A stretch of DNA of 64,000 nucleotides, from the NCBI GenBank assembly GCA_030695945.1, contig JAUYOG010000019.1, positions 1 to 64,000 of the forward strand, given 5' to 3'. Under the pieces are notes generated by a model that was given only the letters and a program-made list of their open reading frames with translations, ran no database searches and was not told where the DNA came from. The DNA comes from Ramlibacter sp. Its GTDB lineage: Bacteria > Pseudomonadota > Gammaproteobacteria > Burkholderiales > Burkholderiaceae_C. Of this stretch, positions 1 through 64,000 are shown in pieces. How positions within the stretch are numbered: the stretch's first letter is position 1; each line of letters starts with the position of its first letter. A program made the position numbers and the translations under genes.

Positions 1-59
1 GGGGCGAAATCAAGGAGGAGTGAGCGGGCGCTCGCCCGCGAGCGGGGGACATTCGCCCC
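1..59. repeat. Intergenic palindromic element, copy A (cut by the window edge)
   Basis: The first 8 bases (GGGGCGAA) pair with 52-59 (TTCGCCCC). Inside are the conserved blocks AAATCAAGGAGGAG and GGGGGACATT, and a central hairpin GCGGGC/GCCCGC at 24-39. The same core recurs at 45.9 and 46.05 kb. Any longer outer left arm would lie before base 1. Positions 60-104 hold no gene. Confidence 0.7.
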
Positions 60-104
60 ACAGAGCGCCCCCTCGGCCGCCCCCAAGACGCACGCCGCCG
101 ACGG

Positions 105-2312
105 CTAGGCAACCGCCTCGGCGCGCTTGAGCAGTTCTTCCAGACCCGGCTCGTTGGGGTTGCGCGGCTTGCCCGGGTGGATCACGGCCACCTGGCAACT
201 CTCCGCGGCTTCGACCAGCTGTGCGTACGTGCCGGCGTTGATGTCGGCGATGTAGGCCTGCTGGTTGGCGTTGTACGCGAACATCTTGTTGTTGATCTGC
301 GTGCACTCGTTGCACGTGGAGCAGCGCTCTGTCTCGATATATGCCTCGTCGGGATTGCGCTCGGGCTCCTCCATCACTTCGGCGACGGCAGGCGCGGCGG
401 ACGACGGCGCGGTAGTTGCCGCAGCCGGCTGCGCCGCGGCGGGCGCGCTCACCGGGGGGGCGGCTTCCGCCTCCTTGCGCATGCGCTCTTCCCAGGCCTT
501 CTGCTCGCGGGCCAGCAGCTGCTCGGCATGCGAGTTGTGGATGCCGCCGAGCTCCTGCAGGCTGTGCCACATCTCGCGGCAACGGCTGGCCTGGCGGATG
601 AGGCTTTGGGTGACCAGCACCTTCTGCAGCCGGTTCTGGCCGTCCACCATCAGCACGCTGGGCACCTTGTCGGGCAGGCCCTTGCGCTCCTTGGCCAGCG
701 TCTCGTCGACGGCGATCATGCTGCCGTTCCACTTCTCGCGCGGCACGCGCGCGAGCTGGCCGGCATAGCGGCTGTCCGCGGCGAGGAAATCGACCACGGT
801 GAAGGCGAGGTCCTGCGTCACGCCCTGGTGCTGCTCGTCCTCGTAGGCGAAGCCCTTGACCGGCCAGTCCAGGTCCACCTGCGAGTTGGCCTGCAGGCAG
901 AAGCGCGCGGCCCAGTTGGCGCCGGCGGAGGGGTCGTAGGTGAAGGCCGGGAACGCGCGGGACTCCATCGCTGCGGCGGCCATCAGGTACGGCGGCAGGC
1001 CGGCGGCTTTCGCGTTCGCGCCCGAGTACACGCTGAACAACGCGGGCCCGCGGTAGGTCACGCCCTTGTGCAGGCGATCGCGGAACTGGAACAGGTTGGA
1101 CGCGCTCGACTGCAGCACGTACACCTCGTTCAGGCCCATGGCCAGGCTGGCGAGCTGGCGGCTGCGCATGCCCGGAGCCTGCATGCCCGGCTCCGAGGTG
1201 GAATCGGTCAGGTCGTCCACCTGCAGCAGCACCTTGATCGGCAGGCCCGACGACAGGATTTCCATCAGGCGGGTGTTCTCTTGTGCGTCCAGCCCGCCGT
1301 CGGCGATGCAGACCAGGTAATCCGGGAACACGGCCAATTCGGCGGCATCGAGCCCGGCCGCGCCGTAGGCCTCGAACACGGCGTCGTGCCGCTCGGGGCT
1401 GTACTGGCCGTCGATCTCCAGGTCGGCGATCACCAGCGCGCGCGCCAGTTCCACCAGCTTCGGCAGGCGTTCGCGATAGGCCTTGAGCGCGGCGCCGCAA
1501 CTGTCGAATACGAAGCCGTAGCCCTGCACCGGCGCATCGGCTGCGCCGTCGGTGTAGAAACGCTGCGACTTGAGCACGCGCAGCAGGTCGGTGATTCGGC
1601 GCTTGCGCGCGGCGGGCATGGTCTCGCGGGGCTGGGATTTCGTCAGCAGCCGGGACATCGCGTCGAAGTCCATGGCGCTCGCGAACGCCGGGCCCATCGT
1701 GGCTTGCAGGCGGTCCGGCGCCACGCCGCGGGCGGACTTCTCGACATCGGCTTGCAGGATTGCGGACAGTTTCAGCACGAGGCGCTGCAGGCGCTGGCGG
1801 AACTGTGCCGACTTCGCTGCCTGCGCGGCCTCCCAGACGTGACGCAACAGCCGCGGCGGCAGTGCTGCATCGCAATCGGCCAGCACGCCATCGACTTTCA
1901 CGGCCGCGCGCAGGCGCCGTTGGCTTTCATCGAACGTGGCATCGCCCTGCGCCGAAATGCGCGCTGCCGCGCTCTCCCATAGCGCTGACAGGGTGCCGGC
2001 AGTGCCCGCGGCGACAAGCGTGCGAATCTCCTGCTCCAGCCGCAGGCCATGCTTGCGAATGCGCTCGGCATCGGCGCCCTGCGCCGCCTTCTCGAGCGCC
2101 TTGTCGACGAGGCCGGAGAGCGACTCGACGTTCGCCCCCGCGGCGGCCTTGCCCACGAGCACCACCGGGAAGTCGTAGCGCAGGGGGGTCAGGTCTTCAT
2201 AGCCGGCGAAGAGCGCCGGGCGCAACTCCAGCCCGTCCACGGCGTCCAGGTACTCCGCCGGCCGCCGGCCGGTCAGGAAAAATGCAACATGTGCTTGGGT
2301 GTCGGCTTCCAT
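105..2312 (-). CDS. Large protein with C-terminal ferredoxin-like cysteine motif, last gene of the 2-oxoacid oxidoreductase operon
   Basis: 735 residues. Only the C-terminus is recognisable: Cys664, Cys667 and Cys670 form CxxCxxC and Cys706 follows, the spacing expected for one iron-sulfur cluster of ferredoxin type. The roughly 600 residues before it are soluble-looking, with no signal peptide or membrane segment, and match no family I can name. An Ala/Pro-rich linker (about residues 610-650) precedes the cysteine domain. The ATG has AGGTTGAA upstream and lies 36 bases after the KorB-like gene, so it is probably the distal gene of the operon. Inference: electron acceptor or docking partner for the KorAB-like enzyme, with the N-terminal domain perhaps linking it to the Nfn-like flavoproteins. 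The operon position supports a redox role; the exact function is unknown. Confidence 0.75.
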   Translation of the reverse strand: MEADTQAHVAFFLTGRRPAEYLDAVDGLELRPALFAGYEDLTPLRYDFPVVLVGKAAAGANVESLSGLVDKALEKAAQGADAERIRKHGLRLEQEIRTLVAAGTAGTLSALWESAAARISAQGDATFDESQRRLRAAVKVDGVLADCDAALPPRLLRHVWEAAQAAKSAQFRQRLQRLVLKLSAILQADVEKSARGVAPDRLQATMGPAFASAMDFDAMSRLLTKSQPRETMPAARKRRITDLLRVLKSQRFYTDGAADAPVQGYGFVFDSCGAALKAYRERLPKLVELARALVIADLEIDGQYSPERHDAVFEAYGAAGLDAAELAVFPDYLVCIADGGLDAQENTRLMEILSSGLPIKVLLQVDDLTDSTSEPGMQAPGMRSRQLASLAMGLNEVYVLQSSASNLFQFRDRLHKGVTYRGPALFSVYSGANAKAAGLPPYLMAAAAMESRAFPAFTYDPSAGANWAARFCLQANSQVDLDWPVKGFAYEDEQHQGVTQDLAFTVVDFLAADSRYAGQLARVPREKWNGSMIAVDETLAKERKGLPDKVPSVLMVDGQNRLQKVLVTQSLIRQASRCREMWHSLQELGGIHNSHAEQLLAREQKAWEERMRKEAEAAPPVSAPAAAQPAAATTAPSSAAPAVAEVMEEPERNPDEAYIETERCSTCNECTQINNKMFAYNANQQAYIADINAGTYAQLVEAAESCQVAVIHPGKPRNPNEPGLEELLKRAEAVA

Positions 2313-2348
2313 CGTTCAACCTGTGTTGTGTTGGCTGGGCATGCGCGG

Positions 2349-3335
2349 TCAGGCCGCCTGCCGGCTCTCGCCCTGGGGCCAGACGGTGTACTTGTCCAGC
2401 TCGGTGTTGAGGCCGCTGCGGGTCCATTCGGGCGTCACGATCCGGTCGACGCCCCGCGTCTCCTCGTAGCAGGGCACGGAGGGGTTGCGGTAGAGGATGC
2501 CCACGGGGATGTCGCCCTGCGTGCTCGCGATCTCGCGGGCGCGGTTGAGGTTCATCGGGTCGTGCTCGACCTGGTTCTTGTAGATCTTCGCGATGCCGGG
2601 GCTCGGCTGCAGGCCGTCGGCGTGGTGCAGCACCTGGATGCGGTTCGGGTCCTGCATCCACGGGTCGTACAGGTCGGGCAGCCATTCGGGGCAGCGCTGC
2701 ACGATGCGCACGAACGAGAGGCCCTTGTGGTGGTAGGCCGCCTTGACGATGTCGAACAGCAGCTCGGGGATCCAGTCCACCGCCTGCGCGACGAAGGAGA
2801 CGTTCTGCACGCCCAGCGTCACGGACAGCGGGTTCAGCGCCTCCAGGTAGCTGCCCTTGGGCGTGGTGTTGCTGCGCGTGCCCAGCGGGGACGTCGGCGA
2901 GGCCTGCTTCTTCGTCAGCCCGTAGATCTGGTTGTCGTGCAGGAACACCGTGAGGTTCATGTTGTAGCGGATCGCGTGGATCCAGTGCGCCGCGCCGATC
3001 GAGCAGCAGTCGCCGTCGCCGGTGTTGACGAACACCGTGAGGTCCGGGCGCGACATCTTCACGCCCTCGGCCACCGGCAGCGCGCGGCCGTGGATGCCGT
3101 GGAAGCCGTAGGTCTTCATGTAGTGCGGGAAGCGGCTGGAGCAGCCGATGCCCGAGACGAACACCGTCTTCTCCGGGCGCAGCGCCTCGTCGCGGCAAAG
3201 CCGCTGCACCGCGGCCAGGATCGCGTTGTCGCCGCAACCCGTGCACCAGCGCGGCACGCCGCTTTGATAGTCCTCCAGCGAGAAGTGCTCATCGCACATC
3301 TGCAGCAGGCATTCCGTGGGCGACATCATGTCCAT
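2349..3335 (-). CDS. korB: 2-oxoacid:ferredoxin oxidoreductase, TPP-binding beta subunit
   Basis: 328 residues, usual length for the beta subunit. It carries the WCTGCG cysteine motif near residue 30 and the TPP/Mg motif GDGDCC (about residue 95) followed by the HDN element. With the alpha/gamma subunit encoded just upstream it should oxidatively decarboxylate a 2-oxo acid to an acyl-CoA, passing electrons to ferredoxin. The ATG at 3335 lies 2 bases after the korA stop, with GAGGGG inside the end of korA as ribosome binding site, so the two are translated together. The substrate (2-oxoglutarate, pyruvate or an arylpyruvate) cannot be read from the sequence; 2-oxoglutarate is favoured by resemblance to Kor enzymes of aromatic-degrading betaproteobacteria, which is recall, not a search. 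Confidence 0.88.
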   Translation of the reverse strand: MDMMSPTECLLQMCDEHFSLEDYQSGVPRWCTGCGDNAILAAVQRLCRDEALRPEKTVFVSGIGCSSRFPHYMKTYGFHGIHGRALPVAEGVKMSRPDLTVFVNTGDGDCCSIGAAHWIHAIRYNMNLTVFLHDNQIYGLTKKQASPTSPLGTRSNTTPKGSYLEALNPLSVTLGVQNVSFVAQAVDWIPELLFDIVKAAYHHKGLSFVRIVQRCPEWLPDLYDPWMQDPNRIQVLHHADGLQPSPGIAKIYKNQVEHDPMNLNRAREIASTQGDIPVGILYRNPSVPCYEETRGVDRIVTPEWTRSGLNTELDKYTVWPQGESRQAA

Positions 3336-3337
3336 GG

Positions 3338-5260
3338 CTATGCCCCTCTTTCCAGTTTCTTGAGTTTGTCGGCCACCACCTTGCGGATGGTGGAAGGCTT
3401 GATCGGCTGGCCCGCGACTTCGCTGAAGCAGTCGATGTCGACGAGGTAGCGCGAGCGCAGCATCGTCGCCAGCGCCGTGTAGCGGCGGTTGGTTTCGTCG
3501 ATCAGCTTGTCCTCGGGCTTGTCGCTCCAGTTGCTTTCGATGCACAGCACCTGCTTGAAGCCCGCCATGGCTTCCTTGATGCCGGGCGCCATGGGCTGCA
3601 GGAACTGCAGGTGAAGCGAAGAGACCTTGTGGCCCTGGTTGCGCAGGCCGATCACGGCTTCCTCGATCGCGCCCTTGGTGCTGCCCCAGCCGATGACCAG
3701 CAGGTCGCCTTCCGGGTCGCCGAAGATCGTCGGCGGCTTCAAGGTCTTCTGGAAAGCCGCCAGCTTCAGGCTGCGCGCGCGCAGCGCCTGCTCGTTGGTG
3801 AAGGCATCGTAGGCCACGTGGCTGTCGCGGTCGTGCGCGAGGCCGGTCACGGTGTGCATGCCGCCGGGCTGGCCGGGCTTGAAGCGGCGCGACAGGCCCG
3901 TGGTCTCGTCCCATTCGTAGGGCTTGGCGCCCTCTGGCACCGGGCTCTGGTCCACCGGGGGCGCCATCCAGCTCTCGTCGAACTTCGGCCGGGGGAAGGG
4001 CTGCTGCGAGGTGGCAAGGCCGGCATCGGTGAGGATGACCACGACCATGTTGAAGGTCTCGGCGATCCGGCGTGCGGTGATCACCGAATAGAAGCACTCC
4101 TCGATGGTGCCGGGCGCCATCACGATCTTGGGGGCGTCGCCGTGGCTGCCGAAGATGGCCGTCATCAGGTCACCCTGCTCCATCTTGGTCGGCTGGCCGG
4201 TGCTGGGGCCGCCACGCTGCACGTTCACGACGACCAGCGGGATCTCGGCCATCACCGCGAGGCCGATGGCCTCCTGCTTGAGCGAGTAGCCCGGTCCGGA
4301 GGTGATGGTGATCGCGCACTTGCCGGCGTACGAGGCGCCGACGGCAAACGCGCAGGCCGCGATCTCGTCCTCGGCCTGGTGCACGATGCCGCCGACCTTC
4401 TCGAAGACCTCGGCCAGGTAGTGCGAAGCGGAGGTGGCCGGCGTGATCGGGTACATCGCGCAGATTTCCATGCCCGAGGCGAGCGTGCCCAGCGCGAGCG
4501 CGGTGTTGCCGTTGACCACGATCTGCGGCTCGGTGGAGCGGGTCGCCGGGATGGCGTAGCAGAAGTCGAGGTTCTCGCGCGCCCACTCGGCCCCGCATTC
4601 GAGCAGCCTGATGTTGGAGTCGACGATGCTGCGGTCCTTCTTGCCGAAGGTCTGGATGATCTGGTCCGAGGCCAGTTTCAGGTCCAGGCTGAGGATCTGG
4701 CAGAACATGCCCAGCGCGAACATGTTCTTGCCGCGCTTCGGGTCGGCCACCAGCTTGCGGCATTCCTCCTCCATCGGGACTTCGTACACCTTGTAGCCCG
4801 CGGCGATGAGGCGCGCATAGGTCTCGACGTAGGAGGCGCAGATCGACGCGTCCTTGTGGGTGCGCCACATGCTCTCCAGCAGGATGATGCAGCCGGGCTT
4901 GAGCTCGTTGGCGCGCACGCGGCCGAGCAGCACCTGCTCGTTGAAGCTCACGACCAGGTCGGTCTTGTCGCCGCCGTTGGTGATCGGTCCCGAGCCGATG
5001 CGGATGCGGTTGCCGCTGGCGCCGGCCACGCTGCGCGCCGGCGGACGGATCTCGGCGGGGATGATCTCCGTCGTCCAGATGCCGTTGCCCATCTGCGCCG
5101 CGATCGAACCGAGCGACTGCCCGCATTTCTGCGCGCCCTCGCCCGAGTCGCTGATGATCTCGACGATGTGCTCCTTCAGCCGCGTCGGCGCCTTCGCGCC
5201 GGATGCGCCTCTGGGCTTCGCGGCCTCGCCGGCCGCCTTGTTCAGGATCGTTGCGTCCAT
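3338..5260 (-). CDS. korA: 2-oxoacid:ferredoxin oxidoreductase, fused gamma-alpha subunit
   Basis: 640 residues. Residues of about 30-210 correspond to the gamma domain (SGEGAQKCG near the start) and the rest to the alpha pyrimidine-binding domain (TPATSASHYL, EDEIAACAFAVGASYAG, TSGPGYSLKQE), a known gamma-alpha fusion arrangement. It pairs with the KorB-type subunit to make the CoA-dependent 2-oxo acid decarboxylase. An in-frame ATG exists at 5290, but it would overlap the preceding gene; the ATG at 5260 leaves a 19-base gap and suits the family. There is only a weak GGA ribosome site, so translation may depend on coupling to the upstream gene. No iron-sulfur ferredoxin domain is fused here, so an external electron carrier is needed. 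Confidence 0.9.
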   Translation of the reverse strand: MDATILNKAAGEAAKPRGASGAKAPTRLKEHIVEIISDSGEGAQKCGQSLGSIAAQMGNGIWTTEIIPAEIRPPARSVAGASGNRIRIGSGPITNGGDKTDLVVSFNEQVLLGRVRANELKPGCIILLESMWRTHKDASICASYVETYARLIAAGYKVYEVPMEEECRKLVADPKRGKNMFALGMFCQILSLDLKLASDQIIQTFGKKDRSIVDSNIRLLECGAEWARENLDFCYAIPATRSTEPQIVVNGNTALALGTLASGMEICAMYPITPATSASHYLAEVFEKVGGIVHQAEDEIAACAFAVGASYAGKCAITITSGPGYSLKQEAIGLAVMAEIPLVVVNVQRGGPSTGQPTKMEQGDLMTAIFGSHGDAPKIVMAPGTIEECFYSVITARRIAETFNMVVVILTDAGLATSQQPFPRPKFDESWMAPPVDQSPVPEGAKPYEWDETTGLSRRFKPGQPGGMHTVTGLAHDRDSHVAYDAFTNEQALRARSLKLAAFQKTLKPPTIFGDPEGDLLVIGWGSTKGAIEEAVIGLRNQGHKVSSLHLQFLQPMAPGIKEAMAGFKQVLCIESNWSDKPEDKLIDETNRRYTALATMLRSRYLVDIDCFSEVAGQPIKPSTIRKVVADKLKKLERGA

Positions 5261-5279
5261 GTTTGTTTTCCGTTTTGCT

Positions 5280-6776
5280 TTAGGCCACACGCACGCGCGC
5301 GAAATTGCGCTCGCTGGCGTCGATGCCGAAGAACGTGCCCGCCCCCGCTTCGTGATAACCGTGCGACGTGTCGCGGATGCCCAGGTAGGCCTTCATGCTC
5401 CGGGCCGCCTTGCGCCCCGCGCCCATGGCCTCGATCACCGTCGCGGCGCCCGTGACGATGTCGCCGCCCGCGAACACGCCGGCCACCGAAGTCGCGAGGC
5501 TGTCGTTGGTGGCGATGTAGCCCCACTTGTTGAGCTTCAGCTTGGACGTCTGGCCCATGATCGGATTGGCGTTGGTGCCGATCGCATAGACGATCAGGTC
5601 CGCCTCGAAGTCGAACTCGCTGCCGGCCACCGGCACGGGGCGCCTGCGGCCCGATTCGTCCGGCTCGCCCAGCTCCATCTTCACGCAGCGCATGCCGCGC
5701 ACCGACCCCGTTCCGTCGCCCAGCACCTCCACCGGGTTGGTGAGCCAATGAAACTCCACGCCCTCTTGCTGCGCGTGGTGCACTTCCTCGGCGCGCGCCG
5801 GCGCTTCCGTCCTTGAGCGGCGGTAGATGCAATACACCTTCTCGGCGCCCAGGCGCAGCGAGACGCGCATCGCGTCCATCGCGGTGTTGCCGGCACCGAC
5901 CACGGCCACGCGCTTGCCGATCGGCAGCGGCGTGTCGTAGGCCGGGAAGTCGCGCGCCCGCATCAGGTTGCAGCGCGTCAGCAGCTCGTTCGCGGACAGC
6001 ACCCCGTTGAGCGAGTCACCCGGGATGTTGAGCATGGTCGGGTAGCCCGCGCCGACGCCGACGAACACGGCGTCGTAGCCCATCTCGTCGAGCATCTGCT
6101 CCACGGTGAAGAGACGGCCGACCAGCGTGTTGCACTCGAACTTGACGCCGAGCGTGCGCAGCTTGTCGATCTCCGCGTCGATCACGGTGTTGGGCAGGCG
6201 GAAGTCGGGGATGCCGTACTTCAGCACGCCACCGGGCTCATGGAAAGCCTCGTACACGGTGACGTCGCAACCCGCTTTCGCCATGTCGGCCGCGCAGGCC
6301 ATGCCGGCGGGGCCGGAGCCCACCACGCCGACCTTGAAGCGCGTCGGCTGGATGTAGGGGATGTTGATCCAGCCTTCACGGATCGCCGTGTCGCCCACGA
6401 AGCGCTCGAGCCGGCCGATCGCCACGGCCTCCAGGGAATCACCCACGGTGCACACGCCCTCGCACTGGTTCTCCTGCGGGCACACCCGGCCGCAGATCGA
6501 CGGCAGCAGGTTGGTATCGGTCAGGATGTCGTAGGCGCCGCGCAGGTTGCGCTCGGTGATCTTCTGGATGAAGCCGGGGATGTTGATGCCCACTGGGCAG
6601 CCGGAGATGCACGGCTCGTCCGGGCACATCAGGCAGCGGTCGGCCTCGCGCGAGGCCTCTTCCACGTTGTAGCCGCAGGCGACTTCCTCGAAGTTCTTCG
6701 CCCGCGCCTGCGCATCCTGCTCGCGCATGGGCGTGCGCTCCTGCGGGATGGTGCGTATCGTCTTCTTCTTGGCCAT
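5280..6776 (-). CDS. NfnB/GltD-like NADPH-dependent flavoprotein with two N-terminal Fe-S motifs
   Basis: 498 residues, same family as glutamate synthase small subunit and the large subunit of NfnAB/SudAB. N-terminal cysteine clusters at about residues 48-60 (CLMCPDEPCISGCP) and 95-110 (CGRVCPQENQCEGVC), then a dinucleotide fold VGSGPAG for FAD and a second VGAGNTA for NAD(P)H with the RRS motif that contacts the NADPH phosphate. A GTG at 6785 is in frame, but the ATG at 6776 has GAGGTGA six bases before it and is the better start. There is no gltB next to it. Its partner is the SudB/NfnA-like gene 30 bases upstream, so it is more likely a ferredoxin-NADP+ oxidoreductase than a glutamate synthase subunit. 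Confidence 0.85.
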   Translation of the reverse strand: MAKKKTIRTIPQERTPMREQDAQARAKNFEEVACGYNVEEASREADRCLMCPDEPCISGCPVGINIPGFIQKITERNLRGAYDILTDTNLLPSICGRVCPQENQCEGVCTVGDSLEAVAIGRLERFVGDTAIREGWINIPYIQPTRFKVGVVGSGPAGMACAADMAKAGCDVTVYEAFHEPGGVLKYGIPDFRLPNTVIDAEIDKLRTLGVKFECNTLVGRLFTVEQMLDEMGYDAVFVGVGAGYPTMLNIPGDSLNGVLSANELLTRCNLMRARDFPAYDTPLPIGKRVAVVGAGNTAMDAMRVSLRLGAEKVYCIYRRSRTEAPARAEEVHHAQQEGVEFHWLTNPVEVLGDGTGSVRGMRCVKMELGEPDESGRRRPVPVAGSEFDFEADLIVYAIGTNANPIMGQTSKLKLNKWGYIATNDSLATSVAGVFAGGDIVTGAATVIEAMGAGRKAARSMKAYLGIRDTSHGYHEAGAGTFFGIDASERNFARVRVA

Positions 6777-6806
6777 TGCTGTCACCTCGGGATCGAATTC
6801 GAATAC

Positions 6807-7736
6807 TTAGCCACCGAGTACCTCCTCGGCGGGGTCGGGCAGGTCCAGGCCGTCGTCGCCGCGCGGCTTCGGCGCGTCGGTGGCCGAGGGCTGCGTCATG
6901 CGGCAATGCTCCGACCAGCGCTCGTGCGCCTTCTTCTCGTCGGGCGTGTAGCGGCGCAGCCGCGACATGAGGTCGTCGAAATCCACCAGGTGGCCGTCGA
7001 AGTCGGGGCCGTCGACGCAGGCGAACTTCACCGTGTCGCCGACCTTCACGCGGCAGCCGCCGCACATGCCGGTGCCGTCCACCATGATCGGGTTGACGCT
7101 GACCATCGTCTTGATCTTGCGTGCGCGCGTGGCGTCGGCGCAGGCCTTCATCATCACGGGCGGGCCGATTGCGACGACCTCGTCGATGTCGTCGTGCTTC
7201 GCCAACGCCTGCGCGATTCCGTCGGTGATCAGGCCCTTGATGCCGACGGACCCGTCATTGGTGCAGATGATGAGCTCGTCGCAGGCCTCGCGGAACTTCT
7301 CGTCCCAGAACACGAGGTCCTTGTTGCGGAAGCCCAGCACGCCGATCACGTACGCACCAGCTTCCTTGAAGCCGCGTGCCTGCGGGAACACGGGCGCGAC
7401 GCCGAGGCCGCCGCCCACGCACATGACCTTCTTGGCGTGGCTGATCGGGCTGGGGATGCCCATGGGCCCGACCATGCCGAACAGCTTCGTGCCGACACGG
7501 CACTCCTGCCTCATCTGCTGCGTGGTCTTGCCGACGGCCTGGATGACGAGGGTGATGGTGCCGCGTTCGCGGTTGTAGTCGGCGATGGTCAGGGGTATTC
7601 GTTCACCGTGCGGATTGAGCATGACGATGACGAATTGCCCGGGTTTCGCGGCTTTGGCCATCTGCGGATGGCGCACCTCGAGCAAATAGGTGACGTCGGA
7701 GAAATCCTCGCGCGCCACGATCTCGAATTCGGACAT
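6807..7736 (-). CDS. NfnA/SudB-like ferredoxin-NAD(P)+ reductase subunit with 2Fe-2S motif
   Basis: 309 residues. It has a flavin-binding beta barrel (about 1-95), an NAD(P) domain with VGGGLGVAPVFP near residue 110, and the C-terminal 2Fe-2S motif GTGMCGGCRV plus FACVDGPDFDG near residue 240, characteristic of NfnA/SudB (dihydroorotate dehydrogenase electron-transfer type). First gene of the five-gene redox operon. Known relatives bifurcate electrons between NAD(H), NADP(H) and ferredoxin; whether bifurcation occurs here is inference. A tail of about 45 residues after the core (Pro/Asp rich) is longer than in typical NfnA. Confidence 0.85.
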   Translation of the reverse strand: MSEFEIVAREDFSDVTYLLEVRHPQMAKAAKPGQFVIVMLNPHGERIPLTIADYNRERGTITLVIQAVGKTTQQMRQECRVGTKLFGMVGPMGIPSPISHAKKVMCVGGGLGVAPVFPQARGFKEAGAYVIGVLGFRNKDLVFWDEKFREACDELIICTNDGSVGIKGLITDGIAQALAKHDDIDEVVAIGPPVMMKACADATRARKIKTMVSVNPIMVDGTGMCGGCRVKVGDTVKFACVDGPDFDGHLVDFDDLMSRLRRYTPDEKKAHERWSEHCRMTQPSATDAPKPRGDDGLDLPDPAEEVLGG

Positions 7737-7858
7737 AACGTTGGTCCCGATCTGGCCCGCACTGACGCGCTTCCGTTGAGGTCAGGCTGGCATCTGCTCG
7801 ACTGCGCCACCGGCCGTCCTGCGCTGTAAAGCGCGAATGCGAAGCGCCGCCGATGGGT

Positions 7859-7907
7859 TAGGCCCGAGTATCTTCCCCGGCGCGCGGAGGCAGTTGATGA
7901 AGGTCAA
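7859..7907 (-). promoter_or_regulatory. FNR-type box with a class II promoter layout in front of the redox operon
   Basis: TTGAT-GAAG-GTCAA at 7894-7907 matches the FNR/ANR consensus TTGAT-N4-ATCAA at 9 of 10 positions. On the minus strand GATACT (7872-7867) is a possible -10 element. That predicts a start near 7859-7860 and puts the box centre (7900.5) about 41 bases upstream, the classic activating position. The leader to the first start codon would be about 125 bases. Confidence 0.55.
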
Positions 7908-7937
7908 GGAATGCGGCGCGGTGGGCCCGCACCCGGC

Positions 7938-10106
7938 CTACAGCTTGATGTCGAGGCTGTTGCGCAGCGCGGTTTGCGCGACGGCGTCGAGCGCGCCGTC
8001 GACGACGGCCTGGCCGGAGATCATGCGCAGCGTACCTGCCTGCAGCATCTTGTCGAGCAGGCGCCGCGTCATGGAGTGCGTCTTGCCCGCGGCACTGGCG
8101 AACATGAAGAGCGTGCCGTGCGGGCTGGCCCAGGTGACCTGCAAGCGCGCCCAGCCGCCGTCGAGCAGCATCTCCACCCATGCGCCCGGCGGCAGTCCGG
8201 CGTCGGTCACGACATGCGCGAGGCCGCCGGGCCGCGTGTCGCCCGCGCCAGGCTGCGTCTCCTGGAACAACGGCTTGGGCACGATCGACTGGTGCGTCTG
8301 CATGAAACCCGATTCCTGCGCCTCCGTCGGGCCGAGCCAGGGGCCCGGCCCGGTGTCTTCGTCGGGACCGAGCATCGCCTCGAGTTCCTCGCGCGTCATG
8401 CTGGTCGACAGCGGCACCGGCTTGCCGGGCTGCCCGGCGGCCTTCAGCGCCTGCTGGTGTGCCGCGTTCACATGGTCGACGAAGCGCTGCGTGGCGGGCG
8501 CCGGGTAGTCGATCGTGGCGAGGCCGTGGCGCAACGCACCGAGCAATCCGGGGGCGAGCCGGGCGAGCCGCGCCGCGTTGCCCGCAGCCACGCGCGGCTG
8601 CGTGCTCCACACCAGGTCGGCGACCACGGAGGCGTAGCCGCCCGGGTCGGCCGAGCCCAGTGCATCGCCGAGCCGGGCCTGGGCCATCACCTGCGCCCAC
8701 GGCCCGGCGATGAACGAAATGATCTCTCGGGCCGCGCCCGCGACATCCGGACGTGCACGCATTTCCTTGGCGATCTTCTCGGCCAGCAGGTTGCGCTGCT
8801 CGGCCTGCAGCAGCGCGCGAACGGCCTTCTCGCGGTGATGGCGGTCGCGCTGCTGCACCTCGCCCCATGCCTCCTCCAGTGAACCGAGCGCGAAGTCGAA
8901 CGGCTCGGCGCCTTCGATGCGCGTGGACACAAGCACCTCGACGGCCTGGTTGAGGGGTTCGATGAAGGCGGCAAAACCGGGCGCGTCCACGGCCTGCCAG
9001 GCCAGGCTGCGCTGCGTCATCTGCTCCAGCAGGCGCCGCGCGGGGTGCTTGCGGTCGCTGAAGAAACGCGGGTCGCCGAACGCGAGGCGCTCCAGCGCCG
9101 GCAGCAGCTCGCGCACCAGCTGCTGCACCGGCTGCAGCAGGCGCGGGTCGGACGCGATGTTCCCGACCATCAGCGCGACCACTTCCTGGCCCAGTGCCCG
9201 GGCCACGGCGCGCGGACCCTGCTGCGTGGCATCGCTGCCCTGCAGGCGCTGCATCACCTGGTCAACCTGCTTCATCTCGTGCAGGGCTTCGAGGGCCGCG
9301 GGCATCGTCATCGAGAAGTCGGGGTCGGTGGCGTCCTCCTGGGCCTTGGCGGGCTGGCCTTCCAGGGCGCCGGACAACAGGCGGCGCAGCTCCTTCACGT
9401 TCAGCAACGCGCTCGCGCGCGACGCGCCCGTGTCCCGGGACGGGTACTCGCTCTCGGGCGTGGGGATGGCGTTGTAGCCGGCGCCGACGACACCTTGCGA
9501 ACGCAGCACCACGCACAGCTCCTGGTAGACGCGTGCCAGTTCCGGGGCCAGCGCCTCGCCCAGGTGCTGCATCCAGCGGCTGCGCACGGCGGCGGGCACG
9601 GGGCTCTGCAGCGCCACGCTGCGCAGGCTGCGCACGTACACCTCGGGACGCAGCGGGTTGCGTTCGGCCTGCACGCTGCGCAGGCCCTGCACCGCGCACA
9701 CCAGCGCGTTGAGCTCGGTCAGGTCGGCCTCGACCTCGGCGAGCACGACCTGTTGCAGGCGCAGCAAGTCGACGCTCTCCTGCATCTGCTCGTCGCCCAT
9801 GAGTTCCAGCGAATCGAAACTGAGCGCGGCCTTGCGCGTGTCGCCCGAGATCGCCTGGGCGAACTCGCCCAGCAGCGCCTGCGGGTAAGCCTCGCACAGC
9901 GCGCCCTCGTGTTTCATGAGCGTGCGGGCGGCGTCCGACAGCAGCTTTCGCTCGTGCTCGTCGGAGATCCGGGCGCCCCGCTGGGGCATCGACAGGGCCG
10001 CCCTCCGCACCAGCCGCTGCATGAGAGTCCGCCCCTGCGCCGCCGCCTCCTTCATGACGGTACGGTACAGGGCCTGATACGAGGTGTTGTGGGGCGCCGC
10101 GGACAT
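7938..10106 (-). CDS. DUF1631 family protein (first paralogue)
   Basis: 722 residues, cytoplasmic, largely helical. The C-terminal block (WVEM, TWASPHGTLFMF, HSMTRRLLDKM) is shared with the protein encoded at 12640-14850, and the two align in outline along their length. DUF1631 proteins are common in beta- and gammaproteobacteria, and I know of no firm biochemical role. The ATG at 10106 was chosen although its AGGAG lies 14 bases away; the upstream in-frame ATG at 10178 would run into the divergent promoter region. It is divergent to the YidB-like gene, which starts 140 bases away. Confidence 0.8.
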   Translation of the reverse strand: MSAAPHNTSYQALYRTVMKEAAAQGRTLMQRLVRRAALSMPQRGARISDEHERKLLSDAARTLMKHEGALCEAYPQALLGEFAQAISGDTRKAALSFDSLELMGDEQMQESVDLLRLQQVVLAEVEADLTELNALVCAVQGLRSVQAERNPLRPEVYVRSLRSVALQSPVPAAVRSRWMQHLGEALAPELARVYQELCVVLRSQGVVGAGYNAIPTPESEYPSRDTGASRASALLNVKELRRLLSGALEGQPAKAQEDATDPDFSMTMPAALEALHEMKQVDQVMQRLQGSDATQQGPRAVARALGQEVVALMVGNIASDPRLLQPVQQLVRELLPALERLAFGDPRFFSDRKHPARRLLEQMTQRSLAWQAVDAPGFAAFIEPLNQAVEVLVSTRIEGAEPFDFALGSLEEAWGEVQQRDRHHREKAVRALLQAEQRNLLAEKIAKEMRARPDVAGAAREIISFIAGPWAQVMAQARLGDALGSADPGGYASVVADLVWSTQPRVAAGNAARLARLAPGLLGALRHGLATIDYPAPATQRFVDHVNAAHQQALKAAGQPGKPVPLSTSMTREELEAMLGPDEDTGPGPWLGPTEAQESGFMQTHQSIVPKPLFQETQPGAGDTRPGGLAHVVTDAGLPPGAWVEMLLDGGWARLQVTWASPHGTLFMFASAAGKTHSMTRRLLDKMLQAGTLRMISGQAVVDGALDAVAQTALRNSLDIKL

Positions 10107-10246
10107 GGGGTGGTATGGGTCTCCTGCCGCACTGGAGCATAGGCGATGCAGGCCGTCAACCCCGGCAGGCCAAGGCATCGGCCTACAAGGGGCTGCGACA
10201 GGCCCAGTTTAAGCTGGCCCGAACGTCACGAATCAGGAGCATTCCC

Positions 10247-10819
10247 ATGGCAAATCCTCTTCTGGGCCAGGTATTGGGCAGCGTGTTCGCCAACGCCATG
10301 CGCGGGCGGGCTCGTACCGGACCATTCGGCGCCGGCGCTGCCAGTACAGGCGGCGCGGCGCTGGACGGCATGCTGGGCGGCATGCTGGGCCGGGGCGCCG
10401 GGGCCGCGGGCGGCCGCCGCGGCCTGGGCGGCAACCACACCCTCTTGCTGGCGATGCTGCTGCCCTACGCGATGAAATGGGTGCAGCGCAACGGGGGCGT
10501 CGGCGGTGTGCTGGAGCGCTTCCGGCAAAAGGGCCTGGCGCAGCAGGCAGACTCTTGGGTGTCCACTGGCAGCAATCAGGCGCTGCGGGCGGAGGAAGCC
10601 GACGAGGTGGTCGGCGGCGAGGAACTCTCCCGCCTGGCGCAACAGCTGGGCGTGCCCGAACGCGAAGTCGCGCTGGGTTTCGCCGAGATCGTCCCGGAGC
10701 TGGTCGACCAGCTCTCCCCGGCCGGCGAAGTGCCGCCCGAAGCGGACGATGCGTTGGACGCCGGCCGCGCGGAAATAGAAAAAGAGCTGAGCGCCCTCAC
10801 GCAGGGGGCGCCCGTCTAG
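10247..10819 (+). CDS. YidB family (DUF937) protein
   Basis: 190 residues. The N-terminus (MANPLLGQVLGSVF) and a Gly/Ala/Arg-rich low-complexity stretch at about residues 18-65 are typical of YidB-like DUF937 proteins; a helical domain with EELSRLAQQLGV follows. Function is not established. The ATG at 10247 has CAGGAG seven bases upstream; the open frame extends upstream to 10115 but without a comparable ribosome site. It converges on ettA with a 26-base gap. Confidence 0.75.
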   Translation: MANPLLGQVLGSVFANAMRGRARTGPFGAGAASTGGAALDGMLGGMLGRGAGAAGGRRGLGGNHTLLLAMLLPYAMKWVQRNGGVGGVLERFRQKGLAQQADSWVSTGSNQALRAEEADEVVGGEELSRLAQQLGVPEREVALGFAEIVPELVDQLSPAGEVPPEADDALDAGRAEIEKELSALTQGAPV

Positions 10820-10845
10820 GACGCCGCCCGCGCCTGCGGGGTGCG

Positions 10846-12507
10846 TTACTTGAGGTTCTTGAAGCGCATGCGGTGCGGCCGCGCGCCTTCCTCGCCCAGG
10901 CGCCTGACCTTGTCGGCCTCGTATTCCTGGTAGTTGCCGTCGAAGAAGGTCCATTGCGAATCGCCCTCGGCCGCCAGGATGTGGGTGGCGATGCGATCGA
11001 GGAACCAGCGGTCGTGGCTGATCACCATCACGCTGCCCGCGAATTCCAGCAACGCGTCTTCGAGCGCGCGAAGGGTTTCCACGTCGAGGTCGTTGGACGG
11101 CTCGTCCAGCAGCAGCACGTTGCCGCCCGCGATCAGCGTCTTGGCCAGGTGCAGGCGGCCGCGCTCGCCGCCCGACAGCGTGCCCACGCGCTTTTGCTGG
11201 TCGCCGCCGTTGAAGTTGAACCGCCCCGCGTACGCGCGGCTGGCCATCTGGAACTTGCCGACGTTGAGGATGTCGAGGCCGCCGGAGATGTCCTCCCACA
11301 CGGTCTTCTGGTTCTCCAGCTCGTCGCGGTGCTGGTCCACGAAGGCCATCTTCACCGTGGAGCCGATCTTCACCTCGCCGCTGTCCGGCTGCTCCTTGCC
11401 GCCGATCAGCTTGAACAGCGTCGACTTGCCGGCCCCGTTCGGGCCGATGATGCCGACGATGGCGCCGGCCGGCACCTTGAAACTCAGGTTGTCGATCAGA
11501 ACGCGGTCGCCGAACGACTTGGTGACGTTCTTGAATTCGATGACTTCATTGCCCAGGCGGTCCGCGACGGGGATGAAGATTTCCTGCGTCTCGTTGCGCT
11601 TCTGGTACTCGTAGTCCGACAACTCCTCGAAGCGGGCCAGGCGCGACTTGCTCTTGGCCTGGCGGGCCTTGGGGTTCTGGCGCACCCACTCCAGCTCCTT
11701 CTTCATGGCCTTGGTGTGCGCGTCTTCGGACTTCTGCTCGGCTTCCAGGCGCGCTTCCTTGCCTTCCAGCCAGGTGCTGTAGTTGCCCTTCCAGGGAATG
11801 CCGATGCCGCGATCGAGTTCGAGAATCCACTCGGCGGCGTTGTCGAGGAAGTAGCGATCGTGGGTGATGGCGACGACGGTGCCGGGGAAGCGCTTGAGGA
11901 ACACTTCCAGCCATTCGACGGATTCGGCGTCCAGGTGGTTGGTGGGCTCGTCCAGCAGCAGCATGTCGGGCTTGGCCAGCAGCAGGCGGCACAAGGCGAC
12001 GCGGCGCTTCTCGCCGCCGGACAGGACGCCGATCTTCGCGTCCCAGGGCGGCAGACGCAGCGCATCGGCGGCGATCTCGAGCTGGTGCTCCGAGTCGGTG
12101 CCGGCGGTGGCGATGATCGCTTCGAGCCGGGCCTGTTCGGCGGCCAGCGCGTCGAAATCGGCGTCCGGCTCGCCGTACGCGGCGTAGACCTCTTCGAGCT
12201 TGGCCTTGGCGGCGAACACCTCGCCCATCGCCTCTTCCACGCTTTCCCGCACGGTGTGCTCGGGATTGAGCTTGGGCTCCTGCGGCAGGTAGCCGATGTC
12301 CAGGCCCGGCACGGGCGTGGCTTCGCCTTCGTATTCCTTGTCGACGCCGGCCATGATCTTGAGCAGCGTCGACTTGCCCGAGCCGTTCAGGCCGAGCACG
12401 CCGATCTTGGCGCCGGGAAAGAAGGACAGGGAGATGTCCTTGAGGATCTGCCGCTTCGGCGGCACGATCTTGCCGACGCGGTTCATGGTGTAGACGTACT
12501 GGGCCAT
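10846..12507 (-). CDS. ettA: Energy-dependent translational throttle protein EttA (ABC-F ATPase)
   Basis: 553 residues, normal length. Two ABC domains: Walker A GLNGSGKST (about 38) and GPNGAGKST (about 350), signatures LSGGEKRR and LSGGERGR, Walker B LLLDEPTNHLD and LLLDEPSNDLD. It has no membrane domain. The MAQYVYTMNRVGK start and the linker between the domains are characteristic of EttA, which binds the ribosomal E site and gates elongation with the ADP/ATP ratio. The ATG at 12507 gives the conserved N-terminus; the open frame continues to 12633 but that part is not conserved-looking. Confidence 0.95.
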   Translation of the reverse strand: MAQYVYTMNRVGKIVPPKRQILKDISLSFFPGAKIGVLGLNGSGKSTLLKIMAGVDKEYEGEATPVPGLDIGYLPQEPKLNPEHTVRESVEEAMGEVFAAKAKLEEVYAAYGEPDADFDALAAEQARLEAIIATAGTDSEHQLEIAADALRLPPWDAKIGVLSGGEKRRVALCRLLLAKPDMLLLDEPTNHLDAESVEWLEVFLKRFPGTVVAITHDRYFLDNAAEWILELDRGIGIPWKGNYSTWLEGKEARLEAEQKSEDAHTKAMKKELEWVRQNPKARQAKSKSRLARFEELSDYEYQKRNETQEIFIPVADRLGNEVIEFKNVTKSFGDRVLIDNLSFKVPAGAIVGIIGPNGAGKSTLFKLIGGKEQPDSGEVKIGSTVKMAFVDQHRDELENQKTVWEDISGGLDILNVGKFQMASRAYAGRFNFNGGDQQKRVGTLSGGERGRLHLAKTLIAGGNVLLLDEPSNDLDVETLRALEDALLEFAGSVMVISHDRWFLDRIATHILAAEGDSQWTFFDGNYQEYEADKVRRLGEEGARPHRMRFKNLK

Positions 12508-12582
12508 ATGGGTTCTGGGATGCGGGGGAAAACCGACGATTATCGTAGGCCCGGGTAAATGGGGCCGGATGGCCCCCTTTGC

Positions 12583-12605
12583 AACCGCCTGCGAAAGCGG
12601 TTTTT
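12583..12605 (+). terminator. Hairpin with T-run in plus orientation
   Basis: Stem AACCGC (12583-12588) and GCGGTT (12597-12602), with an 8-base loop, runs into five T. It has the form of an intrinsic terminator on the plus strand, although both neighbouring genes are on the minus strand. It may stop antisense transcription, or act only as a hairpin between the second DUF1631 gene and ettA. Confidence 0.3.
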
Positions 12606-12639
12606 GCGCCTCGCCGGCGGGGCCGGCGTTCACCAGCCC

Positions 12640-14850
12640 CTAGGGCTGGCCCTTGCCGTCGACGCTGTTCTTCAGCGCTGCCTTGGCCACCTGGTCCAGC
12701 GCTTCGTCCACCACATGGCGCTCGGCGATGACCTTGATCTGCCCCTGGGCTCGCAGCCGGTCCAGCGTCCGCCGGGACATCGAATGCGCCGTTCCCGCCA
12801 GCGAAGTGAACATGAAAAGCGTCGAGTGCGGGCTCGCCCATGTGAGCTGGGCCCTGATCCACTGGTTGTTGACCATCAGCTCGACCCAGGTGCCGGTCTG
12901 CATATCGCCCGCCCGCACCGGCGCCGGCGCGGGCTGCTCCTCCTGCGCCGCCTCGGGACTGGCGACGCGCTCGGGCTCCAGCGCGTCGTCGGGCAGGTAA
13001 CCGGACTCCAGCGCTTCACGGCTGTCCAGCCAGAGCGCCGCGGCCTCCTGCATGCTGTCGCTGAATTCGGATTCCTGCGCCTCGGCGGCTTCGGCCGCGG
13101 TCTGGCTGACCGCATCGCGCCCCTCGTGCACCGCGGCGCGATGGATGGTGATGAGGTTGTTGAAGAAACGCGCCGTCAGCTCCGGCGGGTAATCGATGCG
13201 GTTCAGGCCTTCGCGCAGCTTGGTCAGCAGCCCTGGGATCATCTGGACCAGCCGCTTGGCGCGGCCGCGGGTCGCCGTGCTCTTCTGCACGCTCCAGATG
13301 AGGTCGTCCACCATCGCGCGGTAACCGTAGGGATCGCTCGAACCGTCCACGCAGCTGAGCTCCGCCTCGGCCACCACCTGGGCCCAGGAATTGCGCAGGA
13401 AGTCGATGACGAAGTCCGCGACCTCGAGGCCATCGGTCGCCCGCATGAACTCGGCAGCCAGCTTCTGCGCGAGCAGGTTGCGCTGCTCGGCATGCAACAG
13501 CACGCGCGCCGCCTCCTCGCGGCGCTGCAGCACCACCTGGTCGTGATCCACCCACTTCTCGTTCAGGTGGTCCATCAGTTCCCCGAACGTGTCGGCATCG
13601 ACGACCTTGCTGCCCAGCCAGCGCACCGAGTCTTCCACTGTCATCAGGAAGCGCCGCCACCCGGGGTCCTTCTCCGCGGAAAAGGCCAGGCTGCGCTGGG
13701 TGATGCGGTCCAGGAACTGGCGGGCCGGGTGGGTGCGATCACTGAAGAAGCGCGAGTCTTCCTGCGTGAGCTTGAGCACGGCGGGCTCGATCGCCTGGAG
13801 CTGGCGCTTGAACTCGGGCAGCAGCCGCGGGTCCTGCGCCAGGTTGTCGAACATCAGGCGGACGACTTCCTCGCCCAGCTGGTGCCCCAGGCGCGGCGTG
13901 GCCGCGTCGGGGGCGGGAGGTTCCGGTTCGGCGAGCATGTCCGCGGGCGCGGCGGGCGGCGGCGGCTTCGGGCGCCTTTCGAGCTTCTCGACCAGCGCAT
14001 CGACCTGCTTCATGTCCTGCAGCATCGCCATCGATGCCGGCACGGTGTAGAGGAAATCGGGGCGCGGCCGGGCGTCGAAATCACCGGCCAGCAGCTTGCG
14101 CAGCCGGTCCAGCGTCAGCAGGGTCTTGGACACCGAGTCGGCCACCGGTGAGCCGCTCGAGCCGCGGCCCTTTTGCACCCGCCCGCCGATGGGCACGGCC
14201 GGTTCCACCCCGCAGGAACGCAGGAAATCGGTCAACTCGCGGTAGAGACGGCGCAGGTTCGTGCCGAGCAGCCCGGCGGAGGGTGCGATCAGGGTCTCGC
14301 GGACCTGCGCGTCGGGCACGTGAAGCTGCAGGCACGACTGGAGGGCGTGAACGAAGGCGTCGGGACGCAGCGGGTTGAGCCCCGGCTGGATGGTGCGCCA
14401 GCCCAGCAGCGTGCTCATGAGCGCATCCAGCGCGGGCAGCACGTCGTCCACGGCCAGGCTCACTTCCTGCTGGGCGCGAGCGACCTCGATGCTCTGGTCG
14501 AGCTCGGCGTCCTCGAACAGGCGCAGGTCCTCGAAGCGCAGCAGTTCGGTGTTGACCTGCTCCTTGCCGCCGCCTTCGTACACGATGCGCGTGAGTTCCG
14601 TGCGGTAAGTCGCGCAGACGGCCTCGGCATTGGCGGACAGGCTCTCGACCGCCGCCTGGATGGCCGGCTGCTGGAAGCCCGGGATGCGGCGCGGGCTGCG
14701 CGGCGAGCACGCGGCCACCAAGCCGCCCAGCATGTCCGTCACCAGCAGGTCTGCCTGCTGCAGCATGGCCTCAAGGCAGTCGTTGAGCGACGGCTGGAAG
14801 GCGGTAGGGTCGTCGGAGACGCCGAGACGAAGCTTCAGCAGGGTGGGCAT
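12640..14850 (-). CDS. DUF1631 family protein (second paralogue)
   Basis: 736 residues. Same family as 7938-10106: shared motifs include NPLRPDAF, FFSDRTHPARQFLDRITQRSLA in the middle, and WVELM, TWASPHSTLFMFTS and HSMSRRTLDRL at the C-terminus. The two copies have diverged strongly, so the duplication is old. A Pro/Ala-rich insertion near residues 310-330 separates two helical halves. ATG at 14850 with weak ribosome site. ettA follows on the same strand 132 bases downstream. Function unknown. Confidence 0.8.
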   Translation of the reverse strand: MPTLLKLRLGVSDDPTAFQPSLNDCLEAMLQQADLLVTDMLGGLVAACSPRSPRRIPGFQQPAIQAAVESLSANAEAVCATYRTELTRIVYEGGGKEQVNTELLRFEDLRLFEDAELDQSIEVARAQQEVSLAVDDVLPALDALMSTLLGWRTIQPGLNPLRPDAFVHALQSCLQLHVPDAQVRETLIAPSAGLLGTNLRRLYRELTDFLRSCGVEPAVPIGGRVQKGRGSSGSPVADSVSKTLLTLDRLRKLLAGDFDARPRPDFLYTVPASMAMLQDMKQVDALVEKLERRPKPPPPAAPADMLAEPEPPAPDAATPRLGHQLGEEVVRLMFDNLAQDPRLLPEFKRQLQAIEPAVLKLTQEDSRFFSDRTHPARQFLDRITQRSLAFSAEKDPGWRRFLMTVEDSVRWLGSKVVDADTFGELMDHLNEKWVDHDQVVLQRREEAARVLLHAEQRNLLAQKLAAEFMRATDGLEVADFVIDFLRNSWAQVVAEAELSCVDGSSDPYGYRAMVDDLIWSVQKSTATRGRAKRLVQMIPGLLTKLREGLNRIDYPPELTARFFNNLITIHRAAVHEGRDAVSQTAAEAAEAQESEFSDSMQEAAALWLDSREALESGYLPDDALEPERVASPEAAQEEQPAPAPVRAGDMQTGTWVELMVNNQWIRAQLTWASPHSTLFMFTSLAGTAHSMSRRTLDRLRAQGQIKVIAERHVVDEALDQVAKAALKNSVDGKGQP

Positions 14851-15219
14851 GGCTGTTCTGTAATGCGAACCAATTATCAGCTCGGCAGGTACGCGCGCGC
14901 CAGTCTTTTCCCCTGCGCCGGGGCGCGGGCGCGGGGCAAATGCGACACGTAGCGGCTTTTGCCCGGCCTCGCCCGCCGGGCGTGTAAACGGCAGTAACGG
15001 CCCCGGCCTGGGCGCCGCGATACGCGGTCAGGCGATCCATGAGACAATGGCCCTGTTGCGGACTCCAGTTGCCCGCAACCTCAGCGTCTCGCTGGGGACG
15101 AAGCAGGCTCATCCGCCCGCGGGCTCCCAACCCGGAAAACCTCATCTGCCTTTGACTGGCTCGGTGCCCTACAGCACCGTACAGGCCGATTCCCAAGCGC
15201 CACGGATGGCGCACCCTAA
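14851..15219 (+). promoter_or_regulatory. 369-base gene-free stretch: divergent promoter region and structured rhlE leader
   Basis: No gene. Toward rhlE there are three hairpins: GTTGCGG/CCGCAAC (15055-15079), CAGCG/CGCTG with a 3-base loop (15082-15094) and CGGTGC/GCACCG (15162-15179). A possible -10 (GACAAT, 15043-15048) would start a transcript near 15055, giving a leader of about 165 bases. Long structured leaders are known for cold-responsive RNA helicase genes in other bacteria; that link is inference here. No Rho-independent terminator is seen. Confidence 0.35.
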
Positions 15220-16980
<1,761 letters not shown>

Positions 16981-17006
16981 AGGTTCGGGGTTAGGATGCG
17001 TCCACC

Positions 17007-17666
17007 ATGGACGCTGCCCTGCCCCGCTCAGTGCTGATCGCCGGGGCTTCCGGCCTCGTCGGCCGGGAAATCCTGCAAGGGCTCCTGGCCGATGACTCGG
17101 TGCCGACGGTCCACTCGCTGGGCCGCCGCGAGCTGCCACTGCAGCATCCCAAGCTGACCCGGCACCGGGTCGATTTTTCCAAGGCCTTGCCCGCGCTGCC
17201 CAGCGTCGGCGAGGCCTTCGTCGCTTTGGGAACGACCATCAAGGTGGCCGGCAGCCAGGAGGCGTTCCGCGCGGTGGACTTCGATGCGGTACTCGCCGTC
17301 GCGAAAGCCGCGAAGGCCGCCGGCGCCACCCGCCTGGGCGTGGTGAGCGCCATGGGCGCCGACCCGCGCTCGAAGATCTTCTACAACCGCGTCAAGGGCG
17401 AAATGGAAGCAGCGCTCTCGGCGCTGGGCTTCGAGGGGCTCGTCATCGCGCGGCCTTCATTCCTCGTCGGCGACCGCGAGTCGCTGGGCCAGCCCGTGCG
17501 CGGCGGCGAGAAGCTGGCGTTGAACGTGTCGAAGTGGCTGGCGCCGCTCATCCCGGACAACCTGAAGGCGATCGAGGCGGCGGCCGTGGCGCGTGCCTTG
17601 CTGAAAGCCGTGCCGGCGGCGAGGGGGCGCCGGATCATGCTGTCGTCCGAACTGCGCCGCGGCTGA
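17007..17666 (+). CDS. NAD(P)-binding Rossmann-fold protein (atypical SDR, HTATIP2-like)
   Basis: 219 residues. N-terminal nucleotide motif IAGASGLVGREIL (about 10-22), then VALGTTIKVAGSQEAFRAVD, a signature of small NAD(P)H-binding oxidoreductases of the HTATIP2/YwnB type, and a YNRVKGEME segment with the Tyr/Lys pair. Substrate unknown. It follows rhlE by 26 bases on the same strand and converges on glpR. Confidence 0.75.
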   Translation: MDAALPRSVLIAGASGLVGREILQGLLADDSVPTVHSLGRRELPLQHPKLTRHRVDFSKALPALPSVGEAFVALGTTIKVAGSQEAFRAVDFDAVLAVAKAAKAAGATRLGVVSAMGADPRSKIFYNRVKGEMEAALSALGFEGLVIARPSFLVGDRESLGQPVRGGEKLALNVSKWLAPLIPDNLKAIEAAAVARALLKAVPAARGRRIMLSSELRRG

Positions 17667-17673
17667 CCCTGCG

Positions 17674-17695
17674 CGCCGGGCTTCAGCGCCCGGCG
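17674..17695. terminator. Bidirectional hairpin at a convergent junction, glpR stop codon in the loop
   Basis: Perfect 8-bp stem CGCCGGGC (17674-17681) and GCCCGGCG (17688-17695) with a 6-base loop that contains the glpR stop codon. There is no T-run on either side. It could limit read-through between converging transcripts. Confidence 0.4.
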
Positions 17696-18441
17696 ATCTC
17701 CACCGTCACGCCGGCCTCGGCCAGCAGCGCCGGGAAATCCCCCGGCGGCGTGGCGTCGGTGAACAGGGTGTCGACCTTCGACACATGGGCCACTTCCACC
17801 ATGGCGCCGCGCTCGAACTTGCTCGCGTCCGCGACGACCCACACCTGCCGCGAGTGCGCAATCGCCGTTTCGGTGACCTTCACCTCACGGTAGTCGAAAT
17901 CCCTCATCGACCCGTCGGGCTCGATGCCGGCGACGCCGATGATCACCGTGTCGAAGCGGAACTGCCTGACGAAGTCCACGGCCGCTTCGCCCACGATGGC
18001 GTGGTCGCGGGCGCGCACGACGCCGCCGCACAGGTGCACCTCCATCTCGCGGTTCGTGCTGAGCAGCTGTGCGATTGCCATGTCGTTCGTGACGATGCGC
18101 AGGCCCCGGTGGTTGCGCAGCTCGCGCGCGACCGCGAAGGTCGTCGTTCCCACCGTGAGCATGAGGGAACAGTCGTCGGGAATGCGCGCCGCCACGGCAC
18201 GGCCGATCCTCGTCTTGGCATCGGCGTTGAGGTTTTCGCGCTGCTGGTAGGTGATGTTCTCGGCGGTGGCGCCGGCGCGCACGCCCCCGTGGAACCGCAC
18301 GAGCTGCCCGATCTGCGCCAGTTGCTGGACATCCCGGCGCACGGTCTGCACGGACACGTTGAGCTTGGTCGCAAGGTCCTCCAGCGACACCGGCCCCTGC
18401 GACCGGGCGATCTGGATCAACTGTTCCTGTCTGGGGTTCAT
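17683..18441 (-). CDS. glpR: DeoR-family repressor of glycerol-3-phosphate genes
   Basis: 252 residues. DeoR-type winged helix at about 5-60 (LEDLATKLNVSVQTVRRDVQQL) and the C-terminal sugar-phosphate sensor domain (VGTTTFAVARELR, VTNDMAIA, CGGVVR, IIGVAGI). Last gene of the ugp-glpD operon, 35 bases after glpD, so it is probably GlpR responding to glycerol-3-phosphate. ATG at 18441 (MNPRQEQL) matches the family start; the upstream extension to 18486 is not conserved-looking. Confidence 0.87.
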   Translation of the reverse strand: MNPRQEQLIQIARSQGPVSLEDLATKLNVSVQTVRRDVQQLAQIGQLVRFHGGVRAGATAENITYQQRENLNADAKTRIGRAVAARIPDDCSLMLTVGTTTFAVARELRNHRGLRIVTNDMAIAQLLSTNREMEVHLCGGVVRARDHAIVGEAAVDFVRQFRFDTVIIGVAGIEPDGSMRDFDYREVKVTETAIAHSRQVWVVADASKFERGAMVEVAHVSKVDTLFTDATPPGDFPALLAEAGVTVEIAGR

Positions 18442-18476
18442 CTGGGCGGGATTGTATGGTGGGGGCTGGCTGCGGC

Positions 18477-20054
18477 CTAGTGGCAAGGGTTCAGGTATCG
18501 GGCGGCCATCGCCTTGAACGCCGCCCTGCCGCTCGGGACCGCGGTCTCGCTCTCGACGACGTCGGCCACGGCGTCGGCGCCCTCCTGCGCGGCGCGGGCG
18601 TCCAGGAACAGCAGCCTCGAACGGCGCGCCAGCACGTCCTCCACGGTGCGGGCATATTCATGCCGCACCGCGAAGCGTGTCATCGCCTCGGTCAGGCCGG
18701 GCGCCAGGTACCGGTCCGCGCCGGGCAGGCTGCACACCAGGTCCGCTTCGCTGCCGTAACTGTGAAGGCCTGCCGCGGCCGTGAGCGTCGTCCCCGCGCT
18801 GCCGTTCGCGCCCACGAGACGGGTCTTCGCCGTCACGCACGGTCCGCGTGCGTCCATCAGCCCGGCGTCGCGGCAGCGGTCCAGCACGTCCTGCGCCATC
18901 GACCGGTACGTCGTCCACTTGCCCCCCGTGACGGTCACGAGGCCGTCCGGGCGGACCAGCACGGTGTGCTCGCGGCTAATCGACTTGGTGTCCTGGTCGG
19001 CCCCGGCGGCCTGGGGATTCACGAGGGGCCGCAACCCGACCCAGGCACTGAGGATGTCCGCGCGCCGCGGCGGCGCCGCGAAGAAGTTGGCGCACTCCTT
19101 GAGCAGGTAGTCAATCTCGCCCGGCAGCGGTTCCGGTTCCTCGTGCACGTCGGCGCGCTTCGAGTCGGTCGTGCCCACGATGGTCTTGCCCAGCCAGGGA
19201 ATGGCGAAGAGCACGCGTCCGTCGCTGGTCCTGGGCCAGAACACGGCGGACGTCGTCGGCAGGAAGGAGCGGTCGAAGCTCAGGTGGATGCCCTGGCTCG
19301 GCGCGACCAGCGGACGCCGGTTGCCGGCCGCGGCGTCACGCAGCAGGTCGTCGGCCCACACGCCCGTGGCGTTGATGATGCAGCGGCTGCGCACGACGAA
19401 GGCCTTTCCGGTTTCCCGGTCCACGACCTCCACGCCCGAGAGCTTGCGCCCGTCCCCCACCAGGGACCTGGCCAGGCAGTAGTTCGCAAGCGTCGCGCCA
19501 TGCGCCTGCGCCGTGCGCGCGATCGCGAGCGCCAGCCGCGCGTCGTCGAACTGCCCGTCCCAGTACGAGACGCCCCCGAGCAGGCCTTGCGTCCTGACGG
19601 TGGGGAGCATCTCGCGCACGCCCGCCGGGCCCATGAAGCGCGTGCCGCCGATCCCCGCCGACCCGGCCAGGGCGTCATAGGCCTTGAGCCCCGCGCCGTA
19701 GAAGGGCATCTGCCAGAGCTTGTAGGCCGGCATCACGAAGGACAGCGGCTGCGCGATGTGGGGCGCGTTGGCCAGCAGGTTCGCGCGCTCCCGCAGTGCC
19801 TCGTACACCAGCTTGAAATCCCCCTGCGCGAGGTACCTCACGCCCCCGTGGACCAGCTTGCTCGAACGCGACGAAGTGCCCTGGCCGAAGTCGGCGCGCT
19901 CCACCAGCGCGACCTTGTAGCCCCGCAGTGCGGCGTCGAGTGCGGCACCCAGCCCGGTGGCGCCGCCGCCGATGATCACCGCATCGAACTCCTGCCCCGA
20001 GGCGAGGGCCTGCAATGTTTCCAGCCGTTGTTCGTCGGCCATGTGTCTCGTCAT
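18477..20054 (-). CDS. glpD: Aerobic glycerol-3-phosphate dehydrogenase
   Basis: 525 residues. FAD-binding GGGATGLG at 29-36, then SSRSSKLVHGGVRYL, the GlpD signature, and LLGGVSYWDGQFDDARL. It oxidises glycerol-3-phosphate to dihydroxyacetone phosphate with quinone reduction at the inner membrane. Two start codons are plausible: ATG 20054 (AGGG eight bases upstream) and ATG 20042. It follows the HAD gene by 10 bases in the ugp operon, so imported glycerol-3-phosphate is used at once. Confidence 0.93.
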   Translation of the reverse strand: MTRHMADEQRLETLQALASGQEFDAVIIGGGATGLGAALDAALRGYKVALVERADFGQGTSSRSSKLVHGGVRYLAQGDFKLVYEALRERANLLANAPHIAQPLSFVMPAYKLWQMPFYGAGLKAYDALAGSAGIGGTRFMGPAGVREMLPTVRTQGLLGGVSYWDGQFDDARLALAIARTAQAHGATLANYCLARSLVGDGRKLSGVEVVDRETGKAFVVRSRCIINATGVWADDLLRDAAAGNRRPLVAPSQGIHLSFDRSFLPTTSAVFWPRTSDGRVLFAIPWLGKTIVGTTDSKRADVHEEPEPLPGEIDYLLKECANFFAAPPRRADILSAWVGLRPLVNPQAAGADQDTKSISREHTVLVRPDGLVTVTGGKWTTYRSMAQDVLDRCRDAGLMDARGPCVTAKTRLVGANGSAGTTLTAAAGLHSYGSEADLVCSLPGADRYLAPGLTEAMTRFAVRHEYARTVEDVLARRSRLLFLDARAAQEGADAVADVVESETAVPSGRAAFKAMAARYLNPCH

Positions 20055-20064
20055 CGTCTTTGCC

Positions 20065-20886
20065 CTATGCGTCCGCGCGCCTGCGCATCGCGATCAGCAC
20101 CGATGCGAGTTCCGAAAAGCCCTCGCCGCTGCGCGCCGCGGTCACGTACTTCGGCAAGGCGTCCATCCGGCCTGCGTAGTCCCGGACATTGGCGACGCCC
20201 ACGGAGAAGGGGAAGTGCCCGAACATCGGGGCGTCGTTGGGCGAATCGCCGGCGTAGATGAAACGGGCGCGGTCCCGGTCCAGGTCGATGCCGAACAGGT
20301 CGCGCATCACGTCCTTGCTCATGGAAAGCTTGTCGTAACCGCCGAACCAGCCGTTCACATGGATCGAACTGACCTTCGCCGTCATCCCGGCATCCTCCAT
20401 GATGCGCACGATGCTGTCGACGCCCTCGTCGCCCACGCGCGGCACGTCCTCGCAATAGTCGATGGCGAGGTCGTAGAGGCGGCAGAACTGGTCGGATGCG
20501 AGGGCGGTGCCCGGGACGCTGCGCAACACCTCCTCGGCCACCTCCTGGATTCGATCGCGGTGTGCGTGCAGCCGCTCGCCGGACAGCGAGTGACGTGTGG
20601 CCAGCCTGCGCTTGGCGCGGTCATACCAGAAGCACACGGCGCCGTTCTCGCCGATCACGGCGTCCACCGGCCACATGCGGGCGATGTGGTCGCACCAGCC
20701 GGCCGGCCGGCCGGTCGTGACGATCACGCGCAGGCCCGCGCCCCTCAGCTGCTCGAGGGCCGCGTACGCGGACGCGGTGAGCACGCCGTCGGTCGTGACG
20801 GTGTCGTCCACGTCGGTGATCAGCGTATGGATGGCGGCGGCGGCGCCGGCGCCGATTTCGGCAATCGGGATCAAACGGCCTCCCAT
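20065..20886 (-). CDS. HAD-IIB family phosphatase
   Basis: 273 residues. HAD motif I is TDVDDTVTTDG (about 24-34), motif II VTTGRP, motif III lysine region KLSMSKD and motif IV IYAGDSPNDAPMF. These match the Cof/sucrose-phosphatase type. Substrate unknown; the setting in a glycerol-3-phosphate operon suggests a small phosphoester released from glycerophosphodiesters. It overlaps the preceding EEP gene by 16 bases. Besides the ATG at 20886, a TTG at 20874 lies four bases after GGGAGG and could be the true start. Confidence 0.82.
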   Translation of the reverse strand: MGGRLIPIAEIGAGAAAAIHTLITDVDDTVTTDGVLTASAYAALEQLRGAGLRVIVTTGRPAGWCDHIARMWPVDAVIGENGAVCFWYDRAKRRLATRHSLSGERLHAHRDRIQEVAEEVLRSVPGTALASDQFCRLYDLAIDYCEDVPRVGDEGVDSIVRIMEDAGMTAKVSSIHVNGWFGGYDKLSMSKDVMRDLFGIDLDRDRARFIYAGDSPNDAPMFGHFPFSVGVANVRDYAGRMDALPKYVTAARSGEGFSELASVLIAMRRRADA

Positions 20887-21722
20887 TCCACATGGACGGG
20901 CTGGTGGTCGGAATAGCGGGTGAGCCCGTCCACTTCGAACCGCCTGGCCCGCCCGGCGAAATTCATGGTTGCGAAGACGTGGTCGCAGGCGATGGGCTGC
21001 TTCACGTAGGTGTCGTCATAGCGGCCGAAAGTCGCGGGCCGGGGCGCGGCGCCGTGCACGCTCGCGTACACGTCGCGGAAACTCTCGTCCGTGTCGCCTC
21101 GGGTGAGGCTGAGGTACTCGCTGCTGCCCGCGTCGAAATTGAAGTCGCCGCACAGGATCGCGCGCGGCGTCCGGGGGCGCGCCCGATAAAGCCCCGCCTG
21201 CGGCTTGCGCGCGCCCTGCGCCAGCACCAGGTCGCAGTTCTCGCGGTGGATGTCCAGGATGCGCTGGACCTGCAGCGCGCGTTGCGCGGCCGAGTGGTAT
21301 TCCAGGTGCGTGTTCATGATCGTCACCGGCCCGCTCGCGGAATGCACCAGCACCGTGGTGCACACCCTGCGCACGCTCAACGTACCGGGCTGCGACAGCA
21401 GCGGCAGCGGGTGATGTTCGACCAGCGACGCCGGCAGCCGCGTGGCCACCAGATTGCCGAAGCGTTCGCGTCCGGCCCCCGGCGCGCCCCCGTAGTCCAC
21501 CGCCGGGGCGAAAAAGACCTCGTAGCCGGGCAGCAGCTGCGCCACGGCAGCGGCCTGGTCGAACGCCGCCGCCCCCTCCAGCCCGGGAAAGTTCACGGCC
21601 ACTTCCTGCAGGCACAGCACGTCGAAGTCGCACAGCTGCCTGGCGTGCGCAATGACGCGGCCGGCGTCCACGACGCCGTCCAGGCCCAGGAACCATTGCA
21701 CGTTCCACGTGAGAAGCTTCAT
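20871..21722 (-). CDS. Endonuclease/exonuclease/phosphatase (EEP) family protein
   Basis: 283 residues. EEP motifs are clear: TWNVQWF with the metal Asn near the start, CLQEVAV, MNTHLEYHS, CGDFNFDAGSSEY and SDHQPVHVEW with the catalytic His at the end. No signal peptide, so cytoplasmic. The family includes nucleases, inositol phosphatases and phospholipid-type phosphodiesterases. The position between ugpE and a HAD phosphatase suggests cleavage of imported glycerophosphodiesters to glycerol-3-phosphate, replacing the usual UgpQ, which is absent here. That role is inference. Confidence 0.82.
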   Translation of the reverse strand: MKLLTWNVQWFLGLDGVVDAGRVIAHARQLCDFDVLCLQEVAVNFPGLEGAAAFDQAAAVAQLLPGYEVFFAPAVDYGGAPGAGRERFGNLVATRLPASLVEHHPLPLLSQPGTLSVRRVCTTVLVHSASGPVTIMNTHLEYHSAAQRALQVQRILDIHRENCDLVLAQGARKPQAGLYRARPRTPRAILCGDFNFDAGSSEYLSLTRGDTDESFRDVYASVHGAAPRPATFGRYDDTYVKQPIACDHVFATMNFAGRARRFEVDGLTRYSDHQPVHVEWEAV

Positions 21723-21729
21723 CCCGGTC

Positions 21730-22554
21730 CTACTTGAGTCCCGCGCGCATGAAGCTCTGCACGAACTGCTTCTGGAACAGCAGGAAGCCGACCAGCAGCG
21801 GTGCCGACGTCATCAGTGTCGCCGCAGTGATGATGGACCAGTCCACGCCCTGGTCGGTCGAGGAGAAAACCTGCAGGCCCACGGTGAGCGGTCGGGTCTC
21901 GACGGAGTTGGTGATGATCAACGGCCACAGGAAGTTGTTCCAGTGATGGCTGATCGACACCAGCGCATAGGCGAGGTAGACCGGCTTGGCCAGCGGCACG
22001 TAGACCTTCCAGAGCACCTGCAGGCTGGTGGCGCCCTCGACCCGGGCGGCGTCGTCCAGCTCGCGGGGCACCGTCTTGAAGGTCTGCCGGATGAGGAAGA
22101 TTCCGAACGCCGAGGCGAAATACGGCAGCCCGACGGCGAAGATCGTGTCGCGCAGACCCAGCGTGTTCATCGTGGTGTAGTTCTCCACGATCAGCACGTC
22201 GGGCATCACCATGAGCTGCAGCAGCACGAGCAGGAAGACGAAGTCCTTGCCCTTGAACTCGAAGCGGGCGAACCCGTAAGCGGCGAGCGTGCCGAGCACG
22301 AGCTGCGCGGCCAGCACCATCGTGACCAGCATCGTGGTGTTCAGGAAATAGCGCGCGAACGGCGCCGCCTGCCACGCCGCCGCGAAGTTCTCCAGCGTCA
22401 AGGGCGCGGCCAGGTCGAAGCGCGTGGCGTTGGCCGCCGGGTGGAATGCCGTCCACACCGCGTAGGCCAGCGGCAGGATCCACAGCAATCCGAGCAGCCA
22501 CGCGGCGATCGCTTCGAGCAGCGTCAGCGTGCCGGTGCGGGTCTGGGCGCTCAT
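21730..22554 (-). CDS. ugpE: Glycerol-3-phosphate ABC transporter permease UgpE
   Basis: 274 residues with six predicted membrane segments. The cytoplasmic EAA-type loop (ELDDAARVEGATSLQVLWKVYVPL, about 190-215) contacts the ATPase. It overlaps the ugpA stop in an ATGA (22551-22554). The inner-membrane partner is UgpA. Confidence 0.88.
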   Translation of the reverse strand: MSAQTRTGTLTLLEAIAAWLLGLLWILPLAYAVWTAFHPAANATRFDLAAPLTLENFAAAWQAAPFARYFLNTTMLVTMVLAAQLVLGTLAAYGFARFEFKGKDFVFLLVLLQLMVMPDVLIVENYTTMNTLGLRDTIFAVGLPYFASAFGIFLIRQTFKTVPRELDDAARVEGATSLQVLWKVYVPLAKPVYLAYALVSISHHWNNFLWPLIITNSVETRPLTVGLQVFSSTDQGVDWSIITAATLMTSAPLLVGFLLFQKQFVQSFMRAGLK

Positions 22555-23423
22555 TGGTAGTGGGCCCTCTTGTCGAGGTAGCTGAACTTCACGAGGGCGA
22601 TCGTGGCCAGGATGACCAGGACGACCACCGTGAGCGCCGCGGCGTAGGCCGGGTCCCAGAAGCTGAAGCCCACCTGGTAGATGTGGTACAGCAGCAGCGA
22701 GCTCGCGTTGTCGGGCCCGCCCTTGGTCATCACGATGATGTGGTCCACCATGCGCACCGCGTTGATCAGCGCGTTGACCAGCACGAAGATCGTCGTGGGC
22801 ATGAGCAGCGGGAACAGCACGCGCCAGAAATACTGCGAGCGCGAGGCGCCCTCGAGCGCGGCGGCCTCCCCGAGGCTGGGCGAGATCTGCTGCAGCGCGG
22901 CGAGGTAGAAGATCATGAAGAAGCCGGCTTCCTTCCAGATCGCGACGACGATCATCGCGCCCAGCGCGGTGCTCTTGTCGCCGAGCCAGTTGGGCGGCGC
23001 GACGCCGAGCGGCGAGAGCAGCTGCGCGATCAGGCCGTATTGCGGCGTGTAGAAGAAGAGCCAGATGTTGGCGACGGCGATCATCGGGAGCACCGTCGGC
23101 GTGAAGTACGCGAGCCGCAGGAAGGCCTTGCCGGGCAAGCGCGCGTTCACGAACAGGGCCATGACGATCGCCAGCGCGATGGAGGCCGGCACCGTGACCA
23201 GCGCGAACCAGATGTTATTGCGCAGCGAAGCCCAGAAGACCGGGTCCTCCACCATCCCCTGGTAATTGGCGGCGCCGACGAAGGCGCTGGGCCGGTCCGC
23301 GGTGGCATTGCTGAAGAAGCTGTGCCACAGCGTCGCGACCGCCGGGTAATGCGTGAACGCGATGAGGAGGAGGACGGCCGGGGCGACGAGAAGCCACCCC
23401 TGCCACTGGCTTCTGGGATTCAC
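22551..23423 (-). CDS. ugpA: Glycerol-3-phosphate ABC transporter permease UgpA
   Basis: 290 residues, six membrane segments, with the loop EAAALEGASRSQYFWRVLFPLL near residue 205. The start is a GTG at 23423 overlapping the ugpB stop (GTGA), which indicates coupled translation. The N-terminal WLLVAPAVLLLIAFTHYP segment is the typical first helix of MalF/UgpA-type permeases. Confidence 0.88.
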   Translation of the reverse strand: MNPRSQWQGWLLVAPAVLLLIAFTHYPAVATLWHSFFSNATADRPSAFVGAANYQGMVEDPVFWASLRNNIWFALVTVPASIALAIVMALFVNARLPGKAFLRLAYFTPTVLPMIAVANIWLFFYTPQYGLIAQLLSPLGVAPPNWLGDKSTALGAMIVVAIWKEAGFFMIFYLAALQQISPSLGEAAALEGASRSQYFWRVLFPLLMPTTIFVLVNALINAVRMVDHIIVMTKGGPDNASSLLLYHIYQVGFSFWDPAYAAALTVVVLVILATIALVKFSYLDKRAHYQ

Positions 23424-24709
23424 TCGAACGGCTTCAGGATGCGGGTGGCTTCGCGTTGGGCTTCCTTCAGCGCTTCCGCGGGCGGCTTGCTGCCCGTCAG
23501 CGCGGCCTGGATGCCGTCGTTGAGCGCCTTGGTCACGCGCTGGTTCTCATGCGTGGACAGTTCGGCCACCGAGTGCTTGAGCTGGTCGCGCGCGACGGTG
23601 GACGCCGGCACTTCCTGCGCGTACTTCTTCATCTCGGGCGTGTCCCATGCGGCCTGCGTCGCGGCGACGTAGCCGGTCGCGGCGCTCCATGTCGCCGCGC
23701 GCTGCGGCTGCGTCAGGAACTTCGCGAACTTCACGGCCGCCTGCAGCTGCTCGGGGCTGGAGTTCTTGAAGAAGTAGATGTTGCCGCCGCCGGTCGGGCT
23801 GCCCAGGCGCTTCTTGGCCGGCAGCATGCCCACGCCGAACGGGAAGGTCGCGTTGGTGCGGATGTTGGTCAGGTTGCCGGTGGTGGTCCAGATGATCGCG
23901 GCCTTCTTTTCGAGGAAGTCCTTGGGCGTGGTGCCCCATTCGATCACGCCGGGCGGCATGACCTTGTGCTTGGCCGAGAGGTCGACCCAGTACTGGAGCG
24001 CCTCGACCACGGCCGGATTGTCGAACGACGTCTTGTTGCCGTCCTGGTTCATCAACACCGCCCCGTTGGCCGTCGTCAGGCCCTGGAACAGCCAGTACGG
24101 GAAGCCCGAGGACGGAATCTTCACGCCCCACTGGCTCGCGTTGCCGCTGGCATCCACCTTGGTCAGCTTGCGGCTGTACTCGACCAGCTGGTCCCAGGTC
24201 TGCGGGCCCTTTTCGGGATCGAGCCCGGCGGCCTTGAACAGGTCCTTGTTCCAGTACTGCACGATCGTGGACCGCTGGAACGGCACGCCCCAGGTCTTGC
24301 CCTTGGCGTTGCTGTTCATCATGAAGGCGGGGAAGAAGCCGTCCAGCCACTTCTTGTCCTCGGCGGTGTTGGCGACGTCGCTCACGGCCACGATGGCGCC
24401 CTGGTCCATCAGCGTGAACATGTCGGTCGAGAGCAGCACGGCCATCGTCGGCGGCTGTCCGCTCTTGAAGGCCGTCATCGACTTGACCAGGCTCTCCTGG
24501 TAGGTGCCGGAGTAGATCGGCTTGACCTTGATGCTCGGGTTCTCGGCCTCGAAATCGGCCGCGAACTGGTCGATCACCTTGTGCAGCGGGCCGCCGACGG
24601 CGATCGGGTAATTGAAGGTCACTTCCACCGTCTTCTGCGCCAGCGCGGGCGCCCCCAGCAGGGAAAGCGTTGCGGCCGCAGCGGCGGCCTTCAGCAGGTT
24701 TCGTCTCAC
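23420..24709 (-). CDS. ugpB: Periplasmic glycerol-3-phosphate-binding protein UgpB
   Basis: 429 residues from a GTG at 24709, chosen because AAGGAGA lies five bases before it. An in-frame ATG at 24724 has no ribosome site and would place that AAGGAGA inside the gene. Signal peptide: RRN, then an Ala/Leu core ending GAPALAQ. The mature part is a family 1 extracellular solute-binding protein (FNYPIAVGGPLHKVIDQFAADF is UgpB-like). It delivers glycerol-3-phosphate or glycerophosphodiesters to UgpAE. It lies between ugpC and ugpA. Confidence 0.88.
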   Translation of the reverse strand: MRRNLLKAAAAAATLSLLGAPALAQKTVEVTFNYPIAVGGPLHKVIDQFAADFEAENPSIKVKPIYSGTYQESLVKSMTAFKSGQPPTMAVLLSTDMFTLMDQGAIVAVSDVANTAEDKKWLDGFFPAFMMNSNAKGKTWGVPFQRSTIVQYWNKDLFKAAGLDPEKGPQTWDQLVEYSRKLTKVDASGNASQWGVKIPSSGFPYWLFQGLTTANGAVLMNQDGNKTSFDNPAVVEALQYWVDLSAKHKVMPPGVIEWGTTPKDFLEKKAAIIWTTTGNLTNIRTNATFPFGVGMLPAKKRLGSPTGGGNIYFFKNSSPEQLQAAVKFAKFLTQPQRAATWSAATGYVAATQAAWDTPEMKKYAQEVPASTVARDQLKHSVAELSTHENQRVTKALNDGIQAALTGSKPPAEALKEAQREATRILKPFE

Positions 24710-24744
24710 GTTTGTCTCCTTCATGGTTTAGGTCAAAGCCACAC

Positions 24745-25740
24745 TCACACTCGAACGTCGCTGGCGCTGTCGAACCGGTGCTCGAACTGCGGGTCCCAGC
24801 CCAGGCGCATGCTCGTGCCGATCGCCGGCTCCTGGCGGCCGGGCAGCTTGGCCACGATCCGCCACGGCGCCGCGCCGCCCCTGACCTCGCAGGCCACCAG
24901 CGTGTCGGCCCCGAGGTATTCCGTGCCCACGACGGCGCCCACGACGCCGCCGCTCTCCACCACACGCACGTGCTCGGGCCGGATGCCCACGGAACGTCCG
25001 CCGCTTTCGCCGGGGAAGATGTTGGTGGGCGGCGTGCCGATGAAGGTGGCCGCGAACGTCGTCGCGGGCCGGTTGTAGAGGGCCTCGGGCGTTCCGTCCT
25101 GCTCGATGCGCCCCGCATTCATCAGGATGACCTGGTCGGCCATGCTCATCGCCTCGGTCTGGTCGTGCGTGACGTACACCATGGTCACGCCCAGCTTGCG
25201 CTGCAGCTCGCGCAGCTCACGCCGCATTTCCTGGCGCAGCTTGGCGTCGAGGTTCGACAGCGGCTCGTCCATCAGGCACACGGGCGTCTCGGCGATGATG
25301 GCCCGCGCCAGCGCGACGCGCTGCTGCTGGCCGCCGGACAGCTGGCCGGGCTTGCGTTCGAGCAGGCCGCCCAGCGACAGCATGTCCACCACGCGCGCGA
25401 GGCGCCTTTCGTACTGGTCGGCCGGCTCCTTGCGCACCTTCAGGCCGAACAGGATGTTGTTCCTCACGTTCAGGTGCGGGAACAGCGCGTACGACTGGAA
25501 CACCATCGAGAGGTTTCGCTGCGCCGGGCTCGCGTTCGTCACGTCGCGCCCGCCGATGGAGATCGTGCCGGAGCTCGGCGAATCGAGCCCCGCGAGCATT
25601 CGCAGCGTGGTCGACTTGCCGCAGCCCGAGGGCCCGAGCAGCACCGCGAAGGTGCCCGCCTCGACGCGGAAGCTGATCCCGTTCACGACCGTGGTCGCGC
25701 CCCAGGTCTTGGTCAGGTCGTGAAGGACGATATCGGTCAT
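24745..25740 (-). CDS. ugpC: Glycerol-3-phosphate ABC transporter ATPase UgpC
   Basis: 331 residues. Walker A GPSGCGKST (36-44), signature LSGGQQQRVA, Walker B VCLMDEPLSNLD, H-loop YVTHDQTEA, and a C-terminal MalK-like regulatory domain (IRPEHV). First recognisable gene of the operon. The ATG at 25740 has no Shine-Dalgarno sequence; it overlaps the stop of an upstream reading frame in ATGA, suggesting translation by re-initiation. Confidence 0.9.
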   Translation of the reverse strand: MTDIVLHDLTKTWGATTVVNGISFRVEAGTFAVLLGPSGCGKSTTLRMLAGLDSPSSGTISIGGRDVTNASPAQRNLSMVFQSYALFPHLNVRNNILFGLKVRKEPADQYERRLARVVDMLSLGGLLERKPGQLSGGQQQRVALARAIIAETPVCLMDEPLSNLDAKLRQEMRRELRELQRKLGVTMVYVTHDQTEAMSMADQVILMNAGRIEQDGTPEALYNRPATTFAATFIGTPPTNIFPGESGGRSVGIRPEHVRVVESGGVVGAVVGTEYLGADTLVACEVRGGAAPWRIVAKLPGRQEPAIGTSMRLGWDPQFEHRFDSASDVRV

Positions 25741-25958
25741 AGGGGATTGATGCTGTAGCTGACGACGTCGCTGCGGGCGGCGCTGTCGTACTTCACGGTG
25801 CGGGCCACGTGGCAGCGCAGGCAACTGACCTGGTGCACGTCGAACCCGAGCGAACGCAGGAAAGACCTGGGCGATGTCTCGCCGATCGCGCTCTTGCCTG
25901 CCACTCCAGAAATCGAATCACATCCTGCAAGGATTGCTCCGGGTTGTTTTGCGGACAT
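25737..25958 (-). CDS. Possible short leader reading frame coupled to ugpC
   Basis: 73 codons from an ATG at 25958, ending in a TGA that overlaps the ugpC start codon (ATGA). The peptide matches nothing I know and carries a CLRC motif. Support is indirect: ugpC has no ribosome site of its own, and the frame ends exactly at the ugpC start. The AT-rich segment just upstream (about 25960-26020) is the likely operon promoter. It may equally be chance in GC-rich DNA. Confidence 0.25.
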   Translation of the reverse strand: MSAKQPGAILAGCDSISGVAGKSAIGETSPRSFLRSLGFDVHQVSCLRCHVARTVKYDSAARSDVVSYSINPL

Positions 25959-26017
25959 CGCGCAAATCCGAAGCATATTATTGATCGATATTGCTCGTTT
26001 AAAGCGCGTGTTTCTAC

Positions 26018-27733
26018 CTACGCGAAAGCGGGAAGGTCGCATTCCCGCGCGACATGGCGCGCCAGGCCGGCCATCACGCCGTCGGCGAAAGGCGAGCGCA
26101 GGCCCGCCGACCTGAAGATGTCCAGCACGCCTTTCGTGCCGCCGGTTCGGCAAAGCGCCAGGTAGGTGTCCAGCGCAGCGCCCGGGTCCTGCGCGTCCAT
26201 CGCGGCCAGCTGCATCGCGCCCGTTTCGGCGATGGCGTAGTCGATGTAATAGAACGGCAGGCGGAAGATGTGCAGCTGCGCGTACCAGCGGGCATGGCGG
26301 TAGGGCTCGATGCCATTGAAATCGAGGCCGGGGATGTACGTCTCCCAGATCTCGTCCCACCGCGCATCCCGCTCGGCGGCCGACGCCGATGGGTTCTCGT
26401 ACACCCAGTGCTGGAACTCGTCGACGACGCAGATGTAGCAGACCAGCTCCACGGCGCCGGTCCAGCGCTTCTTTCGGAAGCGCCTCGCATGTTCGGCGTC
26501 GCTGAAGAATTCGCCGATATGCCTGAGCGACAGGTACTCCATGCCCATCGAGTGGATCTCCGCCGCGTCCGCGGTGGGCCACTGCAGTTCGACCAGCTCG
26601 ATGGCCTGCGACTCCCAGGCCTGGAACGCGTGCCCCATTTCGTGGGTGAGTGTGCGCACGTCCGACGCCTGGCCGGTCGAGTTGCAGAAGATCGCCACCT
26701 CGCCCGTGTCGGGGAACGACGTGCAGAACGCGCCGCCGCGCTTGCCCTTGCGGTTATCCAGGTCGATCAGGCTGTTCGCGCGCATGTGCTGGAAGTGGCC
26801 CGCCAGCCGCGGCGACAGTTTCGAGAAGACGCGCTGCGCGGCGTCGAGCTGGCCTTCCACCGGCACGGCCCCCAGCGGGATGCCGAGCGACGGGTGGAAG
26901 CCCGCGTCCCAGGGCTTGAGCGTGGCCGTGCCGAGCTCGCGCGCCTGGCGCTCGATCAGCTTGCGCTGCAAGGGAACGAAGTGGTCGCGCACGCCACGGC
27001 GGAACTGCGCCGCTTCCGCCGGGCCGTAGTCCGTGCGGCTCATGCCGGCGTAGCCCAGCGCGACGAAATTCGCGTGGCCGAGGTTGCGGCCCATCTCGTC
27101 GCGCAACGCCACCATCCGCCCGTACAGGCCGGCCAGCGACTCGCGATTGCGCACGAACCAGTCGCGGTACGCGACGTAGGCTTCGCGGCGCACGGCCGCG
27201 TGGTCGGAGCCCTGCGCGATGCCCAGCGCCTTCGTCAGGGTCATCGGCTCCCCACCGACAGTCACCTCGCCGGAGGCGATGGCCTTGTCGTACTGCATGG
27301 CCAGCTCGCCCAGCTGCACCCGCAGGCCGGAATTCACGGGCTCGACCGTCTGCTGCCCCGCCGCCATGCGGTCGAGGAAGTACTGCCCGTAGCGCGCCGC
27401 GATGGCGGCGCGGTGCGGCGTCGCGCCCAGTGCGCGCAGGAACTGCGAGTCGCCCTCTTCCTGCACGGGAAGGATCTTCTCGCGGAAGTGGCGATCCTGC
27501 GCCTCGAGCGCCGGGTCCAGGCAGTTCTTGCTGTAGGCGTAGCCCAGGCGCGCGCGCTCGCCCTCGATGTATGCGCGCAACGCGTTCCAGCGGGCAATGG
27601 CGTCGACCCACAAACCCGGATCGGGCGCAGCATCGGCGGCCGGCAGCGCTGCGAGGACGACAGCGAATTCGGCCTGCAGGTACTCGGGGCCGAGCGCGTC
27701 AGGGCGCTGGGAATAATGCTTGAATTTCGTCAT
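26018..27733 (-). CDS. pepF: M3 family oligoendopeptidase (PepF type)
   Basis: 571 residues. Zinc motif HEMGH in LTHEMGHAFQAW (about residue 355), with the downstream glutamate of the E-x3-D type in AAEIHSMGMEYL. C-terminal helical lobe with YPYI-like substrate residues (RLPFYYIDYAIAETGA). Cytoplasmic metallopeptidase that degrades short peptides. ATG at 27733 preferred; a TTG at 27745 lies inside a palindrome. No strong ribosome site is visible. A separate transcription unit between the ugp operon and the transglutaminase-like gene. Confidence 0.88.
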   Translation of the reverse strand: MTKFKHYSQRPDALGPEYLQAEFAVVLAALPAADAAPDPGLWVDAIARWNALRAYIEGERARLGYAYSKNCLDPALEAQDRHFREKILPVQEEGDSQFLRALGATPHRAAIAARYGQYFLDRMAAGQQTVEPVNSGLRVQLGELAMQYDKAIASGEVTVGGEPMTLTKALGIAQGSDHAAVRREAYVAYRDWFVRNRESLAGLYGRMVALRDEMGRNLGHANFVALGYAGMSRTDYGPAEAAQFRRGVRDHFVPLQRKLIERQARELGTATLKPWDAGFHPSLGIPLGAVPVEGQLDAAQRVFSKLSPRLAGHFQHMRANSLIDLDNRKGKRGGAFCTSFPDTGEVAIFCNSTGQASDVRTLTHEMGHAFQAWESQAIELVELQWPTADAAEIHSMGMEYLSLRHIGEFFSDAEHARRFRKKRWTGAVELVCYICVVDEFQHWVYENPSASAAERDARWDEIWETYIPGLDFNGIEPYRHARWYAQLHIFRLPFYYIDYAIAETGAMQLAAMDAQDPGAALDTYLALCRTGGTKGVLDIFRSAGLRSPFADGVMAGLARHVARECDLPAFA

Positions 27734-27735
27734 CG

Positions 27736-27756
27736 GGCGATTCAACTTGAATCGCC
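27736..27756. promoter_or_regulatory. Perfect 21-bp palindrome immediately before pepF
   Basis: Arms GGCGATTCAA and TTGAATCGCC are separated by one base and end two bases before the pepF start codon. It occupies the place of the ribosome binding site, so it could be a repressor operator or an mRNA hairpin that hides the start. Confidence 0.6.
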
Positions 27757-27775
27757 TGCCGAACGCAAGCGCCGC

Positions 27776-28564
27776 TCAGGAACTGCGGCGTTGCGCGGGC
27801 GCGCCGGTGCCGGAGGACGCCTCCTCGCGCAATTCGCGAACGACTTTCTCCATCAGGGGCGCCAGCACGTTCCACTGGACGGCGCGCGGCAGGCGCGGGT
27901 GCGCACTCTGCCAGGCGGCCGAAGTGATCAGCTCGAGCGGGTCGTTGAAGCACCCCAGGTCGTCGAGCACCATCGGGTCCTCCCCGGTGGGCATGCCACC
28001 CAGGAAGGCATCGCCCGCGCCGCTCCAGATCGTGTTGCCGTTGCGGTGGATGCCGTAGCCCCACTCCCAGTCCTGGTCCTTGATGCGCTGGCGCGCGGCT
28101 GCCATGTAGGCGGCGTCGAAGATGTAGGTGTCGGTGCGCAGCCAGCGGCCGCCCAGCCAGATTTCCGCCAGCGGCCGCGCCGCCGACGTGACGCTGGAGG
28201 TCAGGCCGCGCAGGATTTCGCCGCGCAGCTCGATATAGCGCAGGCGGGCCGGGATATCGGCCGCGCGCAGCAGGGCGATCAGCACGGCCGCCTTGTCGTC
28301 CGCATCCCCGCGCCCGGCGTCCATCACCTCGCGGGCGGTGCGCATGCGCAACTTGAAGGGCCTGGAAAACGGGATGCGCTTGACGAAGCCATAGAGCGCC
28401 AGCGCCTTCTCGCGCTCGGTCTTGCAAAGCTGCGTCAGGGCGTGCGCCCGCAGGCGCAGCTTGGGGTCCTCCAGGTCCAGCAACTCGGCGTTGCCAAGCC
28501 AGCGGCCCGGGTCGTCCACGGCGGGCGTGGCATCGACACCCGATGAGTCCTTCGAGTCCGGCAC
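27776..28564 (-). CDS. Transglutaminase-like domain protein
   Basis: 262 residues from GTG 28564, which has GAGAGAGGG eight bases upstream. The open frame runs much further upstream, but only this part looks conserved. The segment GRGDADDKAAVLIALLRAADIPARLRY (about 90-115) is the transglutaminase-core region; note that the catalytic Cys expected before the Asp-Lys pair is replaced (GDADDK rather than G-x-CxD/E), while the later TDTYIFDAAYMA and YGIHRNG fit the His/Asp part. It may therefore be a non-catalytic relative. No signal peptide. Function unknown. Confidence 0.65.
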   Translation of the reverse strand: MPDSKDSSGVDATPAVDDPGRWLGNAELLDLEDPKLRLRAHALTQLCKTEREKALALYGFVKRIPFSRPFKLRMRTAREVMDAGRGDADDKAAVLIALLRAADIPARLRYIELRGEILRGLTSSVTSAARPLAEIWLGGRWLRTDTYIFDAAYMAAARQRIKDQDWEWGYGIHRNGNTIWSGAGDAFLGGMPTGEDPMVLDDLGCFNDPLELITSAAWQSAHPRLPRAVQWNVLAPLMEKVVRELREEASSGTGAPAQRRSS

Positions 28565-28647
28565 GGGGTCTACCCTCTCTCCAACTTGTTTCCGGCGGGC
28601 GGGCGCCGCACCGGTCCGCCTGCATGGACCGGGCGGGCCTGCAAATC

Positions 28648-28659
28648 TTGTATAGACAA
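28648..28659. promoter_or_regulatory. Candidate FadR/GntR-type operator TTGTATAGACAA
   Basis: Inverted repeat TTGT-N4-ACAA in a locally AT-rich spot between the enolase-superfamily gene and the transglutaminase-like gene. GntR regulators of the FadR group often bind TTGTATACAA-like sites. The GntR gene at 32854 is a possible binder, but the site could also be just promoter sequence. Confidence 0.25.
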
Positions 28660-28701
28660 ATTGTAGCGCCGTGCCCGGCGCGGGCCCCAAGGTCGGCGCC
28701 T

Positions 28702-29892
28702 TCAGGACACGCGAACGATCGCGTCGGCGCGCTTGTGGAGGTCGGGCAGCAGTTCCAGCCCGAGGCCCGGCTTGTCCGACAGGCTGATCATCCCGTCCTT
28801 GACTACCGGAAGCTCGGTGACGAGCTCCTTGTACCAGCCGGTGTAGAAGGCACGCACGCTTTCCTGCACCAGCGCGTTGGGCGCGTGCAGCGACAGGTGC
28901 GTCGAAGCGGCCCAGACCACCGGCCCGGTGCAGTCGTGCGGCGCCACGGGCAGTTGCCAGGCGTCGGCCATGCCGGCGATCTTGCGGGCTTCCGTGAGGC
29001 CCCCGCACCAGCTCAGGTCGAGCATCGCGACGCCGGCCACGCCGGTCTGGAGGTAATCCTTGAAGCCCCACTTGTAGCTGAGGGTCTCGCTGGCGCAGAT
29101 CAGCGCCTCGCAGTCCTTCGCGTACTGCTTCAAAAGGTCCAGCGAATCCATGCGGATCGCGTCCTCGTGCCAGAAAGTGTTGAACGGCTTGAGCGCGCGG
29201 GCAATCTTCTGCGCCATCGGCAGCCGCCACAGGCTGTGGAACTCCACCATGATGTCCATGCGGTCGCCCACCGCGCTACGGATCTTGCGGAACGGTTCCA
29301 GCGCCGCGTCCAGGTCGGCGTTGCTGATGTACTGGCCGTGGCTCTTCTCGGCCGCCGGGTCGAACGGCCAGATCTTCATGGCCGTCACGCCCTCGGACAG
29401 CAGCGACTGCGCCAGTTCGTCGGCATGGTGCAGGAATCCCTGCAGGTCTTCGTACGGCCCGCTGGCGTTCCCCAGCCCCCAGTTGGAGGAGGTCTGGTTG
29501 GCGTCGCTGCGAATGTACTGGTAGCCGGCGCAGGTGTTGTAGATGCGGATCGCGTCGCGGCTCTTGCCGCCCAGCGCGGTGTGGACCGGCATGCCGGCCG
29601 CCTTGCCGAAGATGTCCCACAGGGCGATGTCCACCGCGGAATTGCCACGCGTCTCCACGCCGGAGCCGCGCCAGCCGAGGTAACCCGTGAGGTCGCGATT
29701 GCGCGATTCGATGGCCAGGGCATCCTGCCCCTTGAGGCGCGGCGCTGCCCACTCGTGCAGGTAGGCCTCGACGGCCTGCGCGCCCATGAAGGTCTCGCCC
29801 AGGCCGACGAGGCCTTCGTCGGTGTGGATGCGGACCCAGAGGATGTTGGGAAACTCGCCCAGGCGGACGGTCTCCAGTTGGGTGATCTTCAC
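28702..29892 (-). CDS. Enolase-superfamily sugar-acid dehydratase (mandelate racemase/muconate lactonizing group)
   Basis: 396 residues. N-terminal capping domain; metal-binding and catalytic elements in EFHSLW (about residue 220), FWHEDAIRMDS, ASETLSYKWG and APHDCTGPVVWAA with the late catalytic His. The pattern fits acid-sugar dehydratases such as D-galactonate dehydratase, which make 2-keto-3-deoxy acids; the exact substrate cannot be read. It is the last gene of the leftward unit, 53 bases after dctP, so its substrate is probably what the TRAP system imports. An IlvD-type dehydratase serves the rightward unit. Confidence 0.8.
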   Translation of the reverse strand: MKITQLETVRLGEFPNILWVRIHTDEGLVGLGETFMGAQAVEAYLHEWAAPRLKGQDALAIESRNRDLTGYLGWRGSGVETRGNSAVDIALWDIFGKAAGMPVHTALGGKSRDAIRIYNTCAGYQYIRSDANQTSSNWGLGNASGPYEDLQGFLHHADELAQSLLSEGVTAMKIWPFDPAAEKSHGQYISNADLDAALEPFRKIRSAVGDRMDIMVEFHSLWRLPMAQKIARALKPFNTFWHEDAIRMDSLDLLKQYAKDCEALICASETLSYKWGFKDYLQTGVAGVAMLDLSWCGGLTEARKIAGMADAWQLPVAPHDCTGPVVWAASTHLSLHAPNALVQESVRAFYTGWYKELVTELPVVKDGMISLSDKPGLGLELLPDLHKRADAIVRVS

Positions 29893-29945
29893 GGCGCCCT
29901 GATCGCCGGCGGCCCGCTGGTGGGGACCGCCGGCGTGTCGTCCGT

Positions 29946-30953
29946 TTACCCGCCGCGCGCCTTCTTCAGCGCGTCCAGCACGACGTTGACGGCTTCCGGG
30001 CCGATCGTCGGCACGTTCTTGTCGTAGACGGGCTTCACCTTCTCGAACATGCGGCGCTGCTCGGCCGGCGTGACGTCGTTGACCTGCATGCCCTTGGCCT
30101 TGAGGCTCGCCAGCGACTTTTCGTTCAGGCTGCGGTTGGCAGCGCGCTGCACCTTCTGGCCTTCGATGGCCGCTTCACGCAGCACGGCCTGCTCCTGCGG
30201 GTTCAGCTGGTCCCACAGCTTCTTGCTGTACAGCACCAGGAACGGGGTGTACGCGTGGCGGGTGACCGACAGGTACTTCTGCACCTCGTTGAACTTCGAC
30301 GTCTCGATGGTGACGAAGGGGTTCTCCTGGCCGTCGATGGTCTTGGTCTCGAGCGCGGTGAACACCTCGCCGAACGCCATCGGGACGGCGTTGGTGCCGA
30401 GCGTCTTGAACGTGTCCAGGAAGATGTTGTTCTGCATCACGCGCACCTTCACGCCGTCGAAGTCCTCGACCTTGGCCACCGGGCGCTTGCTGTTGGTGAG
30501 GTTGCGAAAACCGTTCTCCCAGTAGGCGAGGTTCACCAGGCCCGCTTCTTCCAGCTTCTTGTTGAAGTACTGGCCGGCCGGGCCGTCGAGCACCGCGTCG
30601 GCTTCGCGCTCGTTGGCGAAGAGGAAGGGCAGGTCGAACACGCCCAGTTCCTTGACGATGCCCACCAGCGGCGAGGAGGACGTGCACACCATCTCCTGCG
30701 TGCCGGCGCGCAGCGCCTGCGTCGCGGGCAGGTCGCCGCCGGCGGCGCCGCCCCAGAACGCGTTGATCTTCATCTTGCCGCCGGTCTTGGCCGCCAGAAT
30801 TTCCTGCATCTTCTTCACGCCGACGCCGACCGGGTGGTCCTCGTTCACCCCGTTGGTGAACTTGATGGTGCGATCGGCGAACTGCGCGAAGGCGGGGGCC
30901 GCTGCGAGCAGGGCGGTGGCCGCGAATGCGACCAGGGTACGTCGTTTGAACAT
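29946..30953 (-). CDS. TRAP transporter periplasmic binding protein DctP type
   Basis: 335 residues. Signal peptide (KRRT, hydrophobic core, cleavage after PAFAQ). DctP family signatures LKVRVMQN-like (VKVRVMQNNIFLDTFKTLG), AMAFGEVFTALETKTIDGQENP, the segment that binds the carboxylate of the ligand through a conserved Arg. ATG at 30953 has AGGAGA upstream; the frame is open for over 1 kb further, but that part is a shadow of dctM. Likely ligand: a hexonate, hexuronate or similar sugar acid. Confidence 0.9.
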   Translation of the reverse strand: MFKRRTLVAFAATALLAAAPAFAQFADRTIKFTNGVNEDHPVGVGVKKMQEILAAKTGGKMKINAFWGGAAGGDLPATQALRAGTQEMVCTSSSPLVGIVKELGVFDLPFLFANEREADAVLDGPAGQYFNKKLEEAGLVNLAYWENGFRNLTNSKRPVAKVEDFDGVKVRVMQNNIFLDTFKTLGTNAVPMAFGEVFTALETKTIDGQENPFVTIETSKFNEVQKYLSVTRHAYTPFLVLYSKKLWDQLNPQEQAVLREAAIEGQKVQRAANRSLNEKSLASLKAKGMQVNDVTPAEQRRMFEKVKPVYDKNVPTIGPEAVNVVLDALKKARGG

Positions 30954-30997
30954 GAGGATCTCCTTGAGGTAAACGACAGGACGGAAAAAGGGAAGGC

Positions 30998-32296
30998 TCA
31001 TCGCATCAGCCACTTGAGCGGCACGAGGACGATTTCGGGAAACATCACCAGCGTGAACAGCACGGCCAGCTGGGCCAGGAAGAACGGCATGACGCCCTTG
31101 AAGGCGTCGTCGAGCGTGATCTTGGCGACGCCGCACACCACGTTGAGCACGGTGCCCACCGGCGGAGTGATCAGGCCGATGGCGTTGTTCATGATGAACA
31201 TCACGCCGAAGTAGACGGGGTCGATGCCGGCCTTCAACACGACGGGCATCAGGACCGGCGTCAGGATCAGCACCGTGGGCGTGAAGTCCAGCGCGGTGCC
31301 CACGATCACGACGATCACCATCATCACGAACATGAGCATGGTCTTGTTGCCCATGAACGGCTCGAGCAGGTTGGCCACCTCGGTCGGGATGTTGGCCACC
31401 GTGATCAGCCAGGCGCTCACCATCGCGGCGGCCACCAGGAACATCACGATGGCCGTGGTCTTGCCCGCCGCCAGCACCAGGCCGTAGAGGTCGCGGACCT
31501 TGAGTTCGCGGTAAACGAACATCCCCACCACGAAGCTGTACACGGCGGCGACGACGGCCGCCTCGGTCGGGGTGAACACGCCGAACTTCATGCCCCCCAG
31601 GATGACGACCGGCAGCGCCAGCGCCAGGCTGCCCTGCCAGGTGATGCGCAGGCGTTCGGCCATGCCGACGCGGGGGGCCGGCTGGATCTTTTCCCGCCGC
31701 GCCAGCCACCACCAGGTGAGGCCGATCGCCGCGCCCATCAGGACACCCGGCACGATACCGGCGAGGAACAGCTTGGTGATCGACACGTTGCCGGCCACGC
31801 CGAAAATGATCATCCCGATCGAAGGCGGGATCACGGGCGCGATGATGCCGCCGGCGGCGATCAGGCCCGCGGAACGGTTCACCTGGTAGCCGGCCTGCTT
31901 CATCATGGGGATCAGGAGCGCGGAGAGCGCGGCCGTGTCCGCCACCGCCGAGCCCGAAAGCGACGCCATGATCACGGCGGCAAGCACCGCCACGTAGCCC
32001 AGGCCGCCGCGGAAATGCCCGACCCAGGCCATGGCCAGGTTGACGATGCGGCGCGACAGCCCGCCCGCGTTCATGAACTCGCCGGCCAGCAGGAAGAACG
32101 GCACGGCCAGCAGCGGGAAGTTGTCGGCACCGTCCACGAAGCGCTGGGCGAGGATCTGGCTGTCGAACGCGGGCAGCGCGCCGGTGTACGCCATGAACCC
32201 CATCAGGGCGAGCCCGCACACCAGCAACGCGTACGCGATCGGCATGCCGATCGCCATGGCGCCCAGAAGGCTGAAGACGAAGACCGAAACCGTCAT
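30998..32296 (-). CDS. TRAP transporter large membrane subunit DctM type
   Basis: 432 residues, about 12 membrane segments. The family motifs FLLAGEFMNAGGLSRRIV, GSAVADTAALS and IMNNAIGLITPPVGTVLNV are present. It uses a sodium or proton gradient to drive uptake. It overlaps the DctQ stop in ATGA (32293-32296), so the two subunits are coupled. Confidence 0.92.
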   Translation of the reverse strand: MTVSVFVFSLLGAMAIGMPIAYALLVCGLALMGFMAYTGALPAFDSQILAQRFVDGADNFPLLAVPFFLLAGEFMNAGGLSRRIVNLAMAWVGHFRGGLGYVAVLAAVIMASLSGSAVADTAALSALLIPMMKQAGYQVNRSAGLIAAGGIIAPVIPPSIGMIIFGVAGNVSITKLFLAGIVPGVLMGAAIGLTWWWLARREKIQPAPRVGMAERLRITWQGSLALALPVVILGGMKFGVFTPTEAAVVAAVYSFVVGMFVYRELKVRDLYGLVLAAGKTTAIVMFLVAAAMVSAWLITVANIPTEVANLLEPFMGNKTMLMFVMMVIVVIVGTALDFTPTVLILTPVLMPVVLKAGIDPVYFGVMFIMNNAIGLITPPVGTVLNVVCGVAKITLDDAFKGVMPFFLAQLAVLFTLVMFPEIVLVPLKWLMR

Positions 32297-32844
32297 GCCT
32301 TCTCTCCCCCGGACAAAGGCATCGGCACCGAATGGGGCACGTCCTCCGATTCCACGACCTGCACGAGCTCCTCCTCGCTGAGCGTCCCGGTGAAGAGGCG
32401 ATACAGCACGCTGAGGTTGAAGAGCGCCATCACGACGGCAACGACGTAGCCGATGCCATAGACCCAGATCATCGAGATGCCCACCACCGGCGACACGTTG
32501 GTCACCTGCAGTTCGTGCATCTTCCAGGTGCCCAGGAAGAACAGCCCGTTGGTGAACAGCATCAGCGCCTCGCTGGCGAACAGGCAGGCCTTCTTGCCCA
32601 TCACCGGCAGGTGCTTGACCAGCGTGTCCACGCCCAGGTGGCCGCGCTCGCGCATCGCGATCATGGCCCCGATGTAGGTGAGCCAGATGAAGCAATACCG
32701 CGACATCTCGTCGGAGACCATGATCCCCGAGTTGAAGCCGTAGCGCAGCACCACGTTGCCGAACACCATGATGACCATCGCCACCATGCAGGCCACCACG
32801 AGCAGTTCGAGCAGCTGGAAGAAGAGGTCGATGGGCTTTTTCAT
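32293..32844 (-). CDS. TRAP transporter small membrane subunit DctQ type
   Basis: 183 residues with four predicted membrane helices; the third lies around the RGHLGVD element (residues 65-72), which is the DctQ hallmark. It starts 9 bases after the GntR gene ends, so regulator and transporter form one unit. Confidence 0.88.
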   Translation of the reverse strand: MKKPIDLFFQLLELLVVACMVAMVIMVFGNVVLRYGFNSGIMVSDEMSRYCFIWLTYIGAMIAMRERGHLGVDTLVKHLPVMGKKACLFASEALMLFTNGLFFLGTWKMHELQVTNVSPVVGISMIWVYGIGYVVAVVMALFNLSVLYRLFTGTLSEEELVQVVESEDVPHSVPMPLSGGEKA

Positions 32845-32853
32845 GTCGTCGCT

Positions 32854-33606
32854 TTAGGCCGCGGCCTTCAGCCGCTGAGCCGGAATGTTCAGGCTCGGCA
32901 GTTTCCGGCGGGTGGCAAGCACGTCGTCGATGTCCTGCCGTGCCCCATCGATCAGGACGAGGATGGATATTTCGGCTTTCGCGGGGTCGTGCGCGGCCAC
33001 CGCGTCGAGCACCGCCCGGTGCAGCGGCAACGACAGCTTGGGGCCGTCCTTGCGCGTCGTGGAAATCTCGAAGCTGGTGCGCAGCAGCGCGCTCAGGGCC
33101 TTGCTCATCTGGACCATCATGCGGTTGCGGCAGGCGCGCAGCAACCCCTGGTGGAAGCGCAGGTCGTACGTGACGTAATCGCCGCCCTCCTCCACGGCCT
33201 TGCGCATGCCTTCATACGCGGCTTCGATTTCGGCGAGGTCCTGCGCGGTGGCGCGCTCCGCGGCCATCCGCACGGCGGCGGGCTCCACCACCCGCCGCAG
33301 CTCCTGCAGGTCCTGCAGGAACTCCCGGGTGAGGCCGGACTTGGACTTCCACATGATGACGTCCGGGTCGAACCAGTTCCATGCTTCCTCGGGCAGGACC
33401 CGGGTACCGACCTTGGGGCCGGTCGACACCAGCCCCTTGGCGACCAGGGACTTGACCGACTCGCGGATCACGGTGCGGCTGACGCCCAGCTCCTCGCACA
33501 GCTTCGGCTCGGGCGGGATCGAGGCGCCGGTGGCATAACGACCGGCGACGATGGCCTCACCGAGGTGGTCCACCGTATTGCCGTGCACGTTCTTCATCGT
33601 TGCCAT
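32854..33606 (-). CDS. GntR-family regulator, FadR subgroup (FCD domain)
   Basis: 250 residues. Winged helix at about 10-75 (PPEPKLCEELGVSRTVIRESVKSLVAKGLV) and an FCD ligand-binding domain with the metal-binding residues in YDLRFHQGLLRACRN and LHRAVLDAVAAHDP. First gene of the leftward sugar-acid unit and divergent from the dehydratase operon. It is the obvious repressor for both, with a sugar acid or 2-keto-3-deoxy acid as effector (inference). ATG at 33606 has GAAAG upstream; a second ATG at 33597 has none. Confidence 0.88.
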   Translation of the reverse strand: MATMKNVHGNTVDHLGEAIVAGRYATGASIPPEPKLCEELGVSRTVIRESVKSLVAKGLVSTGPKVGTRVLPEEAWNWFDPDVIMWKSKSGLTREFLQDLQELRRVVEPAAVRMAAERATAQDLAEIEAAYEGMRKAVEEGGDYVTYDLRFHQGLLRACRNRMMVQMSKALSALLRTSFEISTTRKDGPKLSLPLHRAVLDAVAAHDPAKAEISILVLIDGARQDIDDVLATRRKLPSLNIPAQRLKAAA

Positions 33607-33648
33607 GGAGCTTTCGGAGTTCTGGGGTGGCGCTTGCGCGAGATGGAT

Positions 33649-33658
33649 ATCATATGAT
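33649..33658. promoter_or_regulatory. Palindrome ATCATATGAT in the divergent sugar-acid promoter region
   Basis: A perfect 10-bp palindrome in the only AT-rich patch of the 128-base gap between the GntR gene and the dehydratase gene. This is the natural place for a GntR operator controlling both directions. Confidence 0.45.
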
Positions 33659-33734
33659 GTAAGCGAGGCGGGCCGGAGAAAGGGAAAACCCGAGTCCCCC
33701 GCGCCAACGAAACAAAGAGAGTGGAGCCAAGGAA

Positions 33735-35471
33735 ATGCAGGACAAGCCCCGTAAAAAGCCTTCCGAATTGCGCAGCCAGCAATGGTTCGGCCGCCAGGAT
33801 CGCGACGGTTTCGCGTACCGCAGCTGGGTCAAGGGCAAGGGCGTGCCGCACGACCAGTTCGACGGCCGGCCCGTGATCGGCATCTGCAACACCTACAGCG
33901 AGCTCACGCCCTGCAATTCGCATTTCCGCACACTGGCGGAGCAGGTCAAGATCGGCGTGTACGAGGCCGGTGGCTTCCCGCTGGAATTCCCGGTGATGTC
34001 GCTGGGCGAGACGCTGCTGCGGCCCACGGCGATGCTGTACCGCAACCTGGCCAGCATGGACGTCGAAGAGTCCATCCGCGGCAACCCGATCGATGGCGTC
34101 GTGCTGCTCATGGGTTGCGACAAGACCACGCCCTCGCTCGTGATGGGGGCCGCCAGCGTGGACCTGCCGACCATCGGCGTTTCCGGCGGTCCGATGCTGA
34201 ACGGCAAGTGGCGCGGACAGGAGCTGGGATCGGGTACCGGCGTGTGGAGCATGAGCGAGCAGGTGCGCGCCGGCACCCTCAAGCTGCAGGACTTCTTCGA
34301 GGCCGAGAGCTGCATGCACCGCAGCCACGGCCACTGCATGACGATGGGCACCGCATCGACGATGGCCAGCATGGTCGAGGCGCTCGGGCTGGGCTTGCCC
34401 GGCAACGCGGCCTACCCCGCCGTCGACGGTCGCCGCAACGTGCTGGCTCGCAACGCCGGCCGGCGCATCGTGGAGATGGTCCACACCGACCAGAAGCTGT
34501 CCACCATCCTCACGCGCGAGGCCTTCGAGAACGCCATCCGTACTCTGGCGGCCATCGGCGGTTCGACCAACGCGGTGATCCACCTCGTCGCGATGGCGCG
34601 GCGCATCGGCGTCGAGCTCACCATCGAGGACTTCGACCGGCTTGCCAGCGAACTGCCCTGCCTCGTGAACCTGCAGCCCTCGGGCGAGCACCTGATGGAA
34701 GATTTCTGCTACGCGGGCGGCCTGCCCGTCGTCATGAAGGAGATCGCCCACCTGCTGCACACGGACATCGTCACCGCCAGCGGCAGGACCGTGGCCGAGA
34801 ACATCGCCGATGCGCAGAACTACGACCCGCGCGTCATCAAGACATTCAAGGAGCCGTTCAAGGCCAACGCCGGCATCGCCGTGCTGCGCGGCAACCTCGC
34901 GCCGCGCGGAGCCGTGATCAAGCCCAGCGCGGCGACGCCGGAACTGATGGTGCACAAGGGCCGCGCCGTGGTGTTCGAGAACATCGAGGATTTCCACACG
35001 CGCATCGACGACGAGAACCTGGACGTGGACGAGACCTGCGTGCTGGTGCTCAAGAACTGCGGCCCCAAGGGCTACCCCGGCATGGCGGAAGTGGGCAACA
35101 TGCCGCTGCCGCCCAAGGTGCTGCGCAAGGGCATCACCGACATGGTCCGCATCAGCGACGCGCGCATGAGCGGCACGGCCTATGGCACCGTGGTGCTGCA
35201 CACCGCGCCCGAGGCCGCGGCCGGCGGGCCCCTGGCCATCGTGCAAAACGGCGACCTCATCGAACTCGACGTGCCCAACCGCCGCATCCAGCTGCACATC
35301 AGCGACGAGGAACTCGCCAGGCGCCTGGCGCAATGGACGGCGCCGGAGCCGCCACTGAAGTCGGGCTACTGGAAGCTGTACGTCGACCACGTGCTGCAGG
35401 CCGACGAGGGCGTGGACCTCGACTTCCTGGTGGGCAAGCGGGGCGCGTTCGTTCCCAGAGACAATCATTGA
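33735..35471 (+). CDS. IlvD/Edd-family sugar-acid dehydratase (arabonate/galactonate type)
   Basis: 578 residues. Cluster cysteines lie in NTYSELTPCN, LMGCDKTTPS and SCMHRSHGHCMTMGTAST, and the C-terminal substrate loop in DARMSGTAYGTVVLH. Length and sequence resemble the pentonate/hexonate dehydratases of the family more than IlvD itself. It converts an aldonate to the 2-keto-3-deoxy acid. First gene of the rightward operon; CAAGGA lies just upstream of the ATG. Substrate assignment (arabonate, xylonate, galactonate or gluconate) is open. Confidence 0.87.
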   Translation: MQDKPRKKPSELRSQQWFGRQDRDGFAYRSWVKGKGVPHDQFDGRPVIGICNTYSELTPCNSHFRTLAEQVKIGVYEAGGFPLEFPVMSLGETLLRPTAMLYRNLASMDVEESIRGNPIDGVVLLMGCDKTTPSLVMGAASVDLPTIGVSGGPMLNGKWRGQELGSGTGVWSMSEQVRAGTLKLQDFFEAESCMHRSHGHCMTMGTASTMASMVEALGLGLPGNAAYPAVDGRRNVLARNAGRRIVEMVHTDQKLSTILTREAFENAIRTLAAIGGSTNAVIHLVAMARRIGVELTIEDFDRLASELPCLVNLQPSGEHLMEDFCYAGGLPVVMKEIAHLLHTDIVTASGRTVAENIADAQNYDPRVIKTFKEPFKANAGIAVLRGNLAPRGAVIKPSAATPELMVHKGRAVVFENIEDFHTRIDDENLDVDETCVLVLKNCGPKGYPGMAEVGNMPLPPKVLRKGITDMVRISDARMSGTAYGTVVLHTAPEAAAGGPLAIVQNGDLIELDVPNRRIQLHISDEELARRLAQWTAPEPPLKSGYWKLYVDHVLQADEGVDLDFLVGKRGAFVPRDNH

Positions 35472-35502
35472 ACAACGCGCATCGGCCGGAGTACGCTGCG
35501 CC

Positions 35503-36420
35503 ATGGACAAGCCTTTCGACGTGGCCGCACTCGGCGAGGCCATGCTGGAATTCAACCAGACGCAGCCCGGCCAGCCGCAGTACCTGCAGGGCTTCGGCGG
35601 TGACACCAGCAACGCGGTGATCGCCGCCGCCCGGGCCGGCGCGCGCACGACTTACCTCACCCGCCTGGGCCAGGACACCTTCGGCGACGCGCTGATGGCG
35701 CTGTGGCAGCGCGAAGGCGTGGACACCTCCGGCATCGAGCGCGACGCGCAGGCGCCTACCGGCATCTACTTCGTCACGCACGGCGAGCGGGGCCACGAGT
35801 TCAGCTACCTTCGCGCGGGCTCGGCGGCCAGCCGCATGACGCCGCAGTGGCTGCCGCGCGAGGTGGTGCGGCAGTCGAAGATCCTGCATGTCTCGGGCAT
35901 CTCGCTGGCAATCTCGCCCAGTGCGAGGGGCACGGCGTTCGAAGCGATGGCCGAAGCGCGCAACGCCGGCACGATCGTTTCCCTCGATTCCAACCTGCGC
36001 CTCAAGCTCTGGTCGCTGGATGACGCACGCGCCGCGATCACACGGGCCATCGGCCTCTGCGACCTGTTCCTGCCGAGCGTGGACGACGTCACCGCCATCA
36101 CGGGGCAAGGCGATCCCGACGCGATCATCGACTGGGGCCACTCGCTCGGCGCGAAGCAGGTGGTGCTCAAGCTCGGCGGTGCGGGCGCAGTGGCAAGCGA
36201 CGGCAACCGCCGTGAACACATCCCGGGCCTTCGCGTGGAAGTGGTGGACGCCACCGGCGCCGGCGACTGCTTCTGCGGCAACCTGCTCGCACGCCTCTGC
36301 GCCGGTGACTCCCTGTTCGACGCCGCCCGCTACGCCAACGCCGCCGCGGCGGTCGCGGTGCAGGGGTACGGCGCAGTCGCCCCGCTGCCACGGCCCGGGC
36401 AGGTGGAGGCCCTGCTGTGA
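35503..36420 (+). CDS. kdgK: PfkB-family 2-keto-3-deoxygluconate kinase
   Basis: 305 residues. Ribokinase/PfkB fold: FGGDTSNAVIAAARAG near residue 30 for sugar binding and DATGAGDCFCGNLL near residue 250 with the catalytic Asp. The order after a dehydratase and before an aldolase fits phosphorylation of KDG to KDPG. The stop overlaps the next start (GTGA). DgoK follows directly, so the operon has two kinases of unrelated folds. Confidence 0.85.
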   Translation: MDKPFDVAALGEAMLEFNQTQPGQPQYLQGFGGDTSNAVIAAARAGARTTYLTRLGQDTFGDALMALWQREGVDTSGIERDAQAPTGIYFVTHGERGHEFSYLRAGSAASRMTPQWLPREVVRQSKILHVSGISLAISPSARGTAFEAMAEARNAGTIVSLDSNLRLKLWSLDDARAAITRAIGLCDLFLPSVDDVTAITGQGDPDAIIDWGHSLGAKQVVLKLGGAGAVASDGNRREHIPGLRVEVVDATGAGDCFCGNLLARLCAGDSLFDAARYANAAAAVAVQGYGAVAPLPRPGQVEALL

Positions 36421-37313
36421 GGCCGCTGGTCGCGCTCGACTGGGGTACCTCGTCGCTGAGGGTCGCGCTGCTGGACGAAGCGGGAGGCGTGGTGGAGGAG
36501 CAATCGCTGCCGCGCGGCATCCTCACCGTCGCGGCCGGCGATTTCCCCCAGGTCTTCGAGAAGGCCACCGCGCGATGGCAGGCCGTGCCGGACGCGCTAT
36601 TCCTGCTCGGGGGCATGGTCGGCAGCCGGCAGGGGTGGCAGGAGGCGCCCTACTGCCCCTGCCCGGCCGGCTTCGCGGACATCGCGGCGGCGCTGGCATG
36701 GGTCGAACCGGGGCGCATCGCGATCGTCCCCGGCCTCACCTGCCAGCAGGGCGGCGTGCCGGACGTCATGCGGGGCGAGGAGGCGCAGGTGTACGGCGCG
36801 CTGGACCTGCTGGGCATCGCCGACGGCCTGTTCGTCCTGCCCGGCACGCACAGCAAGTGGGTGCGCGTGGCGGGACGCCGCATCGAATCGTTCTCGACTT
36901 TCATGACCGGCGAGTTCTATGGGTTGCTGCGGCAGCACTCCATCCTCTCGCGCACGATGCCGGCGGATGACGGGGCGCTGGACGAGCACGCCTTCGAACG
37001 CGGCGTGCGCCATGCCGTGCAGGCGGGCAACCTCCTGCACGCTGCATTCAGCGCGCGCACCCTGTCCCTGTTCGGCGCGCTGCCGCCACCGGCCCTGCCG
37101 AGCTACCTGTCGGGCCTGGTGATCGGCGAGGAGCTGCGCTCGCAGCACCTGCATCGCCTGGCCGATCCCATCGTCATCGTCGGCGCGGCCGCGCTCACGC
37201 AACGCTACGAGCTCGCGCTGCGGTTGCTCGGCATCCCGGCGCGCAGGCTCGGTCCGGAAGCGACCTGGCGCGGCCTCGGGGCGATCGCGCGAACCCTGGA
37301 GGACACCGCATGA
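36417..37313 (+). CDS. dgoK: 2-dehydro-3-deoxygalactonokinase
   Basis: 298 residues. DgoK family: LDWGTSSLRVALLD (5-18) as phosphate-binding loop, FLLGGMVGSRQGWQEAPY, the conserved GTHSKWV, and FMTGEFYGLLRQHSIL. GTG start at 36417 overlapping the kdgK stop, and the stop overlaps the dgoA ATG. It makes 2-keto-3-deoxy-6-phosphogalactonate. Confidence 0.93.
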   Translation: MRPLVALDWGTSSLRVALLDEAGGVVEEQSLPRGILTVAAGDFPQVFEKATARWQAVPDALFLLGGMVGSRQGWQEAPYCPCPAGFADIAAALAWVEPGRIAIVPGLTCQQGGVPDVMRGEEAQVYGALDLLGIADGLFVLPGTHSKWVRVAGRRIESFSTFMTGEFYGLLRQHSILSRTMPADDGALDEHAFERGVRHAVQAGNLLHAAFSARTLSLFGALPPPALPSYLSGLVIGEELRSQHLHRLADPIVIVGAAALTQRYELALRLLGIPARRLGPEATWRGLGAIARTLEDTA

Positions 37314-37948
37314 ACGCCCTCGATGATTTCACGAACGCGCTGGCCGCCTGCCCGCTCATTGCCATCCTGCGCGGCCTTCGGCCCGGCGAGGCGGTGCCCA
37401 TCGGCGAAGCGCTGGTCGCGAGCGGCTGGAAGTTGATCGAGGTACCCCTCAATTCCCCCGAACCGCTTGAGAGCATCGCCGCGCTCGCCAGGGCGCAACC
37501 CGATGCGCTGGTGGGCGCCGGCACGGTGCTCACTGCCCGGCAGGTCCAAGAAGTGCATGAGGCCGGCGGGCGACTGGTCGTTGCGCCGAACTTCAACGCC
37601 GCGGTGGTCCGGGAAGCGGTTGCGCTCGGCATGGTGTGCCTGCCCGGCGTTTTCACGGCAACAGAAGCCTTCGCCGCGCTCGACGCGGGCGCCACCGGCC
37701 TCAAACTGTTCCCCTCGGAGATGATCCCGCCCGCCGCGGTGAAGGCGCTGCGCGCCGTCCTGCCGCGCGACGCCCTGCTGCTGCCCGTGGGCGGCATCAC
37801 CACGGCCAACATGGCGGCGTATCGCGTGGCCGGCGCAAGCGGCTTCGGGATCGGCTCCGCGCTCTACAGGAGCGGCCTCGCCCCGGCCGAGGTCAAGCGT
37901 AACGCCCTCGATTTCATGGCGGCTTGCGCGGGTACCATCCGGGCATGA
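37310..37948 (+). CDS. dgoA: 2-dehydro-3-deoxy-6-phosphogalactonate aldolase
   Basis: 212 residues. KDPG/KDPGal aldolase fold with LIAILRGLRP (catalytic Glu/Arg region), VGAGTVLT, PNFNAAVVREA and LKLFPSE carrying the Schiff-base Lys near residue 128. Splits KDPGal into pyruvate and glyceraldehyde-3-phosphate. ATGA overlaps at both ends. Confidence 0.92.
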   Translation: MNALDDFTNALAACPLIAILRGLRPGEAVPIGEALVASGWKLIEVPLNSPEPLESIAALARAQPDALVGAGTVLTARQVQEVHEAGGRLVVAPNFNAAVVREAVALGMVCLPGVFTATEAFAALDAGATGLKLFPSEMIPPAAVKALRAVLPRDALLLPVGGITTANMAAYRVAGASGFGIGSALYRSGLAPAEVKRNALDFMAACAGTIRA

Positions 37949-38769
37949 ACACGCCCGTTTCCGCCTCCGCCTCCCCCATCAATTTCGGCCTGCGCGGCCG
38001 CGTCTGCATCGTCACGGGCGGCGCCCAGGGCATCGGTGAAGCGTGCGCCAGGCGCTTCGCGCGCGAAGGCGCCAGCACGGTGATCGTGGACGTCGACGAC
38101 CAGCGCGGCAAGGCGCTCGCCCGGGAGCTCGGCGGCCTGTACGTGCATTGCGACGTGGGCGACAAGGCCGACGTCGATGCCGTCGTGGCCAAGACCGTGC
38201 AGGCCCACGGCCGCATCGACGTGCTGGTGAACAACGCAGGCATCTTCAAGGCGGCCGATTTCCTGGAGGTGACCGAGGAGGACTTCGACGCGGTACTGCG
38301 CGTGAACCTCAAGGGCTCGTTCCTCATGGGCCAGGCCGTGGCGCGCGAGATGGCGAAAGCGAAGCCACGAACGGATGAGGGCGGGCATGCGTCGCGCGGC
38401 GCCATCGTGAACATGAGTTCCGTCAACGGCGTGCTCACCATCCCCACGATCGCCAGCTACAACGTGAGCAAGGGCGGCATCAACCAGCTCACGCGCGTGA
38501 TGGCGCTGGCCCTGGCCGACAAGGGCATCCGCGTCAACGCAGTGGCGCCCGGCACCATCGCGACGGAACTGGCCGCCCGGGCCGTGCTGACGAGCGAAGA
38601 AGCCCTGGCTCGCATCATGAGCCGCACGCCGATGAAGCGCCTGGGGGAGCCCGCGGAAATCGCGGATACGGTGGCCTTCCTCGCGAGCGACGCCGCCAGC
38701 TACGTCACCGGCGAAATCGTCGTCGTCGATGGCGGCCGGATGACACTCAATTACACGGTGCCCGTCTAG
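37945..38769 (+). CDS. Short-chain dehydrogenase/reductase, probable sugar dehydrogenase
   Basis: 274 residues from ATG 37945, which overlaps the dgoA stop in ATGA. TGGAQGIG cofactor motif (about 24-31), NNAG, catalytic Ser in NMSSVNG and YNVSK. Last gene of the operon. An acidic VDVDD after the second beta strand favours NAD+. Likely role: oxidation of an aldose to the aldonate that the dehydratases use. An in-frame extension exists upstream but lies within dgoA. Confidence 0.85.
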   Translation: MNTPVSASASPINFGLRGRVCIVTGGAQGIGEACARRFAREGASTVIVDVDDQRGKALARELGGLYVHCDVGDKADVDAVVAKTVQAHGRIDVLVNNAGIFKAADFLEVTEEDFDAVLRVNLKGSFLMGQAVAREMAKAKPRTDEGGHASRGAIVNMSSVNGVLTIPTIASYNVSKGGINQLTRVMALALADKGIRVNAVAPGTIATELAARAVLTSEEALARIMSRTPMKRLGEPAEIADTVAFLASDAASYVTGEIVVVDGGRMTLNYTVPV

Positions 38770-38859
38770 CGCCCCTCGGCAGCCGCTGGTCGGACGCGAC
38801 GGCGTTTCGTCCTACAACCACTTGAGTTTCCGTGCCTCAGCATCGGGCGTGGTGGCATC

Positions 38860-39429
38860 ATGTTTCCTATCGACGACCTCCTCCTCCCCTCGCTGATCGG
38901 CGGATTGAGCCTGGTGGCCGCGGCCACCGCGGTGTACCGCTGGATGCGGCACCTTCGCCGGGTGCGCGCACAACATTTGCGCGCCCAGGGTTACCGGCTG
39001 ATCCACGCGTTGCGCGAGTATTCGGCCTGGATCGATTTCCAGCGCGACCAGCCTTTCACGGCAGGCAGCGTGGAGGAGCTCACGTCGCCCGAACCGCTGA
39101 CGCAGGCGCGGCAGATCAAGCGCGACTGCTTCCCCGACCTGTCCCAGCACATGGTGCGCCTGTTGCAGGCCCACAGCCGCGTCATCGAATACCTGTGGCA
39201 GCAGAACCTGCTGCGGCTGAGCCAGAACTCCGGGTGGCGCCCGGCCTACGAGGACCGGCAGTACCAGCAACTGCGGGGCGCTCAGGAGGACCTGATCGAC
39301 GAGATGATCGCGCTGTGCCGCGAGCTCATCGGCGATGCCAGCGAGCCCTGGCGGCGCACGGGCAGCGACTTCGCCTTCAGCAACAGCAGCGTGGGCGCGT
39401 CGGGCAACGGCCCGCCCAGCCGGGCCTGA
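38860..39429 (+). CDS. Membrane-anchored hypothetical protein
   Basis: 189 residues. One N-terminal membrane segment (about 8-26), then a basic stretch (RHLRRVRAQHLRAQ) and a helical soluble domain rich in Gln/Arg/Leu, ending in a Ser/Gly-rich tail. I do not recognise the family. Its stop is immediately followed by the stop of the converging DsbG-like gene. Confidence 0.6.
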   Translation: MFPIDDLLLPSLIGGLSLVAAATAVYRWMRHLRRVRAQHLRAQGYRLIHALREYSAWIDFQRDQPFTAGSVEELTSPEPLTQARQIKRDCFPDLSQHMVRLLQAHSRVIEYLWQQNLLRLSQNSGWRPAYEDRQYQQLRGAQEDLIDEMIALCRELIGDASEPWRRTGSDFAFSNSSVGASGNGPPSRA

Positions 39430-40014
39430 CTATTGCGCCGGCGCCTGGAGGCCGAGCAGGGCCGCCAGTGTCGCCGTCGGCATCGAACCTTCCCTTGTGA
39501 CGAGAGCGCCCGTCTGGGCGTGCATCGCGACGATGCTCGGGACGGACGCGAAGCCGAAGCTGTTCAAGAGCGCCGTGTTCTTCTTCACCAGCTCGCGCTG
39601 CGCGTCGAAATCCCCCATCCCGGAGATGCCGCCCTTCTGCGCGGCCATGGACGCCTCGTGCTCATCCATCAGGGCGACGGGATCCTTCGCGGCCAGCAGC
39701 GCCGCGCCCTGGGCCTCGCTGGACTTGTTGATCAGGCCCACCGGAATCCAGACGAACTTGGCCTGCGACTTGAGCGGCTTGGCCGCGCGCCACAGCGCCG
39801 AGCAGTGCGGGCACTGCGCGTCGAAGAACACGTAGACCGTGCGCACGCTCATGGGCGAGCCGACCACGAAGCCCTTGGCGCCGGCCTCGATCGCGGCCGT
39901 CGACACGGGCTGGGCCTGCGCCTTGGCCGCGCCCGGAGCCGGCGGGCTGTCCTTGCAGGCGGCGAGGGCCAGGACGGCGGCCGCGGCGGAGGTCAGGAGG
40001 TAGCGTCTTTGCAT
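39430..40014 (-). CDS. DsbC/DsbG-like thioredoxin-fold lipoprotein
   Basis: 194 residues. Lipobox LALAAC after an arginine-rich N-terminus (MQRRYLL), so lipidated and periplasmic. CPHC redox site in FFDAQCPHCSALW (about residue 80), and the cis-Pro region FASVPSIV. It lacks the long dimerisation domain of DsbC. Likely thiol-disulfide isomerase or reductase. ATG at 40014 gives a proper signal sequence. Shares its strand with the 714-residue membrane protein gene upstream. Confidence 0.82.
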   Translation of the reverse strand: MQRRYLLTSAAAAVLALAACKDSPPAPGAAKAQAQPVSTAAIEAGAKGFVVGSPMSVRTVYVFFDAQCPHCSALWRAAKPLKSQAKFVWIPVGLINKSSEAQGAALLAAKDPVALMDEHEASMAAQKGGISGMGDFDAQRELVKKNTALLNSFGFASVPSIVAMHAQTGALVTREGSMPTATLAALLGLQAPAQ

Positions 40015-40034
40015 GCGCGTGTCTCGGCGAGGAA

Positions 40035-40049
40035 GTGGGCGAAGCCCAC
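40035..40049. repeat. Short perfect hairpin GTGGGC-GAA-GCCCAC
   Basis: 6-bp stem with a 3-base loop between the DsbG-like gene and the 714-residue membrane protein gene. Could attenuate or stabilise the transcript. No T-run. Confidence 0.35.
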
Positions 40050-40097
40050 ACGATACCAAAGCCGCGGCGGGCGCCCTTGCGTCATGTCATGCCGGCG

Positions 40098-42242
40098 CTA
40101 CCAGGCCCTGGCGAAGCGCAATTCCGCGCACCGCCGCTGCAGCGCCCGGTGCAGATGCAGGTGGCGGCGGGTGAACTCGTCGACAGCGCCCTCGGGCACC
40201 GGGTTGGCGGAGAGCCGCTCGGCGCAGTTCGCCCGGGTCAGCTGGGGCGCGAGCGTGAGCAGGTAGCGCTGGAGCGCGGTCACGCTGCCGCCCGCGCCCG
40301 AACGCCACCGCTGCAGCTCGGGAATCATCTCTCGCCAGCGCGCGACGGAGGGGCTGGCCCCGATCGATGGATCGGCAAAGGGCAGCAGCACGGCCGCGTG
40401 CCGCCCGCCCTCTTCCATTTCCGCGAACTGCTGGGCCAGCAGGTATTTCAACGTCAGGGCATCCGCGGCTCCGAAGGCCAGCAGGATGGGCGAGCCTTCG
40501 CCCTGCCACCAGCCGAAATCCTGCGTCCGCGCCGAAAAGAGGGGGGAGCGCCACAGCGCCTGCTCGGAAAGCGCCAACCGCTCGAGCAGGTCGTGCGCGA
40601 GCAGCGCGCGCAGCCGTTCGGCGCGCTCGCGCGCACCGAGCTGGGCCAGAAGCGCCTGCACCTTCGAAAGCTGTTCGCGCTGGGCCCGGAAGGCCGCCGC
40701 ATCGAGCGCCGCGGGCGCCTCGGCGGCCGCGCCGGGGATCATCGCCTCCACGGTGCTGTCCTGCACGAGCTGGGCGAGCTGCGCGTGAACGATCTGCGAG
40801 ATGCCGCCGCGCGCCGAAGCGGGAAACTTCGGCAGGATCTCCGCGGCGAAGCGGCGGCGCTCGCCCGCGAACGACAGCGCCTGCGCCAAACGCTGGGAAT
40901 CCCACGACAAGGGGGCCGGCGCCGTGGCAGGCAGCGCCTTGCCTGCCGGTTCGGCCATGAACGGTTCACGCAGCAGCGTGGTGAGGCCCTCGCGCAACGC
41001 GACGCGCTGCGGCGACAGCGCCAGCCGGCCGCGATCGGGCAACCATACCAGCGCCGGTTCGCTGCCGCCGGCCAGTGACCGGGTGAATTGCCCACGGAAT
41101 TGCTCCGCGACCCTGCCCGATTGCCGCCGCACCTGCGCCACGGCGTCGGGGCCGAGCAGCCGGATGGCCGAAACGCGCTCCAGCAGCGCCTCGTGCACGG
41201 GACCGAGGCCGGGTGTGGCGCCATGCAGCCACGCGTACTCGCCGCGAGCGAGCAAGGCTTCCTCCTGGTCGAGCGCGGCGATCACCTCGCGCAGGCCTTG
41301 CATCGTCTCGGCGTAAGGCAGTGGCCGCGCGCCGGGCGCGAACAGCCGCCCCGACCGCTGCGCGAGAAAACTCTCCGTTGCCAGCAGATCGCTGCGCTCG
41401 AACAGGCGCGTGTCCAGCGCGGCCATGGCCTTGCCCAGGCTGCACCGCACTGCGTACTGCAGGTGGGCCATGCCCAATGCGCTCGCCGCCGGGTCCGCCG
41501 TCCCGAGGCCGCCGCGAAAGAGCGAGGCGCTGCGCGAGAGGCGGCCGGGCACCTCGGCCCCGAGCGTGTACGACATCAGCACACGCAGGTTCCGCGCATC
41601 GGCAGTGGCCGGATCCTGCAGCGCCTGCATCGCCCGCACGGCATTGTCGAGCTGCTCCAGCGCCTCGAGGTGGCCCTGCACCGCCACGAGTTCGGGCAGT
41701 TCGAGGCCGGTGCCCGGGAGCCCCCCCGCCTCCAGCCCTGCCGGCACCGGCGGCTGGGCGCATCCCCTGCCCACCATCAACTCGCCGCTGGCGGGGTCCT
41801 GGGAGACGCCGGACAGCTTCGCCGCGCGGAAGAAGAGCTCGCGGCGCATGGTGTCCACGGCGATCTCGCTGAATTCGCGTTCGATCCGGACCGCGAGGCG
41901 TTCCCGCAGGTCGTCGAAAGGCCGCCAGGAGCCGGGCAGGAACAGCATCCAGCGGCTGTCGTCCTGCAGCTTCTCGCTGGCCGCCAGCAGCGACAAGGCC
42001 TTGCTGCGGTACCACTCGCGCGGGATCGTTTCGTTCAGCTGCGCCATCCGCGTGCGAAAGACCGTGTCGGCGCGGATCTGCAGGAGCGTACGCACCAGCT
42101 CGTCGTTCCAGGCGCCGAGCTGCACGGCGGCCACGCCCAGGCCGGCGGCCCACGTGGCGAGCACGAGCGCCGCGAGGTGCCGCAGCGGCCAGCGCCGCGG
42201 GGACAGCAGCGGCGACCACCGGCGCCACGGCAGGGGCTTCAC
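40098..42242 (-). CDS. Unrecognised large membrane-anchored protein, coupled to a 70-residue membrane protein
   Basis: 714 residues from GTG 42242, which overlaps the stop of the small upstream gene (GTGA). One membrane helix (about 22-42) is followed by nearly 670 residues of predicted periplasmic, mostly helical sequence with many Arg/Leu/Ala and no repeats or motifs I can name. The layout (short cytoplasmic tail, one helix, long helical periplasmic region, small membrane partner) recalls the periplasmic half of TssM/IcmF, but I cannot support that assignment and no other type VI gene is near. The open frame extends to 42479, but the overlap argues for 42242. Confidence 0.7.
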   Translation of the reverse strand: MKPLPWRRWSPLLSPRRWPLRHLAALVLATWAAGLGVAAVQLGAWNDELVRTLLQIRADTVFRTRMAQLNETIPREWYRSKALSLLAASEKLQDDSRWMLFLPGSWRPFDDLRERLAVRIEREFSEIAVDTMRRELFFRAAKLSGVSQDPASGELMVGRGCAQPPVPAGLEAGGLPGTGLELPELVAVQGHLEALEQLDNAVRAMQALQDPATADARNLRVLMSYTLGAEVPGRLSRSASLFRGGLGTADPAASALGMAHLQYAVRCSLGKAMAALDTRLFERSDLLATESFLAQRSGRLFAPGARPLPYAETMQGLREVIAALDQEEALLARGEYAWLHGATPGLGPVHEALLERVSAIRLLGPDAVAQVRRQSGRVAEQFRGQFTRSLAGGSEPALVWLPDRGRLALSPQRVALREGLTTLLREPFMAEPAGKALPATAPAPLSWDSQRLAQALSFAGERRRFAAEILPKFPASARGGISQIVHAQLAQLVQDSTVEAMIPGAAAEAPAALDAAAFRAQREQLSKVQALLAQLGARERAERLRALLAHDLLERLALSEQALWRSPLFSARTQDFGWWQGEGSPILLAFGAADALTLKYLLAQQFAEMEEGGRHAAVLLPFADPSIGASPSVARWREMIPELQRWRSGAGGSVTALQRYLLTLAPQLTRANCAERLSANPVPEGAVDEFTRRHLHLHRALQRRCAELRFARAW

Positions 42243-42451
42243 ACGGACGCTCCCACAACCGGCCGTCCAGCGTCCAGGATCTGCCGCACGGGCCACGAAT
42301 GCCAGAGCCACAGGAGCTGCGAGAGCGCCAGCAGCACCGCGGCCGCGAGCACATAGACCCACGCCGCCCGTGGCAGCCGCAAACGCCGGAGCCAGGCGCC
42401 CGCCTTGCGGCCCGGCCCGGCACCCGCCTGCAATGGCATTTGCGCAGCCAT
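42239..42451 (-). CDS. Small single-helix membrane protein
   Basis: 70 residues. Basic N-terminus (RKAGAWLRRLRLPRA), one hydrophobic helix at about 31-50 and a short outer tail. GGGAGG ten bases before the ATG at 42451. Its TGA overlaps the GTG of the 714-residue protein, strongly suggesting a functional pair. No family recognised. Confidence 0.6.
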   Translation of the reverse strand: MAAQMPLQAGAGPGRKAGAWLRRLRLPRAAWVYVLAAAVLLALSQLLWLWHSWPVRQILDAGRPVVGASV

Positions 42452-42590
42452 GCGCGTGGTACCTCCCAACGTGCGACAACGCTTCGAATTATCGAACGGA
42501 GGCGGCGCGCGCGGGGCCGCAACGCGTGAATGTTTTCAACTCGATGCGGCCATTGACCGCACCGCTGAGCTACCCCGCCGTCGCGGCGCG

Positions 42591-43820
42591 TCAGGCCGCG
42601 GCGCGCGCCATGCGCCGCGGCGCCGCCTCGCGGATCGGCAGGTGCACTAGGGCGGCACCCACGGCCAGCACGATGTCGATGTACCAGACCCAGTCGTAGG
42701 CGCCCGTCGCCTCGAACACCTTGCCGCCCAGCCACGCGCCGAGGAAGCCACCCACCTGGTGCGTGAGCATCACGATGCCGAACAAGGTCGCCATGTTCGA
42801 GGGGCCGAAGAACTTGGCGACCAGGCCCGCGGTCGGCGGGACCGTGGAGAGGAACGTGAGGCCCATCACCGCGGCGAACAGCAGCACGACGGGCCCGGTC
42901 TTGGGCGCGAGCAGGAACACGATGACCGCGAGGCCACGCGCGGCATAGACGAGCGACAGCAGCGACTTCATGCGCCAGCGCCCCACGGCCCAGCCCATGG
43001 CCACGCTGCCGACGATGTTGAACAGGCCGATCATCGCGAGCGACCACCCGGCCCATTGCGTCGGCAAGCCGCACGAGGCAATCACGCCCGGAAGGTGCGT
43101 GGCGAGGAAGGCCACGTGGAACCCGCAGACGAAGAAACCCGCGGCCAGCATCAGGTAGCTGGGGTTGCGCAATGCCTCGCGGATCGCCTCGCGGGTGCCC
43201 ACGACTTTCTGGCCCGCGGGCGCGCTGTGCAGGGAGTTGCCTTTGAGGAGGAATGCCGCCGGCAATGCGAGCAGCACGATCAGGCCCAGGATCTGCATCG
43301 CGCCGGCCCAGCCCACGCCGACCATCAGCGCCGCGGCAATGGGCGCCATGACGAACTGGCCGAACGATCCACCGGCGTTGACGATGCCCACGGCCAGGCC
43401 GCGCCTCTCCGGCGATATCAGCCGCGTGGTGGCCGCCATCAGCACGGCCGGGCCCGCCATGCCGGCGCCGCCGGCGGAGAGCACGCCGATGGCGAGGATC
43501 AGGCCCCAGGTCGTCGTCATCAGCGGCGTGATGAACGTTCCGACGGCCACGAGGATCGCGCCGGCGAACAGGACGCGGCCCGCGCCGACCTTGTCGGCCA
43601 TGGCGCCGGCGAAGGGCTGCGTGAGCCCCCACCAGAGCTGCCCGAACGCGAACGCGAGGCTGATGCTGCCCAGGCCGAGTCCCGTGGCGGTGTTGAGCGG
43701 CGAAAGGAACAGCCCCATCGTCTGCCGCGTGCCCATGGTGAGGGCGAAGGTGCCCGCCGCGGCGAGCAGGACGAGCCAGAAGGCAACGTGCTTCGGCCGG
43801 CTACCGGTTGCGTCATTCAT
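42591..43820 (-). CDS. MFS transporter
   Basis: 409 residues, 12 predicted helices. Typical MFS loop between helices 2 and 3 (GAMADKVGAGRVLFAG). It resembles the oxalate/formate and YbfB-like MFS group, substrate unknown. The start at 43820 is preferred because GGAG lies seven bases before it; it overlaps the end of the MarR gene by 8 bases, so regulator and transporter are cotranscribed. A second ATG at 43832 is possible. Confidence 0.85.
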   Translation of the reverse strand: MNDATGSRPKHVAFWLVLLAAAGTFALTMGTRQTMGLFLSPLNTATGLGLGSISLAFAFGQLWWGLTQPFAGAMADKVGAGRVLFAGAILVAVGTFITPLMTTTWGLILAIGVLSAGGAGMAGPAVLMAATTRLISPERRGLAVGIVNAGGSFGQFVMAPIAAALMVGVGWAGAMQILGLIVLLALPAAFLLKGNSLHSAPAGQKVVGTREAIREALRNPSYLMLAAGFFVCGFHVAFLATHLPGVIASCGLPTQWAGWSLAMIGLFNIVGSVAMGWAVGRWRMKSLLSLVYAARGLAVIVFLLAPKTGPVVLLFAAVMGLTFLSTVPPTAGLVAKFFGPSNMATLFGIVMLTHQVGGFLGAWLGGKVFEATGAYDWVWYIDIVLAVGAALVHLPIREAAPRRMARAAA

Positions 43821-44268
43821 CGGTTTCTCCATCGGGAAGGGCTGAGAGCAATTCGAGGCATTCGTCGATGAGCGCATGCAGCTCGACCACGCGGCGCGCG
43901 CCGAGCGTGTGGTTGATGCCCTCCTGCGCGACGCGCCAGCGGCGCTGGGCCTCCTGACGCTTTTCGCGGCCGGCCTGCGTGACACTGAGCAGGCGGCTGC
44001 GGCCGTCGGCGCCGGGCCCGAGCTCCAGCCAGCCCGCATCGATCAGCGGGCGCATGTTGCGGGTGAGCGTGGAGGCGCCGATCTTCATCTCCGCCGCCAG
44101 GTCCGATGGGCGGATGGGGCCGAGCTTCACGACGTACGAGAGCAGCGAGTACTGCGTGCCCTTCAGGCCGGTCTTGCCGACCTCGTCGTCGTAGTGCTTC
44201 GCGACGCGGCGCATGAGCTGGCGCAGCTTGATGTTGGTGCAGCCCTGCGGCTTGACAGCGGTGTCCAT
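43813..44268 (-). CDS. MarR-family regulator
   Basis: 151 residues. Winged helix (RPSDLAAEMKIGASTLTRNMRPLIDAGWL, about 55-85) with flanking dimerisation helices. N-terminal CTNIKLRQLMR includes a Cys at residue 10, common in OhrR/HypR-like members. Divergent from the thioesterase gene, with a palindrome in between; it probably controls itself, the MFS gene and the thioesterase. Confidence 0.88.
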   Translation of the reverse strand: MDTAVKPQGCTNIKLRQLMRRVAKHYDDEVGKTGLKGTQYSLLSYVVKLGPIRPSDLAAEMKIGASTLTRNMRPLIDAGWLELGPGADGRSRLLSVTQAGREKRQEAQRRWRVAQEGINHTLGARRVVELHALIDECLELLSALPDGETDE

Positions 44269-44291
44269 GTCGATTATTGTAGCTGCAACTA

Positions 44292-44303
44292 TTGCATATG
44301 CAA
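44292..44303. promoter_or_regulatory. MarR-type operator TTGCATATGCAA
   Basis: A perfect 12-bp palindrome in the 67-base divergent gap between marR and the thioesterase gene; an imperfect relative (TAGCTGCAACTA) lies just to the left. MarR proteins bind such sites of 12-20 bp. Confidence 0.6.
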
Positions 44304-44335
44304 GTTTAATTGTTCACCGATTGAAGGGACAGACG

Positions 44336-44878
44336 ATGTCGCAGATGAACCAGCTCGAGGCCTGGCTGGCCCAGGAGCGTGAAGTGATGGCCCGGCTCGA
44401 CGCCGGCGTGGGCGCGGGCGTGGCCCGGCCGCAGCAACTGGCCGGCAAGACCGGGCTGGAGATGATGCAGGCCATGCTGCGCGGCGAGGTGCCCTACCCG
44501 CCCATCGCGAAGACCCTGGATTTCACGTTGCTGGAAGTCGATGAAGGCCGCGCCATGTTCCAGGGCACGCCCGGGCCGGCGCACCTGAACCCGATGGGCA
44601 CGATCCACGGCGGCTGGTACGCGACGCTGCTCGATTCCGCGCTGGGTTGTGCCGTCCACACCATGATGCCCGCCGGCCGCGGCTACACCACGGCCGAACT
44701 GGGTGTGAACCTCGTGCGCGCGATCGGCAACAAGGCGCCGCGCGTGCGGGCCGAGGGCAAGGTGATCCATTGCGGCCGCCAGCTCGCCACCGCCGAGGCA
44801 CGCCTGTTCGGCCCCGATGGCACGCTGTATGCGCACGCCACCACGACTTGCCTGGTATTCGACCTGCCGACAAAGTAG
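44336..44878 (+). CDS. PaaI-type hotdog-fold thioesterase
   Basis: 180 residues. Hotdog domain with HGGWYATLLDSALGCAV (about 90-106), the catalytic His-Gly-Gly region and the Asp of the PaaI group, and TTAELGVNLVRAI. Hydrolyses an acyl- or aryl-CoA. ATG at 44336 follows GAAGGGA. Divergent from the MarR-MFS pair, so it probably belongs to the same stress or aromatic-compound response. Confidence 0.85.
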   Translation: MSQMNQLEAWLAQEREVMARLDAGVGAGVARPQQLAGKTGLEMMQAMLRGEVPYPPIAKTLDFTLLEVDEGRAMFQGTPGPAHLNPMGTIHGGWYATLLDSALGCAVHTMMPAGRGYTTAELGVNLVRAIGNKAPRVRAEGKVIHCGRQLATAEARLFGPDGTLYAHATTTCLVFDLPTK

Positions 44879-44884
44879 CCGTAG

Positions 44885-44903
44885 GGTGGGCCCCGTGCCC
44901 ACC
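44885..44903. repeat. Hairpin GGTGGGC/GCCCACC at a convergent junction
   Basis: Perfect 7-bp stem with a 5-base loop directly after the thioesterase stop, in a GTAGGGTGGGC context that recurs in many betaproteobacterial intergenic regions (recall). Probably acts as a bidirectional terminator with the converging GNAT gene. Confidence 0.5.
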
Positions 44904-44918
44904 GGTACGGGCCGCCGC

Positions 44919-45395
44919 CTATCCGGCGCCGATGACCGTCCAAAGGCCCTTCTCGAGCCTCAGCGCATCGACCTCGCCGCGGTAGTAGCCCCGCACCGTC
45001 CCCGACTCTGCATAACCATGGTCGCGGTAGAAGGCGATCGCGATGGGGTTGTCGCAGCGCGCCTCGAGTTGCACGCGCTCGATGCCCGCCGTGAGTGCGC
45101 TTTTCTCCAGCCACGAGAGCAGTACCGCGCCCAGCCCGCGCTTGCGCTCGGTGGGCCGCACCGCCAGCAGCGTCAGGTGCGCCTTCTGCTCGCCGTAGCG
45201 CATGATGCCGAAGCCCAGCACCAGGCCGCGCTCGCGCACCACCGCGACGTTGGTGGCGTCGTCGCGGATCGCCTTCATGACGCGGGATGGCGTCCAGCTC
45301 CAGCCGAGGCCGTATTCCACATAGTCGCGCGACATCTCGGCGATGCCCCGCGCGTCGGCAGGCCCTGCGAGGCTGACCTGGGGAATGATGATCAT
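44919..45395 (-). CDS. GNAT-family N-acetyltransferase
   Basis: 158 residues. Acetyl-CoA motif in VRPTERKRGLGAVLLSWLEKSA (Q/RxxGxG/A type) and LEARCDNPIAIAFYRDHGYAESG. Acceptor unknown. The ATG at 45395 is chosen although AGGAAGGAG lies 18 bases upstream; earlier in-frame ATGs up to 45458 would overlap the gloA start region. Confidence 0.82.
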   Translation of the reverse strand: MIIIPQVSLAGPADARGIAEMSRDYVEYGLGWSWTPSRVMKAIRDDATNVAVVRERGLVLGFGIMRYGEQKAHLTLLAVRPTERKRGLGAVLLSWLEKSALTAGIERVQLEARCDNPIAIAFYRDHGYAESGTVRGYYRGEVDALRLEKGLWTVIGAG

Positions 45396-45456
45396 GGCGC
45401 CGCCAGCATAGCGCTCCTTCCTGCAAAGCGCACGCTGCATCGCCATAATGGAAGCC

Positions 45457-45852
45457 ATGAGACTCCTTCACACCATGCTGCGCGTGGGCGACCTGCAACG
45501 CTCCATCGATTTCTACACCCGCGTGCTCGGCATGAAGCTGCTGCGCACCACCGAGCGGCCCGAGCAGAAGTACTCGCTGGCGTTCGTCGGCTACGGCACC
45601 AACCCGGACCATGCCGAGATCGAGCTCACCTACAACCATGGCGTCGACAGCTACGAGCTGGGCACGGCCTACGGCCACATCGCGCTGGGTGTGCCGGACG
45701 TGTACGGCGCCTGCGAGAAGATCCGCGCCGGTGGCGGCAACGTCACGCGCGAGCCGGGGCCGGTCAAGGGCGGCACGACGGTGATCGCGTTCGTCACCGA
45801 CCCGGACGGCTACAAGATCGAGCTGATCGAGCGGAAAGCCGAAGCCGCGTAG
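45457..45852 (+). CDS. gloA: Lactoylglutathione lyase (glyoxalase I)
   Basis: 131 residues, typical for bacterial Glo[21 protein letters not shown] start with the first metal His, AEIELTYN (Glu ligand), YGHIALGV (His) and GYKIELIE (Glu): all four metal ligands are present, in the arrangement of the Ni-type enzyme. Detoxifies methylglyoxal as the glutathione hemithioacetal. ATG at 45457 fits the family; the ATG at 45448 would add three residues. Confidence 0.94.
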
Positions 45853-45862
45853 TGTGGGCGGC

Positions 45863-45968
45863 GGCCCGTGGACGGCGGGCGGCCAACTCCGCGAATGTCC
45901 CCCGGCGCGGGTACGCCCGCTTCCGCCTCCTTTATTTCGCTGCGTCGGCCACCCGCCATCCACGGCCC
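45863..45968. repeat. 106-bp inverted-repeat element, copy C (core in minus orientation)
   Basis: Outer arms 45863-45895 and 45936-45968 pair at 27 of 33 positions. Read on the minus strand the core has GCAGCGAAAT-AAAGGAGG, an inner hairpin GCGGG/CCCGC and GGGGGACATTCGCGGAG, the same blocks as copies A and B. The rest of the 315-base gene-free stretch 45853-46167 is copy B plus about 95 bases in which I see nothing else. Confidence 0.8.
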
Positions 45969-46017
45969 TTAGGCAGCGTTAGCTCGCTCGACGCATCGAA
46001 CACCCTCACAGGTGGAA

Positions 46018-46119
46018 GGATCAGGGCGGCGGGGCGCTCTACGCAGCGAAATCAAGGAGGAGCCGCCCTCCCGGCGGCGGGGGACATTCGCGGAGTAGAG
46101 TGCCCCGCCGCCCTGATCC
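46018..46119. repeat. 102-bp inverted-repeat element, copy B (core in plus orientation)
   Basis: Outer arms 46018-46050 and 46087-46119 pair at 30 of 33 positions. The core at 46046-46091 contains GCGAAATCAAGGAGGAG, an inner hairpin GCCGCC/GGCGGC and GGGGGACATTCGC. It lies 49 bases from copy C and in opposite orientation. Confidence 0.85.
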
Positions 46120-46167
46120 CGCCAACAACTCAGAGACGCACAGCTTGCAGGACAGGACACTAAGCTC

Positions 46168-46811
46168 TCAGGCCCTCAACGCCACTGCCTCGCGGGCCAG
46201 CTGCGTGATCCGCGCCCAGTCGCCCTGCGCCACCGCGTCGGCCGGCGTCAGCCACGAGCCGCCGACGCACACCACATTGGCCAACGCGAGGAAGTCCGCG
46301 GCGTTGGCCGGCGTCATTCCGCCGGTGGGGCAGAACTTCACGTCGCCGAACGGGCCCTGCCACGCCTTGAGCATCGCCAAGCCGCCCGCCTGCATCGCGG
46401 GGAAGAACTTGAGGGCCGTGTAGCCGTCCTCCTGCGCCATCATGATCTCGCTGCCCGTCGCCACGCCGGGCAGGAGCGGCAGCCCGAGTTCCCGGCAGGC
46501 CTTGCCGACGGCGTGGGTGTATCCGGGACTCACGGCGAAGCGCGCGCCGGCCTTCGCGGCCGCCTGCGCGTCGGCGGCGCTGCGCACCGTGCCCGCACCG
46601 GCGACGGCTTCGGGCACCTCGCGCGCGATGGCCTCGATGCAGGCCAGCGCGGCCGGCGTGCGCAGCGTCACCTCCAGCATGCGGACGCCACCGGCGACGA
46701 GCGCGCGCGCCAGCGGCACGGCATGCGCCACGTCGGACAGCACGATTACCGGGATCACCGGCGCATCGGCCATCACCTGCAAAGGCGTCAGTTTGCCTGT
46801 TACCCCATTTC

Positions 46812-46821
<10 letters not shown>
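46168..46821 (-). CDS. eda: 2-keto-3-deoxy-6-phosphogluconate aldolase
   Basis: 217 residues. [36 protein letters not shown] and ALKFFPA with the Schiff-base Lys; [16 protein letters not shown] binds the phosphate. Cleaves KDPG to pyruvate and glyceraldehyde-3-phosphate. Start at 46821 overlaps the edd stop by 10 bases. It is a second aldolase beside DgoA, with the Thr-rich active site expected for KDPG rather than KDPGal. Confidence 0.94.
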
Positions 46822-48653
<1,832 letters not shown>

Positions 48654-48660
48654 CTGGTTT

Positions 48661-48675
48661 GGTAACAAAATTACA
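48661..48675. promoter_or_regulatory. HexR-like operator before edd
   Basis: On the minus strand the site reads TGTAATTTTGTTACC, close to the HexR consensus TGTAATT-N-ATTACA; the core is GTAA-N5-TTAC. It ends about 8 bases before the edd start, a repressing position. HexR is the KDPG-responsive regulator of edd-eda in proteobacteria. Confidence 0.5.
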
Positions 48676-48728
48676 GGGCCGATCCTACCCCGGAACACGG
48701 CCCCGCGTGTGTGCCGCCGTTACGAACG

Positions 48729-48743
48729 GGTTACCAAAATACG
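48729..48743. promoter_or_regulatory. Second HexR-like half-conserved box in the divergent edd promoter region
   Basis: GGTTACCAAAATACG resembles the first box (GGTAACAAAATTACA) as a direct repeat 68 bases away. It may allow cooperative binding across the edd/chaC-like promoter gap. Confidence 0.35.
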
Positions 48744-48773
48744 GGGGCAATGGCCCGGCGCTAAAGTTGGGCC

Positions 48774-49358
48774 ATGAGCGAATTGAAGCCGCTGCGCGAT
48801 CCGGCGCCGATGCTGGACCAGGTGCTGCACGAATGGGGCGGCCACGAGGATCTTTGGGTCTTCGGTTACGGCTCGCTGATCTGGCGGCCCGACTTCGACT
48901 TTGCCGAACGCCGGCCCGCCAAGGTGCACGGCTGGCATCGCGCGCTGAAGATGTGGAGCCGCATCAACCGCGGCACGCCCGAGCGGCCGGGCCTGGTGTT
49001 CGGCATGCTGTCCGGGGGCTGTTGCCAGGGCATGGTGTTCCGCATCCCCAAGCAGGCCGGGCGCGGGACGCTCGCCCAACTCTGGTCGCGCGAAATGGCG
49101 ACGGCCGTCTACGACCCGAAGTGGCTGACCTGCCACACGACGCACGGCCCGGTGAAAGCGCTGGCCTTCACGCTGTCGCGCAAGAGCCCCAGCCACACCG
49201 GCACTCTGAGCGAAGACGAGTACCGCCGGATCTTCAGCCAGGCCACCGGCATCTACGGCACGACGCTCGAGTATGCGCACCGCACGCTGGAAGAGCTGCG
49301 CCGCCACAACATCCGCGACCGCCACCTCGAGCGCCTGCTCAGGCTCCTGGAGCAGTAG
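48774..49358 (+). CDS. ChaC-like gamma-glutamylcyclotransferase
   Basis: 194 residues. FGYGSLIWRPDFDF (about 29-42) is the ChaC substrate-binding motif and GMVFRIP lies mid-protein. Degrades glutathione to 5-oxoproline and Cys-Gly. No signal peptide. It is divergent from edd-eda and near gloA and sodC, so this part of the window holds several thiol/oxidative stress genes. Confidence 0.87.
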   Translation: MSELKPLRDPAPMLDQVLHEWGGHEDLWVFGYGSLIWRPDFDFAERRPAKVHGWHRALKMWSRINRGTPERPGLVFGMLSGGCCQGMVFRIPKQAGRGTLAQLWSREMATAVYDPKWLTCHTTHGPVKALAFTLSRKSPSHTGTLSEDEYRRIFSQATGIYGTTLEYAHRTLEELRRHNIRDRHLERLLRLLEQ

Positions 49359-49443
49359 TTTTCAAGGATTGCCTGGCCCGGCGCTTGCGCCTACAGTGGG
49401 CGCCGTGTCCACCCTCTTTCCAACAACAGAAGGAGTCCTTGCC

Positions 49444-49965
49444 ATGCAGCAACGCACCCTCGCCGTCCTCGCCTTCTCTGCCGTCGCCGCGCTGGCCGGT
49501 TGCGCCACGGTGACAGGCCCGCGGGCCGTCGCGACATTGGCCCCCACGGCCGGGAACACCGCAACGGGCTCCGTACGATTCGCGCAGTCGGGCGGCAAGG
49601 TGCAGGTCTCGGGCGAAATCCGCGGCCTGAAGCCGAACGCCGAGCATGGCTTCCACGTGCACGAGAAGGGGGACTGCTCCAGCCCCGACGGCATGAGCAC
49701 CGGCGGCCACTTCAACCCCACCGGCGCGCCGCACGGCAACCACGACGCGGGGCCCCACCATGCAGGCGACCTCCCGCCGCTCAAGGCCAATGCCCAGGGC
49801 GTTGCCACTTTCAACTTCGAATCGTCCACCATCAGCGTGGGAAGCGGCGCGACCGACGTGGTGGGCAAGGGCCTCATCGTCCACCGCGACCCCGACGATT
49901 TCAAGACACAGCCCACCGGCAACGCCGGCCCGCGCCTGGCTTGCGCGGTGATCGCCCGCAACTAG
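49444..49965 (+). CDS. sodC: Cu-Zn superoxide dismutase lipoprotein
   Basis: 173 residues. Lipobox ALAGC at about 17-21 gives a lipidated periplasmic protein. Copper/zinc ligands: HGFHVHEKGDC, GGHFNPTGAPHG, GPHHAGDLPPL and a late His in IVHRDPDDF; disulfide Cys in KGDCSS and LACAVIA. ATG at 49444 follows AGAAGGAG. Detoxifies superoxide in the periplasm. Confidence 0.94.
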   Translation: MQQRTLAVLAFSAVAALAGCATVTGPRAVATLAPTAGNTATGSVRFAQSGGKVQVSGEIRGLKPNAEHGFHVHEKGDCSSPDGMSTGGHFNPTGAPHGNHDAGPHHAGDLPPLKANAQGVATFNFESSTISVGSGATDVVGKGLIVHRDPDDFKTQPTGNAGPRLACAVIARN

Positions 49966-50083
49966 GGTCCTGCCCCGCAAGTTCGTCGTCCCCGTTTCCT
50001 GAAGAATCCAGCGCGGAGACGTCGCGACGACCTCGCAGCCCGCTCGCGCACAGCTTTGCCGCGAGATCCAGAAGCGCACCACC

Positions 50084-50626
50084 CTACGGCACCGACCGCA
50101 GCAGCCGCTCCGCCGCGGCGAGGTCCTGCACCGTGTCGATGTCCGTGACGATGCCCGGATCGTCGAGCTCGAGGTGGATGACGGCTTCGGGCGGCTGGGC
50201 TCGCACGATCGCCGCCGCGCCTTGCGCGCCTGCCAACAGCAGCAGCGCGTCGCGGCAGGATGCGGCGAAACCGACGGGATGCCCCCGCTGGCCTCTGTGG
50301 TGCGGCACCGCGACGGTGTGGGTTGCCAGCGCGGCCGCGACGGCCAGAAGGCTTTCGGGCCGCACCAGCGGCAGGTCGCCCGGCAGCACCAGCCAACCCG
50401 AAGCGCCCGCCGTCGCGCGCACGCCCGCCGCGATCGAATCGCCCATGCCTTCGTGGCCCGCATCTTCCAGGTGCCATGGCAACCCGCTCCCGCGGACGGC
50501 GTCCAGCGTGCATTCGAGAACGGTTTTGCCGCCCAGGCGCGCCTCCAACTTGGAGCCGGTGCCGCCCGACGCGATGAAGCGCTCGCCCCGGCCGGAGGCG
50601 AGGACGAGCACGACCGGAGAGGTCAT
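50084..50626 (-). CDS. MobA-like molybdenum cofactor nucleotidyltransferase (MocA type)
   Basis: 180 residues. N-terminal LVLASGRGERF (variant of LAAGxGxRxG) and LPGDLPLVRPES metal/nucleotide motif. Together with XdhC, to which it is joined by ATGA (50623-50626), it should attach CMP or GMP to molybdopterin for xanthine-oxidase-type enzymes. No such enzyme gene is in the window. Confidence 0.8.
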   Translation of the reverse strand: MTSPVVLVLASGRGERFIASGGTGSKLEARLGGKTVLECTLDAVRGSGLPWHLEDAGHEGMGDSIAAGVRATAGASGWLVLPGDLPLVRPESLLAVAAALATHTVAVPHHRGQRGHPVGFAASCRDALLLLAGAQGAAAIVRAQPPEAVIHLELDDPGIVTDIDTVQDLAAAERLLRSVP

Positions 50627-51615
50627 TCGGCCGAAGCCCCCACCCCCTCCCTCCCCCAGAGGGTGAGGGAGTTGGAAGCATGGTTCTTGACTTCGACGAT
50701 CTGCGCCACGACCGACACCGCGATCTCGGCCGGGGTCCGGGCGCCGATGCGCAGGCCGACCGGCCCGTGCAGCCGCGCGAGCTCGGCTTCGGTCAGGTCG
50801 AAATGCTCGGCCAGCCGCTTCTTGCGCGCGGCCTGGTTGCGCGAGGAGCCGAGGGCGCCCACATAGAAGGCATGAGAGCGCAGCGCTTCGAGCAGCGCCA
50901 TGTCGTCGAGCTTAGGGTCATGCGTGAGCGCGACGATGGCCGTGTGCGCATCCGCATGCAACTCGCGCACGACGTCGTCCGGCATGCCGGGCAAGTGGGT
51001 GGCGCCGGTGATGCCCGTGGTTCCCGAGTACTCTTCCCTCGGATCGCACACCAGAACCTCGAAGTCCAGCATGACCGCCATCTGCGCGACGGCTTGCGAG
51101 AGCTGGCCGGCGCCCACCAGCAGCAGGCGCCATCGGGGGCCGAACAGCGTGGTGAGCTTCAGGCCGTCGAACTGCATGTGCTCGTCGCGCGTCGCGGCGG
51201 CCAGCGTCACTTCGCCGCTGGCCAGCGTGAGCGTGCGGGACACGAGTTCGTGCGCCGCCGTGCGCGCGAGCACCTCTTCCACCCAGCGCGTGTCCACCAG
51301 CGGCTCCTGCACCAGCCGCAGCGTGCCGCCGCACGGCAGGCCGAACCGCGCGGCTTCTTCCTTGCTGACGCCATAGGCGATCATCGCCGGCGCCGCGTGG
51401 CGCTCGCCCGCCTTGACCCGCGCGATCAGGTCGTCCTCGACGCAGCCGCCCGAGACCGAGCCGCTCACCGCGCCGTCGTCGCGCACGGCCAGCAGCGCCC
51501 CGGGCGGGCGCGGCGCGCTGCCCCAGGTCTCCACCACCGTAACCAGGGTCACTGCGTGGCCGTCGCAGCGCCACGCCAGGGCATCGCCGAGCACGCGCAG
51601 GTCGAGGCTTTCCAT
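50623..51615 (-). CDS. xdhC: XdhC-family molybdenum cofactor insertion protein
   Basis: 330 residues from ATG 51615. N-terminal XdhC_CoxI domain with [12 protein letters not shown] (conserved Cys) and [13 protein letters not shown]-terminal Rossmann domain with [17 protein letters not shown] and [15 protein letters not shown]. Delivers the sulfurated cofactor to a xanthine dehydrogenase-like protein. Its last dozen residues ([15 protein letters not shown]) are encoded by a palindromic repeat, so the natural C-terminus may have been replaced. Confidence 0.87.
50634..50671. repeat. Palindromic repeat at the xdhC/mobA-like junction
   Basis: CTCCCTCCCCC (50647-50657) and GGGTGAGGGAG (50661-50671) pair at 10 of 11 positions, preceded by AAGCCCCCACCCC as in the edd copy. 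It encodes the xdhC C-terminus. Confidence 0.75.
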
Positions 51616-51760
51616 CAGGTCCTTCGCAGGGAAAACATCCCTTCCGGGCCATTGTCCGTCAAGCCAACTTGAAGGGCAATTCGCGCGGGATGTACGTCTC
51701 GGCGAGATGCAGCAGCGCGCCGGCTTGCCGCCCGTTGGATTCCTGGGTGGCGATGAGACA

Positions 51761-52420
51761 ATGCCGTCGATGACGAGCACGACTTCCTCCCGCCTTGCCG
51801 AGTTGCGCAAGAGCTACGAGCGCGCCGAATTGAGCGAGGAGGCTTCGCACGCCGAGCCGTTGCGCCAGTTCGACCATTGGCTCAGCGAGGCCATCAGCGC
51901 CGAAATCCCCGAGCCCAACGCCATGACGGTGGCCACCGTCGGGAGCGACCTGCGCCCCAGCACGCGCATCGTGCTGATCAAGGGCTACGACGAGCGCGGC
52001 ATCGCCTGGTACACCAACTACGACAGCCGCAAGGGCCAGCAGCTGGCGGGCAACCCGTACGCCGCCCTGCAGTTCCATTGGGTGGAGCTGGAACGCGTGG
52101 TGCGCATCGAAGGCCGGGTCGAGAAGACGACGCCCGAGGAGAGCGACGCCTACTTCGCCACCCGCCCGCTGGACTCGCGCATCGGCGCCTGGGCCAGCCC
52201 GCAAAGCCAGGTGATCGCGAGCCGCACCGTGCTGGTCACCAACGCGGCGAAGTACGGGGCGCAGTACATGCTCAATCCCCCGCGGCCACCCCACTGGGGC
52301 GGGTACCGGCTGGTGCCGGACCAGTGGGAGTTCTGGCAGGGCCGCAAGAGCCGCCTGCACGACCGGCTGCGCTACGCGCTGCGCGATGGCACGTGGGTGC
52401 GGGAGCGGCTGGCGCCCTAA
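51761..52420 (+). CDS. pdxH: Pyridoxamine 5'-phosphate oxidase
   Basis: 219 residues. [28 protein letters not shown] (FMN site), [22 protein letters not shown] and [24 protein letters not shown] (PLP site, end) are all present. Makes pyridoxal 5'-phosphate. Start: ATG 51761 or 51770 (three residues shorter); neither has a strong ribosome site. Confidence 0.94.
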
Positions 52421-52561
52421 GAGCAGTCTGCTCTGTTGACGTCTGGTCGGCGGGCGCAGCCAGCGACGTGGGACATTCGCGGAGGCGGCCGGGCCCCGTC
52501 CTGGTCCGGACCAGGGCAGAGGCCAGGCACTTGCCCCGACCCCAGGAACGCTCGATAGCGA
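52421..52561. repeat. Convergent gap with palindromes and a truncated copy of the intergenic element
   Basis: GAGCAG-T-CTGCTC (52421-52433) sits right after the pdxH stop, and CCTGGTCC/GGACCAGG (52500-52515) is a perfect 16-bp palindrome. Both are terminator-like for the converging genes, without T-runs. Between them GTGGGACATTCGCGGAGG (about 52469-52486) matches the right end of the element seen at 46 kb, but its left half is missing. Confidence 0.55.
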
Positions 52562-53053
52562 TTACTTCACGCCGACGGCGTCAGTGATGCGGTAGTACAG
52601 GCCGTACGGGTCGTCGGCCAGCACGGCGAACTTGCCCTCGACCGTCACCGGGTCCAGCGTGTAGCGCACCGGCGTCTTCGTCTTGACCTCGACCATGCTT
52701 TCCGGCCCGCCGGGCACGCAGAAGCCGCACGTCAGCGGCACCGAGCTCAGCAGGAAATGCGTCTGCTTCTCGCCGGGCTCCAGCGGCATCATGAAGCCCT
52801 GGACGCGCTGGGTCTTCTGGTTGAGCTCGAGCTGCGCCTTCTCGAAATTCGGCAGCAGCTTGTTTTTCTCGGCGCGGGTCTTCACGGCCGTCAGCAGCGA
52901 CCACGGCACGACGTCCGCGCGCTCGGGCAGCGGCTGGAACGGGCTGTTCGGGCTGTGCACGCCCGGGCCCGTGCCCATGGGCACAGGCGGGCTCAACTGC
53001 GCGCCGGCCGAGGCGGCGGCGAGGAACGCCAACAAGACAACTGCTCTCTTCAT
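52562..53053 (-). CDS. Secreted DUF3299 family protein
   Basis: 163 residues from ATG 53053 (TAGGAGC upstream). Signal peptide KRAVVLLAFLAAASAGAQ. The mature part has the DUF3299 pattern QGFMMPLE, a run of FLLSS, then TCGFCVPGGPES in place of the usual C-H-PPPP-N segment, with a CxxC. Last gene of the msrA-ABC set. Members of this family often sit beside FtsX-like ABC transporters. Confidence 0.72.
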   Translation of the reverse strand: MKRAVVLLAFLAAASAGAQLSPPVPMGTGPGVHSPNSPFQPLPERADVVPWSLLTAVKTRAEKNKLLPNFEKAQLELNQKTQRVQGFMMPLEPGEKQTHFLLSSVPLTCGFCVPGGPESMVEVKTKTPVRYTLDPVTVEGKFAVLADDPYGLYYRITDAVGVK

Positions 53054-53063
53054 GGCGCTGCTC

Positions 53064-53297
53064 CTAATGCTCATGTTTCATCCCGCAGTATTTTCCTATG
53101 GCCAGCCCCTTGCAAGCGGCCTGCAATTGTTTCTGGCAGTCGTCCGGGTTCTTGCCCGACTCCAGGCATTTCGCGGCCGCCTCGTGGGCCGCGGCCATCG
53201 CCCGGTGGCGCTGCGCGTCCTTCCTGATGTCTTCCGGGCTTTCGGCGGCCAGCGTCAACAGCGGGAGGAGCGCGGCGAGCAGCAACAGTTTCTTCAT
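53064..53297 (-). CDS. Small secreted Cys/His-rich protein
   Basis: 77 residues. Signal peptide (KKLLLLAALLPLLTLAA), then a helical domain with four cysteines (AAKCLESG, DDCQK, AACKG, KYCGMK) and a C-terminal KHEH. The pattern suggests two disulfides or metal binding. AGGTGAAGAG just before the ATG. Lies between the permease and DUF3299 genes. Confidence 0.7.
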   Translation of the reverse strand: MKKLLLLAALLPLLTLAAESPEDIRKDAQRHRAMAAAHEAAAKCLESGKNPDDCQKQLQAACKGLAIGKYCGMKHEH

Positions 53298-53301
53298 CTC
53301 T

Positions 53302-54504
53302 TCACCTTGAATTGAGCAGGTGGGCCACATCGACCCGGGAAGCGGTCACCGCAGGGATCAGCGCCGCGAGCGTCGCCACCGCCACTGCGGCCACCGGGAT
53401 CCATGCCTCGGCGGGCACCCAGATGCGGCCGGTGACCGGCAGCGAGCGTTGCGCCTCCAGCAGATAGCCTACCAGCGCTGTCAAGCCATGGCCGGAGGCC
53501 AGCCCCAGCGCCGAAGCCATCACCGCCAGCCAGAGCGCCTCGCACAGCAGCAGCGCCGCGACCTTGGCCGGCGTGGCGCCCAGCATCCGCAGCATGGCCA
53601 GGTCGGCGCGCCGCTCGCGCACCGCGTTCCAGAACGCGATGAAGACGCTCAGCGCCGCCGTGAACAGCAGCACGGCACCGACCCCGCGCAGCACCTCGGA
53701 CCCCACGCCCAGCATGCGCAGCAGCCGCGAGACTTCGACCGCGGGCGCGGCCGCCTGCATGCCGGTGCTGGCATTGACGTAGCGCGGGAAACTGACGGCC
53801 GCCAGCGGGCTCTTGTACGCGATCAGCGCGATCGTGACCTCGCGCTCCGCTTCCAGCAGCTTGCGGTCCGCGTCGTCGACGGCCATCGCCTTTTCGTGCA
53901 CCTGCCAGACCGACTCGGTGGCCGTGAGGATCAGTCGGTCCAACACGCAGCCGCACGGCGCGAGCACGCCCTTGACGCGGAACGTGTTCTCGCCATGCTC
54001 GTGGCCGCCGCCGCCCAGGCCGTGGCTGCCAACGAAGCTGTCATCCGTCGCCATGCCCGTGCCCTGCGCCACCTGTGAGCCGAGCACCACTTCCATGGGC
54101 CGCGTCCAGGCCTGTCCTTGCGCGAAGTCCATCTTGTAGTGGGTGAGGTAGTCCATGGTGGTGCCGACGATCCGGAAACCGCGGAAGCTGTCGCCCAGGC
54201 TCAACGGGATCAGCTTGGCCACCTGCGGCTGCTTGCGCAATTCCTCCACGTCCGCCAGCGGGATGTTGCCCGGCGGCACGTCGATGTGGAAGACGCCCGC
54301 CAGGATCAGCTGCATCGGGCTGCCCTTGGCGCCCACGACAAGGTCGATGCCCGCCAGGTCGCGCTGGAAGGCGCGGTCGACCTGCTCGCTGGCGAGCAGC
54401 ACGAAGGAGATCGAGGCCAGGCCGAGCGTGAGCAGCAGCAGGTTGAGAAGGGCCTGCAAAGGCCGCGACCAGAGATACCGGAAGGCCAGCGCGATCGTCT
54501 TCAT
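53302..54504 (-). CDS. FtsX-like ABC transporter permease with His-rich periplasmic loop
   Basis: 400 residues. One N-terminal helix, a long periplasmic MacB-type domain (about 45-280), then three helices with the FtsX loop RERRADLAMLRMLGATPAKV. The periplasmic part contains SHGLGGGGHEHGENTF (about 165-180) and APCGCV, likely metal-binding. Overlaps the ATPase stop in ATGA. Such permeases usually do mechanotransmission or lipoprotein/peptide extraction rather than classical import. Confidence 0.82.
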   Translation of the reverse strand: MKTIALAFRYLWSRPLQALLNLLLLTLGLASISFVLLASEQVDRAFQRDLAGIDLVVGAKGSPMQLILAGVFHIDVPPGNIPLADVEELRKQPQVAKLIPLSLGDSFRGFRIVGTTMDYLTHYKMDFAQGQAWTRPMEVVLGSQVAQGTGMATDDSFVGSHGLGGGGHEHGENTFRVKGVLAPCGCVLDRLILTATESVWQVHEKAMAVDDADRKLLEAEREVTIALIAYKSPLAAVSFPRYVNASTGMQAAAPAVEVSRLLRMLGVGSEVLRGVGAVLLFTAALSVFIAFWNAVRERRADLAMLRMLGATPAKVAALLLCEALWLAVMASALGLASGHGLTALVGYLLEAQRSLPVTGRIWVPAEAWIPVAAVAVATLAALIPAVTASRVDVAHLLNSR

Positions 54505-55163
54505 GGCGCGGCGCCCACCGCTGCCGCCGGCTGGATCCGGTACACCATCGCGGCCGGCAGCGCCTCCTGCACGCGCCTGTCGTGCGTGGCGATCACCAGC
54601 GTTGCGTTGCACTGGGCGGCGCAGTTCTCGAGCAGGCGCAGGCCCGTCAGCGCGGCCTCGTCGTCCAGGCTGGCCGTCGGTTCGTCGGCCAGGATGACCT
54701 TGGGCTCCATCAGGATCGTGCGCGCCAGCGCGACGCGTTGCGCCTGCCCGCCCGAGAGCTGATATGGGCGGCGGCCCGCGAGGTCACCGACGCCCAGCAA
54801 GTCCAATGCGCGGTGCATCGCGATGCGGCTTTCAGGCACGCCGGCGGCATAGAACGCGAGCGCGAGATTGCGCTCCACGGAGAGCGCGTCGCTCAGGTGA
54901 AGTTTCTGCGGCAGGAAGCCGAGGTGCCGGGCTCGCCAGGCGTCACGGCCGGTGCGCGACAACCCGGCGAGCGGTTGCCCGGCCACCACGACCTCTCCCG
55001 CGGCCGGCGTCAGCAGGCCGGCGACGAGCGCCAGCCAGGTGGACTTGCCCGCGCCTGAATTGCCGTGCAGCAGCAGCGTCGCGCCCTGGGGAACGTCGAC
55101 GTCGTGGAAGGACAGGGAGGGACCGGACGGGTACTCGTAGCGGAGGGCGCGCGTTTCGATCAC
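54501..55163 (-). CDS. ABC transporter ATPase (MacB/LolD type)
   Basis: 220 residues. Walker A GNSGAGKST (about 34-42), signature LSGGQAQRVALARTI, Walker B VILADEPTASLD, H-loop VIATHDRRVQ. Partner of the FtsX-like permease downstream, and starts seven bases after msrA. Confidence 0.9.
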   Translation of the reverse strand: MIETRALRYEYPSGPSLSFHDVDVPQGATLLLHGNSGAGKSTWLALVAGLLTPAAGEVVVAGQPLAGLSRTGRDAWRARHLGFLPQKLHLSDALSVERNLALAFYAAGVPESRIAMHRALDLLGVGDLAGRRPYQLSGGQAQRVALARTILMEPKVILADEPTASLDDEAALTGLRLLENCAAQCNATLVIATHDRRVQEALPAAMVYRIQPAAAVGAAP

Positions 55164-55170
55164 GGGCTCG

Positions 55171-55713
55171 TCAGTCCTTCACGAGGTCCTTGAAAGTCTT
55201 GCGGAACTTCGCCACCTTGGGCCCCGCCACCGCCATGCAATAGCCCTGGTTCGGGTTCTTCTCGAAGAAGTCCTGGTGGTACTCCTCCGCCGGCCAGTAA
55301 CTGGACAGGGGCAGCACCTCGGTGACGATGGGGCGGCCGAACGTCTTGTCCTGGATCATCTGCCGGATGATCCCGTCCGCCGCTTCCTTCTGCTCCGGGG
55401 TGGTGTAGTAGATGCCGCTGCGGTACTGCGTGCCGCTGTCGGCGCCCTGGCGGTTCAAGGTGGTGGGGTCGTGGATCACGAAAAAGATCTCCAGGATCTG
55501 CCGCACGCTGACCTGCGCCGGGTCGTACGTGAGCTTGACCACCTCGTTGTGGCCGGTCATGCCGGTGCAGACCTGCTCGTACGTGGGCCGCTCGACCTGG
55601 CCGTTGCTGTAGCCCGACTCGACGTCGGTGACGCCGCGCACCTTGACGTAGACCGCCTCGGTGCACCAGAAGCAGCCGCCGCCCAGGACGATGGTTTGCA
55701 TGGAAGTTGACAT
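55171..55713 (-). CDS. msrA: Peptide methionine sulfoxide reductase A
   Basis: 180 residues. Catalytic GGGCFWCTEAV near residue 12, GYSNG, TGHNEVVKLTYDP and EYHQDFFEKNPNQGYC with the resolving Cys. Reduces methionine-S-sulfoxide. The ATG at 55713 gives a short leader; ATG 55701 is an alternative. No signal peptide. It heads the unit with the ABC/FtsX/DUF3299 genes, an unusual partnership. Confidence 0.93.
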   Translation of the reverse strand: MSTSMQTIVLGGGCFWCTEAVYVKVRGVTDVESGYSNGQVERPTYEQVCTGMTGHNEVVKLTYDPAQVSVRQILEIFFVIHDPTTLNRQGADSGTQYRSGIYYTTPEQKEAADGIIRQMIQDKTFGRPIVTEVLPLSSYWPAEEYHQDFFEKNPNQGYCMAVAGPKVAKFRKTFKDLVKD

Positions 55714-55792
55714 GTGTAGCCCCGCTCGAAGGCGGTGAGTCGGTACGACGGGCGCCATCTTACGCCGCGCCCGGAGCCCGAGCGCCGGGCAC

Positions 55793-56098
55793 TCAGCCGC
55801 GCGCCCGGGCCTTTTTCTTGCCGGCCTTCATCGGGCCGACGGCATGGCGAAGCAGTTTCAGGATCAGGAGCATCAAGACGGCGGCCATGACGGCGTAGAC
55901 GAGCGATCCCATCTTGAAAACCTTGTCGTCCACGACACCCTTGTTCATCAGGGCGACGAGAAAATCGCCGCCGACGAAGGCGCCGAAGATGCCGACCAGG
56001 ATGTTCTCGATCAGCAGGATCCGGCCGCCGCCTTGCGCGAGGGTCCACGCGAGCCAGCCGACAAGGGCGCCCACGGCACACCAGATGAATGGATTGAT
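55793..56098 (-). CDS. GlsB/YeaQ/YmgE-type stress membrane protein, possible AUC start
   Basis: 101 residues if started at the ATC at 56098; three to four membrane helices and the family motif GWLAWTL, ENILVGIFGAFVGGDFL. The family start is typically M-N-x-x-x-W; here the frame reads I-N-P-F-I-W with ATC where ATG is expected, and CGGAG stands six bases before it. The only standard alternative, GTG at 56074, would remove part of the first helix and lacks a ribosome site. Function: small integral membrane protein of stress responses, mechanism unknown. Confidence 0.7.
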   Translation of the reverse strand: MNPFIWCAVGALVGWLAWTLAQGGGRILLIENILVGIFGAFVGGDFLVALMNKGVVDDKVFKMGSLVYAVMAAVLMLLILKLLRHAVGPMKAGKKKARARG

Positions 56099-56224
56099 AC
56101 GGTTCTCCGAAAAGGGCGATGACCCATCATGTTCCCTTTTCGCCGGCCCGCCCGCCCGCGGTTGATTTACCGCAGGTTTACGCCCAATAAACAGGCACTT
56201 ACCTCGATTTCCTGACCTTGCCGG

Positions 56225-56274
56225 TTGACGGATGGCACCCCAAAAGATACATTACTAACCAGTCAGTCATTAAT
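56225..56274 (+). promoter_or_regulatory. Promoter and operator of the TetR-RND operon
   Basis: -35 TTGACG (56225-56230), 17-base spacer, -10 TACATT (56248-56253). Overlapping it, ATTACTAAC and GTCATTAAT (56251-56274) form an imperfect inverted repeat matching at 7 of 9 positions with a 6-base spacer, a TetR-type operator placed to block the promoter. Confidence 0.6.
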
Positions 56275-56280
56275 TTTCCC

Positions 56281-56985
56281 ATGTCCCTGTCCAAATTCAT
56301 CGCCGTGCGCAGCGACGAGGTGCACGCCAAGCGCGAGCGGCGCAAGGAGGCCCGGCCCGGCGAACTGCTCGACGCCGCGCTCGACCTGTTCGTCGAGAAG
56401 GGCTTCGCCGCCACCCGCGCCGAGGAAGTCGCGGCGCGCGCGGGCGTGTCCAAGGGCACGCTGTTCCTTTACTTCCCCAGCAAGGAAGAGCTCTTCAAGG
56501 CCGTGGTGCGCGAGAACATCTCCGGCCGCTTCAAGGAGTGGAACGCGGAATTCGAGGCCTTCCAGGGCAGCACGCCGGACGCCGTGCGCTACTTCATGAA
56601 GGTTTGGTGGGACCGGATCGGCGCGACGCGCGCGTCCGGCATCACCAAGCTCATCATCAGCGAGGCGCGCAACTTCCCGGACATCACCGCCTTCTACCAG
56701 CAGGAAGTGATACGCCCGGGCACGGAGCTGATCCATCGGATCCTCCAGAGGGGCATCGACCGCGGCGAGTTTCGCCAGCTCGACATGGAATACGCGGCCA
56801 TGAGCGTCGTGGCGCCGATGATCTTCCTGATCATGATGAAGCACTCGCTCGGCGCGTGCAGCCCGCATGACCACCCGCTGGACCCGGAACGCTATATCGC
56901 GTCGCAGGTGGAAACCTTGCTGCATGGCATGTGCGTGCGGCCCGGGGACAAGACGGACACGCCCGAAGGGCGGCCCCGCAAATGA
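56281..56985 (+). CDS. TetR-family regulator of the RND efflux operon
   Basis: 234 residues. HTH at about 20-65 ([44 protein letters not shown]). The C-terminal domain is of the AcrR-like type. ATG at 56281 is at the 3' edge of the operator region. Its stop overlaps the MFP start (ATGA), so regulator and pump are one operon. Confidence 0.9.
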
Positions 56986-58160
56986 GCAAGCGCCATTTCA
57001 AGTGGCTCGCCCTGGCGCTGGCCTTGCTGCTGATCGGCTTCGGCGTCATGAGGGCGCTGTCGGCGCGCAAGGCCCAGCAGGAGGCGGTGGCGCAGGCCAG
57101 CGTGGCCAAGGCGCAGACCGTGGTGGAACTGGCGGCCAGCGACGTGGTGAAGGCTGAAACGCTCGAACTGGCGCAGGGCCTGCCGATCTCCGGCTCCCTG
57201 AAAGCGTTCAACTCCGCCCTGGTGAAGGCACGGGCCGCCGGCGAGCTCCAGGGCCTCACGGTGCGCGAAGGCGACACCGTCAAGGCCGGCCAGGTGCTCG
57301 CGCGTGTCGATGCCACCGAGTACAACGCGCGGGTGCGGCAGGCGCAGCAGCAGGCCGACTCCGCCAAGGCGCAGATCGACATCGCACAGCGCCAGTTCGA
57401 CAACAACAAGGCGCTCGTGGACCAGGGCTTCATCTCCAAGACCGCCCTGGAAACGTCGATGAACAACCTCGCGGCCGCGCGGGCCAACCACCAGGCCGCG
57501 CTCGCCGGCGTGGAAGTGGCGCGCAAGACGTTGGAGGACACCGTGCTGCGAGCGCCGATCTCCGGCGTCGTGTCGCAACGTCTCGCCCAGCCGGGCGAAC
57601 GCGTGGCCGTCGAGGCGCGCGTGATCGAGATCGTCGACTTGAGCCGCCTGGAGCTGGAGGCGACGCTCAGCGCCGCCGACTCCGTGGACGTGCGCGTGGG
57701 GCAGGAAGCGTCGTTGCAGGTCGAAGGCAGCACGAAGGCCGTGCTCGCCAAGGTCGCGCGCATCAATCCCAGCGCGCAGGCGGGCAGCCGCAGCGTGCTC
57801 GCCTACCTGGCCATTGCCGACGCCACGGGCCTGCGCAACGGCCTGTTCGCCCAGGGCAGGCTCGGCACCGGGCGGACATCCGCCCTGGCCGTGGCGCTTT
57901 CCGCCGTGCGCACCGACAAGCCCTCCCCGTACGTGCAGGTGGTCGAAAACAACCAGGTCGTGCACAAGGGCGTCGAGCTCGGCGCCCGCGGCGAAGCGGG
58001 CAAGGAACCGATGGTCGCCGTGAAGGGCATCGCGCCCGGCGCCGTCGTGATCAACGGGAGCGTGGGATCCTTGCGTGAAGGCACGGCCGTGCGGTTCACG
58101 CAGCCGGTGGCCGGCGCGGCGCCGGTGCGCGCCGCTTCGGCCGCCCGCACAGCGCCGTAA
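56982..58160 (+). CDS. RND efflux membrane-fusion protein
   Basis: 392 residues. N-terminal membrane anchor ([15 protein letters not shown]), lipoyl half-motifs around [24 protein letters not shown] and [18 protein letters not shown], a coiled-coil hairpin between them, and a beta-barrel domain. It has no lipobox, so it is held by an uncleaved helix. Links the RND pump to an outer-membrane channel. Confidence 0.9.
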
Positions 58161-58166
58161 GCCGGT

Positions 58167-61100
58167 ATGTGGTTCACCCGCGTCAGCCTGAAGAACCCGG
58201 TCTTCGCGACCATGGTCATGCTGGCCATCGTCGTGCTGGGCCTCTTTTCCCTGCAGCGCCTGAAGGTGGACCAGTTCCCCAACATCGACTTCCCCGTGGT
58301 CGTGGTGATGGCCGAGTACCCCGGCGCCTCGCCCGAGATCGTCGAAAGCGAAGTCACCAAGAAGATCGAGGAAGGCGTCAACTCGATCGCCGGCATCAAC
58401 GCCCTCACCTCGCGCAGCTACGAGAACCAGTCGGTCGTCATCATCGAGTTCCAGCTGCACATCGACGGGCGCAAGGCGGCCGAGGACGTGCGCGAGAAGG
58501 TGGCGTCCATCCGCCCGACCTTCCGCACGGAGGTGAAGGAGCCGCGCGTACTGCGGTTCGACCCGTCCGCCCGGGCGATCTGGTCGGTGGCCGTGCTGCC
58601 CGACGCCGCCAAGGGCAAGGCGATGACGGCCGTGGAGCTGACCAACTGGTCCGACCAGGTGCTCAAGAAGCGCCTGGAGAACGTGCGCGGCGTCGGCTCG
58701 GTCACGCTGGTGGGCGGCACCAAGCGCGAGATCAACGTGTACCTCGACCCGGCGGCCATGGAGGCGCTGGGCATCACGGCCGACCAGGTCGTCGCGGCCG
58801 TGCGCAACGAGAACCAGGACTTGCCGGTCGGCGCGATCCGCTCGCTGGCACAGGAGCGGGTCGTGCAGATCGACGCCCGGATGCAGCGGCCCGAGGACTT
58901 CGGCAAGATCATCGTGGCCCGCAAGAACGGTGCACCCGTGCGCGTCGAGCAGGTCGCCCGCGTGGCCGACGGCGCGCAGGAAATCGACAGCCTGGCCCTC
59001 TACAACGGCGGGCGCACGCTGCTGCTCACGGTGCAGAAATCTCAGGACGAGAACACCATCGAGGTGGTCGACGGGCTGAAGAAGACCGTTGCCGAGATGG
59101 CGGCGCAGCTGCCGCCGGGCGTGAGGCTCGAACAGATCACGGACAACTCGCGGCCGATCCGCGTATCGGTCGAGAACGTCCGCCGCACGCTGATCGAAGG
59201 CGCGCTGCTGACGGTGCTGATCGTGTTCCTCTTCCTGAACTCGTGGCGCTCCACGGTCATCACCGGCCTCACCCTGCCGATCTCCATCGTCGGCACCTTC
59301 CTCTTCATGAACCTGTTCGGGTTCACGATCAACATGATCACGCTGATGGCGCTGTCGCTGTGCGTGGGCCTGCTGATCGACGACGCCATCGTGGTGCGCG
59401 AGAACATCGTGCGCCACGTGCAGATGGGCAAGACGCCTTACCAGGCCTCGATGGACGGCACGCAGGAGATCGGCCTGGCCGTGCTGGCCACCACGTTCTC
59501 GATCGTCGCGGTGTTCCTGCCCATCGGCTTCATGGGCGGCATCATCGGCAAGTTCTTTCACGAGTTCGGCGTCACCATCGTTGCGGCGGTGCTGATCTCG
59601 ATGTTCGTGAGCTTCACGCTCGACCCGATGCTCTCCTCGGTCTGGCACGACCCTGAAATCGAGGCGCACTTGCGCCACGAGGCCCCGCGCACCCTGTACG
59701 ACAAGACCATCGGCCGCGTGACGGGCTGGTTCGACCGCGCCACCGACTGGGCGGCCGACGCCTACCAGGGCATCCTGCGCTGGTCGCTGGTGCACAAGCT
59801 GGCCACGGTGCTGCTCGCGGTGGCCGTGTTCGCCACCAGCGTCGTCATGGTGCCGCTGCTGGGCACGGAGTTCGTGCCCAAGGCCGACTTCTCGGAGACC
59901 TCGCTCAATTTCTACACGCCGGTCGGCTCCTCGCTGGAGGCCACGGAGGCCAAGGCGCGGCAGGTCGAGTCGATCATGCGCGAGTTTCCCGAGGTCCAAT
60001 ACACGCTCACGACCATCAACACCGGCAACGCCCAGGGAAAGATCTACGCGTCGGTCTACGTGCGCCTGGTCGACCGCAAGGAGCGCACCCGCAGCGCCGA
60101 CCAGATGTCCGGCGTGTTGCGCGACCGGCTCAAGCAGGTTGCCGGCGTCACGGTGACGCACGTGGGCCTGCTCGACCCGGTGGGCGGCAACAAGCAGATC
60201 GAGTTCTCCCTGCAGGGCCAGGACCTGAAGGAGCTGGAGCGGCTCTCCCGCCTCGTCATCGACAAGGTGCGCGACGTCCCCGGCCTGGTGGACCTGGATT
60301 CCAGCGTCAAGCCCGACAAGCCGGTGATCGACATCGAAGTGAAGCGAGACGCCGCGTCCGACCTGGGCCTGTCGGTGGCGCAGATCGCCGGTTCGCTGCG
60401 CACCCTGGTCGCCGGGCAGACGGTGGGCAACTGGCGCGCGCCCGACGACCAGACCTACGACGTGAACGTGCGCATGTCGCCCGATGCGCGCAATACCCCG
60501 CAGGACCTGGAGCGCCTGCCTTTCGCCACCGGCACCAACGCCGACGGCTCGGCGCGCATCGTGCGGCTGAACCAGGTGGCCGCGGTGAAGGAATCCACGG
60601 GCCCGAACCAGATCAACCGGCGCGACCTCACGCGCGAGGTGGCGATCAACGCCAACACCTTCAACCGCTCGGCCGGCGAAATCTCCAACGACATCCGTGC
60701 CCGGCTCGACACGATTGCCTTCCCGCCCGGCTACCGCTATTCGTTCAGCGGCTCCACCAAGAACATGGCCGAATCGTTCGGCTACGCGGTGTCCGCCCTG
60801 GCCATGGGCGTGATCTTCATCTACATGATCCTGGCCAGCCAGTTCAGGAGCTTCCTGCAGCCCATGGCGCTGATGACGTCGCTGCCGCTCACGCTTATCG
60901 GCGTGGTGCTGGCCCTGCTGATGTTCGGCTCGACCCTGTCGATCTTCTCGATCATCGGCATCGTCATGCTGATGGGCCTGGTGACCAAGAACGCCATCCT
61001 GCTGGTGGACTTCGCGATCCGCATGCGCGAGCAGGGCCAGAACCGCACCGACGCCCTGCTGCATGCGGCGCGGGTGCGGCTGCGACCGATCCTGATGACC

Positions 61101-61352
61101 ACCCTGGCCATGATCTTCGGCATGGTGCCGCTGGCCTTCGCCCTGACCGAGGGTTCGGAGCAGCGGGCGCCCATGGGCCAGGCCGTGATCGGCGGCGTGA
61201 TCACGTCCTCCCTGCTGACGCTGGTCGTGGTGCCGGTGGTCTACTGCTACCTGGACGACCTGGCGAACTGGTTTTTGAGGCGGCGCAAGTCCGCCGGGGG
61301 TGGAGGCGGCATCGACGCCGTCCCGGCCTCTAAAATCGATCATTTGCCTTGA
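58167..61352 (+). CDS. RND efflux transporter, HAE1/AcrB type
   Basis: 1061 residues, full length. The proton-relay Asp pair is in [13 protein letters not shown] (about 405-406) and the Lys in helix 10 in the [14 protein letters not shown] segment. Two large periplasmic porter loops. Starts 6 bases after the MFP gene. Substrates likely hydrophobic drugs or other toxic compounds, not readable from sequence. Confidence 0.94.
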
Positions 61353-61380
61353 TATGACCTCTCCCCCCCGAAGCGCCTGC

Positions 61381-61433
61381 GGCGCCTCCCCCTCAAGGGG
61401 GCGCCACCAGCGGACCGGCAAAGCCGGTTCCGC
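61381..61433. repeat. Double-hairpin intergenic repeat between the RND gene and pcm
   Basis: First hairpin centred on CCCCC-TCAA-GGGGG with flanking GGCG/CGCC (61381-61405); second GCGGACCGGC-AAA-GCCGGTTCCGC with one bulged T (61410-61433). This combination is common between genes in Comamonadaceae as far as I recall. It may end the RND transcript. Confidence 0.6.
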
Positions 61434-61466
61434 GGTAGCCCACGAAATTAACTTCCGGAAAGCATC

Positions 61467-62156
61467 ATGAACGCACCAATCAATCTCGAACACGCCCGCT
61501 TCAACATGATCGAACAGCAGATCCGCCCCTGGGACGTGCTGGACACTTCGGTGCTGGAACTGCTGTCCGTGGTGCACCGCGAGGACTTCGCGCCGCTGGC
61601 CCACAGGGCCCTGGCTTTCGTGGACATGCAGATCCCGCTGAAGGACCCGGCCGACGAGGCGTTGCAGCGGGGCCAGTGCATGCTGGAGCCGAAGGTGGAA
61701 GCGCGGCTGCTGCAGGACCTGCATGTGCTGCCCACAGAAAAAGTCCTCGAAGTGGGTACGGGCTCCGGCTACATGGCCGCCCTGCTCGCCCACCGGGCCC
61801 AGCGCGTGATCACGCTCGAGATCGACGGCGAGCTGGCCCGCACCGCCCGCGCCAACTTGCAGAAGGCCGGCATCACCAACGTGGAAGTGCGCGAAGCCGA
61901 CGGCGCCAAGGGCCTGCCCGCCGAAGCGCCTTTCGACGTGATCGTGCTCTCCGGCTCGGTCGCCGAGGTGCCGCAGGCGATGCTCTCGCAGCTCAAGGTC
62001 GGCGGGCGCCTGGCCGCGATCGTCGGCTTCGAGCCGGTGATGCGCACGACCATCGTCACGCGCACCGGCGAGGCGTCCTTCGAGACCGCCCAGCCCTGGG
62101 ACACGATGGCGCCGCGCCTGGCCCATTTCCCCGAGCCCTCGCGCTTCCACTTCTGA
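61467..62156 (+). CDS. pcm: Protein-L-isoaspartate O-methyltransferase family
   Basis: 229 residues. SAM-binding LEVGTGSGYMAALLA (about 94-108). RFNMIEQQIRPWDVLD at the N-terminus is characteristic of the betaproteobacterial Pcm group placed before rhodanese and TolC. Repairs or methylates damaged Asp/Asn residues; the active-site Ser/Thr pattern was not checked in detail. Confidence 0.88.
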   Translation: MNAPINLEHARFNMIEQQIRPWDVLDTSVLELLSVVHREDFAPLAHRALAFVDMQIPLKDPADEALQRGQCMLEPKVEARLLQDLHVLPTEKVLEVGTGSGYMAALLAHRAQRVITLEIDGELARTARANLQKAGITNVEVREADGAKGLPAEAPFDVIVLSGSVAEVPQAMLSQLKVGGRLAAIVGFEPVMRTTIVTRTGEASFETAQPWDTMAPRLAHFPEPSRFHF

Positions 62157-62163
62157 TCGATCG

Positions 62164-62505
62164 ATGATCGACCAAGTCCGCCCCGCCGGCCTCGATGCCT
62201 GGATCCGGTCGCAGCCCCCCGGCAGCAGGCCGGTGGTGCTGGACGTGCGCGAGCCGTGGGAGCTGCAGACGGCCAGCGTGAAGCCGGCCGGCTTCGAGCT
62301 GGTCGCCATCCCCATGAATGAAGTGCCCGCCCGTGTCGCCGAACTCGATGCGCAGCAGCCCGTCGCGGTGCTGTGCCATCACGGGGTGCGCAGCCAGCGG
62401 GTGGCCATGTTCCTGGCCGGCAACGGTTTCGACCGCCTGGCCAATATCGCGGGCGGCATCGACGCCTGGTCGGGCGAGCTCGATCCCGCGGTGCCCCGCT
62501 ACTGA
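62164..62505 (+). CDS. Rhodanese-domain protein
   Basis: 113 residues, single domain. LDVREPWE and the catalytic loop LCHHGVRSQ with the active Cys near residue 73. Probable sulfurtransferase. Starts 7 bases after pcm. Confidence 0.88.
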   Translation: MIDQVRPAGLDAWIRSQPPGSRPVVLDVREPWELQTASVKPAGFELVAIPMNEVPARVAELDAQQPVAVLCHHGVRSQRVAMFLAGNGFDRLANIAGGIDAWSGELDPAVPRY

Positions 62506-62544
62506 TTCCCCACGGCAAGACTCTTTCTCACACAAGGACGGACC

Positions 62545-63879
62545 ATGAAACTGTTGCGGCGCTATTTGCGGCTCTTGCCTCTGTCGGTGGCCCTGGGCGC
62601 GGCGTTCGCGGGCCCGGTGCGCGCCCAAAGCCTGCTCGAGCTGTACGAGTCGGCGCGCGCATACGATGCGACCTGGCAGTCGGCCAAGGCGCAGTACGAC
62701 GCCAACCTGTTCCGCGCGGAGCAGGCCAAGGCGGGCATCCTGCCGTCGGCCAACCTGTCGGCCGGCGCCAGCCGCTCCAACGTCGAGAACACCGTCCCTG
62801 CCATCGACCGCGGCGTCACCACGCACACCGCCACCGTCAGCGCGTCGCAGCCGCTGTACCGGCCGGCCAACTTCGCCACCTGGCAGCAGGGCAAGCGCCA
62901 GGTGGAACTGGCGCAGGCCCAGCTCACCTCCGCCAGCCAGGACCTGATCATCCGCGTCAGCCAGGCGTACTTCGACGTGCTTGCGGCTCAGGACACCCTC
63001 ACCTTCGTCCAGGCCCAGAAAACGGCCGTCAACGAGCAGCTGGCATCGGCCAAGCGCAACTTCGAGGTCGGCACCTCGACCATCACCGACACGCGCGAGG
63101 CGCAGGCCCGCTATGACCTGGTGATCGCCCAGGAGATCGCCGCCGAGAACGACCTGCGCGTGAAGAAGCTCGCGCTCGACTCGCTCGTCGGCAAGCCCGA
63201 CGTCAAGCCCAACCCGCTCGTCGTGCCCGTCAACGTGCCGCCGCCGCAGCCCTCGGACGTGAATGTCTGGGTGCAGCAGGGCGAGGAGAACAGCCCACAG
63301 GTCCAGCAGGCGAAAACGGCCGTCGAGATCGCGCAGCTCGAAACCGAAAAGGCCAAGGCCGGCCACAAGCCGACCCTGGACCTGACGGCCAGCTACAACG
63401 TGACACGCTACCCGAACGGCAACACGACGGTGCCGGGCGCCACGCGGAGCGACGCCGGCACCGTGGGCGTGTCATTCAACCTGCCGCTGTTCGCCGGCTT
63501 CGCGACGCAGAACCGCATCCGCGAGACCCTGTCGCTCGAGGAGAAAGCCCAGTCGGACCTGGAGGCGACGCGCCGCGCCGTCGCGCAGGCCGTGCGCACG
63601 GCGTTCTTCGGCGTCGTCTCCGGCCAGGGCCAGGTCAAGGCGCTGGAAGCCGCCGAAGCCTCGAGCCAGAGCGCGCTGGAAGCCAACCGACTGGGCTACC
63701 AGGTGGGCGTGCGCATCAACATCGACGTGCTCAACTCGCAAAGCCAGCTGTTCCAGACCAAGCGCGACCTGGCGCAGGCCCGCTACAACGTCCTGATCGG
63801 GCACCTGAAGCTGCGGCAGGCCAACGGCACGCTGATGCCGGAGGACCTGGCGAGGTTGAATACGCTGGTGGTGCGGTAA
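62545..63879 (+). CDS. tolC: TolC-family outer membrane channel
   Basis: 444 residues. Signal peptide (KLLRRYLRL, core, cleavage after GPVRAQ). Two OEP repeats rich in Ala/Gln coiled-coil (SQAYFDVLAAQDTL; AVRTAFFGVVSGQGQV). Outer-membrane exit duct, well placed to serve the RND pump encoded just upstream. Starts 39 bases after the rhodanese gene. Confidence 0.92.
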   Translation: MKLLRRYLRLLPLSVALGAAFAGPVRAQSLLELYESARAYDATWQSAKAQYDANLFRAEQAKAGILPSANLSAGASRSNVENTVPAIDRGVTTHTATVSASQPLYRPANFATWQQGKRQVELAQAQLTSASQDLIIRVSQAYFDVLAAQDTLTFVQAQKTAVNEQLASAKRNFEVGTSTITDTREAQARYDLVIAQEIAAENDLRVKKLALDSLVGKPDVKPNPLVVPVNVPPPQPSDVNVWVQQGEENSPQVQQAKTAVEIAQLETEKAKAGHKPTLDLTASYNVTRYPNGNTTVPGATRSDAGTVGVSFNLPLFAGFATQNRIRETLSLEEKAQSDLEATRRAVAQAVRTAFFGVVSGQGQVKALEAAEASSQSALEANRLGYQVGVRINIDVLNSQSQLFQTKRDLAQARYNVLIGHLKLRQANGTLMPEDLARLNTLVVR

Positions 63880-63881
63880 CC

Positions 63882-63971
63882 TCGCGTCGCGTCAGGCGCT
63901 ACGCTTCGTCTTCGCGTCGCGCCAAGCGGAACGCGTCGTCTCCGCGTCGCGTCAGGCGCCATGAGGGGCAC
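63882..63971. repeat. 30-bp tandem repeat after tolC
   Basis: Units begin at 63882, 63912 and 63942 (TCGCGTCGCGTCAGGCGC and relatives). The first two are identical at 25 of 30 positions; the third diverges after its first 18 bases. No gene is visible to the right edge. Confidence 0.7.
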
Positions 63972-64000
63972 GCCACCGGTGGCGCGCCAACACTATCTCT

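Follow-up and report, generated by a model that had tools for sequence, protein, structure and literature searches.

Kor enzymes are 2-oxoacid:ferredoxin oxidoreductases, and Nfn (NADH-dependent ferredoxin:NADP+ oxidoreductase) exchanges electrons between NADH, NADPH, and ferredoxin. Both reactions are reversible, and known Nfn works with soluble ferredoxin. The NADP+-specific 2-oxoglutarate oxidoreductase (KGOR) of Azoarcus evansii, reportedly described in J Bacteriol in 2003, is said to consist of three subunits, KorAB and a GltD/NfnB-like flavoprotein, to pass electrons of 2-oxoglutarate to NADP+, and to have a role in anaerobic aromatic metabolism. As so described it has neither NfnA nor the 735-residue protein X735, whereas the operon presented here consists of five conserved genes. 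The operon was found in a window of 64,000 nucleotides (the whole stretch that was analysed; Ramlibacter sp., contig JAUYOG010000019.1).

Operon layout and family assignment

The five-gene, one-strand operon claimed in the earlier note was confirmed: all ORFs are present as a single operon on the minus strand, in the order NfnA, NfnB, KorA, KorB, X735. The NfnA-like protein (309 aa, 6807..7736) has an FAD/NAD domain, the [2Fe-2S] motif DGTGMCGGCR-x10-CV and the ERIPLT flavin strand, and the NfnB-like protein (501 aa, 5280..6785) has two [4Fe-4S] motifs with FAD and NADPH Rossmann domains. KorA (650 aa from GTG, 3338..5290) is a fused gamma-alpha subunit with YPITPA and QRGGPST, KorB (328 aa, 2349..3335) is a beta subunit with a GDG motif, and X735 occupies 105..2312. 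The intergenic gaps in operon order were 21, -11, 2, and 36 bases, and the NfnB/KorA gap changed from -11 to +19 when an internal ATG (Met11) was taken as the KorA start. This ATG, at 5260, is the probable start rather than the called GTG; the gaps of 2-36 bases reported before are correct with it, but not with the GTG, which makes NfnB and KorA overlap. A scan for promoters and terminators gave a signal no better than chance.

In profile searches, NfnA scored above the cut-off of NF004862/PRK06222 and also matched the DHODB Fe-S domain, while NfnB scored above that of TIGR01316 and also matched Fer4_20. KorA reached 514.5 against a cut-off of 482.75 for TIGR03710 (NCBIfam); KorB was below the cut-off for TIGR02177 (NCBIfam; 240.8 bits, cut-off 261.9) and above that for TPP_enzyme_C. 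X735 had no match in NCBIfam, and its sole Pfam match was Fer4_13 at the C-terminus, at 23.9 bits just below the cut-off of 24.5, which the relatives L091 and L100 passed. The unit probably ends at X735, because no flanking family occurred in more than 5 of 38 loci, antisense ORFs aside (the ORF picker at times took antisense frames), and a fixed wider neighbourhood was rejected on the same count. As the contig of the window begins at base 1, the far side of X735 was judged from the loci of relatives alone.

NfnAB and KorAB

Both flavoprotein subunits resemble known Nfn at full length, with E 1.5e-90 for NfnA against P. furiosus NfnI (5jca_S) and E 1.4e-170 for NfnB against T. maritima 4ylf_B. 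The cofactor motifs tested here come from passages of PMC6405883, which also state that Nfn function is not readable from sequence alone. NfnA carries the [2Fe-2S] motif DGTGMCGxCRx10CV and ERxPxT, and NfnB matches RCx2Cx4Cx3CPV exactly, but GRVCPQExQCx3Cx13Gx2ER only with x11 for x13.

KorA aligned to M. marinus OGOR 6n2n_A with E 3.1e-76. YPITP and the substrate Arg of KorA were present, as were GDG-N and four cluster cysteines (C31, C34, C65, C215) of KorB, which were invariant in 8/8 aligned KorB; KorB appears to be a TPP-competent beta subunit. In the substrate pocket, Leu occupies the D468a and L123b positions, in agreement with 2-oxoglutarate enzymes, which most of the pocket positions match. 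The 2-oxoglutarate call is not clean, because the residue at the StOFOR K49b position is Arg in the window KorAB and K49R moves StOFOR toward pyruvate (PMC5020499). The substrate of KorAB is most likely 2-oxoglutarate, with CoA.

X735 combines a degenerate PFOR domain with a probable tethered ferredoxin

The N-terminal residues 1-133 of X735 (1914..2312) are mostly helical and have no PFOR alignment. Residues 134-735 align to the TPP domain, C-terminal extension, linker, and ferredoxin of fused pyruvate:ferredoxin oxidoreductases (PFOR) of about 1650 aa, and residues 134-611 (480..1913) form the degenerate PFOR TPP domain. The profile alignment to PFOR by hhalign covered 597 columns with E 6.3e-76. 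In a fold search with the X735 AF2 model, which is of moderate quality (pLDDT 73.8, pTM 0.64), PFOR chains took ranks 1-16, with low TM-scores of 0.16-0.18 and large rmsd of 10-14 A. The profile of X735 itself picked up no PFOR among the PDB sequences; the profile of alignment A3 (13 stand-alone X members plus two PFORs, L096 left out) did, but two PFORs are part of it. As profile and fold both led to the PFOR TPP domain, a long ferredoxin or an unknown fold was ruled out. A duplicated KorB was ruled out by profile comparison, which showed no similarity (E 0.58), with a weak control in which PFOR-KorB itself reached 66.7% probability.

The GDG...NTGGQ motif (TPP/Mg) was in register in 0/13 stand-alone A3 members versus 2/2 PFORs, and NTGG was found in none of the 28 members of a second set, A1. 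Three GDG..N matches, in L039, L040, and L098, were all out of register. Any one of the 13 members keeps at most one of the four PFOR proximal-cluster cysteines (CxxC, GC-SVW, CPPEHG); the window protein (C147), L091, and L092 each have a Cys matching the second one of CxxC, and C147 is present in 25/28 of A1. A1 comprises the window and 27 of 38 loci, excluding L016 (near-identical), L033, L034, L038, L045, and L047 (truncated or in another frame), L048, L050, L051, and L052 (PFOR or fragments), and L053 (22 residues only). With these motifs lost, X735 looks like a copy of the PFOR TPP domain that no longer has catalytic activity.

Residues 613-656 (345..476) form an Ala/Pro-rich linker that is predicted to be disordered and flexible: A+P make up 52% of it (mean over 28 members 49%, versus 18% in the body), and residues 618-651 have pLDDT below 50 in the AF2 model. 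It leads to what appears to be a single [4Fe-4S] ferredoxin domain (residues 657-735, 108..344), whose cysteines C664, C667, C670, and C706 are all kept in 28/28 of A1; the X protein of L091 has three ferredoxins in tandem. The earlier note had called X735 a giant ferredoxin-domain protein and private carrier, which is right for the last ~80 residues only, since about 480 residues are the degenerate PFOR TPP domain. Electron transfer, and not structure alone, seems to be selected in X735, because A3 has 36 invariant columns, 19 of which belong to the ferredoxin, the final 79 residues.

The five genes are kept together and evolve as one unit

With X735 as bait, 42 loci were examined, of which 25 had at least 5.7 kb upstream and were testable. 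The four upstream genes stood in order with X735 in 25/25 of these, or 24/24 distinct genomes (L017 and L054 are one genome), in Burkholderiales, Sulfuritalea, Acidobacteria, and Bacteroidetes, and co-occurrence of the five genes is therefore beyond chance. KorB adjoined the X735 bait in 36/36 loci (35 distinct genomes). Both counts exclude L048, L050, L051, and L052, together with L053, whose X is too short, and L016 and L149, which have no upstream sequence.

Pairwise distances among the operon genes were correlated at 0.84-0.96 in 20 genomes, versus 0.50-0.59 for the SucA control; a 16-genome run excluded L041, L043, L044, and L091. The partial correlation of X735 and KorA given SucA was 0.885, with a permutation p of 0.0005, the minimum reachable with 2000 permutations. 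Of the four partners, NfnB tracked the divergence of X735 most closely (partial r 0.948). X735 showed dN/dS of 0.09-0.25 in three comparisons, which means purifying selection. Among 61 related genomes, with our own counted in, NfnA of the X735 clade (at least 73% identity) was found in 6/6 X735-positive and 0/55 X735-negative ones, the best in the latter reaching 53%, and KorA of the X735 clade showed the same split. These results indicated that the five genes evolve as one unit, and two doubts raised in the earlier note, that relatives might not keep them together and that the flavoprotein pair might regularly occur with gltB or alone, were not borne out.

Host genome and carriers

The own genome contains bcrCBAD (class-I benzoyl-CoA reductase) and dienoyl-CoA hydratase as well as a classical 2-oxoglutarate dehydrogenase E1, which is partly sequenced and gives a partial match at a contig end. 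The host is therefore probably a facultative anaerobe, as far as gene content can tell, and the former impression that its other genes look aerobic has to be given up in view of bcrCBAD. Carriers of the operon were compared in a set of 37 (L016/L053 being G003 and L017 being G005), which excludes L045, the PFOR-only loci, and the later-found carriers G562, G686, G692, and G748. E1 was matched in 37/37 carriers, above the cut-off in 36, so the TCA cycle can be closed without Kor, which was ruled out as a stand-in for a missing 2-oxoglutarate dehydrogenase. A link to nitrogen fixation was ruled out as well, with nifH above the cut-off in 3/37 carriers only. A plasmid search returned two matches, distant and partial.

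Proposed function and alternatives

We give a probability of about one half to the reading that the operon's products make up a soluble electron-transfer assembly, in which electrons pass from KorAB via the tethered ferredoxin of X735 and NfnAB to NAD(P)H. KorAB would oxidise 2-oxoglutarate with CoA and deliver low-potential electrons to the KorB [4Fe-4S] cluster, the dead PFOR TPP domain would serve as a docking scaffold, and the ferredoxin would carry the electrons to the NfnB [4Fe-4S] clusters, on an arm that may be likened to the lipoyl arm of lipoamide-dependent 2-oxo acid dehydrogenases. NfnAB would then yield NADPH and, should it behave like known Nfn, would do so by confurcation with NADH. 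The net reaction would be 2-oxoglutarate + CoA + NADH + 2 NADP+ -> succinyl-CoA + CO2 + NAD+ + 2 NADPH. Such a route would help facultative anaerobes that break down aromatics via benzoyl-CoA and have 2-oxoglutarate electrons to spare. In line with it, PF06050 (benzoyl-CoA reductase family) is present in 29/37 carriers, in 5/6 X735-positive versus 9/55 X735-negative relatives (Fisher p 0.0017, kinship ignored), and within the genus in 4/5 versus 8/32 (p 0.03).

A second gene context (type II), KorA-KorB-X-RnfB-like-PFOR-like, bears on the alternatives. Here an X-family protein follows KorB in 19/19 loci with no Nfn genes seen in them, suggesting that X is tied first to KorAB. Some of these loci have FrdA-like, SucCD, Rnf-like, and PFOR-like neighbours reminiscent of TCA/reductive-TCA clusters, and sucCD, which also speaks for the main reading, lies nearby in 4/10 (annotated in L100, by similarity in the others). 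These neighbours, the established reversibility of both enzymes, and RuBisCO-family genes in 24/37 carriers would suit a reverse run, in which NfnAB bifurcates NADPH electrons to NAD+ and the tethered ferredoxin, and KorAB carboxylates succinyl-CoA to 2-oxoglutarate for CO2 fixation or anaplerosis. We consider this unlikely, however: the own genome (assembly 79% complete) gave no RuBisCO-family match, gammaproteobacterial rTCA clusters have a four-subunit KorABCD according to passages of PMC6315080, which leave the direction of dimeric KorAB open, and none of the 10 type II PFOR-like proteins tested (L092-L101 used, L150-L158 left out) keeps either active-site motif, so that they could not act as pyruvate synthases there.

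About equally unlikely is that the operon chiefly feeds reduced ferredoxin, made from 2-oxoglutarate and NADPH, to class-I benzoyl-CoA reductase. For it speak the own bcrCBAD and the presence of PF06050 in 29/37 carriers. In passages of PMC9973337, R. palustris requires the Nfn-like AadN to degrade aromatics anaerobically, and KorAB of T. aromatica feeds benzoyl-CoA reductase. Nevertheless, 8/37 carriers had no PF06050 match, so the link is not universal, nine X735-negative relatives have PF06050 without the operon, and the own genome has a separate KorAB (G000:C5; its KorA 33% identical) a few kilobases from bcr. Marginally less likely still is the absence of a physical Nfn complex, with KorAB and NfnAB co-regulated and linked by soluble ferredoxin, and with X735 a subunit of KorAB only, for structure, assembly, or electron output. 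The type II loci, in which no Nfn genes were seen, speak for this, but against it stand NfnAB in the operon in 25/25 five-gene (type I) loci, the close tracking of X735 by NfnB, and the invariant ferredoxin columns.

Beyond the electron-transfer assembly, we suggest tentatively, and with the odds somewhat against it, that the X735 family may be a new pseudoenzyme class, in which a dead PFOR TPP scaffold bearing 1-3 ferredoxins on swinging arms channels KorAB electrons into NfnAB (type I) or an Rnf-like/pseudo-PFOR relay (type II), no pool of free ferredoxin being involved. Such a model could bear on the Nfn genes noted in passages of PMC6405883 for Koribacter, a bacterium called aerobic. If it is true, the family would do with ferredoxin what 2-oxoglutarate dehydrogenase does with its lipoyl arm, and low-potential electrons would be channelled by a tethered ferredoxin; among the papers looked at, none described such a design for Kor or Nfn. 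Facultative anaerobes would thereby have a low-potential route from 2-oxoglutarate that releases no reduced ferredoxin. X735 is a conserved, transferred subunit that has lost the catalytic motifs.

Comparison with known systems

The closest known system appears to be the NADP-linked KGOR of Azoarcus evansii. The earlier view that the locus matches no described system is only partly right: this organism reportedly has a KGOR whose GltD-like subunit reduces NADP, and NfnA and X735 stand as additions. A set of the A. evansii shape (NfnB-KorA-KorB) is present in divergent form elsewhere in the own genome (L061), and a divergent set adjoins the five-gene operon in several relatives. Compared with NfnAB of T. 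maritima (4YLF) and P. furiosus (NfnI, 5JCA), which share the published cofactor motifs and have a soluble ferredoxin partner, the pair here shares a conserved operon with the Kor genes and a ferredoxin on a tether, and NfnB has x11 instead of x13 in its second [4Fe-4S] motif. Fused PFORs with a C-terminal ferredoxin (1651-aa frame L058, 1690-aa frame L050) align throughout with X735 134-735, whereas X735 is stand-alone, and its TPP/Mg motifs and most ligands of the proximal cluster are gone.

In tubeworm symbionts, the genes of dimeric OGOR korAB and a 'PFOR-like' gene fall in expression together, as passages of PMC11636981 describe. This pair (PMC11636981, PMC6315080) is possibly the type II cluster, likened by description rather than by sequence, and our model could bear on the joint change; the passages name no pseudoenzyme and no third subunit, whereas an X-family protein is present here. 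M. marinus OGOR (6N2N/6N2O) and StOFOR (5B46-5B48) have the same fused gamma-alpha plus beta plan as KorAB, and StOFOR has no intramolecular ferredoxin domain (PMC5020499), like KorAB here. In contrast to these two-subunit enzymes, the operon has a third gene product, X735, which could supply the missing ferredoxin domain.

Conservation of the five-gene operon

All five genes of the operon, in the order NfnA, NfnB, KorA, KorB and X735 (a 735-residue protein, 105-2312, minus strand), lay on the minus strand at the positions given in the earlier note. The intergenic gaps were 21, -11, 2 and 36 bases, with -11 becoming +19 when KorA is read from an internal ATG. X735 is at a contig end, because the window (bases 1-64000) starts at base 1 of contig C1 of the draft genome (3.75 Mb, 73 contigs, 79% complete). 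The gene of a DUF1631 protein (7938-10178, minus strand) was found 201 bases upstream of NfnA on the same strand.

X735 was used as bait, which gave 38 loci, and gene order was counted in 42 X735 loci. KorB adjoined X735 in all 36 loci with at least 400 bases upstream (35 distinct genomes), and the four partners stood in order in all 25 X735-baited loci with at least 5.7 kb upstream (24 distinct genomes), so the five-gene operon of the earlier note was borne out as a conserved set. The named carriers were MAGs of Burkholderiales, Sulfuritalea, Acidobacteria, Pyrinomonadaceae and Bacteroidetes. All five genes, with NfnA cut, were also present in a Rhodocyclaceae MAG, and the locus of a Kiloniellaceae MAG ended before NfnA. 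A Ramlibacter MAG (L016, L053) held relatives at 94-99% identity, and the host is thus probably Ramlibacter-like. When KorA and NfnA served as bait in 61 relatives, close-clade copies of both occurred in exactly the 6 X735-positive genomes; the best matches in the 55 X735-negative ones reached 35% identity for KorA, apart from a short fragment at a contig end in G001 (43%), and 53% for NfnA.

Pairwise distances of the operon genes were highly correlated (r 0.84-0.96 over 20 genomes), compared with r 0.50-0.59 against SucA in the 20 genomes and 0.02-0.22 for 16 of them. Such a shared history, unlike that of SucA, indicated transfer as a unit, and the five genes were apparently transferred together. 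The dN/dS of X735 was 0.09-0.25 in three comparisons. In one Acidobacteria MAG (L031, MELE01000139) the operon grouped near betaproteobacterial copies and SucA far from them, reflecting either a recent transfer or a misbinned contig.

X735, a probable PFOR-derived pseudoenzyme with a tethered ferredoxin

Pfam, NCBIfam and PDB sequence searches with motif checks showed that NfnA and NfnB carry the published cofactor motifs and look like ordinary Nfn subunits, and that KorA and KorB form a two-subunit 2-oxoacid:ferredoxin oxidoreductase with TPP and cluster motifs, neither carrying a ferredoxin domain; KorB scored below the TIGR02177 cut-off. For X735, the sole domain match in the Pfam and NCBIfam scan was a C-terminal single-cluster ferredoxin, just under the Pfam cut-off. 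Its 28-protein profile gave a 597-column alignment with the C-terminal half of fused PFORs of about 1650 residues (E 6.3e-76, probability 100). The two fused PFORs scanned (L058, L050) carried POR_N, PFOR_II, POR, Fer4, TPP and Fer4_13, both scoring below the TIGR02176 cut-off. Against a PFOR origin, the X735 profile alone recovered no PFOR from the PDB sequence set (a profile including two PFORs did), and profile-profile comparison gave no resemblance to KorB. In a PDB fold search with the AF2 model (pLDDT 73.8, pTM 0.64), PFOR chains took ranks 1-16 (best E 2.9e-5), but the TM-scores were low and the rmsd was 10-14 Å.

Stand-alone X-family members had neither the GDG nor the NTGGQ TPP/Mg motif in register (0 of 13), unlike both PFORs, and none of them retained more than one of the four proximal-cluster cysteines. 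C147, the counterpart of one of these cysteines, was conserved in 25 of the 28 X735 proteins, and the C-terminal CxxCxxC...C in all 28. The ferredoxin is preceded by a linker of 31-47 residues (Ala+Pro 49% vs 18% in the body), modeled with low confidence. In L091 (G273:C65), an otherwise normal operon, the X-family protein (8152-11067, plus strand) ends in three tandem ferredoxin domains joined by Ala/Pro-rich linkers. All these results give good support to a real, conserved operon whose known enzyme kinds are joined by a pseudoenzyme subunit; its electron path, complex formation and direction we infer. No description of the operon or of a dead PFOR subunit was found in open-access main texts, among the matches listed, which does not establish absence from print.

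X-family proteins without Nfn

A profile search across the class gave X-family or PFOR matches, some of them ordinary PFORs, in 34 of 369 genomes; such matches were obtained in 18 of 297 genomes in the Pyrinomonadaceae phylum and 7 of 296 in the phylum of a Bacteroidetes locus. Stand-alone X relatives (frames of roughly 740-1350 residues) lay 3' of KorB in all 19 fetched loci of this type; KorA was present in 18 (the remaining locus is cut), and none of the 19 showed Nfn genes. X thus follows KorB with and without Nfn, and therefore the family is a partner of a KorAB clade, joined, by gene context, to Nfn in the five-gene operon and to other electron carriers elsewhere.

In ten such loci (L092-L101), protein clusters placed an RnfB-like and then a PFOR-like gene after X (annotated in L100); some of these loci also have SucCD, RnfC/D, FrdA-like and NuoF-like proteins close by. 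YPITP and GDG/NTGG were both missing from the PFOR-like protein in 10/10, so it looks catalytically dead, a second apparent pseudoenzyme. In L096 (G094:C1), KorA matched in three pieces and X hit an internal stop, owing to decay or sequencing errors.

Substrate and possible role

Substrate-controlling positions were taken from the StOFOR data in an excerpt of PMC5020499. The residues here are Leu (D468a), Thr (T349a), Leu (L123b) and Arg (K49b); by the same excerpt, the first three are also Leu, Thr and Leu in the 2-oxoglutarate-specific H. thermophilus Kor, and K49R shifts StOFOR1 to a preference for pyruvate. Arg at K49b is shared by KorB here with the M. marinus and H. pylori OGORs. The likeliest substrate, though not proven, is 2-oxoglutarate.

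2-oxoglutarate dehydrogenase E1 was matched in 37/37 carrier genomes (36 above cut-off). The best-fitting role for the operon would be a route by which surplus electrons from 2-oxoglutarate reach NADPH. The operon may instead supply benzoyl-CoA reductase directly. PF06050, the benzoyl-CoA reductase subunit family, occurred in 29 of 37 carriers, often as tandem pairs, and among relatives in 5/6 X735-positive vs 9/55 X735-negative genomes (three of the nine weak), but this family is wider than the enzyme and also matches E. coli. Specific models, applied to three genomes, matched bcrCBAD and dienoyl-CoA hydratase in our own genome, bzdN, O and Q in G273 and bcrA in G005. In our genome, bcrCBAD and the cyclohexadienoyl-CoA hydratase gene (L102, 761-6360, plus strand, G000:C5) have a separate KorAB a few kilobases away, which would make the five-gene operon an extra. 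A PorAB/Pad-like cluster (L060) also lies near bcrCBAD. The operon may also run in reverse for CO2 fixation: RuBisCO-family matches occurred in 24/37 carriers, and none was found in our 79% complete draft.

Comparison with known systems

A divergent NfnB-KorA-KorB set in our genome (27-33% identity; L061, G000:C8) resembles in its make-up the NADP-linked KGOR with three subunits. Many relatives had KorA matches at comparable identity, and sets of this type adjoined the five-gene operon in several loci. According to an excerpt of PMC9973337, an Nfn-like protein and KorAB are alternative electron suppliers to benzoyl-CoA reductase in R. palustris strains, and a part of PMC11636981 describes a dimeric korAB and a 'PFOR-like' gene going down together in Endoriftia.
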